Below are positions 1 to 37,424 of a stretch of 37,424 bases of DNA, piece after piece. The DNA comes from Pontiellaceae bacterium (GTDB lineage Bacteria > Verrucomicrobiota > Kiritimatiellia > Kiritimatiellales > Tichowtungiaceae): the NCBI GenBank assembly GCA_029939835.1, contig JAOZSE010000004.1:1-37424 (forward strand), written 5' to 3'. Each line of letters opens with the position of its first letter. The first letter of the stretch is position 1. The translations under genes and the position numbers were made by a program. The notes under the pieces are model-generated. The model was not told the DNA's origin and made no database searches. It saw only the letters and a list, made by a program, of their open reading frames with translations.

Positions 1-113
1 TTGAAGCCGCCGTGGCCGATGTCACCGCCAACAAACTCGAAGGCCTCGCCGCCGGACGGATGGGCTACACCACCACCGAAGTCGGCGACCTTGTCGCCGA
101 AGGCGTCGCATAG
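1..113 (+). CDS. C-terminal end of an unidentified protein (partial)
   Basis: An open frame runs from base 3 to the TAG at 111-113 and is already open at the window edge. It encodes about 36 residues ending in GDLVAEGVA, rich in Ala, Gly and Val. Codon use is GC-rich like the confirmed genes, and a repeat hairpin and a terminator follow the stop at once, as expected for a true gene end. I do not recognise the family, and too little remains to assign a function. Confidence 0.5.
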   Translation, partial: EAAVADVTANKLEGLAAGRMGYTTTEVGDLVAEGVA

Positions 114-119
114 ATTAGA

Positions 120-168
120 GTAGGACAGGCTTCCAGCCTGTCTGGACAGGCAGAGATGCCTGTCCTAC
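120..168 (+). repeat. Bipartite palindromic repeat, GTAGG...CCTAC type, copy 1
   Basis: A 49-bp element begins GTAGGACAGGC and ends GCCTGTCCTAC. It contains two hairpins: stem GACAGGC with loop TTCCA, then stem GGACAGGC with loop AGAGAT. Nearly the same left half recurs at 30158-30179 and 34600-34620, and the complete element recurs at 34600-34647. Confidence 0.85.
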
Positions 169-173
169 ATTGA

Positions 174-204
174 AAAACCCCGCTCGGCTGAGCGGGGTTT
201 TTGT
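174..204. terminator. Bidirectional rho-independent terminator
   Basis: The stem CCCCGCTC/GAGCGGGG (178-185 and 190-197) has a 4-nt loop, five A before it and five T after it. It can therefore end transcription from the upstream partial gene on the plus strand and from the small membrane-protein genes on the minus strand. Confidence 0.85.
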
Positions 205-218
205 TGTTGCGGTACGCC

Positions 219-491
219 TTAGAGAGCGGGGGCCGCAGGTGCCGAACGTCCGGCGATGAGGTTGTAGAGCCATGCCAGAATGGCGCCGCCGATGAAGGCG
301 TCGATGAATCCATAGAGAAGTCCCAGGAGGCTTCCGAGTGGACTGATGGTGTAGCCGCGATAAAGGCGCCCGATCATAGTGATCTCGCTGGTACTCCCGT
401 CGAAGGCGATGACCCACCATGTGAGCACAAAGAGGCCGAGGCCCCAGAGTATGCCGCATGCAAGAGCAAACGCTTTTACATTCAGTTTCAT
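219..491 (-). CDS. Small membrane protein, 'bacteriophage holin'-annotated family
   Basis: The 90-residue product has two or three hydrophobic segments, roughly residues 5-30 (ALACGILWGLGLFVLTWW) and 50-80 (SPLGSLLGLLYGFIDAFIGG). This matches a family of small inner-membrane proteins often labelled 'bacteriophage holin' in environmental bacteria, although no phage genes are nearby. A strong ribosome binding site, GGAGGA, lies just upstream of the ATG. It lies 34 bp downstream of the DUF6868-like gene on the same strand, and the two probably form one transcript ending at the terminator at 174-204. The family resemblance is from memory; a holin function is not supported by context. Confidence 0.7.
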   Translation of the reverse strand: MKLNVKAFALACGILWGLGLFVLTWWVIAFDGSTSEITMIGRLYRGYTISPLGSLLGLLYGFIDAFIGGAILAWLYNLIAGRSAPAAPAL

Positions 492-525
492 GATTTGTCC
501 TCCGTGTTGCAGGCCGAGGCAGTCT

Positions 526-768
526 TCAGCCGATGATAGACAGGGCGATCCACGGGATGATGCAGAAGACGATCACTATGATTTTGTAGAACCCGAGGAA
601 CGAGTAGAGGATCGTGTTGAAGGCGACCCGTGAGATCGGAAACCACCGGCTGTGCATTTTATAGATCCAGTCAGCGGCCGAGGCGCAGAGTACGAAGGTC
701 AGCATCAGCATGCCGAAGTTGATAATCGAGCACCACATGAAGAAGGCTTGAAGCGTTTGAATCGTCAT
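526..768 (-). CDS. DUF6868-like small membrane protein
   Basis: The 80-residue protein has two clear membrane segments, about residues 8-32 and 50-78, separated by a polar stretch containing YKMHSRWFPISR. The pattern (ETLQ/MTIQTLQAFFMWC start, H-x-RWFPI middle, FLGFYKI tail) resembles the DUF6868 family of unknown function. The ribosome binding site AGGAGGG precedes the ATG. In other bacteria this family is often found beside the 'holin'-type gene, as here, so the pair may act together at the membrane. Function unknown. Confidence 0.7.
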   Translation of the reverse strand: MTIQTLQAFFMWCSIINFGMLMLTFVLCASAADWIYKMHSRWFPISRVAFNTILYSFLGFYKIIVIVFCIIPWIALSIIG

Positions 769-1187
769 GATGTCCCTCCTTTTCGGATTGAGGGTAATGC
801 GTTTTTCAACGGTATGGAAACGTTTATTCGGTTTTCTGTGGCGAAAACCCGAATAAACGGGTCGGGGTTTTAGTCTGATCTATTCATGAAAATGGATGAA
901 AACGGTGTAAGAGGCGGAGGCTAATAAAGATATAAATTTTTTAGACCCAAATAAGTTTTCATCCGCTTTCCCCGAAGGCGCGACGATTCCAGCGCAGCTA
1001 CTTCGTTGCGAAAGGCTTGCAGTAGGTTGCTACAGCGTCACCTTTCGACGCCTTGCATCTGCATCGGACTTGTCGCGTGAATAATTCAAATTAGGTTGCA
1101 GAGAGGAAATGCCTGCTTAGAATGCGGATCAGACAGCAGGGCGCACGGGGTGCTCTGCAGGAGGAGGTAACGGGAAAGGAGTTTGCC
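769..1187. other. Gene-free stretch with two palindromes
   Basis: No plausible gene is visible in this 419-bp gap. It carries an inverted repeat at 821-836 and 843-859 (CGTTTATTCGG-type arms around a short loop), an AT-rich stretch near 925-955, and a larger palindromic element at 978-1078. Promoters for the divergent small membrane-protein and lipoprotein genes should lie here, but I could not pick out a convincing -35/-10 pair. Confidence 0.6.
978..1078. repeat. About 100-bp imperfect palindrome
   Basis: The left end at 978-990 pairs with the right end at 1066-1078 at 11 of 13 positions (GCGCGACG...CGTCGCG-like ends). Inside, TTGCGAAAGG (1006-1015) faces CCTTTCGACG (1031-1040). The nested arms suggest one folded structure. 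No coding capacity is seen. Confidence 0.5.
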
Positions 1188-1532
1188 ATGAGGACAGGTA
1201 CTTTACTGACCGCTCTGCTGGCGGCTGTACTGCTGGCCGGTTGCGGCGGAGGCGCGGACGAAAACAAACCGCTGGATCAGGTCGCGGCCGAAGCGGCCGC
1301 GATGGGCCAAGCCGAACTGCAGAAGGTGGTGGACAAGTATGAAGCCGCCATTGCCGGTAAAACGGCCGAAATCGACGCGCTTAAAGCGAAGATCAAGGAC
1401 ATTCCAATCGCCAGGATGGCGGGTGAAGAAGCCAAGGGGCTGAAGGCCGAGCTTGACGAAATTACCCAATCGCTCACTGCGCTCAAAGACCGCCTCGCGG
1501 TATATGCCAAGGAGCTGCAGGCGCAGCTGTAA
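1188..1532 (+). CDS. Small coiled-coil lipoprotein
   Basis: The 114-residue product starts with a textbook lipoprotein signal, MRTGTLLTALLAAVLLAGC, with the LAGC lipobox and acylated cysteine at residue 19. The mature part is low-complexity, Ala/Glu/Lys-rich and strongly heptad-like, so it is probably a helical coiled coil in the periplasm or at the outer membrane. The ATG at 1188 was preferred over an upstream in-frame ATG at 1122 because a ribosome binding site (AAAGGAG) sits just before it and because the signal peptide then starts at residue 1. It stands alone with its own terminator. Family and function are not recognised. Confidence 0.8.
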   Translation: MRTGTLLTALLAAVLLAGCGGGADENKPLDQVAAEAAAMGQAELQKVVDKYEAAIAGKTAEIDALKAKIKDIPIARMAGEEAKGLKAELDEITQSLTALKDRLAVYAKELQAQL

Positions 1533-1550
1533 ACCGGTCGGTTCTTCAGC

Positions 1551-1579
1551 AAATGCCCCGCTTTCGCGGGGCATTTTTT
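1551..1579 (+). terminator. Rho-independent terminator after the lipoprotein gene
   Basis: Stem GCCCCGC (1555-1561) with GCGGGGC (1566-1572), loop TTTC, preceded by AAAT and followed by a T run. It lies 19 bp after the stop codon. Confidence 0.9.
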
Positions 1580-1617
1580 GTAAGATAACCCGCCCTTATT
1601 CCATTGCTCGAAAAGGA

Positions 1618-1646
1618 TTGATGCCGGCGGGAAAGCCGTGTATCTT
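1618..1646 (+). promoter_or_regulatory. Candidate sigma-70 promoter of the EF-G-like gene
   Basis: TTGATG at 1618-1623 and TATCTT at 1641-1646 are separated by exactly 17 bp, just after the preceding terminator and 62 bp before the start codon. Each hexamer matches consensus at four of six positions. Confidence 0.5.
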
Positions 1647-1708
1647 CTGCCTCCTTGTCCGCTTATTGCGGGGCAGTGGGTTCAGGTTCTATTATTAAGG
1701 AGAAGGCG

Positions 1709-3751
1709 ATGAAGGGGATTCCGATCTCGGGGACACGTAATTTCACACTGATGGGGCATACCGGCAGCGGAAAGACGTCACTGCTGGACGTGATGCTCCA
1801 CATTCTCGGCACCAACGACCGCGTCGGTTCGCCGGACGACAAAAGCAGTATGGCCGACTGGACGCCTGAGGAGCAGGAGCACGAGATTTCGATCTGGGCC
1901 AAGCCGTTTGACGGCGTATACACCGCAGCCAGCGGAAAGCAGCGCCGTTTTGTCGTGCTCGATACCCCCGGTTACGCCGACTTTATTGGTCAGCTCACCG
2001 CCGCCGCCGAAGTAACCGATGCCGCGCTGATTGTGGTCGATGCGATCTCCGGCATTCAGGTTGGCACCAGCCGCGCGTGGAAAGTATGCCAAAAGCGCAA
2101 CCTGCCGCGCGGGATCGTCATCAACGGTCTTGATAAAGACGAAGCAAATTTTGACCAGGCGCTCGCCGCGATCAAAGCCCAGTGGGGCGACACCCGCTGT
2201 GTTCCAGTGGTGCTGCCGACCGCAGACGGCAAGTCGGAAGTGGATATTCTAAACACCAAGGCCGAGGATGTTCCCGAAGATATGGTCGATACCGTTAAAG
2301 CGATTAAAGACCACCTTATTGAACTCGCCGCCGAAACCGACGATGCACTGATGGAAAAATATTTTGAGGGCGAAGAACTCACCGCCGATGAATTTTCCGA
2401 CGGGCTGCGCAAATCGGTACACAGTGCGCATCTGATTCCGGTTTTTGCCGCCTCGGCCAAAACGAAGATCGGCGTGAAAGAAACAATGGATTCCATCAGC
2501 CGACTCTTTCCGTCACCGGAAGACTATCCGGTGAAATGCGCTGACGACGAAGAAGTGGCCACCGGCGAAACCGAACCCTTTGCGGGCCTCGTCTGGCGCT
2601 CGGTGAACGACCCGTTTGTCGGTCAACTCAGTTTTGTGCGCGTCTATCGCGGGACGCTGAAGCCCAACAGCGAAGTGATGAATGTGACCAAAGGCGCAAA
2701 AGAGCGCATTGGAAACATTTTGTTTGTAAACGGCAAAAAGCAGACTGACTGTGCTGAAGCCAAGGCGGGCGATATCATCGCAATTCCCAAGCTCAAAAAC
2801 ACGGAACTCAACGACACGCTGGCGGCGGCGGGTTCCAGTATCAAATTCAAGGCGATTGTATTTCCCAATCCCGTTACGGCTTATGCGGTCGAACCCAAAA
2901 CGAAGGGCGATGAGGATAAAATCGGCATGGCGCTGCGGCGCGCGGCAGCTGACGACCCGTCGATCCGCATCGAGCGCAACGTCGAAACCCACGAGACCAT
3001 TCTCTGCGGTATGGGCGATGTTCACCTCGACGTAACGCTCGAAAACATCAAAAACCGCAGCAAGGTCGATATCGACCGCCGCACGCCGAGAGTGGCCTAT
3101 ATGGAAACCATCACCGGGAACGGTGAGGGACACTATAAGCACAAAAAGCAGTCCGGCGGACGCGGACAGTACGGCGACTGCTATGTGCGAATTTCGCCAG
3201 CGGCCGAAGGCGAAGAGGAATGGTTCGTCAACAGCATCGTTGGCGGCGCGATTCCCAGCAACTTCATTCCGGCCTGCCAGAAGGGTTTTAACGAAGGGAT
3301 GCAGAAGGGCCCGCTGGTCGGCGCGCCCGTGATCAATGTGAAGGTCGATCTCTACGACGGCTCGTACCACGATGTTGACTCCTCTGAAGTCGCGTTCAAA
3401 ATCGCCGGTTCGCGTGCGCTGCATCTTGCAATTGAACAGGCCAACCCCGTACTGCTTGAGCCCATCATGACCGTCAAGGTGATGGTGCCCGATGAGTACA
3501 TGGGTGACATCAACGGCATCCTGAACACGAAGCGCGGACGGATCCTCGGCATGGGCCCCGAAGACGGCCTGCAGACGATCACCGCCGAAGTGCCGCAGGT
3601 TGAAATGTTCAAGTTCTGCTCCGAACTGCGATCCATCACCGGTGGACGCGGCTCCTTCGAAATGGACTTTAACCGCTACGACCAGGTGCCCGGCAACATC
3701 TCCCAGAAAGTGATTGCCGCCGCACAGAAGGAAAAAGAGCAACTCGACTAA
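1709..3751 (+). CDS. Elongation factor G-like GTPase (FusA2 type)
   Basis: This 680-residue protein has the full EF-G layout: GTPase domain (1-270), domain II (about 290-380), domain III, domain IV with GHYKHKKQSGGRGQYG (about 473-488) and domain V. The P-loop is GHTGSGKT (16-23), not GHIDAGKT. Switch II reads DTPGYADF (85-92), with Tyr at the position where canonical EF-G has the catalytic His. The G4 motif NKxD is NGLD. These features fit the EF-G-like or FusA2 group rather than the main translocase. Its job is probably ribosome-linked but uncertain. The ATG at 1709 follows AAGGAG, and an earlier in-frame ATG at 1655 would add an unrelated 18-residue tail. The gene appears to stand alone. 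Confidence 0.9.
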   Translation: MKGIPISGTRNFTLMGHTGSGKTSLLDVMLHILGTNDRVGSPDDKSSMADWTPEEQEHEISIWAKPFDGVYTAASGKQRRFVVLDTPGYADFIGQLTAAAEVTDAALIVVDAISGIQVGTSRAWKVCQKRNLPRGIVINGLDKDEANFDQALAAIKAQWGDTRCVPVVLPTADGKSEVDILNTKAEDVPEDMVDTVKAIKDHLIELAAETDDALMEKYFEGEELTADEFSDGLRKSVHSAHLIPVFAASAKTKIGVKETMDSISRLFPSPEDYPVKCADDEEVATGETEPFAGLVWRSVNDPFVGQLSFVRVYRGTLKPNSEVMNVTKGAKERIGNILFVNGKKQTDCAEAKAGDIIAIPKLKNTELNDTLAAAGSSIKFKAIVFPNPVTAYAVEPKTKGDEDKIGMALRRAAADDPSIRIERNVETHETILCGMGDVHLDVTLENIKNRSKVDIDRRTPRVAYMETITGNGEGHYKHKKQSGGRGQYGDCYVRISPAAEGEEEWFVNSIVGGAIPSNFIPACQKGFNEGMQKGPLVGAPVINVKVDLYDGSYHDVDSSEVAFKIAGSRALHLAIEQANPVLLEPIMTVKVMVPDEYMGDINGILNTKRGRILGMGPEDGLQTITAEVPQVEMFKFCSELRSITGGRGSFEMDFNRYDQVPGNISQKVIAAAQKEKEQLD

Positions 3752-3769
3752 GCTCGACTGTCTTGCGGT

Positions 3770-3955
3770 GTAGGACGGGGTTGCCACTTCCTACGGTCGT
3801 TGCCCCGCAGAGCGGGGCCTCTCTCGCTGTGGTCGAGTCCCCGCACGCGGGGAGCCCGTGTTTTTTTGCACGCGCTCCCGCCGGGACCCGAACGGAGTGA
3901 GAGTGGCTTGAGCGTGCGAAAGCAATGACCAGCGGGAATGGCAACCACGTCCTAC
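3770..3955. repeat. 186-bp palindrome-ended repeat between fusA-like and creatininase genes
   Basis: It begins GTAGGACGGGGTTGCCA and ends with the near-complement TGGCAACCACGTCCTAC. Internal hairpins include CCCCGCAGAGCGGGG and CCCCGCACGCGGGG. A 24-bp word at 3780-3803 (inverted) and 3922-3945 recurs, with few changes, at 5656-5679 after pcm. The GTAGGAC...GTCCTAC ends match those of the shorter repeats in this window. Confidence 0.7.
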
Positions 3956-4004
3956 AAGTGATTCGACTTTCTTTTTGCGGCAACGGTGTTGTAACCTCCC
4001 GCGC

Positions 4005-4754
4005 ATGACCGAAAAAGTACTGTACGCTGAACTTATTCCGCAGGAATTCCGGGAAAGGTTGGCCGCGGCACCCATTGCCTATCTGCCGCTCGGTACGATT
4101 GAGTGGCACGGTGAGCATCTGCCGCTGGGAACCGACGGTTTCCAACCGCTCCACCTTTTCCAAAAACTGGCTGAAAAGGTTGGCGGCATCGTGTTGCCGA
4201 TGCTTTTTGTCGGGCCGGATCGGATGGTCGAAGAGGAAGGGCGCGAACTCTACGGAATGGATGCCGGCCAGCTGAGGCCGCCCGGCATTCAGTATCCCAA
4301 TCAGCAACTGGCGGGCAGTGCCTATCGGGTTTCGGATGACCTCTTCGGGCAGCTCTTTCGGGCGATACTCAAACAAATTGCGCGTGCGGGTTTCAAAATT
4401 CTGGTTGCACACGGTCACGGGCCCTCAGGACGATATTTCAGTTCAAAGTTTGATGAGTGGAAACGTGACTTTGGTCTCGACTGCTTTCACTGCTGGGAGT
4501 GGACGGAGGAGGGCGACACTCTGCTCAGTTTCCAGACCGGTCATGCGGGCGTCAACGAAACCTCGACCATGATGGCGGCATACCCGCATCTCGTGCAGAT
4601 GAACCGGCTTTCGGCAGAACCGAATGAATTCCCGCTGGGCACCAGCCCCGATGACGCGCGCGACGCAACGCCTGAACACGGGCAGGCCATTATCAATCAC
4701 CAGATAGAGCGCATGTCCGCCATCCTGACGAAAGCACTTGCCGCGCTTTCTTGA
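4005..4754 (+). CDS. Creatininase-family metal-dependent amidohydrolase
   Basis: The 249-residue product matches the creatininase/FAPy deformylase-like fold, cytoplasmic enzymes that hydrolyse cyclic or linear amides with two divalent metals. The signature LGTIEWHGEHLPLGTDG lies at residues 29-45, with metal ligands E33, H35 and D44. AHGHGPSG near residue 136 and NETSTMMA near 184 complete the site. The true substrate cannot be told from sequence; family members act on creatinine, formamidopyrimidines and mycofactocin precursors. The ATG at 4005 was chosen because the signature then falls at its usual distance from the N-terminus. No strong ribosome binding site is seen. The pcm gene follows on the same strand. 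Confidence 0.85.
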   Translation: MTEKVLYAELIPQEFRERLAAAPIAYLPLGTIEWHGEHLPLGTDGFQPLHLFQKLAEKVGGIVLPMLFVGPDRMVEEEGRELYGMDAGQLRPPGIQYPNQQLAGSAYRVSDDLFGQLFRAILKQIARAGFKILVAHGHGPSGRYFSSKFDEWKRDFGLDCFHCWEWTEEGDTLLSFQTGHAGVNETSTMMAAYPHLVQMNRLSAEPNEFPLGTSPDDARDATPEHGQAIINHQIERMSAILTKALAALS

Positions 4755-4845
4755 ACAATCGGCTCCGGCCCGTTATTCTTCAGTTATGAAAGCGGCGATA
4801 CTTGCGATGCTGCTTTTGGCAGATGGTTGCAACGGGGAGGTTTCG

Positions 4846-5490
4846 ATGGATGCTCGCGAAAAAGCCCTTGAACGAGCGCGCGGCGATATGGTGCTGCTGC
4901 TGGAGGCCCGTTACCGTATTCGGGACCAGCGGATACTCGATGCCATGGAAAAAATTCCGCGCCATCTCTTTATTCCTGAAACATTCCGCTCGTTTGCCGA
5001 TCCCTACGGCGACCATCCGTGTCCCATTGGATATAACCAGACCATATCCCAGCCCTACATCGTGGCCTACATGACTACAACGCTGAACCCGCAGGCGGGC
5101 GAAAAGGTACTGGAGATCGGCACCGGCTCGGGCTATCAGGCCGCCGTGATCGCCGAACTGGGTGTGGAGGTTTATACCATCGAAATTATTCCGGGCCTTG
5201 CGGAGCATGCGCAAACCGTGCTGAAAGAGCAGGGCTATACCAACGTGCACGTGCGCTGCGGCGATGGATATAAAGGCTGGCCGGAACATGCGCCGTTCGA
5301 CGTCATCATCGGCACCTGCGCGCCCGATGAGGTGCCGCCCGTGCTGGTCGAACAGCTCGCCGAAGGCGGACGCATGATGCTGCCGGTCGGCGAATGGTCC
5401 CAGCGCCTTGTCATTTTGCGCAAACGCGGCGGTACGGTCGTGCAGGAAGACGACCTCCCCGTACGTTTTGTCCCGATGGTGCGCGAGTAA
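4846..5490 (+). CDS. pcm: Protein-L-isoaspartate O-methyltransferase
   Basis: Repairs isoaspartyl residues in aged proteins by SAM-dependent carboxyl methylation. The SAM-binding loop LEIGTGSGYQ, the substrate-site segment NQTISQPYIVAYM and the C-terminal VRFVPMVRE are all typical, and 214 residues is the usual length. The start at 4846 has a strong ribosome binding site (GGGGAGG) and aligns with the usual N-terminus. An in-frame ATG at 4786 would add MKAAILAMLLLADGC, which looks like a short signal or lipoprotein leader. It has no ribosome binding site and would send a SAM enzyme to the periplasm, so I consider it less likely, though exported homologues are conceivable. Confidence 0.9.
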   Translation: MDAREKALERARGDMVLLLEARYRIRDQRILDAMEKIPRHLFIPETFRSFADPYGDHPCPIGYNQTISQPYIVAYMTTTLNPQAGEKVLEIGTGSGYQAAVIAELGVEVYTIEIIPGLAEHAQTVLKEQGYTNVHVRCGDGYKGWPEHAPFDVIIGTCAPDEVPPVLVEQLAEGGRMMLPVGEWSQRLVILRKRGGTVVQEDDLPVRFVPMVRE

Positions 5491-5812
5491 TTATGTGGAG
5501 TGCGCAGGCTTGCCTGCGCTTTGTTTGCCGAAGCTTGCTTCGGCATCTTTATAAGAGAAATGCCACGTCCACTGCGAACAGGGGCAACGCGCAGCAAGCT
5601 CTGCGGAGAAAAGCGGTGGCACGCGACTTCAGGAGCGAGGCTTTCGCTTGCGAAAGCAACAACCGAAGGGAGTGGCAACCTGCCGCACTCCATACTGGCA
5701 TCCGAAAAAGGTTTATTTCGGGTCGGTTATCCGCTATTAGTTACCGCCTGTTTAGAACCTAACCACCTAACAACTTAAAACTTAACCAACTCCCGACGGG
5801 ACGGAGGGTTCC
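5491..5812. other. Gene-free stretch with hairpins and dispersed repeat words
   Basis: Two hairpins with identical CTTG loops follow pcm: GCGCAGG/CCTGCGC (5502-5519) and GCCGAAG/CTTCGGC (5527-5544), the second followed by ATCTTTAT, so they may terminate pcm transcription. A 24-bp word at 5656-5679 matches the ends of the 3770-3955 repeat. From about 5725 to 5792 the sequence turns AT-rich with TTAAC/TAACC words resembling those around 31700 and 32165. The yebC ribosome binding site (GGAGGG) ends the stretch. Confidence 0.6.
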
Positions 5813-6562
5813 ATGGCCGGTCACAGTAAATGGGCAAACATTAAGCACAAAAAGGGTCGCGCCGATGCCGCGCGCGGCAAGGTGTTCAGCCGCATCGCCA
5901 AAGAAATGACGGTGGCCGCGCGCATGGGCGGCGGTGATCCTTCGGCCAACATCACACTGCGCATGCTGATCGGCAAAGCCAAAGCGGTCAATATGCCCAA
6001 CGACAACATTGACCGCTCCATCAAAAAGGGCACCGGCGAACTCGAAGGCGGCCAGCTCGAAGAATGCACCTACGAAGCCTACGCACCGGGCGGCGTCGGC
6101 GTCATTATTGAAGCGCTCACCGACAACAAAAACCGCGCGGCCTCCGAAATCAAAAACGTACTGACCAAAAACGGCGCCAGCCTCGCGCAGCAGGGTGCGG
6201 TGAGCCGCATGTTCCAGCGCAAGGGTCATATTCTGGTTGATGCCGCCAAGGTTGAAGAAGAAAAGCTGATGGAACTCGTGCTCGAAGCGGGCGCCGAAGA
6301 CATGACCCGTGAGGACAACCAGTTTGAAATCCTAACCGCGCCGGGCGATTACAACACCGTTGCCAATGCTCTTTCCGAAGCCGAAATCGAAACCGTCTCC
6401 TCCGAAGTCACCATGCTTCCCGACATGCCGACGGAAGTGAAGGAAAAGGCTCAGGCCGAAAAGCTGCTTAAATTCGTTGAACTGCTCGAAGATCTCGACG
6501 ATGTCCAGAACGTTTACCCCGCCTTTGACATTGACGACGCCATCCTCGCCGAACTTGAGTAA
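5813..6562 (+). CDS. yebC: YebC/PmpR-family DNA-binding protein
   Basis: A 249-residue TACO1/YebC protein. The N-terminal MAGHSKWANIKHKKGRAD, the middle YEAYAPGGVGVIIEALTDN and the C-terminal LLEDLDDVQNVYPAFDI are diagnostic. Members act as transcription regulators or, as shown for some, help ribosomes through proline-rich stretches. The ribosome binding site GACGGAGGG precedes the ATG. The last codons, IDDAILAELE, have a second copy at 7141-7188 beyond the XRE gene, suggesting that the gene's 3' end was rebuilt during an insertion (see findings). Confidence 0.95.
   Translation: MAGHSKWANIKHKKGRADAARGKVFSRIAKEMTVAARMGGGDPSANITLRMLIGKAKAVNMPNDNIDRSIKKGTGELEGGQLEECTYEAYAPGGVGVIIEALTDNKNRAASEIKNVLTKNGASLAQQGAVSRMFQRKGHILVDAAKVEEEKLMELVLEAGAEDMTREDNQFEILTAPGDYNTVANALSEAEIETVSSEVTMLPDMPTEVKEKAQAEKLLKFVELLEDLDDVQNVYPAFDIDDAILAELE
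6533..6558 (+). repeat. Direct repeat, copy A (in the yebC 3' end)
   Basis: Twenty-six bases matching 7144-7169 at 24 positions in the same orientation. Copy A lies inside the last codons of yebC. The two copies bracket the minus-strand XRE gene. Confidence 0.75.
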
Positions 6563-6585
6563 CTGCCGGGGCGGCCCGTGATCAA

Positions 6586-7035
6586 TTAATCCTGCTCTTC
6601 CAGGATCTGATTGACTTCGCGAATGCCCATTTCTTTAATCTGCTGCAAACGGACAAAAACCTCTTTGCTTCGGATGTTCAGTTTGCCGCTTTCCTTTGCT
6701 TCCCAATTCGCCACCGTCGGAAGACTGACGCCGGCCAGTTCAGCAAAGGCTCTTTGCGACAGGCGAAGGCGCTTGCGCATCGCGCGGATTCCCTGTGCGG
6801 TAATCCATCCGCGTGGTGATTCCTCCGGCTGATCGTTTTGGGCAACGGTTTTCTTCGAAACCGTTTTCCCGAGCTGCCTGGTTTCTTTTTCAAGCTGAGC
6901 AATCTGCTTCCGCAAATCCGCTATATATTTCCGCTGACTTGCATTAACCGACTTGATCGGATCCAAAGCACTTTTGATTTCGCTGCGTGCAATACGGGCG
7001 ATTTCCTCTTTCAGAGCTTTCATTACATTGGCCAT
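6586..7035 (-). CDS. Coiled-coil plus XRE-type helix-turn-helix regulator
   Basis: The 149-residue product has an N-terminal half (MANVMKALKEEIARIARSEI, then a heptad region to about residue 65) that is probably a coiled coil. The C-terminal half (about 80-130) is an HTH of the Cro/C1 type, with LRLSQRAFAELAGVSLPTVANWE. This arrangement is a recurrent small regulator family of unknown target. The ATG at 7035 is preferred over one at 7059 because AAGGA precedes it and homologues start at MANVMKAL. It is convergent with yebC and lies between the two copies of the yebC end, so it is probably an acquired unit. No toxin partner is visible. Confidence 0.8.
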   Translation of the reverse strand: MANVMKALKEEIARIARSEIKSALDPIKSVNASQRKYIADLRKQIAQLEKETRQLGKTVSKKTVAQNDQPEESPRGWITAQGIRAMRKRLRLSQRAFAELAGVSLPTVANWEAKESGKLNIRSKEVFVRLQQIKEMGIREVNQILEEQD

Positions 7036-7140
7036 ATTATGTTCCTTCCCTTTTCCCAAGGATTTTCAGATTCGAACTCTTTTAATGGATTCCTTTGAGT
7101 GTGGCAAGAGCGTTTCATTTTATAAGTTAACGCTTTCTTA

Positions 7141-7188
7141 ATAGACGACGCCCTTCTCGCCGAACTTGAAGAATCGTTGAATTCCTAA
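7141..7188 (+). pseudogene. Detached second copy of the yebC 3' end
   Basis: Read in frame, this stretch encodes IDDALLAELEESLNS and then TAA. It parallels the current end of YebC, IDDAILAELE. The 26-bp core (7144-7169) matches 6533-6558 at 24 positions. No start or upstream coding region is attached. The simplest reading is that the XRE gene entered the end of yebC and left one end copy on each side. Confidence 0.65.
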
Positions 7189-7191
7189 AAG

Positions 7192-7243
7192 GTAGGGACG
7201 CCTCTCCGAGGCGTCCGTGGACGGCTGGGACAGCCATCCCTAC
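7192..7243 (+). repeat. Bipartite palindromic repeat, GTAGGGACG...CCATCCCTAC
   Basis: This 52-bp element has hairpin one GGACGCC/GGCGTCC (loop TCTCCGA) and hairpin two GGCTGGGACAGCC. Its ends GTAGGGA/TCCCTAC are complementary. The left half recurs inverted at 35143-35162 after ntpK. It has the same plan as the 120-168 element but different stem sequences. Confidence 0.8.
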
Positions 7244-7264
7244 CACCCTTTGGAAGCCGGAATC

Positions 7265-7720
7265 TTAAATGTTTTTGCCGAGCGCCTCGACTGGACGGTT
7301 ACCGATTTTTTGCAACCGCCTTATCCATAGCCAGCCGATCCAAGTTCCCAGAAAGTAGTACAGGAAATCCGACCAGACGAAGCAGGTGCCGATAATTGTT
7401 CGGCCGATAAAACAGCTTCGGATCATTTCCAGAAACGGCGGGTGCCACAGTTGCAGGCACTCCAGCAGACAGGTGACGGTTAACACGGATACGGCAATGA
7501 CCCACGGGGCGGCATTGACGAAAAACAGGAAGATCAGCAGGCACCAGAACATTTCATACAATGCGCCGCCCAGGGAATCGTTGACCCATCCCGCCGCCGG
7601 GCCTGAATAACCGCATTTACTGTAAAAGCCTATCGGCACAATGATCAGCAGCGACACCGCAGTCCAGATGCGTTTCCGGGAGATGAGTTTTTCTTTGTTT
7701 GCTGGAACGTTTGTTTGCAT
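7265..7720 (-). CDS. DUF2809 family membrane protein
   Basis: This polytopic membrane protein of about 151 residues has hydrophobic segments near the N-terminus (TAVSLLIIVPIGFY) and in the middle (LYEMFWCLLIFLFFV, WVIAVSVLTVTCLLE), with the last at the C-terminus (SDFLYYFLGTWIGWLWI). Conserved words such as ECLQLWHPPFLE, IGRTIIGTCFVWSDF and GWVNDSLGGALYE fit DUF2809, whose function is unknown. The ATG at 7720 has AGGA just upstream, although closely spaced; an ATG at 7735 would add five residues. It is flanked on both sides by palindromic repeats, so it is probably transcribed alone. Confidence 0.75.
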   Translation of the reverse strand: MQTNVPANKEKLISRKRIWTAVSLLIIVPIGFYSKCGYSGPAAGWVNDSLGGALYEMFWCLLIFLFFVNAAPWVIAVSVLTVTCLLECLQLWHPPFLEMIRSCFIGRTIIGTCFVWSDFLYYFLGTWIGWLWIRRLQKIGNRPVEALGKNI

Positions 7721-7740
7721 CTTTCCTGATTCCATTTTTC

Positions 7741-7794
7741 GCCGGGTGAGGACACCCGGCCTACATATGCTGTAGGCCCGATCCCCGACCGGGC
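7741..7794. repeat. Hairpin pair joined by CTAC...GTAG
   Basis: Hairpin GCCGGGTG/CACCCGGC with loop AGGA (7741-7760) is followed by CTAC, a 7-nt spacer, GTAG (7772-7775) and a second hairpin GGCCCG...CGGGC. This is the repeat grammar turned inside out. The same first hairpin occurs twice at 14979-15046. Confidence 0.75.
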
Positions 7795-7803
7795 GGTTTT
7801 ACC

Positions 7804-8268
7804 CTACCGCTTTCTCGAATACACGCCGATCAGCTCGCCGGAGGCGAGGACGTGCCCTTTCATGGCTTTTTCGATTTCTTTTTTCGTTTTGCCCGCGGGC
7901 AGGTTGAGCATCGTGTCGAGCGCATAGACTTTGAAGAAGTAGCGGTGCGTACCGCCGGGCGGGCAGGGGCCGCCGTAGCCGATGCGTCCGAAATCGTTTA
8001 CACCCTGTTGGCCGCCGACCGGAAGTATATCGGTGGCGGGTATGTCTTCATCCAGTCCGTCAACCGTCGGCGGGATGTCGTAGCAGACCCAGTGCACCCA
8101 TGTACCGACCGGTGCGTCGGGATCATCGCTGATCAGCACAATGCTTTGGGCCGCTTCCTGGATATTTTTCCACGCCAGCGGCGGCGAGATATCCGCGCCG
8201 TCGCACGTATATTTCGAAGGAATCGGCTCCATGGGCTCAAACGCCGATGAAACAACTGTAATTTCCAT
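7804..8268 (-). CDS. YbhB/YbcL-type Raf kinase inhibitor-like (PEBP) protein
   Basis: This 154-residue protein is a bacterial PEBP-family member. The ligand-pocket signature DDPDAPVGTWVHWVCYDIPP (about 46-65) and GGPCPPGGTHRYFF (about 105-118) are both present. The role in bacteria is poorly known; E. coli YbhB and YbcL are the relatives. No signal peptide is seen, so it is probably cytoplasmic. The ATG at 8268 has an excellent ribosome binding site (GGGAGG) and begins the conserved fold. A longer open frame to 8388 is encoded by a repeat and is rejected as part of the gene. Confidence 0.9.
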   Translation of the reverse strand: MEITVVSSAFEPMEPIPSKYTCDGADISPPLAWKNIQEAAQSIVLISDDPDAPVGTWVHWVCYDIPPTVDGLDEDIPATDILPVGGQQGVNDFGRIGYGGPCPPGGTHRYFFKVYALDTMLNLPAGKTKKEIEKAMKGHVLASGELIGVYSRKR

Positions 8269-8333
8269 TTTTACCTCCCTGCGGCAGGGCCCCTTTCTAA
8301 CAGGCGGGACGGAGGAAGTAAAATCTTTACCCA

Positions 8334-8390
8334 AGGTGGAACGCGATCTCCGAGCGCGTTCAAAGCGTGCGCGGAGCGCCCGCTCCACCT
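8334..8390. repeat. Bipartite palindromic repeat, AGGTGGA...TCCACCT
   Basis: Outer ends AGGTGGA (8334-8340) and TCCACCT (8384-8390) are perfect complements. They enclose a hairpin ACGCG/CGCGT (loop around ATCTCCGA) and a second GC-rich imperfect hairpin. The plan is the same as in the GTAGG elements, with a GTGG-type end. Confidence 0.7.
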
Positions 8391-8425
8391 ATTACCCATA
8401 AGGTTGGATTCATTTTGACGGTTGC

Positions 8426-8701
8426 TCAGGCTATCTTCAGCGTGAGACGCTTGCCGATGGCTTCTGCAAATTTCTCAAGGGTCGAAAGCCTGATATCCTC
8501 CGCATGGTTTTCGATGCGGGATATGGCGGATTTCTTCGTGTGAAGGCGCTCGGCCAGCTGATCCTGAGTGAGGCCCGCCGCCTCCCGCGCTACGCGCAGT
8601 ATGACTCCGATCTTGAACTGTTCGTACCCGATCTCGAATTCATCCGCAAATTCGCCTGAGCGCTTCTTGCGTTCTTCAATATATCTTTCCAGATCATCCA
8701 T
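8426..8701 (-). CDS. HigA-type XRE antitoxin (orphan)
   Basis: The 91-residue product carries an HTH (about residues 32-85) with [33 protein letters not shown], a hallmark of HigA antitoxins of RelE/HigB modules. In such modules the antitoxin binds the toxin and represses the shared promoter. GGAGGA precedes the ATG. The toxin gene should lie immediately upstream and overlap the start; only a short remnant of it is found (8694-8798). The protein may therefore survive as a stand-alone regulator or as an anti-addiction remnant. Confidence 0.85.
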
Positions 8702-8798
8702 GGTGTTTCCTCCGGCTCAGATAGTCCGCCTTGCGTTTCTCCGCACTTATTCCATTGCGGGGAAGGTTAACATATTTGTGAACACCGTCAAGCGTGAT
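8694..8798 (-). pseudogene. Probable remnant of a HigB/RelE-type toxin gene
   Basis: Directly upstream of the antitoxin, in a frame overlapping its ATG, 34 codons are open between an in-frame TAG (8799-8801) and a TGA (8694-8696). They encode a short basic peptide ending [16 protein letters not shown]. The tail [13 protein letters not shown] resembles the last helix of phage Gp49/HigB-like toxins, and the overlap with the antitoxin start is the usual arrangement. The catalytic part is missing and no start codon is evident. The call rests on context and a short resemblance. Confidence 0.4.
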
Positions 8799-8960
8799 CT
8801 AAGAGCGGTGATGCTTTCATGTTAAGCCCCGATAAGTCTTTCGCACAAACTGTTTTAACGACTGAAAAAGAAAATGCAAAACATTTGGACGGGATTCTTG
8901 GCGTCTTTGCGGTTCGTTTGAACTTTTGCGGGGCGGGGTAGAGCGTTAGACTGCGCGGCA

Positions 8961-9467
8961 ATGAACACAATTCGCATTTTGGGAGTGGATGCGTCGCTGC
9001 GGTCAACGGGCGTGGCGGTGATTGAGGTGAAGGGGCAGCAGATGCGCGCGCTGGCCCATGGACGTATTCATAACAAGGCTTCGCTGCCGCACTCGGAATG
9101 CCTGGCCGCGATTCAACGCGAAATTGAAAAGCTGATCGCGGAGTTCTCGCCCGACGAAGCGGCGCTCGAAGGTGCCTTTTTTGCCAAGAACGCCAAAACG
9201 GCGATGATCCTCGGGCAGGTGCGCGGCGTGGTGCTCGCCGCCTGCGCAGAACATACTCTGCCGATTTACGAATATTCACCGCGCTCGGTAAAGAAGGCGG
9301 TGGTTGGCGTTGGTTCTGCCAAGAAAGAACAGGTCGGCGCGATGGTGACCCGTCTGCTGGGGCTGGCCGAGCCGCCGCAGGAGGATGCCGCCGACGCGCT
9401 TGCGATCGCCATTTGCCATGCCCATCAACGGAACGCACCCGAGGCCTTGCGTTCAAAACCGGTTTAG
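8961..9467 (+). CDS. ruvC: Crossover junction endodeoxyribonuclease RuvC
   Basis: Resolves Holliday junctions with RuvAB during recombination. The 168-residue protein keeps the four acidic catalytic residues at the expected spacing: D10 (LGVDAS), E70 (ALEGAFF), D142 and D145 (EDAADALAIA). The E. coli enzyme has D7, E66, D138 and D141. KKAVVGVGSAKKEQV is the DNA-contact region. The ribosome binding site is weak. The gene is 48 bp upstream of accB, but the functions are unrelated. RuvA and RuvB are not in the window. Confidence 0.93.
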   Translation: MNTIRILGVDASLRSTGVAVIEVKGQQMRALAHGRIHNKASLPHSECLAAIQREIEKLIAEFSPDEAALEGAFFAKNAKTAMILGQVRGVVLAACAEHTLPIYEYSPRSVKKAVVGVGSAKKEQVGAMVTRLLGLAEPPQEDAADALAIAICHAHQRNAPEALRSKPV

Positions 9468-9515
9468 TGTTAGCTTCCCCCTGTCTTGTGATAAGAAAAT
9501 AAGGAGAAAAACCTG

Positions 9516-9977
9516 ATGGAACTCAAGGAAATCAAAAAAATCGTTCAGTTGATGACTGAAAATGAACTTTCCGAATTTTTGCTCGAAGATGAAGCCTGCA
9601 CCCTGCAACTGAAACGCGGGTCAACGGTTGTGACACAGGTCGCCGCCGCGCCGCAGGCGGCGGCTCCGCTTGCCGCCCCGGCGGCCTCCGCGCCTGCTGC
9701 GGACGCACCGGACGCTGAAAACAGCGCGGATGATGGCCTGGTGGAAATTACCTCCCCGATGGTCGGCACGTTCTACCGTTCGCCGTCGCCGGATACCGAT
9801 CAGTTCGTCGAAGTCGGTGCCGAGGTTTCGGATGACATGGTCGTTTGCATTGTCGAGGCGATGAAAGTGATGAACGAGATCAAGGCGGATGTGACGGGCA
9901 CGATTAAAAAAATTCTGGTCGACAACGCCACGCCCGTGCAGTTCGGTCAGCCGCTCTTCCTCGTTGAACCCGCTTAA
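9516..9977 (+). CDS. accB: Acetyl-CoA carboxylase biotin carboxyl carrier protein
   Basis: The 153-residue carrier protein of acetyl-CoA carboxylase. An N-terminal helical region (1-35) is followed by an Ala/Pro-rich swinging linker (about 45-75) and the biotinyl domain (about 78-153). The biotinylation motif VEAMKVMNEI places the modified lysine at about residue 117. A good ribosome binding site (AAGGAG) precedes the ATG. It forms an operon with accC 9 bp downstream. Together they make carboxybiotin for malonyl-CoA synthesis; the carboxyltransferase genes accA and accD are not in the window. Confidence 0.95.
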   Translation: MELKEIKKIVQLMTENELSEFLLEDEACTLQLKRGSTVVTQVAAAPQAAAPLAAPAASAPAADAPDAENSADDGLVEITSPMVGTFYRSPSPDTDQFVEVGAEVSDDMVVCIVEAMKVMNEIKADVTGTIKKILVDNATPVQFGQPLFLVEPA

Positions 9978-9986
9978 GGAACATTC

Positions 9987-11351
9987 ATGTTTGAAAAACT
10001 ACTGATTGCCAATCGCGGCGAAATTGCGCTGCGGATCATCCGGGCCTGCAAGGAGCTGGGGATCCGTTCCGTGGCGGTTTATTCCGAAGCCGACGAGGAA
10101 TCGCTTCACGTTGAAATGGCCGATGAAGCGGTTTGCATCGGACCCGCCGCAGCCACCGACAGCTATTTGAAAGTCGCCAACATCATCAGCGCCGCCGAAG
10201 TGGCCGATGTGGACGCGATTCATCCCGGTTACGGCTTCCTCGCCGAAAACGCGCACTTTGCTGAAATCTGCGAGAACTGCAACATCACTTTCATCGGGCC
10301 GTCGCCGGATATCATTCGCAATATGGGTGACAAGGCCATTGCACGCGACCGGATGAAAGCCGCCGGGGTGCCGATTACCCCCGGTAGCGACGGCATTCTG
10401 CCAACCAAAGAGGCTGCGCTCGAACTGGCGCGCGAAATGGGCTATCCCGTCCTGGTTAAAGCGGTCGCGGGCGGCGGTGGAAAGGGCATGCGCGTGGCGC
10501 ATAACGATGTGAGCCTCGCGCAGGGATTCATGATGGCTGCCGCCGAAGCCGAGAGCGCCTTTGGCAATCCGGACTGCTTCATGGAAAAATATATTGAGTC
10601 CGCCCGTCATGTCGAAGTGCAGATTATCGGCGACAACCACGGCAATGCGGTTCATCTTGGGGAGCGCGACTGCAGTATTCAGCGTCGCCACCAGAAGCTG
10701 GTCGAAGAGTCGCCGTGCCCGACACTGACCGCCGAGCAGCGCGCCGAGCTCGGTGCCATTGCGGTACGTGCCGCGAAGGCGGTCAACTACAACAGCGCCG
10801 GGACCATCGAATTCCTTTATGACGAAAAAGCCAAAGAATTCTATTTCATGGAGATGAACACCCGCATTCAGGTGGAGCACACCGTGACTGAAGAGGTGAC
10901 GGGCATTGACCTGATGAAGGAGCAGATTCGGGTTGCCGCAGGTGAAGAACTCTCTTTCAAACAGGACGATGTCAAGGTCTGTCATCACGCCATCGAATTC
11001 CGCGTGAATGCGGAAGACCCTTATAACAACTTCATCCCGTCGCCCGGCAAAGTGGATGCTGTGCATTTTCCCGGCGGGCCGGGCATCCGCGTGGATTCGC
11101 ATGTTTACAGCGGCTACACGATTTCGCCCTACTACGACAGCATGATTGCCAAGATCATTGCGCGCGGCGCGAACCGCGAGGAAGCACTTCAGCGTCTTCA
11201 CCGCGCTTTGGAGGAGTTCACCATCAATGGGCCGCATACCAGTGTGCCGGTCGGCATCGCGCTGCTTATGGACAGTCGTTTTCGCAAGGGCGAATACAAT
11301 ACCGCATTCCTTGAAAAATTTATGCACGACAATTTTATGGTCGATCGGTAA
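9987..11351 (+). CDS. accC: Acetyl-CoA carboxylase biotin carboxylase subunit
   Basis: A 454-residue ATP-grasp enzyme that carboxylates the biotin on AccB using ATP and bicarbonate. Typical segments are [19 protein letters not shown] at the N-terminus, [15 protein letters not shown] (about 74-88), the glycine loop [12 protein letters not shown] (about 160-171), and [18 protein letters not shown] (about 289-306). Length is normal for the family. It is followed within 15 bp by the Asp23-family gene on the same strand, suggesting co-transcription of lipid synthesis with a membrane-associated protein pair. Confidence 0.97.
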
Positions 11352-11366
11352 CAAGGGAGAAAGTTG

Positions 11367-11804
11367 ATGAGCGAAAAAGAAAAAACTACCCAGCCCCTCC
11401 CGGGGCAGCATTATCCCGTTCTGGAGGAACACAAGGACGACGCGGGTCTCGGATCCGTTCTCATTCACAACAACGTGATTGCCGTCATTACGCACGAGGC
11501 GGCGGCGAAAGTAGCCGGTGTGGTTGAACTCTCCGGCACGCTGGTGGATGAGCTCGTTGACCGGTTCGGCAAAAAATCCCGCGACCGCGGCGTGCGCGTG
11601 GCGGTTGAGTCTGAAAACCGCATGGTCGTGGAACTCAGCGTTATACTTGAGTACGGCGTCCATATCCCCGAAGTCTGCGGCCAGCTTCAGCAGGAAGTCC
11701 GAAAATCGATTGAAAAGATGACCGGCAAAAACGTACAGGCCGTCAATGTATCGGTACAAAGCCTTCGCCGTCCGCCTCATGCCGAGCAGGAGGAAACGCC
11801 ATGA
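11367..11804 (+). CDS. Asp23/Gls24 family envelope stress protein
   Basis: The 145-residue protein has the conserved core GSVLIHNNVIAVITHEAAAKVAGVVEL, then VRVAVESENRMVVELSVILEYGVHIPEVC and a helix ending in KNVQAVNVSVQSL. In Firmicutes Asp23 is anchored at the membrane by AmaP, and the next gene is an AmaP-like protein, so the two are probably partners. The ATG at 11367 has GGGAG seven bases upstream; a TTG one codon earlier is less likely. The gene ends in an ATGA overlap with the next one, suggesting translational coupling. Confidence 0.88.
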   Translation: MSEKEKTTQPLPGQHYPVLEEHKDDAGLGSVLIHNNVIAVITHEAAAKVAGVVELSGTLVDELVDRFGKKSRDRGVRVAVESENRMVVELSVILEYGVHIPEVCGQLQQEVRKSIEKMTGKNVQAVNVSVQSLRRPPHAEQEETP

Positions 11805-12343
11805 CAAGACTGCTTCATGCGATGGCCGGATTCATCATCTGGCTGCTTTTCACCGCCGTTGGCGGTGCAGTGATCTATGCCAACGGTTTTAACACCAACC
11901 TGCGCGACCGCGTTTTTGCGTTTGTGCAGGATGCTCCGCTCTACGGCGTGGTCGGCGGCCTGATCTTTGTGCTGCTGGCGCTGCTCTATCTGGTTACGCT
12001 CGCTCCGCGCCGTCCGCCGGTGCGTTACATCTCGTTCGATTCCGAAGGGGGCGATATCTCCATCAGCAACGGCGCTGTGCGTGATTTCATCCGCAAGGTC
12101 GGCGAGGAATTCGGCGCAGTGATCAGCCTGGAACCGCGTCTGCGGTCCGACAAAGGTCTCATCAGCATTGATCTGGATGTGAAGATACAGGCCGGCACCC
12201 GTATTCCCGAACTCTCCCAGATGCTTCAGGATCGTATCCGCGAAAGTATTCGCGACGGGCTGGGTATTGCCGAGGTTCGCGAAATCAAGGTGCGGGTACA
12301 GGAAATCGTCGGTTCACCGCCGCCGTCCCGCAGCCGCGCCTGA
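11801..12343 (+). CDS. amaP: AmaP-like alkaline shock response membrane anchor
   Basis: The 180-residue product has two membrane helices, about residues 8-28 (GFIIWLLFTAVGGAVIYA) and 47-67 (LYGVVGGLIFVLLALLYLVTL). A soluble domain resembling Asp23 follows (VRDFIRKVGEEFGAVISLEPRL...ISIDLDVKI). This matches AmaP, which tethers Asp23 to the membrane. It overlaps the preceding Asp23-family gene by 4 bp, and a kinase gene starts 5 bp after its stop. The symbol is given by analogy; the function in Gram-negatives is not established. Confidence 0.8.
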   Translation: MTRLLHAMAGFIIWLLFTAVGGAVIYANGFNTNLRDRVFAFVQDAPLYGVVGGLIFVLLALLYLVTLAPRRPPVRYISFDSEGGDISISNGAVRDFIRKVGEEFGAVISLEPRLRSDKGLISIDLDVKIQAGTRIPELSQMLQDRIRESIRDGLGIAEVREIKVRVQEIVGSPPPSRSRA

Positions 12344-12347
12344 GCCC

Positions 12348-13268
12348 ATGAAGAAAAACTGCCCGCCAGATCTGGTGATTGTCGGTTCCATCGGCATTGA
12401 CACCATCGAAACCCCCCGCGAAAAGCGCGTCGAAATCCTGGGCGGCTCCGTCAGCTATGCCTGCGCCGCCGCCTCCTTCTTCGTCAAAACCGGCATGGTC
12501 GGCGTGGTCGGCACCGACTTTCCGCCCGAGCACCGTGCCCTTTGGGAAGAAATGGGCATTGATCTCGCGGGGCTCCAGACCGAGGAAGGCAAAACCTTCC
12601 GCTGGTCCGGTGTGTACGAAGAAAACATGGATCACCGCCGCACACTCCTCACCGACCTCAACGTCTTCGAAAACTTCTCCCCCGAGCTTCCCGAAGCCTA
12701 TCGCGATGCGCCGTACCTTTTTCTCGGCAACATTGCCCCTGAACTCCAGCTTCATGTTCTCGAGCAGGTGCACTCGCCGGAGTTCGTCCTGATCGACACC
12801 ATGGATCTATGGATCAATATCGCCCGCGAAAAGCTGGTCGAAGTGGTCGGACGGTGCGACATGCTCACGCTCAATGAGCACGAGGCGCGTCTTTTCACCG
12901 GCGAGCACGCCCTTATGGAGGCCGCCGAGGCGCTCCTCGCCATGGGGCCGCGCTTTGTCCTCATCAAAAAAGGGGAGAGCGGCAGCATGCTCTTTTCCAA
13001 AGAGGGGCTTTTTATGCTGCATGCCTTCCCGCTGGCGGATTTCAAAGATCCCACCGGCGCGGGCGACACCTTTGCCGGCGGCCTGATGGGCGCGCTGGCC
13101 GAATCGGGCCGAAGCGGCGAAAAGGCCATCCGCCGCGCCATGGTGTACGGCAGCGTCACTGCGGCCTTCGGCGTCGAGGAGTTCAGTCTCGACCGCCTTG
13201 CCGCGCTGGACCGCGCACAGATCGAGGCGCGCGCCGAACGGTTTAAGTCTATGTGTCGCATAGACTAA
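12348..13268 (+). CDS. PfkB-family carbohydrate/nucleoside kinase
   Basis: The 306-residue protein has the ribokinase fold: VGSIGIDTIETP near the start, GGSVSYACAAASFF (about 28-41) as the N-terminal substrate motif, NEHEARLFTG in the middle, and DPTGAGDTFAGGLMGAL (about 230-246) with the catalytic base Asp and anion hole. The substrate cannot be named; the short lid and sequence suggest a sugar or nucleoside. It starts 5 bp after amaP, so it ends the accBC-asp23-amaP run. An earlier in-frame ATG lies inside amaP and was rejected. Confidence 0.9.
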   Translation: MKKNCPPDLVIVGSIGIDTIETPREKRVEILGGSVSYACAAASFFVKTGMVGVVGTDFPPEHRALWEEMGIDLAGLQTEEGKTFRWSGVYEENMDHRRTLLTDLNVFENFSPELPEAYRDAPYLFLGNIAPELQLHVLEQVHSPEFVLIDTMDLWINIAREKLVEVVGRCDMLTLNEHEARLFTGEHALMEAAEALLAMGPRFVLIKKGESGSMLFSKEGLFMLHAFPLADFKDPTGAGDTFAGGLMGALAESGRSGEKAIRRAMVYGSVTAAFGVEEFSLDRLAALDRAQIEARAERFKSMCRID

Positions 13269-13335
13269 CGAAAAATTCAGGATTTTGGCTTTCCTAACAC
13301 TTTTTTCGCAAAATTGCGGAAAAATACGGCAAGGT

Positions 13336-13364
13336 TTGACAGCCTTTCACCCCTTTGCTAAATT
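13336..13364 (+). promoter_or_regulatory. Sigma-70 promoter of the IspD-like gene
   Basis: A perfect -35 TTGACA (13336-13341), a 17-bp spacer and TAAATT (13359-13364). It lies 42 bp before the ATG and inside an AT-rich break in a GC-rich region. A weak hairpin (about 13303-13327) just before it may end the upstream operon. Confidence 0.7.
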
Positions 13365-13405
13365 CCTGCAAATCCGCAGGTTGCGGAACAAAAGGAGTAT
13401 AAAAC

Positions 13406-14092
13406 ATGTCAGCATGGGCCATTGTATTAGCGTGCGGTAAAGAGCAGGAAATTTCGCCCGGCGTGGATGTCGCTTTTCTCGCGCTCGGTTCCCGTCCGGT
13501 CGTGACGCGTTCAATTCAGGCGCTCGAGCAGAATTCACTTATTGAAGGCATTGTGCTTGTCGTTAAAAAAGAGCGGGTGGAGAGCGCACTGCAACTCGTC
13601 CGCTCCTTTGGCTGCCGAAAAATCTCCGCTATCGTTGCCGGCGGAGCCTCCCGCCTGGCCAATCTGAAAAATGCCTATGCGCAGATCCCTGACGATGCCA
13701 CCGTCGCACTCATTCACGATGCTTCCCGTCCGTTTGTAACCGACGAAGTCATCACCGAAACGGTCAAAGCCGGTAAACGCTACGGCGCGGCGGTCGCCGC
13801 CGTGAAGAGCGTGAATGCGGCCAAGCTGGCTGAAACGGGGCAGAAGGTCACCAAGACGCTAGACCGCAGCACCGTCTGGCTGGTGCAGGGCCCCCAGGTT
13901 TTTAAACGTGATGTGTTTGAGAAAATTCTCAAGAGTTCCGCTAAGCTGCTGGATGATGAATCCGCACTGCTCGAAAAAACGCGCCAGAGTATTCATCTCG
14001 TGGTTGACTCGCCCGGCAACATGAAAATCCGGACCTCGGGAGATCTCGCGATGGCTTCGGCCCTCCTCAGCGTTGCACGCCGAACTCCGTAA
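13406..14092 (+). CDS. IspD-like nucleotidyltransferase, divergent active site
   Basis: The 228-residue protein follows the 2-C-methyl-D-erythritol 4-phosphate cytidylyltransferase fold: AIVLACG at the start, IVLVVKKER, IVAGGASRLANLKNAYAQI, LIHDASRPFVTDEVI, VQGPQVFKRDVFEK, then DDESALLEK. The N-terminal CTP-binding loop, normally AAGxGxRMG, reads LACGKEQEI, and the PKQ lysine region is DVAFLALGSRPV, so key arginine and lysine residues appear lost. It may be an inactive or repurposed relative of IspD. A strong ribosome binding site (AAAAGGAG) and its own promoter suggest an expressed gene. Confidence 0.75.
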   Translation: MSAWAIVLACGKEQEISPGVDVAFLALGSRPVVTRSIQALEQNSLIEGIVLVVKKERVESALQLVRSFGCRKISAIVAGGASRLANLKNAYAQIPDDATVALIHDASRPFVTDEVITETVKAGKRYGAAVAAVKSVNAAKLAETGQKVTKTLDRSTVWLVQGPQVFKRDVFEKILKSSAKLLDDESALLEKTRQSIHLVVDSPGNMKIRTSGDLAMASALLSVARRTP

Positions 14093-14123
14093 TATCACTA
14101 CCAAAAACTTTCCGCGTATATTA

Positions 14124-14140
14124 TCGGCTCTGAGAGCCGA
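14124..14140. repeat. Hairpin TCGGCTC/GAGCCGA followed by CTCTAC
   Basis: A 7-bp perfect stem with loop TGA, followed by CTCTAC. Read on the minus strand it begins GTAGAGTCGGCTC, so it fits the GTAG-plus-hairpin pattern seen elsewhere. It lies 31 bp after the IspD-like gene. Confidence 0.55.
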
Positions 14141-14168
14141 CTCTACATTGCGAAGCAAGGTTGTAGTG

Positions 14169-14190
14169 TGGGTTCTATGAACCCATTTTA
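14169..14190 (+). terminator. Probable terminator after the IspD-like gene
   Basis: Stem TGGGTTC (14169-14175) with GAACCCA (14179-14185), 3-nt loop, then TTTTA. It is placed between the convergent IspD-like and phosphoesterase genes. Confidence 0.65.
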
Positions 14191-14215
14191 TGCCGAAAGG
14201 TTTTGCCGTTTGGCA

Positions 14216-14941
14216 TCAATACCCCGCCGCCAGTCGCAGTGCATCCATTTCCGGAAGTCCGGCGGCCCGGATTTTAGCCTGTGCGGCCGGAATGTCATAT
14301 TCCACGCGATGCAGCGACACGGTCTGCTTTTGGTCATCGTAAATAACGTAAGCGGCGCGGGGATCTCTGTCGCGCGGCTGGCCGACACTTCCGGCGTTGA
14401 TCAGGTATTTCCAGCCCGGTTTCAGTTTGAGCGTTTCATATGGATTGCACCCAATACGCTCGCCCTGCATGCGAAACGCGACCGGTCGGTGGGTGTGTCC
14501 TAAAAAACAGAGCGGTGTCTGCTGAAGAAGCAGGCTGGGCGCGGCCTCTTCGGGTGAAAAAATGTACTTCCATTCCTCCGGTGCATCGAGTGAGCTGTGG
14601 ACGACCGTAAAGTCCGCGGCCTGCTGTGTCATCGGCAGGGCGGCCAGCCGCTGCCGGTATTCGGCATTCAGCTGGTTCTGCGTCCAGCGGATGGCATCGG
14701 CGGCAACGGGGTTGAAATAATCCAGATTCTGATTTCCTGCGGCATAATGATCGTGGTTGCCCTGTACAGTCCCGGCACCGAGAGCGGCCAGCCGATCCAT
14801 GCACTCAACCGGGTTGGCGTTATATCCCACCACATCGCCGGTGGAAATATACCGCTCCGCTCCGCAGCGGCTGGCATCCGCCAGCACCGCTTCGAGCGCC
14901 TCGATATTGGCATGAACATCACCCAGCACTGCGTATTTCAT
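14216..14941 (-). CDS. Calcineurin-like metallophosphoesterase
   Basis: The 241-residue protein has all metal-binding motifs of the family in order: GDVHANIEAL (7-16), STGDVVGYNANP (33-44), GNHDHY (61-66), a mid-protein VHSS, GHTHRP (about 148-153), and NAGSVGQPRD. This set matches the YfcE/DUF-type cytoplasmic phosphodiesterases that use two divalent metals; the natural substrate is unknown. The start codon opens directly on the first conserved strand. No strong ribosome binding site is visible. It stands alone between repeats. Confidence 0.9.
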   Translation of the reverse strand: MKYAVLGDVHANIEALEAVLADASRCGAERYISTGDVVGYNANPVECMDRLAALGAGTVQGNHDHYAAGNQNLDYFNPVAADAIRWTQNQLNAEYRQRLAALPMTQQAADFTVVHSSLDAPEEWKYIFSPEEAAPSLLLQQTPLCFLGHTHRPVAFRMQGERIGCNPYETLKLKPGWKYLINAGSVGQPRDRDPRAAYVIYDDQKQTVSLHRVEYDIPAAQAKIRAAGLPEMDALRLAAGY

Positions 14942-14978
14942 GAGAAAACTATACCTCTGGGAATGTCTTTGGTTAAGC

Positions 14979-15046
14979 GCCGAGTGAGGTCACTTGGCCT
15001 ACAGCTCAGAATAATGGATTTTGCAGGCCGGGTGACCTCACCCGGC
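14979..15046. repeat. Paired GCCGGGTG hairpins
   Basis: Hairpin GCCGAGTG/CACTTGGC with loop AGGT (14979-14998), then CTAC, a spacer, and hairpin GCCGGGTG/CACCCGGC with loop ACCT (15027-15046). The two are inverted relative to each other. The second has the same stem as the hairpin at 7741-7760. Confidence 0.75.
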
Positions 15047-15076
15047 GAAATAATAAGAACCGAAAAATCCGGAACC

Positions 15077-15355
15077 CTAATACCGAACGCTAAACGATTC
15101 AAATTCGCCGGTTGCCGGTGACCGGAGCACCTGTTCGTTCGTGATGTATCGCGTGAGTTGTGAACGTTGTACGGCCTGCAAAAGCCCGGTCAGCTGATCC
15201 TCCGCCCCCTCGGCGGTCAGCGTAACACTTCCGTCGAATTCATTTCGTACGAAGCCGGTCACCTCAAAGTCTCGCGCAAGGTTAATGACGGTAAATCGGA
15301 AACCGATTCCCTGTACGCGGCCTTCATATCGTACGGCTATGCGGCGCGGTTTCAT
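15077..15355 (-). CDS. acyP: Acylphosphatase
   Basis: The 92-residue enzyme hydrolyses acyl phosphates such as acetyl or carbamoyl phosphate. The catalytic pair is present: R20 in GRVQGIGFRF and N38 in GFVRNEFDGSV. Length is that of the family. It starts on the conserved strand MKPRRIAVRYEGRVQG, and a repeat lies between it and the phosphoesterase gene. It probably forms its own unit. Confidence 0.92.
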   Translation of the reverse strand: MKPRRIAVRYEGRVQGIGFRFTVINLARDFEVTGFVRNEFDGSVTLTAEGAEDQLTGLLQAVQRSQLTRYITNEQVLRSPATGEFESFSVRY

Positions 15356-15437
15356 GATGTGATATGTGAACGGATCAGGTGCGGTTATTTGCCATCACCT
15401 GTATCCTTGTATGTCTCATGCGAGTACCATACTACGA

Positions 15438-15641
15438 TCAGCAGGGCACAACGTTCTTTGCGCACGGGCCTTTTTGGCCCTCTCCTTCTTCGTAGTTCAC
15501 TTTCTGGCCCTCGTTGAGCTCTGCACGCCCCGGGGTCTGAACCTCGGAATGATGCACGAACAGATCTTTTCCCCCATCGTCTGGAGCGATGAATCCGAAC
15601 CCTTTATCTGTATTGAACCACTTTACTGTACCTGTACTCAT
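15438..15641 (-). CDS. Cold-shock domain protein
   Basis: The 67-residue single CSD protein keeps both RNA-binding motifs, KGFGFI (13-18) and DLFVHH (26-31), with the usual start TGTVKWFN. Such proteins bind single-stranded nucleic acid and melt RNA structure. AAGGAG lies before the ATG. The C-terminus, [10 protein letters not shown], has two cysteines, which is unusual for this otherwise cysteine-poor family. A consensus -10 lies 66 bp upstream, leaving a leader of roughly 60 nt. Confidence 0.95.
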
Positions 15642-15706
15642 AGTGCGTGTCTCCTTGACGGGGTTGATATGATTTCCGTTGCAGTATATTGCTCTTCTAA
15701 ATAGAT

Positions 15707-15712
15707 ATTATA
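15707..15712 (-). promoter_or_regulatory. -10 element of the cold-shock gene
   Basis: On the minus strand this reads TATAAT, a perfect -10. It lies in an AT-rich block 66 bp upstream of the cold-shock start codon. No good -35 is present at the right distance. Transcription would begin near 15700 and give a leader of about 60 nt. Confidence 0.5.
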
Positions 15713-15770
15713 AACGTTGAAATGAGCTTCAAAATGACCGTGATGACCGCGCAACCCTGCCGCACGAAGA

Positions 15771-15869
15771 TCAGACGCCGGGCGACCGGGGCGACTCCTC
15801 CGGCGGCAGCTCATTCCGGGCTCCTGCTTTCTGCTGCCGCTTTTCGAATGAGTAGTTGGGTTTGGCCAT
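15771..15869 (-). CDS. Very small basic protein starting MAKPNYSFEKRQ, shortened
   Basis: A 32-codon gene with a good ribosome binding site (TAGGAGTG) before its ATG. The start MAKPNYSFEKRQ is that of a widespread tiny protein which, from memory, continues with a run such as KEIAKKKKKEEKRQRK. Here the lysine-rich run is absent, and the frame goes into KAGARNELPPEESPRSPGV. The PPEESPR part is encoded by a GC-rich repeat (15787-15806) that also occurs inside metH, so the gene was probably cut short by a repeat insertion. It lies just upstream of the cold-shock gene on the same strand. Function unknown. Confidence 0.6.
   Translation of the reverse strand: MAKPNYSFEKRQQKAGARNELPPEESPRSPGV
15787..15806. 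repeat. GC-rich 20-mer shared with the MetH linker
   Basis: Nineteen of 20 bases match the reverse complement of 17190-17209. It lies in the 3' half of the tiny MAKPNYSF-type gene, next to a GGCAGC...GCTGCC inverted pair. Confidence 0.6.
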
Positions 15870-16401
15870 TTACACTCCTATTTGATTGGTTTGGGGTTTT
15901 ATACCACGCATGAAGGAAGTTCTCTCACTAAAATAGCTCTCGTCTGGTCGGACGAAAGTTTCCAAACCCCGGCAGCAGAGCACCGCAGAAGCAGAACGAA
16001 GTACGCTGCACGGCAGGCAGCTCGCTACGGGGCGGGCATTGGAAACTATTCCGTCTCCTCAGTGTCTCTGTACTATCCGTCATTTGAACCGTTCCCTTCG
16101 GTCACTATTTTGCTTCGCAAAATTATCTGCGCTACGCTTCGGCTTGTTTTTTCTGCACGTTTTTTTGGAAAGGGAAATTTTGACACAATAAGTGACGACA
16201 AAATAATGGGAGGGAGACTGGCTTCTTCAAGCCGGTTGTTGAAAATGATTTTGTCGACCATGATTTTGTCAAAACTCTTTGGTTGCCACTGTGAGTCACG
16301 TTCCATCGCGTGACCACGTTGGCGCGGTACGCGACTCACATGGCGTAACAACGTGGTCGCGGGACGGCTCTGCCGCGCTAAGACCTCTGTGGTAAAAAAT
16401 C
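15870..16401. other. Repeat-rich gene-free stretch downstream of metH
   Basis: No convincing gene is seen. Parts recognised are a GTTTCCAA...TTGGAAAC inverted pair (about 15958 and 16039), the large palindrome at 16178-16274, and a stretch at 16280-16350 with repeated GTGACCACGTT/GTCACG words. An open minus-strand frame through 16073-16351 is made by the palindrome and is not a credible gene. Confidence 0.6.
16178..16274. repeat. 97-bp palindromic element with TTTTGACA ends
   Basis: Left arm 16178-16207 and right arm 16245-16274 are complementary at 24 of 30 positions. Each arm contains two GACAAAAT-like words. The 37-nt loop holds a smaller hairpin, CTGGCTTC/GAAGCCGG-like. No coding sequence is present. 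Confidence 0.7.
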
Positions 16402-19400
16402 TTAGAGGTCGAAATAATACGACTGCGGATGGTGGGTGATGAGTGCGAAGGTGGAGACCTCCGGGTCGGCCATGAACAGTTCGGTGACGTTCAGGCCGAT
16501 GCGGTCGGTATCGAGCAGGTCGCAGCAGACTTTATTCATCGCCAAGTCGGGGCAGGCGGCGTAGCCGAAGCCGAAGCGGCTTTGATCGAGTTTGTTTTTC
16601 CGAACCTCGGAAAGCGTCAGATCGCCTTCGTCCGACCCCCAGGTTTCACGAATTTGTTTGTGTCCGTATTCCGCCAGTGCCTCGACGGTCATCACGGCCA
16701 GCCCGTGAAAGAGCAGGTAGTCCTGATAGCGGTCGGCCTCGCGCAGTTCGTGTTCTTTTTCCATGATTTTTGGCCCGAGCGTGACCGCCATTAGCGCGCA
16801 GATGTCGTTGTCCGGCCGGAAAAAGTCGGCCAGGCAGTGGTGCGGTGCTTTTTTCTGGCGCGGGAAGGGCATCGGAATTTCTTCACCGCTTGCCGGATTC
16901 GTCAGAGTTAAGGTGTCGCCTGCGGAGACGCAGTTGAAAAAGCCGTGAATGACTTTGGGTTCAAAAATATCCTCCGCCAGATTTTTCATCTCCTCGATTT
17001 TGGGGTACACCTCATCCTCAAGCAGTTTTTGATACTCCGCATCCGAGAGCGTTCCCTGTTTATAGCCCCACGCCCCCTTAATCAGCCCGTTCAGGTCGAG
17101 ATAGGGATATATATCACTAAGCGATATATCTTCCGTGACCCATGTTTTGATTTCGACATCGGGGATCGGTGCATCCGTTTTGATCGGCTCCGCCGGAGGC
17201 GTCGCCCCGCCAGAAGATTCCGATTCAGCCGGTGGGGCGAGTCTCTCCGAGCGATCCGATTCAGGCAGTTTGCCGGTCTCTTTGAGTTCCTGCATGGCGG
17301 CGAGTCCGGCGAAGGCATCTTTACAATAAATGACTCCACCCGAATAATGCGGGCGGCAGGCCTGTTCGACAAATTCCTCCGAAAGTGCGGCCCCGCCGAG
17401 CAGGACCGGCATCTTTAACCCGGCGTGCTCCAAAATCTTCATGTTTTCGGCCATGACGGCGGTGGATTTCACCAGCAGTCCGCTCATGCCGAGCGCGGTG
17501 GCGTTGTGTTCTTTCACCGCTTCGATCATCTGCTCAATCGGAATTTTGATGCCGAGGTCGACCGTGTCGAATCCGTTGTTGGATAGGATGATTCCGACGA
17601 GGTTTTTTCCAATATCGTGCACATCGCCCGCGACGGTGGCGAGCACAACCAGCGGCACTTGATTGCCCGCTTCGCTCTTTTTCATAAACGGTTTAATCCT
17701 ATCGACCGCGCGCTTCATCACTTCGGCGGATTTCAGCACAAAGGGCAACTGCATGGTTCCGTCGTTAAACAGTCGTCCGACCTCTTTCATCGCCGGAAGC
17801 ATGATCTCATTCAAAATATGTTCGGCGCTGTGTTCTTCGAGCAGATCGGGCACCGCCGGATCGAGCCACGGGGTTTTCCCCCGGATGATGGCGTCTGTGA
17901 GAATCTCATTGGCCGGGCGTTCTTCAACCGCTGTTTCTTCCACGCCCTGTACGTCTTCGAACAGGTTAATATAATTTTCGAGCGGATCGCCGTTGGTTTG
18001 ATCATTCGCCAGTAGCGCTTCCGCGCCTTTGCGCAGTTCGTCCGGAATCTCGTTGAGCGGAACAATGGCGGCGACATGGATGATACACGCATCCATTCCG
18101 GCCTGAATCGCCTGATGCAGGAAAACCGCATTGATCACCTTGCGCAGGGCGGGCTTGAGACCAAAGGAGATGTTGGAGAGTCCGAGCATCGTCCGGACGC
18201 CCGGCAATTCGGCCTTGATGCGCCGGATGGCTTCCAAGGTTTGGAAAGCGGCATCGCGCAAGGTATCGTCGCCGCTGCATATGGTGAAGGTGAGCGGGTC
18301 AATGAGCAGGTCATCAGCTTGCAGCCCGCGCTCAACGCAGAAATCAACCAGTCGTTTAGCAATGGCAAATTTTTCGTCCGCTGTCATTGCCATCCCTTTT
18401 TCGTCAATCGTCAGTCCGACCAGTGCCGCGCCGTAGCGGCGCGCCATTGGCACAACCTGTTCGGCACGGGTTCCGCCGTCTTCAAAGTTAATCGAGTTGA
18501 TCATCGCCCGCCCGCCGTAACACTTCAGCGCGTCTTCAATGACCTCGGCAGAGGTCGAGTCGATCATCATGGGTGCCAGGCATTCGCGCGCCATGCGCGG
18601 GACGAGCACCGCGATGTCTTTGCGTTCGTCGCGCCCGGCGTAGCCGCAACTCAGGTCAAGCACGTGAGCGCCGGTTTCCTCCTGCTCGGTTAAAATGTGA
18701 AACGCGTTCTCGTAGTCATCGGCCAGTAGGGTGTCGCGGAACTTTCTCGATCCGGTGGCGTTGGCGCGTTCGCCGATATAGAGCGGTGCGGGTTCCTGCG
18801 TCAGATCGATCGCTGAAAAGAGGCTGGCGACTTGGTTTAATGTGGGGCAGACGTCCTCGTCTGCCATTTTTTCGCAGGCGGGGGCGCCTGCGCCACGATT
18901 TACCAACTTACGCAGTTCGCGGATGTGTTCCGGGGTTGTTCCGCAACAACCGCCGACAATGGAGAGGCCATGCTCCCGGGCCAGCTCGCTGACTTTTTCG
19001 GCGAATTCTTTTGGCTCCAGAGGATAGAGAACGGTGCCATCCACCCGCGCTTCGGGCATGCCGGCGTTGGGCATGCAGGCGAGGCGGCCCGGCCAGATTG
19101 TGTTGAGCGTGTCGAGATGGTGCACCATGGCATCGGGGCCGGTGGCGCAGTTGAGGCCGAGCACATCAATCGGGTAGGGGGCGAGGATGGCGGCGGCGGC
19201 CGGGACGCTGGTGCCGACGAGCAGCGTGCCGGAGGCTTCGACCGTTACCGAAACATAGCGGACAATGTCGTTGTTCGGGCCGATAACATCATCAGCGGCG
19301 GCGAGCGCGGCTTTGATTTGGAGCGGATCCTGGCAGGTTTCAAAAAGCAGGCCATCTACACCGCCGTCGAGCAGGCCTTGAATTTGGATTTTATAAGCTT

Positions 19401-19806
19401 CGCAGAGTTCATCAAAGGTGATCTGCCCGAGCGAGGGCAGTTTGGTGCCGGGGCCGATGGAGCCAAAGACATAGCGCGGCTGTTCCGGGGTTGAAAATTC
19501 ATTGGCAGCCTCGCGCGCGATCTGCGCGGCGGCCTTGTTGATTTCATACGCGCGGTCAGAGAGACCGTATTCGCCGAGGGTAAGGGGTGAGGCGCCGAAC
19601 GTGTTGGTTTCGACGGCATCCGAACCGGCTTCAAAATAGGCGCGGTGCAGACCGCGAATGATTTCCGGCGCTGAAAGGTTCAGCCACTCGTTGCAGCCGT
19701 CGTATTCCTGCCACTGCTCGGGCGTAACGGCGCACCCCTGCAAGTACGTTCCGGCGGCACCGTCGAGCAGCAGAATCCCGTTTTCAAGTTTTTCCCTCAG
19801 TGTCAT
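16402..19806 (-). CDS. metH: Methionine synthase (cobalamin-dependent)
   Basis: This protein of about 1134 residues makes methionine from homocysteine and methyltetrahydrofolate. Domains in order are homocysteine/zinc (1-300; ligands C220, C287, C288), pterin-binding (about 340-600), B12 cap (about 630-710), B12-binding with DVHDIGKN (728-735, axial H730), and the SAM-dependent activation domain (about 885-1134, RFGFGYAACPD near 1077). Two interdomain linkers carry DNA repeats in frame: residues 304-322, and about 855-872. The ATG at 19806 begins the conserved MTLREKLENG; no ribosome binding site is evident. It is monocistronic, with no metF or S-box nearby. Confidence 0.95.
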   Translation of the reverse strand: MTLREKLENGILLLDGAAGTYLQGCAVTPEQWQEYDGCNEWLNLSAPEIIRGLHRAYFEAGSDAVETNTFGASPLTLGEYGLSDRAYEINKAAAQIAREAANEFSTPEQPRYVFGSIGPGTKLPSLGQITFDELCEAYKIQIQGLLDGGVDGLLFETCQDPLQIKAALAAADDVIGPNNDIVRYVSVTVEASGTLLVGTSVPAAAAILAPYPIDVLGLNCATGPDAMVHHLDTLNTIWPGRLACMPNAGMPEARVDGTVLYPLEPKEFAEKVSELAREHGLSIVGGCCGTTPEHIRELRKLVNRGAGAPACEKMADEDVCPTLNQVASLFSAIDLTQEPAPLYIGERANATGSRKFRDTLLADDYENAFHILTEQEETGAHVLDLSCGYAGRDERKDIAVLVPRMARECLAPMMIDSTSAEVIEDALKCYGGRAMINSINFEDGGTRAEQVVPMARRYGAALVGLTIDEKGMAMTADEKFAIAKRLVDFCVERGLQADDLLIDPLTFTICSGDDTLRDAAFQTLEAIRRIKAELPGVRTMLGLSNISFGLKPALRKVINAVFLHQAIQAGMDACIIHVAAIVPLNEIPDELRKGAEALLANDQTNGDPLENYINLFEDVQGVEETAVEERPANEILTDAIIRGKTPWLDPAVPDLLEEHSAEHILNEIMLPAMKEVGRLFNDGTMQLPFVLKSAEVMKRAVDRIKPFMKKSEAGNQVPLVVLATVAGDVHDIGKNLVGIILSNNGFDTVDLGIKIPIEQMIEAVKEHNATALGMSGLLVKSTAVMAENMKILEHAGLKMPVLLGGAALSEEFVEQACRPHYSGGVIYCKDAFAGLAAMQELKETGKLPESDRSERLAPPAESESSGGATPPAEPIKTDAPIPDVEIKTWVTEDISLSDIYPYLDLNGLIKGAWGYKQGTLSDAEYQKLLEDEVYPKIEEMKNLAEDIFEPKVIHGFFNCVSAGDTLTLTNPASGEEIPMPFPRQKKAPHHCLADFFRPDNDICALMAVTLGPKIMEKEHELREADRYQDYLLFHGLAVMTVEALAEYGHKQIRETWGSDEGDLTLSEVRKNKLDQSRFGFGYAACPDLAMNKVCCDLLDTDRIGLNVTELFMADPEVSTFALITHHPQSYYFDL
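17190..17241. repeat. GC-rich hairpin repeat inside metH (second linker)
   Basis: TCGCCCCGCC (17202-17211) pairs with GGTGGGGCGA (17231-17240) at nine of ten positions. The flank 17190-17209 is the partner of the 20-mer at 15787-15806. It encodes an Ala/Pro/Ser/Gly-rich linker between the B12 and activation domains. Confidence 0.6.
18842..18896. repeat. Bipartite palindromic repeat in frame inside metH (first linker)
   Basis: Outer GTGG (18842-18845) and CCAC (18893-18896) enclose two perfect hairpins: GGCAGACG/CGTCTGCC with loop TCCT (18846-18865), and GCAGGCG/CGCCTGC with loop GGGG (18874-18891). The element is 55 bp and lies wholly within the coding frame, giving residues 304-322 between the homocysteine and pterin domains. 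Confidence 0.85.
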
Positions 19807-19938
19807 AAGCCGGAATCTAGCAGAGAAGTTGTGAGTACGCAACCATCAATCCGCTAATCCGGATAAATGAATAAATAAACCTGGGTGCTTTTGCCGCTTG
19901 CGCTTCGAGTGCGAATATTTTAGATACTCTGTTCCCGC

Positions 19939-20034
<96 letters not shown>

Positions 20035-20036
20035 TT

Positions 20037-20069
20037 AAGCACCCCGGCTTTCCGGGGTGCTTATTTTTT
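20037..20069. terminator. Terminator shared by tRNA-Ser and pcnB
   Basis: Stem AAGCACCCCGG (20037-20047) with CCGGGGTGCTT (20052-20062), loop CTTT, then a T run. The pcnB stop codon (20061-20063) lies in its right arm, so it can act for the tRNA and, less well, for the convergent pcnB gene. Confidence 0.85.
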
Positions 20070-21269
20070 CTTCCGCTGTTCTTCCCACCACTCGAGTTCT
20101 TTTTCGTGGCGGCCGGTCGCGCGCGCGGCGAATTTGAAGTAGAGGAATGCGTCGAGAAAGCTGCGATGGCGAAGCATGCGTTTTGCATTTTTAGGGGTGG
20201 TGGTGAGGAAGCGGGGCTGTCCGGCCATGATTTCGGCGATGTGGTGGGTGGCGGCTTTGGGAATGCGTATGCGGTCGAGCTGGCGTATGTGGCGGTGCGT
20301 CGCCTCAACCAGTGCGTCGGCGTGGGGTATATCCTCTTCGGCCATGATGTGCCGGGCGATCCATTCGTGGTATTCGCCGAAGACGAGCGCAAAGAGGAGG
20401 GCGGGATCCACCCGAAATCCGGCGGCGCGCCAGCGGTCGATCTGCGCGAAGGTTTTTTCAAGCCAGTGGGTTTTGCTTTCGCCGTCGGGGGCATTGAGCC
20501 ATGCACCGAGCTCGGGGAAAAGGTGTTCGAAGACGCCGAGTTCAGCCGCGAGTTCAAAAACACGATGTGATTTTCCGCAGGCGAAGAGTTTCTGGATTTC
20601 CTCGTAGAGGCGGGAGGAGGAGCAGTCCTCCAGCCGTTCGGCCTGTGCGCGGATCGCTTCACGGGCGCTTTCCTCGATCTCGAAGTCGAGCGCGGCGGCA
20701 AAACGCAGTGCGCGGATGATGCGTACGGGGTCTTCGGTAAAGCGCGTGGCGGGGTTGCCGATGACGCGAATGATTTTGTTTTCGAGGTCTTCGATGCCGC
20801 CCGCATAGTCGATGATGGAGAAGTCGGCGATGTTGTAGAAGAGGGCGTTGACGGTGAAGTCGCGGCGAAGGGCGTCTTCTTCGGGGGAGCCGAAGACGTT
20901 ATCGCGCATCACAATGCCGCTTTCGGCAACGACGTGCTGGTCACTCCGGGCTTCGTCATCGGCTGGGGTGGGGGCGCGGAAGGTGGAGACTTCGATGATT
21001 TCGCGGTGGAAGTAAACATGAGCCAGGCGGAAACGCCGGCCGATGAGGCGGCAGTTGCGGAATACCTTTTTGACCTCTTCGGGGGTAGCATTGGTGGCGA
21101 CATCAAAATCCTTGGGGTCTCGCCCGAGCAGCAGGTCGCGCACCCCGCCGCCGGCAAGATAGGCGAAATAGCCCGCGTCTTTGAGGCCATACAGCACTTT
21201 GAGCGCGGCGGAGCTGATCTCTTTGCGGCTGATCGTGTGGTCGGGGCGGGCTATAATGTGCGGTTGCAT
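20061..21269 (-). CDS. pcnB: Poly(A) polymerase / tRNA nucleotidyltransferase-family protein (PcnB type)
   Basis: A class II nucleotidyltransferase of 402 residues. The catalytic core LAGGGVRDLLLGRDPKDFDVATNA (about 37-60) carries the metal-binding DxD pair. RNCRLIGRRFRLAHVYF, RRDFTVNALFYN and DPVRIIRALRFAA follow in normal order. The RNCRLIGRRFRLAHV form favours poly(A) polymerase I, which adds tails that mark RNA for decay, over a CCA-adding enzyme. The lack of an encoded CCA on tRNA-Leu means that the organism needs a CCA enzyme somewhere, so this gene might also serve that role. The start at 21269 (MQPHII) is a choice: it has no clear ribosome binding site, and a longer frame reaches 21323. 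Confidence 0.85.
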   Translation of the reverse strand: MQPHIIARPDHTISRKEISSAALKVLYGLKDAGYFAYLAGGGVRDLLLGRDPKDFDVATNATPEEVKKVFRNCRLIGRRFRLAHVYFHREIIEVSTFRAPTPADDEARSDQHVVAESGIVMRDNVFGSPEEDALRRDFTVNALFYNIADFSIIDYAGGIEDLENKIIRVIGNPATRFTEDPVRIIRALRFAAALDFEIEESAREAIRAQAERLEDCSSSRLYEEIQKLFACGKSHRVFELAAELGVFEHLFPELGAWLNAPDGESKTHWLEKTFAQIDRWRAAGFRVDPALLFALVFGEYHEWIARHIMAEEDIPHADALVEATHRHIRQLDRIRIPKAATHHIAEIMAGQPRFLTTTPKNAKRMLRHRSFLDAFLYFKFAARATGRHEKELEWWEEQRKKK

Positions 21270-21363
21270 AAACAAAAATTCTAATTGCTGTACCGAACGG
21301 TACAAGTGGGGGCGCGGGGACAAAAGGCTTTTTTGCAGCTATTGGAAGAATTATGAGCCGGGC

Positions 21364-21741
21364 TTAGGCCGGATCGCCGGCCTGTTCTTCGATCCAGCGG
21401 ATGATAATCCCGACCACATAGGCAATTTCTTTTTCGGTGAGCTCAATGCCGGCTTTGATGCCGTGAAATTTTTCGAGCCGTCCGCGATCACTGGTGCCGG
21501 TGGCGTGTTGCGCGATGAAAACCGGGTGGCCCTTGAGCGGTGTCTGCCGCCCGTCATTTTTTGGGTCGGCGGGGGCAAGGCGCTTACGAACGAAATCGGC
21601 TGCATGGAGTTGAAGAATATCAAGTCCGCGGGATTGCACATACTCCTTCTCAGGATCGCCGATCGAAAGCGGTACAATCTGCTTGGAGCGGGAAAGCTTC
21701 GTCTTTAGGCTTTTCCATTTTTTGTCGTCTATTTTATGCAC
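21364..21741 (-). CDS. DUF4186 family protein, cysteine motif altered
   Basis: The 125-residue protein resembles DUF4186. The shared parts are RLAPADPKNDGRQTP, GHPVFIAQHATGT, LEKFHGI and LTEKEIAYVVGIIIRWIEEQ. In the family, as I recall it, the segment after HAT reads about TCCRGCLEKWHGI with conserved cysteines that may bind metal. Here it reads TSDRGRLEKFHGI, so the cysteines are gone. The rest is intact, so the gene may encode a metal-free variant. Function unknown. The DNA bears no sign of disruption. Confidence 0.75.
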   Translation of the reverse strand: MHKIDDKKWKSLKTKLSRSKQIVPLSIGDPEKEYVQSRGLDILQLHAADFVRKRLAPADPKNDGRQTPLKGHPVFIAQHATGTSDRGRLEKFHGIKAGIELTEKEIAYVVGIIIRWIEEQAGDPA

Positions 21742-21843
21742 GTGCGGGGTTCGCCTCCTTCAAATTTTTGGGTCACATACCCGAAGAGTATAGGAGGACA
21801 ACGTCGGCCTGACAAGCGGGAAAGAAAATCGTTTTCCGAAACG

Positions 21844-21871
21844 TTGACTTTGTCCGGCGTTCCTGTTTAAT
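21844..21871 (+). promoter_or_regulatory. Promoter of tRNA-Leu
   Basis: TTGACT (21844-21849) and TTTAAT (21866-21871) are spaced by 16 bp, each matching consensus at five of six positions. The tRNA begins 15 bp later. Confidence 0.75.
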
Positions 21872-21886
21872 ACGCGCTTCTGTTTT

Positions 21887-21970
21887 GCACCTGTGGTGGA
21901 ACTGGCAGACACGCAAGATTCAGGTTCTTGTGCCGGCAACGGCGTGGAGGTTCGAATCCTCTCAGGTGCA
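21887..21970 (+). tRNA. tRNA-Leu (anticodon CAG)
   Basis: Acceptor GCACCTG (21887-21893) pairs with CAGGTGC (21963-21969), discriminator A. The anticodon stem CAAGA/TCTTG holds the loop TTCAGGT, giving CAG (reads CUG). A long variable arm and the T arm GAGGTTCGAATCCTC are present. CCA is not encoded (TAT follows). Confidence 0.95.
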
Positions 21971-21977
21971 TATCAAT

Positions 21978-22011
21978 AAAAAAAGCGTTCCCGGGAAGGG
22001 AACGCTTTTTT
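21978..22011 (+). terminator. Terminator after tRNA-Leu
   Basis: Stem GCGTTCCC (21985-21992) with GGGAACGC (21998-22005), A run before and T run after. It may also serve the convergent parvulin gene. Confidence 0.9.
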
Positions 22012-22030
22012 GCTTCAGCAGCAGGAACGT

Positions 22031-23122
22031 TTACTCTTCCGCCGCGGCATCAAGATCGGGTTTGCGATATTCGATGCTGGCCTTTTCTTTGAGTCCATCA
22101 ATGTAGGCTGCCAGCACTTCCTGTTTTTTCTGATTCGTCAGATAACCCTGAATCTGTTTACTGACGTCGGCCAGGGAGCGGATTCCCTCTTCCTGGTGTT
22201 CGGTAACCTTGATGAGATGATAGCCGAACTGGGTTTCGACGATCTCGCTGATAGCGCCGATATCCTGCGAGAAGGCTACTTCTTCAAACGCCGGAACCAT
22301 CTGGCCTCGCGTGAACGTGCCGAGCTCGCCGCCGCGCTGGCTGCTGGGGCAGTCGGAGTGCTCTTTGGCGAGGGCTTCAAAATCACCGCCGGCCACAAGG
22401 TCTTCACGGATTTTTTCTAGCTCTTTTTTCTTCACGGCCTTGGTCACGTCGGTGTCCTCGGGGGTGAAGGTCATCAGAATATGGCTGGCAGATACCGATT
22501 CAGGGACTTTAAAGCGGTCGATGTTTTCCTGGTAGAACGCGGCGGCTTCTTCAGCCGTCGCGTCGGTTGCAGCAGCGGTTTTTTCTTCGACCAGCTTACG
22601 AACCAGCATCTGGCCGCGCAGGTTTTCTTTCCATTCACCAATATCAATTTCATTTTTGGCCAGTTCTTCCTGGAGGGAAGAACCTTCCGGCGCATCGGCG
22701 CTGATGAGATCGATTTCCTTGGTCAGCTCTTCATCACCGATCGTCAGACCCGACTTTTCGGCCGCCTTGGTCAACAGCACCTTGGCAATCAGGCTGTCCT
22801 TCACATTCTGATAAATCTGGCCGGACATCTGCGCCAGCTGCTGGGGGGGTACCTGCTGACTCATCTGCATGAGGGTCATCTGTGTTTCCTGAACGATCTG
22901 GCCGTGTGTAATATCTTCGCCTTCCACGGTCGCAACCACATCTTCGGGTGCAAGGGACAGCGGGTGGGGCTGGAGCGGCTGGGCGAAAAGATCTTCCGCC
23001 TGTGTCAGGTCAACCTCTTCCGCGGGTGGTGTCTCTTTGGCGCAACCCATGGCCAGCGCCGTCAATATGGCGAGCGTTATATAAAGTCCGGCAGTTTTCG
23101 TTTTCTTGACGAGTGTGATCAT
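22031..23122 (-). CDS. Parvulin-type peptidyl-prolyl isomerase lipoprotein
   Basis: The 363-residue protein has a lipoprotein signal (LTALAMGC, cysteine at 27), an N-terminal SurA/PrsA-like chaperone region, and a parvulin domain (about 210-310) with ASHILMTF, LVAGGDFEALAKEHSDCPSSQRGGELGTF and TQFGYHLIKV. It would help fold envelope proteins on the periplasmic side of a membrane. A charged tail ends the protein. The ribosome binding site GGAGGAG precedes the ATG. No outer-membrane assembly genes are next to it. Confidence 0.92.
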   Translation of the reverse strand: MITLVKKTKTAGLYITLAILTALAMGCAKETPPAEEVDLTQAEDLFAQPLQPHPLSLAPEDVVATVEGEDITHGQIVQETQMTLMQMSQQVPPQQLAQMSGQIYQNVKDSLIAKVLLTKAAEKSGLTIGDEELTKEIDLISADAPEGSSLQEELAKNEIDIGEWKENLRGQMLVRKLVEEKTAAATDATAEEAAAFYQENIDRFKVPESVSASHILMTFTPEDTDVTKAVKKKELEKIREDLVAGGDFEALAKEHSDCPSSQRGGELGTFTRGQMVPAFEEVAFSQDIGAISEIVETQFGYHLIKVTEHQEEGIRSLADVSKQIQGYLTNQKKQEVLAAYIDGLKEKASIEYRKPDLDAAAEE

Positions 23123-23247
23123 GTCAGAATTCTCCTCCAGTTGTTAATTCCTGCTGTTCTTTCCCCGAGGCGGGGACAGGGCGGCATCTTCATATTTAAC
23201 GATTGGGTTGTCAATCCCTTCACCCAAAATAACCGACAGGCGGAAGT

Positions 23248-23592
23248 ATGACCCGAAAACTGCAGAAAGGCCCCTTTCAATGCCGGGAATGCGGCACCTG
23301 CTGCCGCTGGCCGGGGCACGTGCTGCTGACGGATGGCGACATCGCCCGGCTGGCCGCTGCCAGCGGACTTCCGGAAAAACTGTTTATTGAGCGCTATACC
23401 ATTCTGGCGGGCAACCGCCGGCAGTTGAGTCTGGCCGAGCAGCCGGACGGGAGGTGCATTTTTCTCAAAGAGAACCGTTGCACCTGTTATGACGCCCGTC
23501 CCAACCAGTGCCGCGATTTCCCGAACGGCTGGCGGGATACAAAAGGATGTCCCGCGCTGGAAGGGTCGGACAAAGTTCAGCTTAAGCGTTGA
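23248..23592 (+). CDS. YkgJ-family cysteine cluster protein
   Basis: The 114-residue product has eight cysteines arranged as FQCRECGTCCRW (10-21) and later CIFLKENRCTCYDARPNQCRDFP (68-90), plus CPAL near the C-terminus. This is the zinc- or iron-sulfur-cluster YkgJ (UPF0153) family, of unknown function. The ribosome binding site is GGCGGAAG. It lies on the same strand as fabZ, whose start is 67 bp after its stop, and may be co-transcribed with the lipid A genes. Confidence 0.88.
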   Translation: MTRKLQKGPFQCRECGTCCRWPGHVLLTDGDIARLAAASGLPEKLFIERYTILAGNRRQLSLAEQPDGRCIFLKENRCTCYDARPNQCRDFPNGWRDTKGCPALEGSDKVQLKR

Positions 23593-23659
23593 ACAGGGCG
23601 GGGGATTTAAAGATAATTCGCTCCCAGTCAATAACCTGTGGGAAAAGGAGCTGAAGCGC

Positions 23660-24091
23660 ATGTCTGTACTCGATATCAAAGACATTATGGAAATTCTGCC
23701 GCACCGCTATCCCTTTTTACTCGTAGATCGCATCATTGAGTGCGATGACGAAAAACGGATTGTGGGCATCAAAAACCTCACCATTAATGAGCCTTTTTTC
23801 CAGGGACATTTTCCCGGCCAGCCGGTCATGCCCGGCGTCCTCCAGATGGAGGCTCTGGCGCAGGTCGCGGGCATTCTCCTCAACAAGGTGATTGGCGCAG
23901 AGGGCAAAATCTCCTACTTCGCGGCCATTGATAACGCGCGCTTCCGCCGGCCTGTCGTGCCGGGCGACCAGCTCCGCATGGAGGTCGACATCATCAAAGC
24001 CAAGTCTCGCCTCTCCAAAGTGCATGCCAAAGCCTATGTCGGCGACGCGCTGGTTTCTGAAGCCGACCTGATGTTCAGCGCCGCCGGATAA
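23660..24091 (+). CDS. fabZ: 3-hydroxyacyl-ACP dehydratase FabZ
   Basis: The 143-residue dehydratase removes water from 3-hydroxyacyl-ACP during fatty-acid elongation. The hotdog-fold signature has LPHRYPFLLVD (13-23) and GHFPGQPVMPGVLQMEALAQ (49-68) with catalytic H50 and E64. The ATG at 23660 follows AAAGGAG and starts the conserved domain; the longer frame upstream belongs to the neighbouring gene's DNA. Only 5 bp separate it from lpxA, as in many Gram-negatives, where the two enzymes compete for the same acyl-ACP pool. Confidence 0.95.
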   Translation: MSVLDIKDIMEILPHRYPFLLVDRIIECDDEKRIVGIKNLTINEPFFQGHFPGQPVMPGVLQMEALAQVAGILLNKVIGAEGKISYFAAIDNARFRRPVVPGDQLRMEVDIIKAKSRLSKVHAKAYVGDALVSEADLMFSAAG

Positions 24092-24096
24092 ATCGT

Positions 24097-24870
24097 ATGA
24101 GCGAAATTCATTCCACCGCCATCGTCATGGACGGCGCTGAACTCGGCGCGGACATTAAGCTTGGGCCCTACAGCGTGGTCGGCTCCGCCGCCAAAATCGG
24201 CGACGGCACCGAACTGATGTCCCACGTTGTGGTCGATGGTAACACCACGATCGGCTCTGAATGCGTTATTCACCCCTTTGCCTGTATCGGAGGCCCCACG
24301 CAGGATCTCAAGTATGATGGCGGCAATCCCGGCGTAAAAGTGGGTGACAACACCGTCATCCGGGAATGCGTCACCATTAATACCGCCACGAATGATGGCG
24401 ACTTTACCGAAGTCGGTTCGGACTGCCTGCTCATGGCGTACAGCCACGTGGCCCACGCCTGTAAAGTCGGCGACGGCGTCATCATCGCCAACGGCACCCA
24501 GCTGGCCGGCGATGTGATTGTTGAGGACTTTGCCATACTCGAAGGGCTCTGCGGGGCCGTTCAGTTTCGCCGGATCGGAAAAATGGCCTTTCTGGGTGCC
24601 TATACGAAAGCAAGCCGGGACGTGCCGCCGTTTATGATCGCCGATGGCCTCGACATTCAGATTCGCGGCATCAACAAGGTCGGTATGGAACGTCGCGGTG
24701 TTTCCGAAGAATCACGCGCCGCGATCAAAGAGGCCTACCGCATTCTCTATCGCCAGAAACTACCGCTGGCTGAAGCGCTCGAAAAAATCGAAGCGGAACT
24801 CGAACCGCTCGACGAGGTCAGATATCTCGTAAACTTTATCCGCTCTTCCGAAGTTGGTATCGTGCGGTGA
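24097..24870 (+). CDS. lpxA: UDP-N-acetylglucosamine acyltransferase LpxA
   Basis: The first step of lipid A synthesis, transferring 3-hydroxyacyl from ACP to UDP-GlcNAc. Hexapeptide repeats form the left-handed beta-helix (1-185), followed by a helical tail with MERRGVSEESRAAIKEAYRILYR. The catalytic His is H120 in AYSHVAHACKVGDG (E. coli H125). Aspartate (D139) replaces the E. coli H144 equivalent, and the H160 position is not His. The DVPPFMIADG segment is normal. 257 residues is the normal length. It shares an operon with fabZ. The sequence marks the organism as lipid A-producing. Confidence 0.95.
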   Translation: MSEIHSTAIVMDGAELGADIKLGPYSVVGSAAKIGDGTELMSHVVVDGNTTIGSECVIHPFACIGGPTQDLKYDGGNPGVKVGDNTVIRECVTINTATNDGDFTEVGSDCLLMAYSHVAHACKVGDGVIIANGTQLAGDVIVEDFAILEGLCGAVQFRRIGKMAFLGAYTKASRDVPPFMIADGLDIQIRGINKVGMERRGVSEESRAAIKEAYRILYRQKLPLAEALEKIEAELEPLDEVRYLVNFIRSSEVGIVR

Positions 24871-24883
24871 AAAGATCGAAAAA

Positions 24884-24903
24884 CGAAATACCCAAACACC
24901 CAA
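24884..24903. repeat. Left inverted repeat beside the first S23 gene
   Basis: Twenty bases, CGAAATACCCAA plus eight more, match the complement of 25290-25309 at 19 of 20 positions. It lies between lpxA and the S23 start codon. Confidence 0.8.
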
Positions 24904-24916
24904 ATAAATCCGAAGC

Positions 24917-25264
24917 ATGAATAATGACAAGCCTTACGATTTAGAGGAGCGCACAGCGCTTTTCGGAGAGGCGGTCATCAAATTCGCGAAAAAAGTTCCG
25001 GTAACACCTGTTACCCGGCGGCTCATCGACCAGATCGTTGGTGCGGGAACCAGCGTGGGGGCAAATTACAGGGAGGCGGATGACGGGGTTTCGAAAAATG
25101 ATTTTCGGTATAAAATATCGATTTGTAAGCGTGAGGCTCGCGAGACTAAGTTTTTTGTTCGCATGATTGTGACAGCGGTTCCTGAATTGCTGGAAGAAGC
25201 AAAGCCGCTTTCTCAAGAGGCCAAAGAGTTACATCTGATTTTTGCAAAGATATATCGAGGGTGA
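24917..25264 (+). CDS. S23/four helix bundle protein (23S rRNA intervening-sequence family)
   Basis: The 115-residue protein has the family core: VTRRLIDQIVGAGTSVGANYREADDG (about 32-57), KISICKREARETKFFVRMI (about 66-84) and a final helix. These proteins form pentameric helical barrels; they were first found inside 23S rRNA insertions and resemble the Avd factor of diversity-generating retroelements. The free-standing role is unknown. The ORF is bracketed by 20-bp inverted repeats (24884-24903 and 25290-25309). The region around it is more AT-rich than its neighbours. It splits lpxA from the GspE-type gene without an obvious operon link. Confidence 0.85.
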   Translation: MNNDKPYDLEERTALFGEAVIKFAKKVPVTPVTRRLIDQIVGAGTSVGANYREADDGVSKNDFRYKISICKREARETKFFVRMIVTAVPELLEEAKPLSQEAKELHLIFAKIYRG

Positions 25265-25289
25265 TTCGGAATTTGTATTTCCTTATTCG

Positions 25290-25309
25290 TTGGGTATTTG
25301 GGTATTTCG
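25290..25309. repeat. Right inverted repeat beside the first S23 gene
   Basis: Partner of 24884-24903 (19 of 20 bases complementary). The left copy is 13 bp before the ORF start; this copy is 25 bp after its stop. Confidence 0.8.
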
Positions 25310-25367
25310 GCATTAGGATTTTAATGTTGTCGAACGGAATGACATGGGAAACAGGCGGGACTTGGCT

Positions 25368-27089
25368 ATGAAGAAAACTCAATTGACCAATCTTCTAGAG
25401 CAGACCGGCTTGTTCGAGCCAGAACAGATCGAAGAACTGCTCGGCGCGATTGCCGAAAGCAGCGCGGACTTCACCGAGACCGTAGTCGAAAAGGCCGACG
25501 TGCGCGAAGACGAGTTTCTCGAAAAACTCGGCGCGGCGATGGATCTGCCGTACAGGCGCCTCAAAGAACTCGAAGTTTCTGAGGAGTTGCTTGCGCGCGT
25601 GCCGCCCAAAGCGGTTTTCCAGTACAACATTATGCCGGTGGACGAAGAGGCCGGCGTCTTGCAGATTGCGACAGCCAACCCGTTTCAGCCGGGACTGATT
25701 GATGCCATGCGGCTTGCAACCGGCGGACGCATCAAGCTGGTGCTGAGCCCTGCCGCCGATATTGAGGCCGCCGCAAAACGTCTCTACGGGGTCGGCGCCG
25801 AAACACTCGACCGGCTCATGCAGGATGATGACCGCATAGACCTCGATGCCGAAGTGGATCTTTCCAAACAGGATCTGAGCGAACTCGATCAGGAGGCCTC
25901 CGTCGTTAAGTTCGTCAACCAGATCATCTGGGAGGCGCACCAGAACCGCTCGACCGATATCCACATTGAGCCGATGGAAACCGACCTGCGCATCCGCTAC
26001 CGCATTGACGGCGTGCTTCACCCGACGCCATTGCCGCCGCACCTCAAACGTTTTCAGTCCGCGATCATCTCGCGCATTAAAGTGATGGCCAACATGGATA
26101 TCGCCGAAAAACGCCTGCCGCAGGACGGGCGCATCAGTTTGCGCATTCAGGGCGAGGAAATTGACGTTCGTGTTTCGACCATGCCGACGGTCTATGGCGA
26201 GAGCGTCAGCCTCCGCCTGCTTCTGCGCGGCAGCGGTATGCTGGGAATGGAGAAGCTCGGCCTCAATCCCGAGGATGAAAAAATCCTCAAACGGATGATC
26301 GTCCGCCCGCACGGCATTCTGTTGTGTACCGGCCCGACCGGCTCGGGTAAATCAACTTCACTCTACGCGTGGCTTCACACGATCAACTCGGTTGATAAGC
26401 GCATCATGTCCGCCGAGGATCCGATTGAATACGAAATGGCCGGCGTTAATCAGGTGCAGATGAAGCCCGATATCGGCCTGAGCTTTGCTCACGTTCTGCG
26501 CACCTTCCTGCGTCAGGATCCCGATGTCATTATGGTGGGGGAAATCCGCGACCGCGAAACCGCCGAGATTTCCATCCGTGCCGCGCTGACGGGACATCTC
26601 GTTTTCAGCACCCTGCACACCAACGACTCCGCCGGAAGCATCAACCGCCTGCTCGATATGGGTATCGAGCCGTTCCTTGTCGCTTCATCGGTCGAAGGGA
26701 TTGTCGCCCAGCGCCTCATTCGCCGTTTATGCCCTGCCTGTCGCAAGGCGATTGAGATCGACGAAACCAAACGGGAATTTCTGCGCGGCGAAGGCTTTCC
26801 GGTCGAAGCGCTCAAAACCCAGGCCATCTACGAACCCGTTGGCTGCGACGAATGCCGCGGCAACGGATTCAAAGGCCGTACTGGCATTTATGAAATTCTG
26901 GCGGTCGACGATCACATCCGCCCGCTCATCATTGCCCGCGCCAGCGCCAGCGAAATCAAGCGCGAAGCACTCAAACACGGCCTGCACACCCTGCGCGACG
27001 ACGGCTGGAAAAAAGTGCTCGCCGGTGTCACCACCGTCGAAGAAGTCCTCCGCGTCACCGAAGAGGATGAGGAAGAGACTCTTTCGTAG
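25368..27089 (+). CDS. Type II secretion / type IV pilus assembly ATPase (GspE/PilB family)
   Basis: The 573-residue hexameric ATPase has an N-terminal N1E-like domain (about 1-150) and a catalytic domain. Walker A GPTGSGKST lies at about 322-330, an Asp box DPIEYEMAGVNQVQ follows, Walker B-like DPDVIMVGEIRD is near 384, and the His box HTNDSAGSINRLLDM comes later. A zinc knuckle has C455-x2-C458 and C493-x2-C496. It powers pilus or pseudopilus polymerisation. PilC, PilT and pilin genes are absent nearby. The ATG at 25368 has a modest GGCGGG ribosome binding site. It is not clear whether it serves pili or secretion. Confidence 0.9.
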   Translation: MKKTQLTNLLEQTGLFEPEQIEELLGAIAESSADFTETVVEKADVREDEFLEKLGAAMDLPYRRLKELEVSEELLARVPPKAVFQYNIMPVDEEAGVLQIATANPFQPGLIDAMRLATGGRIKLVLSPAADIEAAAKRLYGVGAETLDRLMQDDDRIDLDAEVDLSKQDLSELDQEASVVKFVNQIIWEAHQNRSTDIHIEPMETDLRIRYRIDGVLHPTPLPPHLKRFQSAIISRIKVMANMDIAEKRLPQDGRISLRIQGEEIDVRVSTMPTVYGESVSLRLLLRGSGMLGMEKLGLNPEDEKILKRMIVRPHGILLCTGPTGSGKSTSLYAWLHTINSVDKRIMSAEDPIEYEMAGVNQVQMKPDIGLSFAHVLRTFLRQDPDVIMVGEIRDRETAEISIRAALTGHLVFSTLHTNDSAGSINRLLDMGIEPFLVASSVEGIVAQRLIRRLCPACRKAIEIDETKREFLRGEGFPVEALKTQAIYEPVGCDECRGNGFKGRTGIYEILAVDDHIRPLIIARASASEIKREALKHGLHTLRDDGWKKVLAGVTTVEEVLRVTEEDEEETLS

Positions 27090-27111
27090 CGACGTTTTAA
27101 TAAAGCGGAGC

Positions 27112-27139
27112 TTGCAGGGGACGGGGCTTTCTTTAGAAT
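27112..27139 (+). promoter_or_regulatory. Candidate promoter of the V-ATPase operon
   Basis: TAGAAT (27134-27139, five of six) sits 16 bp after TTGCAG (27112-27117, weak -35). It is 37 bp upstream of the first V-ATPase start codon, in the only gap before the operon. Confidence 0.4.
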
Positions 27140-27176
27140 CGCGGTTCTGGATTTTTTTAACCGAATGGAGCGCATT

Positions 27177-27800
27177 ATGGCTGAAGAACTGCAACCGTTA
27201 CTCGAACAGATTCGCAAGGAGGGCGTCGAAAAAGCGGAGGCGCAGGCCTCCGAAATTCTCGAACAGGCCAAAGCTAAAGCGGCGCAGACGGTGCGTGACG
27301 CGGAAGACAAGGCCAAGGAATTGGTCGCCAAGGCGCAGGCCGATGCCGTGATCTACACCGAGCGCAGCACGGCCACACTCGAACAGGCGGCTCGCGACCT
27401 GCTGATCACCGTCGGGCAGGGGATCGAAAACATCATTGCCGAACTCGTCGCCGAATCGGTGGATGCCGCGCTGAAGATTGAAGTGCTCGAAGAGATGATG
27501 ATCAAAATGGCGCAGTCCTGTGCTGAAAAGCAGGGCGAAACCCGCATCGAACTGCTTATCAGCGAGAAGGACCAGAAGGATATGGTCAAATTTTTTGCCG
27601 ATAAATACCGCGAAAAAATGGTGCATGGCATCGAGCTGCACACGGACAATGAAATCCTCAAGGGGTTCAAAGTCAGTTTTGCCGACGACCATGTCTATCT
27701 CGACTTTACGAGCGACGCCATTGCCGATGCGCTCACCGCCTTCCTGCGTCCCAAGCTGGCCGAAATCGTCAGCCGCGTTGCAAAGGAAACAGCGGAATAA
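27177..27800 (+). CDS. ntpE: V-type ATPase subunit E (peripheral stalk)
   Basis: The 207-residue protein has a long charged N-terminal helix (AEELQPLLEQIRKEGVEKAEAQ, to about residue 100) that forms the peripheral stalk, and a globular C-terminal domain. The layout and its place as the first gene of a V-ATPase operon define it as subunit E. The ATG at 27177 has GGAG six bases upstream and is preferred over the one at 27165. DUF2764 and the A subunit follow. Confidence 0.88.
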   Translation: MAEELQPLLEQIRKEGVEKAEAQASEILEQAKAKAAQTVRDAEDKAKELVAKAQADAVIYTERSTATLEQAARDLLITVGQGIENIIAELVAESVDAALKIEVLEEMMIKMAQSCAEKQGETRIELLISEKDQKDMVKFFADKYREKMVHGIELHTDNEILKGFKVSFADDHVYLDFTSDAIADALTAFLRPKLAEIVSRVAKETAE

Positions 27801-27873
27801 CAGGGATCAGGAGTCAGGTGTCAGGGGGAAGAAACGATTTTAACGAGCGGAGCGTTTCAACGATTTAAACGAA

Positions 27874-28422
27874 ATGAGCAAACACTGGTATTTAGTTGCC
27901 TCGCTGCCGTATCTGCGCTTCGGCGAAAAGCCGCCGATGGACGTGGCGGGTTTTCGCGCGGCCTGTGCCGGGCATCTTTCGACCGAAGAGATTGCGGCGG
28001 TTGAAGCGATCCTGGAAAACCGTCAGCCACTTGCCGGAGTTGCCCAAACGTGGTGGGCTGGGGAAGTACAACTGCGCAACGCGGTGGTGCGGGTGCGCGC
28101 TAAAAACCGCGGCACGGAGGCCGCCCGTTTTGTTCATCCGCACGAAGGATTCAGCGTAACCATCGAAAAAATGGTGGCAGATGCCTTTGCCCGGCCCAAC
28201 CCGCTCGAGCAGGAGGCGGAACTCGACCGCGCCCGCTGGGCGCTGGCCGATGAACTGGCGATCACCGATCCGTTCGGTTTCGCCGCTGTTCTCGCCTTCG
28301 CCGTCAAACTGCGCATTGCTGAGCGCTGGGCCGGTCTGGACGAAGCTGCGGGCCAAGAAAAAACAGAAGAGTTTGTTCTTTCAGCTTTGGAGCCGGAAGA
28401 ACTGATAACCAATAACGAATAA
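27874..28422 (+). CDS. DUF2764 family protein of the V-ATPase operon
   Basis: The 182-residue protein starts YLVASLPYLRFGEKPPMDVAGF, which matches DUF2764, a family found between subunits E and A in V-ATPase operons of chlamydiae, Bacteroidetes and related groups. It may stand in for subunit C, which links stator and membrane parts; this is inference. The short C-terminus ELITNNE and the stop are encoded by an AT-rich repeat word (28402-28422), so the gene's end may have been set by it. Upstream, repeats occupy 27801-27873. Confidence 0.75.
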   Translation: MSKHWYLVASLPYLRFGEKPPMDVAGFRAACAGHLSTEEIAAVEAILENRQPLAGVAQTWWAGEVQLRNAVVRVRAKNRGTEAARFVHPHEGFSVTIEKMVADAFARPNPLEQEAELDRARWALADELAITDPFGFAAVLAFAVKLRIAERWAGLDEAAGQEKTEEFVLSALEPEELITNNE

Positions 28423-28430
28423 AAAATATC

Positions 28431-30161
28431 ATGAACTTAGGAAAAATTGTCGGTGTAAACGGAAATCTGCTGACGGTGGAGTTTGAGAAACCCGTCATTC
28501 AGAACGAAGTGGGCTTCGCCCGGCTCGGCGACATCAGCCTGAAGTCGGAAGTGATTCGTGTACGCGGCAGCCACGCCGAACTGCAGGTGTTTGAAGCTAC
28601 CACGGGCCTTAGGGTTGGCGATCAGGTGGAGTTTACCGGCGAACTGCTCGCAGTGGAGCTTGGCCCGGGCCTGCTGACACAGGTGTTCGACGGACTGCAG
28701 AACCCGCTCCCGGCGCTGGCCGAGGAGTGCGGCTTTTTCCTGCAGCGCGGTAAATACCTGCAGGCGCTTCCGCGCGAAACCAAATGGAAATTTACGCCCG
28801 CAGTCAAAGCCGGCGATTCCGTACTGGCGGGTGATGCCGTCGGCTGTGTTCCGGAAGGAATTTTTGATCATAAAATCATGGTGCCGTTCCGCCTGCACGG
28901 ACGGCTGACGGTTAAAGAGGTGGCGGCCGAAGGTGAATATACCGTGGAGGACGTTGTGGCCAGGGTCGCGGACGAAAAAGGTCGCGAATACGAAGTCCGC
29001 ATGATGCAGGTCTGGCCCGTCAAGGTGCCGGTCAAGTGCTACGCCGAGCGGTTGCGTCCGTCCGAGCCGCTCATCACCAAAGTGCGCATTGTGGACACGT
29101 TCTTTCCGGTCGCGCGCGGCGGAACCTATTGTATTCCCGGTCCGTTTGGCGCGGGTAAAACCGTTTTGCAGCAGATTACCAGCCGCCACGCGGACGTGGA
29201 CGTGGTCATCATCGCGGCCTGCGGCGAGCGCGCGGGCGAAGTGGTCGAAACACTGCGCGAATTTCCCGAGCTGACTGACCCGCGCACCGGCAAAAGCCTG
29301 ATGGAGCGCACGCTCATCATTTGCAACACCAGTTCGATGCCGGTGGCCGCGCGCGAAGCGTCTGTCTATACGGCGGTGACCATTGCTGAATACTACCGCC
29401 AGATGGGACTCAACGTTCTGCTGCTGGCCGACTCGACCTCACGCTGGGCGCAGGCCCTGCGCGAAATGTCCGGACGTCTTGAAGAAATTCCCGGCGAAGA
29501 GGCGTTCCCGGCCTATCTCGAATCAGTGATCGCCGCCTTTTATGAGCGCGGCGGCGTGGTGCGCCTGCACGATGGTTCGACCGGTTCGGTGACGATCGGC
29601 GGAACGGTTTCGCCCGCAGGCGGCAACTTTGAAGAGCCGGTCACACAGAGTACGCTCAAAGTGGTGGGGGCCTTCCACGGGCTTTCGCGCGCGCGTTCCG
29701 ACGCCCGGCGCTATCCGGCCATTGACCCGCTCGACAGCTGGAGTAAATACCCGAGCTTGGTGGATGCCGAAGAACTCGAACTTGCCCGTCACTTCCTGCG
29801 CGAAGGCAACGAAGTCAACCAGATGATGAAGGTGGTCGGCGAGGAGGGTACCTCGCTGGACGACTTCATTGTTTATCTGAAAGGCGAGTATCTGGATGAC
29901 GTCTATCTGCAGCAGAATGCATTCCACGAAGTGGACGCCGCCACGCCTGTGGAACGGCAGAAGCATGTATTCAGTGCGCTCGCGAAAATCCTGCGCACAA
30001 AAATGAAGTTTGAAAGCAAAGAGGCCGCGCGCGGCTTTTTCCAGAGTCTGACACAGGCCACGCGCGACTGGAACCAGATCGCTATGGAGATACCCGAATT
30101 TAAACAACAGGAGGAGCAGCTCGACGCCATGCTCGCGGAGGTTACGAGCTACGAAACGTAG
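28431..30161 (+). CDS. ntpA: V-type ATPase catalytic subunit A
   Basis: The 576-residue catalytic subunit hydrolyses or makes ATP in the V1 head. The P-loop GPFGAGKT lies at residues 237-244. The non-homologous insert of A subunits (about 115-200) precedes it, then ACGERAGEVVETLREFPEL, LLADSTSRWAQALREMSGRLEEIPGEE and the ordered C-terminal domain follow. The stop TAG at 30159-30161 is the second to fourth base of a GTAGGACAGG repeat (30158-30179). The ATG at 28431 has no strong ribosome binding site. Confidence 0.97.
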   Translation: MNLGKIVGVNGNLLTVEFEKPVIQNEVGFARLGDISLKSEVIRVRGSHAELQVFEATTGLRVGDQVEFTGELLAVELGPGLLTQVFDGLQNPLPALAEECGFFLQRGKYLQALPRETKWKFTPAVKAGDSVLAGDAVGCVPEGIFDHKIMVPFRLHGRLTVKEVAAEGEYTVEDVVARVADEKGREYEVRMMQVWPVKVPVKCYAERLRPSEPLITKVRIVDTFFPVARGGTYCIPGPFGAGKTVLQQITSRHADVDVVIIAACGERAGEVVETLREFPELTDPRTGKSLMERTLIICNTSSMPVAAREASVYTAVTIAEYYRQMGLNVLLLADSTSRWAQALREMSGRLEEIPGEEAFPAYLESVIAAFYERGGVVRLHDGSTGSVTIGGTVSPAGGNFEEPVTQSTLKVVGAFHGLSRARSDARRYPAIDPLDSWSKYPSLVDAEELELARHFLREGNEVNQMMKVVGEEGTSLDDFIVYLKGEYLDDVYLQQNAFHEVDAATPVERQKHVFSALAKILRTKMKFESKEAARGFFQSLTQATRDWNQIAMEIPEFKQQEEQLDAMLAEVTSYET

Positions 30162-30401
30162 GACAGGCTTCCAGCCTGTTCAAGCAAAGGAGAGAGAGAG
30201 TTTTATCCATAGATGTTCGCAGATGGGAGAGAAAGTAGGGTAAGCGTTTCGCTTGCCTGTTCACTTGGCAGGAAAGGGTTTTTCACAACCGCTTCGCTTG
30301 AGGAAGTCAGAGAAACAGCCGAGAAATAAAGAGGAAGAGTTTTGACCGCGAAAAAACGCGAATAAACGGGCGATAGCCCGTTTATGAACGGAGAGAAAAA
30401 T
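30158..30401. other. Repeat patchwork between ntpA and ntpB
   Basis: This 240-bp gap inside the operon has no gene. It holds a left-half copy of the 120-168 repeat (30158-30179), an element GTAGGGTAAGCG/CGCTTGCC (30235-30256), the word ATCCATAGATGTTCGCAGAT, an AACGCGAATAAACG-type word, and a perfect 8-bp hairpin AAACGGGC/GCCCGTTT (30364-30383) ending 18 bases before the ntpB start codon. Confidence 0.7.
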
Positions 30402-31694
<1,293 letters not shown>

Positions 31695-31700
31695 TCATCG

Positions 31701-31712
31701 GTTAAAAGTTAT
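31701..31712. repeat. Left AT-rich inverted word beside the second S23 gene
   Basis: GTTAAAAGTTAT here is the exact complement of 32164-32175, on the other side of the S23 gene. Related TAACC/GATAAC words surround both. Confidence 0.6.
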
Positions 31713-31770
31713 TTGGTTATCGGGGAATAGAGAGTTGCCAGTGATCAGATAAGGGCTGTCGGAGAGAAAA

Positions 31771-32160
31771 ATGAGCAATGAAATCCGAACATTTGAAGAT
31801 CTTGAGTGCTGGAAAGCAGGTCGGGCGCTTCGACTGTTTGTTGCTAAAACGATTGTGCCTGTTTTGCCGAAAGAAGAGCGGTTTGGGCTGAAGGCTCAGA
31901 TTTTGAATGCGGCCCGATCAACGACGGCCAATATCGCTGAAGGATACGGACGCTTTCATTACATGGATAATGCGAAGTTTTGTAGTAACTCGCGCGGATC
32001 GTGTTGGGAGGTGCTCGACCACCTTATCACAGCGAATGATGAAGAAATGATTCCGAGTGAGATGCTTAACGAAGGAAGGATCCTTGTAAACGAAGCGGTC
32101 AAGTTGCTGAATGGCTACATGAACTATCTGAAACGAGCCGCCAAAACAGATAACCATTAA
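31771..32160 (+). CDS. Second S23/four helix bundle protein, inside the V-ATPase operon
   Basis: The 129-residue protein has the second common S23 layout: FEDLECWKAGRALRLFV (8-24), RFGLKAQILNAARSTTANIAEGYGR (37-61), SRGSCWEVLDHLITAN (74-89) and a helix to the end. It is only distantly related to the copy at 24917. A perfect inverted 12-bp pair (31701-31712, 32164-32175) brackets it, and the last codons lie in an AT-rich repeat word. It splits ntpB from ntpD, where V-ATPase operons have no such gene, so it was probably acquired. Confidence 0.85.
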   Translation: MSNEIRTFEDLECWKAGRALRLFVAKTIVPVLPKEERFGLKAQILNAARSTTANIAEGYGRFHYMDNAKFCSNSRGSCWEVLDHLITANDEEMIPSEMLNEGRILVNEAVKLLNGYMNYLKRAAKTDNH

Positions 32161-32163
32161 CCG

Positions 32164-32175
32164 ATAACTTTTAAC
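32164..32175. repeat. Right AT-rich inverted word beside the second S23 gene
   Basis: ATAACTTTTAAC, partner of 31701-31712. The surrounding 32150-32190 stretch repeats GATAAC and TAACTG words. Confidence 0.6.
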
Positions 32176-32201
32176 TGCTAACTGATAACTGGCGAAGCCG
32201 A

Positions 32202-32807
32202 ATGGCGAAGATAAAGTACACAAAGAATGAGCTGAAGGCACAGCGCGACGCGTTGAGTCGCTTCACGCGCTATCTGCCGACGCTGCTGTTGAAAAAGCAG
32301 CAGCTGCAGCTCGAACTGCGTACGCTCGAAGCACAGATTGCCGCCAAGCGCGACGAAGAGGAAGCCGCGCGCGCCGGCCTTGCCGCGTGGGTGAAGCTCT
32401 TCTCCGAATCGTTCGATTTTGCGCCGTACATCCAGATTGCGGAGATCAAACGTTCCAGCGGCAATATCGCAGGCGTCACCATTCCGGTGTTTGTCAGCCT
32501 TACCTTTAAAGAGGAGACGCCCGACCTGTTTGAAACCGCCGCGTGGGTTGACCCCGGGATTGAACTGCTGCGTCAACTGATTGGCCTGCGGATGGAACGG
32601 CAGATACTTGAAGAACAGCGCCGTCTTTTGTCCGATGAACTTCGCACGACCTCACAGCGCGTCAACCTGTTTGAAAAAGTGAAAATTCCCGAGTGCCGCG
32701 AAAACATCCGTATCATCCGGATTTTCATGGGCGACCAGCAGACTGCCGCCGTCGCCCGCTCCAAGATTGCCAAAGGCAAGAGCGTAGAAAAGGGTTTCTC
32801 TGCATGA
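32202..32807 (+). CDS. ntpD: V-type ATPase subunit D (central stalk)
   Basis: The 201-residue protein is the rotor shaft of the V-ATPase. It has two long helices, KNELKAQRDALSRFTRYLPTLLLKKQQLQLEL (about 8-39) and a C-terminal one ending NLFEKVKIPECRENIRIIRI, which is the family's best conserved part. The middle forms a small globular region. Its stop overlaps the start of ntpI by ATGA. Confidence 0.93.
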   Translation: MAKIKYTKNELKAQRDALSRFTRYLPTLLLKKQQLQLELRTLEAQIAAKRDEEEAARAGLAAWVKLFSESFDFAPYIQIAEIKRSSGNIAGVTIPVFVSLTFKEETPDLFETAAWVDPGIELLRQLIGLRMERQILEEQRRLLSDELRTTSQRVNLFEKVKIPECRENIRIIRIFMGDQQTAAVARSKIAKGKSVEKGFSA

Positions 32808-34603
32808 TTGTGAAAATGAAAAAGCTGACGTTGCTGTGTACGCGTTCCTCGCGAGAGGAGACGCTGGCGACGTTGCGCGAACTGGGCGTGGTGCACTTGC
32901 AGCACATTCAGCCGCCGGAAGGGGCCGATCTGGAAGAAGCCCGCAACCTTTTTGCTCATTTGCAGCGCGCGCTCGAAGTGCTTCCGAAACATACGCACAC
33001 CGCACCGTCAGGCAAAACGCCGCACGAAACCGTCAAAGCGGTCTGGGAGCTGATCCACCGCAAACAGGCGCTGACTGAGCAGATTGAAGCGCTCGACATG
33101 GAAATCCGTCAGTACGAACCGTTTGGCAGTTTTTCGCCTGAAACCGTCCATGAGCTGGCGGAGCGGGGCGTGACGGTCAGGCTGTGCAAACTGCCGCTCA
33201 AAGAGATACCGGATATTCCCGAAGGGTTTACTCTCGCTGAACTGAGCCGCGACCGCAGCACCATGTACGCGGCACTGATCGGCCGCGGGCAATTTTCTAT
33301 TGAAGTCGAAGAAGTTGGTCTTCCGGAATGTTCGCTCGACGACATGAATCGGCAGCTCGAAACGCTTCGCTCGGAACTGGAGCAGACGGATACGGAATTC
33401 CACAGCTTTGCCGGTGACCGGACGGTTGTGGTCGCGCTGGCGGGCGATGCCGAAGACCGCGTTCATTATCTCGAAGCCCGCACCGGCATGGGCGCGGCCG
33501 AAGCGGTAACTTATTTGCGCGGATTTTTCCCCGCCGAGCAGGAGAAGGAGCTTCGTGAGACCGCTGCAAAACGGGGCTGGGGTGCGCTGGTCGAGGAACC
33601 GGCGGCTGATGATCCGGTGCCGACGCTGCTGCGTAACCCGAAGTGGGTCTCTCCGATCAAAGCCGCGTTGGATCTTATTGATGTTGTGCCTGGGTATAGG
33701 GAACTCGATGTAAGCGCCCTGTTCCTGATTTTCCTCAGTATCTTTTTTGCCTTTATTATCGGTGATGCGGGATACGGGTTCCTTTTCATCGGGCTAACTC
33801 TTTTCGGGAAATTCAAAACCAAAGGGAAAAAGGCGGCTCAACCCGGACTGAATCTAATGCTGATTATGAGTGCCGCGACGGTTGTTTTCGGAGTGTTGAC
33901 CGGAAACTACTTTGGTATTCCCATTGAGAGCTTGCCCCGGCTGTTACAGATGCTGACCAACTCTTATATGACCGGGTGGACAGGAACGATCTGGAATCCG
34001 GATTTGGCGGCAAGTCATATCATGTTGATTTGTTTTTCGATAGCGGTGGTACATTTATCCATCGCGCATTTGTGGAATATTGTTCGGAAAATCAATTCAT
34101 GCGAAGCCTTGGTGGATGCGGGTTGGCTGTTTTGCACATGGTCACTTTACACCATTGTGTTGGAGCTTGTTCTTGATGTCGCTCTGTATCCATTCGTTCA
34201 AACGGTAAAGCTACCCTTGATTGGAGCAGGTGTCCTTTTCATAATCATCGGACTGCTGTTAACCAAGGCCTATATTGGGATCATTACCCTTCTTCTCGAT
34301 ATCATCAGTAATTTTGTGGATATCATCTCTTACATTCGCCTGTACGCTGTGGGCGCGGCGTCGCTCGCCGTTGCTCAAGCGTTCAACGAGATGGCCATGG
34401 GTGTTGGGTTTGACGGGATGGCTTCGTTGGGAGCTGCTCTTATTCTTTTCGCCGGACACGGATTGAACATCATTCTTGGAGCCATGGGTGTGATGGTTCA
34501 CGGCATCCGCCTGAACACACTTGAATTTTCAGGGCATGCCGGTGTCGAGTGGGCCGGAATTCACTTCAACCCTTTTAGAAAAAAAGCAGTATTAGAAAAG
34601 TAG
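32804..34603 (+). CDS. ntpI: V-type ATPase subunit I (membrane stator)
   Basis: The 599-residue protein has a soluble N-terminal half (1-295) with coiled coils and a membrane half with seven or eight helices from about 303. Conserved segments include AFIIGDAGYGFLFIGLTLF, FSIAVVHLSIAHLWN and FVDIISYIRLYAVGAASLAVAQAFN; the arginine in SYIRLYA is the ion-channel residue. The ATG at 32804 overlaps the ntpD stop. The TAG stop (34601-34603) is part of a GTAGGACAGG repeat. Bases 33700-34600 look poorer in GC than the first half. Confidence 0.93.
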   Translation: MIVKMKKLTLLCTRSSREETLATLRELGVVHLQHIQPPEGADLEEARNLFAHLQRALEVLPKHTHTAPSGKTPHETVKAVWELIHRKQALTEQIEALDMEIRQYEPFGSFSPETVHELAERGVTVRLCKLPLKEIPDIPEGFTLAELSRDRSTMYAALIGRGQFSIEVEEVGLPECSLDDMNRQLETLRSELEQTDTEFHSFAGDRTVVVALAGDAEDRVHYLEARTGMGAAEAVTYLRGFFPAEQEKELRETAAKRGWGALVEEPAADDPVPTLLRNPKWVSPIKAALDLIDVVPGYRELDVSALFLIFLSIFFAFIIGDAGYGFLFIGLTLFGKFKTKGKKAAQPGLNLMLIMSAATVVFGVLTGNYFGIPIESLPRLLQMLTNSYMTGWTGTIWNPDLAASHIMLICFSIAVVHLSIAHLWNIVRKINSCEALVDAGWLFCTWSLYTIVLELVLDVALYPFVQTVKLPLIGAGVLFIIIGLLLTKAYIGIITLLLDIISNFVDIISYIRLYAVGAASLAVAQAFNEMAMGVGFDGMASLGAALILFAGHGLNIILGAMGVMVHGIRLNTLEFSGHAGVEWAGIHFNPFRKKAVLEK

Positions 34604-34647
34604 GACAGGCTTCCAGCCTGTCCAGCCAGCCAGGATGGCTGTCCTAC
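34600..34647 (+). repeat. Bipartite palindromic repeat, GTAGG...CCTAC type, second full copy
   Basis: A 48-bp element with hairpin one GGACAGGC/GCCTGTCC and hairpin two AGCCAGCCAGGATGGCT, ending GTCCTAC. Its first 21 bases equal those of the 120-168 copy. It supplies the stop of ntpI and ends 21 bp before the ntpK start. Confidence 0.85.
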
Positions 34648-34668
34648 ATTAATAAGGAGGAAAAGAAC

Positions 34669-35142
34669 ATGGACGCATCATTAGCAACAGCACTGATCAA
34701 ACTCGGAGGAGTGGCAGCCTTCTCTTTTGCCGCTATCGGCTCAGCACTAGGAACGGGAACCGCTGGAATGGCCGGGATCGGCGCGTGGAAAAAATGCTAC
34801 GCACAGAACAAGCCGGCCCCGTTCATCCTGCTGGTGTTCATCGGGGCTCCGCTCTCGCAGACGATCTACGGGTTGCTCATGTTGATTAACTTCAACAAAA
34901 TCGCGGCTCAAATAGCTGAAAATCCATCTGTAGCGTCTCTTTGGCCTGCGGTGTTGGGTGCAGGAATTGTCGGCGGAATCGCGGTCGGGGTCTCTGCCTG
35001 GTATCAGGGAAAAACATCCGCTTCAGCTAACGACTCTATTGCGGAGACAGGACAGGGGTTGACCAACTGCATCATTTCGATCGGAATCGTGGAAACAGTA
35101 GCTCTTTTCGTGACGTTCCTTGTCGGGATGGCGTTTAAGTAA
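34669..35142 (+). CDS. ntpK: V-type ATPase subunit K (rotor ring)
   Basis: The 157-residue proteolipid has four membrane helices in two hairpins. The ion-carrying glutamate is E142 in GIVETVALF (fourth helix). Residues matching the sodium site of E. hirae NtpK appear conserved: S63, Q64 and Y67 in APLSQTIYG, Q113 in YQGKTSA, and E142. The first hairpin has no acidic residue, as in the V type. AAGGAGG precedes the ATG. This is the last V-ATPase gene. Confidence 0.95.
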   Translation: MDASLATALIKLGGVAAFSFAAIGSALGTGTAGMAGIGAWKKCYAQNKPAPFILLVFIGAPLSQTIYGLLMLINFNKIAAQIAENPSVASLWPAVLGAGIVGGIAVGVSAWYQGKTSASANDSIAETGQGLTNCIISIGIVETVALFVTFLVGMAFK

Positions 35143-35162
35143 GCTCGGAGAGGCGTCCCTAC
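35143..35162 (-). repeat. Half copy of the GTAGGGACGCC repeat
   Basis: On the minus strand it starts GGTAGGGACGCCTCTCCGAG, the same as 7191-7210. It directly follows the ntpK stop codon. Confidence 0.75.
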
Positions 35163-35233
35163 CTTTCTGGGTTTAATTTCCCACCGGTTTTTTCCAGACA
35201 TCAGGCCGTTTTGCGGGTAATTTCGCACGCACT

Positions 35234-36220
35234 ATGGATTTAAAGGAACTCAACCAAATCAGGGAGACGGCGCTCGCCGAGGCAAGCGGCGCGGCCGATG
35301 CCGCCGCGCTTGAGGCCGTGCGCATCAAATACCTCGGTCGCAACGGGCTGCTTCCTGAAGTAATGGCGCAGCTCAAAGAGGTGCCGAATGAAAAAAAACC
35401 TGCTTTCGGTAAAGGAGCCAATCAGCTTAAGCAGGAACTGGGTGCGCTGATTAAAGAGCGACAGGGCGAGCTGGCTTCCGGCACCAAAAAAGGCGAAGCC
35501 TTTGATTCCTCACTGCCGGGGCAGTGGCCCGCGCTCGGCTCAGAACATCCCATCAGCAAAGTGACGGCGCGGATCACCGAAATCTTCCAGACACTTGGAT
35601 TCACCGTTGCCGATGGCCCGGATGTCGAAACGGTCTGGAATAACTTTGATGCGCTCAATACGCCCGCCGATCACCCTTCGCGCGACGAGCAGGACACCTT
35701 CTATCTCGAAAACGGTGATTTGCTGCGCTGCCACACTTCGCCGGTGCAGGTGCGCTACATGGAGGCACACAAGCCGCCGGTCCGCATTATCGCGCCGGGC
35801 CGCTGCTACCGTCGCGACACACCGGACGCCACGCACAGCGCCAACTTCCATCAGGTGGAAGGGCTTTACGTAGCCGAGAACGTTTCGATGGCCGATCTCA
35901 AAGGCACCTTGTCTTATTTCGCCAAACAATTCCTCGGCGAAGATGTGAAAATCCGCTTCCGCCCGCATTTTTTCCCGTTTACCGAACCGAGCTTTGAAGT
36001 GGACTTCTTCTTCGAAGTCGGCGGCAAAAGCCGCTGGATCGAAATCCTCGGCGCGGGCATGGTGGATCCCGAAGTCTTCAAAAAGGTCGGCTACGACCCC
36101 GATAAAGTCACTGGCTTCGCCTTCGGTATGGGGATTGAACGCCTCGCCATGATCATGTACGGCATCAAAGATATCCGCATGCTCTACGAAAACGACGTCC
36201 GCTTTCTTTCGCAGTTTTAG
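35234..36220 (+). CDS. pheS: Phenylalanine-tRNA ligase alpha subunit
   Basis: The 328-residue catalytic subunit of PheRS. An N-terminal coiled coil (about 1-85) is followed by the class II core: motif 2 RIIAPGRCYRRDTPDATHSANFHQVEGLYV (about 180-209) and motif 3 FAFGMGIERLAMIMYGI (about 296-312). 328 residues is the typical length. No ribosome binding site is obvious. The beta subunit gene pheT is not next to it, as the downstream gene runs the other way. Its stop codon overlaps the opposite gene's stop. Confidence 0.95.
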   Translation: MDLKELNQIRETALAEASGAADAAALEAVRIKYLGRNGLLPEVMAQLKEVPNEKKPAFGKGANQLKQELGALIKERQGELASGTKKGEAFDSSLPGQWPALGSEHPISKVTARITEIFQTLGFTVADGPDVETVWNNFDALNTPADHPSRDEQDTFYLENGDLLRCHTSPVQVRYMEAHKPPVRIIAPGRCYRRDTPDATHSANFHQVEGLYVAENVSMADLKGTLSYFAKQFLGEDVKIRFRPHFFPFTEPSFEVDFFFEVGGKSRWIEILGAGMVDPEVFKKVGYDPDKVTGFAFGMGIERLAMIMYGIKDIRMLYENDVRFLSQF

Positions 36221-37424
36221 TCGAATAGGTCGGGGTGATCGTCGAGAAACTGTCCTATTAAATCCATCATGGCGTGGTGAAGTTCATCGGTGAAGGCCAT
36301 GAAAAAGATGATCACTGCGGCGATATCTTTACCGGGATCGAGTAGGTTCTGAAGTTTTTTGTTCACAAACCGCATCAACTCCGGCTCTTCCATTCCGATG
36401 GGGGAGTCTTCGCTTCTTTCATCTGCATCCCGAACGCGATCCAACATGGTTTCCATCAAATCCGATTCGTAGATTTCCGGCAGGGACGGCATGTCTGGGT
36501 GGAATACGATGAATGCGGTCTGCGTAGCCAGATCGAGAATCGGTTCACGCACCGTCATCGGTATTTTTCCTTCATCAAATAAAAACGAATCGATCACGGT
36601 AATGACTTCTGGAAAGGCTTTCTCAAAACGGCTACGCAAATTCCCAAAGGATTTGAGATCGGCGGCCCGCTTTTTGACTTCTTCTGAGGTCAGGTAGATG
36701 TCGCAATCTTCAGCGTCCTCCTCAAAATCCTCATCGTTGGTTCGATGGGGGATTGAGCGGGGCGGTGGCGGCGGAAAATCAATTTCATCGAGTCCCAGTT
36801 CTCGGATCAGTGGGTTGATATCGATTTGGCCTCCGTTTTGCAGGTTGTGTTTGTCGCGGTTGTGGACATGCTGTTTCATCAGTTCGACTAGAGCTGGGCG
36901 CAGGGCGGGCAGGCTTGCGGCTTCTCGCGGTGTTTTATCGTTCAATGCGGGGATCGGGCTGTCGAGGAAGGTGCGGTCGAATTCCTTCATCATGCTTTCT
37001 TCCATTTTTGTTGGGGAGAGGGCTTCGAGATCGCTCGGAATACAGGTGCAGGAGTTTTCAATTTGCATTGGGTTTTTGAGCAGTTTTTTTGGAACCAGCG
37101 ATTTGTCGTAGTTGAAATTTTGCCGGTTCAGCATTTGTTTGGATAAATCGTCTGTTCTCTGTTTGGTGAATCTGATCAGACCGTTCAGCAACTTTTCCAG
37201 TTGAGGGCGGAGGGTGTCACGTTTTTTTGCCGAGGTGGTTTCGAGTCGGATGCGATCTTTTTTGTGGAGGAGGACTCGGCCCAACACAGCGCGTCCGGCA
37301 CCGAACAGGTCGCTCGGCTCCGTCCAGACCCATTCATCGACAAACCCTTCGTCGGCATTTTCCTCCAGCGGATCTTCGCGGTGAGCCTCTTCAAGCCCGT
37401 CCAAACGTTGGATGAGTTCCTCTC
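36217..37424 (-). CDS. Large uncharacterised protein (N-terminus beyond window)
   Basis: The frame runs through the right edge of the window with no stop, so the gene is partial. At least 402 residues remain. Near the middle is FLDSPIPALNDKTPREAASLPALRPALVELMK, similar to the PIPALxGxTPREA motif seen in some Xre/MbcA/ParS-like and SEC-C-linked proteins. Before it is a stretch LGRVLLHKKDRIRLETTSAKKRDTL, also seen in SEC-C contexts. An acidic region (NDEDFEEDAEDCDIY) and a helical C-terminus follow. No membrane segment is evident. It overlaps the pheS stop by 4 bp on the opposite strand. I cannot assign a function. Confidence 0.75.
   Translation of the reverse strand, partial: EELIQRLDGLEEAHREDPLEENADEGFVDEWVWTEPSDLFGAGRAVLGRVLLHKKDRIRLETTSAKKRDTLRPQLEKLLNGLIRFTKQRTDDLSKQMLNRQNFNYDKSLVPKKLLKNPMQIENSCTCIPSDLEALSPTKMEESMMKEFDRTFLDSPIPALNDKTPREAASLPALRPALVELMKQHVHNRDKHNLQNGGQIDINPLIRELGLDEIDFPPPPPRSIPHRTNDEDFEEDAEDCDIYLTSEEVKKRAADLKSFGNLRSRFEKAFPEVITVIDSFLFDEGKIPMTVREPILDLATQTAFIVFHPDMPSLPEIYESDLMETMLDRVRDADERSEDSPIGMEEPELMRFVNKKLQNLLDPGKDIAAVIIFFMAFTDELHHAMMDLIGQFLDDHPDLFD

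Follow-up and report, generated by a model that had tools for sequence, protein, structure and literature searches.

The 55-bp palindromic element that lies in frame within the metH gene of a Pontiellaceae bacterium is a REP dimer, BIME-like, GTGG-footed and non-autonomous. The window, the whole stretch of 37,424 nucleotides analysed here, comes from a 1.93-Mb, 87%-complete MAG (G000). The dimer probably entered the fast-evolving linker of MetH, where it is translated, and was probably moved in trans by a REP-associated tyrosine transposase, or RAYT, most likely of the lineage embedded in frame in the cca gene. More broadly, the data lean towards a widespread class of stop-free REP-RAYT-REP elements that live inside housekeeping enzymes, use the same linker sites, and seed translated REP peptides into other genes, such as that of MetH.

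The 55-mer, GTGGGGCAGACGTCCTCGTCTGCCATTTTTTCGCAGGCGGGGGCGCCTGCGCCAC, starts exactly at window position 18842 and ends at 18896, and is listed without strand. It is composed of GTGG, hairpin 1 (GGCAGACG-TCCT-CGTCTGCC, 18846 to 18865, unstranded), the spacer ATTTTTT, hairpin 2 (CGCAGGCG-GGGG-CGCCTGCG, 18873 to 18892, unstranded), and CCAC. The two hairpins are inverted, each has a perfect 8-bp stem, and a GTGG/CCAC stem closes both. The GT[AG]G foot that marks REPs of the GTAG superfamily at a short hairpin is thus present as GTGG on both ends. When folded as single-stranded DNA, the 55-mer reached -22.5 kcal/mol (z = -6.5), and 0 of 200 shuffles equalled it. Both the sequence and the folding agree with an earlier note on this DNA, which had described a 55-bp palindromic repeat with two perfect hairpins and GTGG/CCAC ends. 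The dimer has no stop codon in any of the six frames. This openness was also seen in 29% of its dinucleotide shuffles and in only 4.7% of the 55-mers of the window. The result indicates that the openness is largely due to composition, and the case for a special adaptation is weak.

The host gene, metH, is located at 16402 to 19806 on the minus strand and encodes a cobalamin-dependent methionine synthase of 1134 aa, as identified by Pfam and by the PDB relatives 8g3h and 8ssc. The Pfam domains S-methyl_trans and Pterin_bind cover residues 12-302 and 345-577. Since the first ends at 302 and the second begins at 345, residues 304-322, counted from the ATG at 19806, fall in the linker, and these domain limits bear out the proposed position between the homocysteine and pterin domains. 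Almost all of these residues are encoded by the 55-mer. The in-frame foreign peptide, RGAGAPACEKMADEDVCPT, corresponds to codons 304-322 at 18841 to 18897 on the minus strand. The element had been thought to have a length that is a multiple of three; the net change is indeed in frame, but the element itself is 55 bp, and the in-frame MetH segment is 57 nt.

The linker was compared among relatives with a readable linker, which leaves out G002 and G010. The RGAGAPACEKMADEDVCPT peptide was absent from the MetH of congeners, of order- and class-level relatives, and of the PDB structures; 8g3h and 8ssc align across the linker without it. This is consistent with a peptide foreign to MetH, and the same peptide was not seen in distant phyla, as far as these order- and class-level relatives and PDB proteins reach. 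From the GGCCG anchor to the GER anchor, the linker usually spans 52 residues in congeners and spans 60 in G000. This indicates that about 10 ancestral residues are missing in G000, and the exact inserted unit therefore cannot be read off. The flanks had been expected to be intact in relatives, which is not simply the case. No exact empty site was found among the congeners, which are about 80% identical and have replaced linkers.

The MetH linker is hypervariable within the genus. A different REP dimer, EKRADKSVRPTCGADTPVCSS, was found in the linker of G011, two REP dimers with a tandem duplication in that of G012, and other short repeats in those of G001, G007, and G008. These different repeats indicate that the linker is a recurrent landing pad. 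The presence of a REP in MetH changed at least 3 times on a MetH tree made without the linker, and the REP types in the linkers of G011 and G012 match the cca-RAYTs of the same genomes. The reading of a repeat in frame within the linker thus holds, but the insertion is not a lone event, as unrelated repeats have entered the same linker in congeners. The metH gene of G011 (L026) carries a single in-frame TAA and is otherwise full-length, which may be an assembly error or decay.

A pattern search of G000 returned nine exact or near matches to the element. With a covariance model, eight near-identical places scored at least 70 bits, all of them dimers. They represent seven loci, because C78 and C153 share identical flanks. 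The recurrence at eight places shows that the metH element is not a chance palindrome. It also fits the habit of REPs to be repeated, often as inverted dimers, though the copy number is low. Six of the seven strong loci are in-frame copies inside genes, namely metH, alaS (two copies), cca (two copies), and tsaB, and the C78/C153 locus is the only apparently intergenic strong copy. REPs are mainly extragenic, which does not apply to this family, but intragenic members have been described already (PMC3733652). In addition, recJ holds a half copy and hisH a diverged copy. The copies lie across unrelated genes in different frames and orientations, being read as GAGAPACEKMADE, VAQAPPPAKKWQTR, or GADAPVC, so the DNA identity is conserved and not the peptide. 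By eye, no target-site duplication was seen at the junctions, and no fixed target was recognised.

Other repeats were observed in the window. A second family of REPs is represented on the plus strand by GTAGGACAGGCTTCCAGCCTGT at 120 to 141, of the kind that flanks the xseA-embedded RAYT of G000, and by two GTAG copies at 30158 to 30179 and 34600 to 34621, whose feet provide the TAG stop of an ATP synthase A-subunit ORF and of a V-type ATPase I-like ORF, respectively. The GTAG-footed REPs abut ORF ends with TAG serving as the stop, whereas the GTGG-footed element offers none. The palindrome TTCCAANNNTTGGAA (window 18232-18246) is highly iterated across the genus and the class, with 113 sites in G000 and up to 1339 in G048, against 0-3 for the reversed control. 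It frequently falls within coding sequence (FQTLE/FQCLE), and some genomes have it in arrays with a spacing of about 31 bp. Two further palindromic repeat families are GGTAGGGACGCCTCTCCGAG (7188-7210 and 35144-35166) and CGGGTGAGGACACCCGGCCTACA (7737-7765 and 15022-15050).

The two cca copies of the dimer flank a RAYT domain (PF01797) within the open frame of the CCA-adding enzyme. The RAYT sits between C58:9426 and C58:10136 with the dimer on both flanks, as is typical of a cognate RAYT bordered by its own REPs. The Pfam domain order in one frame is PolyA_pol, Y1_Tnp, and HD. Among 14 genomes of the genus, the RAYT was found at this site in G000, G008, G011, and G012, and a solo dimer in G007. 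Neither was found in the other nine, of which G001 has a somewhat longer linker; the sequence is LMKNPSRALAYT-like in most non-carriers, and the interruption is frame-preserving. At E values up to 1e-7, the metH-type family was detected in these five genomes (G000, G008, G011, G012, and G007) and, by a single weak match, in G003, a congener recorded as Kiritimatiellaeota bacterium NIOZ-UU71 (contig JACNKZ010000064.1), which places the genus in Kiritimatiellota. The family is therefore present in all 5 genomes whose cca site holds a RAYT or its remnant versus 1/9 of the others, this one by the weak match (Fisher p = 0.003, among related species). The metH element is thus no lone curiosity but one of seven loci of a family that goes with a RAYT lying in frame inside cca. 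Carriers of the cca-RAYT are scattered over the MetH tree of the congeners, which fits either an ancestral cca-RAYT with later losses or repeated gains. G000 also contains three standalone RAYT-like genes besides other PF01797 matches, and any of these could act on the element instead.

The priA and xseA genes of G000 each hold a further RAYT embedded in the same manner, with REPs of other types on its flanks. In xseA, ten congeners have a YLNTRDDIDLMIVGRGGGS-type sequence, and G000, G007, and G012 have YLN...[REP-RAYT-REP]...IDVLIVGRGGGS; G001 has a short REP-like remnant. All interruptions of xseA are frame-preserving, and empty cca and xseA sites are present in most congeners. A profile built from 16 embedded RAYTs was used to search for relatives, with matches in many phyla. 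Of 72 readable matches, about 20 sit in long ORFs in which a host enzyme can be recognised. Overall, in-frame RAYTs were found in priA, xseA, cca, hypF, leuS, valS, carB, radical SAM, and restriction-modification genes of Kiritimatiellota, Verrucomicrobiota, Planctomycetota, Bacteroidota, Ignavibacteriota, Pseudomonadota, Methylomirabilota, and Chloroflexota. In Pfam, host domains surround Y1_Tnp in one frame for restriction enzymes (Eco57I/TaqI-type, MmeI-type, and HsdR), CarB, LeuRS, ValRS, HypF, ExoVII, PriA, the CCA enzyme, a B12-radical SAM protein (DUF4080), a dehydrogenase, and a FabA-like protein. For DUF1156 methylases and an adenosine deaminase, the host domain was confirmed on one side of Y1_Tnp only. 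The REP-encoded peptide is usually identical on both sides of the RAYT, such as NTGFQPVR in CarB. Sites recur, with one region of LeuRS used in four genomes and ValRS and CarB sites in two each.

In the phylum-level group, such RAYTs were found in 98 of 289 genomes. Roughly one third of about 150 RAYTs listed are in ORFs of at least 400 aa, by a hand count that covers both verified and unverified ORFs. Embedded RAYTs are also present in the 7-contig genome G007 and in the isolate record Pontiellaceae B12227 (L198). The isolate example indicates that embedding is not only a MAG artefact. In G005 (L072), a different RAYT type is followed by the REP peptide VGPTSLSGE and continues in frame into an apparent 5-formyltetrahydrofolate cyclo-ligase. 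REP-type inserts were also seen at about one position in the chorismate-binding (PabB-like) enzymes of G008, G007, and G011 (L292, L290, L291, L294). The AlaRS linker before FPADEAFKLYDTYGFP has a different insert in each species, as seen in G003 (L119), G013 (L137), G004 (L115), and G012 (L122); that of G003 is about 60 aa and unlike the REPs seen in this analysis.

The HUH motif NH[IFV]H is present in 16/16 embedded RAYTs as NHVH or NHIH, and the tyrosine at the catalytic position is kept in 15/16. YIxxNP is found in most of them, with NP lost from three xseA copies. The priA and xseA copies carry a WQ motif, and the others carry WM, WL, or WK. REPs are also found in frame within the RAYT gene itself, as VDATPSS/VDAPPSS in the priA RAYTs of G003, G007, and G010, and between HUH and Y in the L172 RAYT. 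Between embedded RAYTs of one host gene, the raw pN/pS was 0.16-0.46 with synonymous changes near saturation, and the corrected ratio was 0.05-0.18 where computable. By these substitution ratios, purifying selection acts on the embedded RAYTs that were tested. A tree of 108 RAYTs needs at least 18 changes of the embedded state, against a shuffled mean of 34. The result indicates that embedding recurs yet clusters, and the number of changes leaves a single origin of embedding unsupported. A phage origin of the RAYT was likewise set aside, as a PHROGs search gave no match.

The purifying selection also speaks for the main rival explanation, in which the embedded RAYT and REP segments have been domesticated for a new host function, such as the binding of hairpin single-stranded DNA in PriA, XseA, or restriction enzymes. 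Several of the host proteins act on DNA, and a given host tends to carry one RAYT clade. However, LeuRS, ValRS, CarB, HypF, and radical SAM enzymes are hosts as well, the presence of embedded RAYTs is patchy among congeners, RAYTs of two clades that are not related share about one site in priA, and REPs occur without a RAYT in MetH, AlaRS, and PabB. The host diversity and patchiness argue for selfish persistence, and domestication is considered unlikely. Far less probable is that the insert is removed from the RNA or the protein, as an intron, by bypass, or in an intein-like way, so that the frame would be irrelevant. Inserts of up to about 250 aa in alaS, cca, and priA, single-copy genes that are presumably essential, would fit this idea. 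However, the examined inserts, both short and RAYT-sized, keep the host frame at both junctions, which would be needless if they were removed. Rfam found no intron match on 10 loci, only a tRNA, and the Pfam matches contain only Y1_Tnp and host domains with no intein splicing domain, so that the intron, bypass, and intein ideas are unsupported. Inteins and homing endonucleases resemble the embedded RAYTs as mobile in-frame coding inserts with recurrent sites in conserved genes, where the RAYTs would persist much like inteins. Unlike inteins, the RAYT inserts have no splicing domain and apparently stay in the protein. Ordinary drift of the variable linker into a palindrome by chance, although it would fit the hypervariability within the genus, is refuted for practical purposes by the multi-copy result, with near-identical DNA in unrelated genes, other frames, and other orientations.

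The preferred reading is thus a REP dimer that would be moved in trans by a RAYT, a Y1/HUH single-strand transposase, likeliest of the lineage now inside cca. With a GTGG foot lacking TAG and a dimer stop-free in six frames, net multiple-of-three insertions at tolerant linkers would survive selection, and the MetH product would carry about 19 additional residues. REP-RAYT-REP units without a stop codon would in the same way become an extra domain of the host enzyme, from which precise loss would be hard and in which host expression would be guaranteed. Against this mechanism, no transposition was observed, the copy number is low for REPs, and the genome is an incomplete MAG.

Di Nocera et al. 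2013 (PMC3733652) described REP dimers inside ORFs that encode 20-30 aa and proposed linker tolerance. The MetH insertion is therefore an instance of a known phenomenon. The GTAG-tagged REPs of that study share with the metH family the GT[AG]G foot, the inverted dimers, the occurrence in ORFs, the RAYT association, and the PVC group, and include the GTGG-footed GTAG-20 of Opitutus terrae. They are mostly intergenic, whereas the strong copies here are mostly intragenic, of low copy number, and accompanied by a RAYT inside a host gene. The same study describes CGTC repeats without a dedicated transposase, unlike the metH family, which goes with a RAYT, and cites Rickettsia elements in frame within genes. 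The Rickettsia palindromic elements (RPE) are alike in being palindromic repeats tolerated in frame in coding genes, although homology to the metH family is not established. By motif, the embedded RAYTs resemble subclass 2.4 of RAYT/TnpAREP (RAYT group 4), with NH[IV]H, a YIxxNP-like motif in most of them, GT[AG]G...C[TC]AC REPs, and in-frame internal REPs, the REP type and internal REPs having been described for this subclass by Quentin et al. 2018 (PMC6006769). Proteins of unexpected length were left out of that survey, being taken for gene fusions or misannotations, whereas here such long ORFs encode host enzymes that an in-frame RAYT interrupts, and they recur in several phyla. No description of RAYT genes embedded in host ORFs was found in the literature searched, with most subscription journals outside its scope. 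An in-frame REP in MetH is thus known in kind, and a RAYT in frame inside host enzymes appears undescribed.

These findings suggest that translation can render mobile DNA harmless, with the linkers of essential enzymes serving as landing pads. Inside an essential protein, a transposase may survive as a domain that is hard to lose, and the long RAYT proteins dismissed as fusions or misannotations may be genuine. As a source of novel linker peptides and of fused domains, the elements are open to testing, and they provide natural embedded REP/RAYT pairs for biochemistry.
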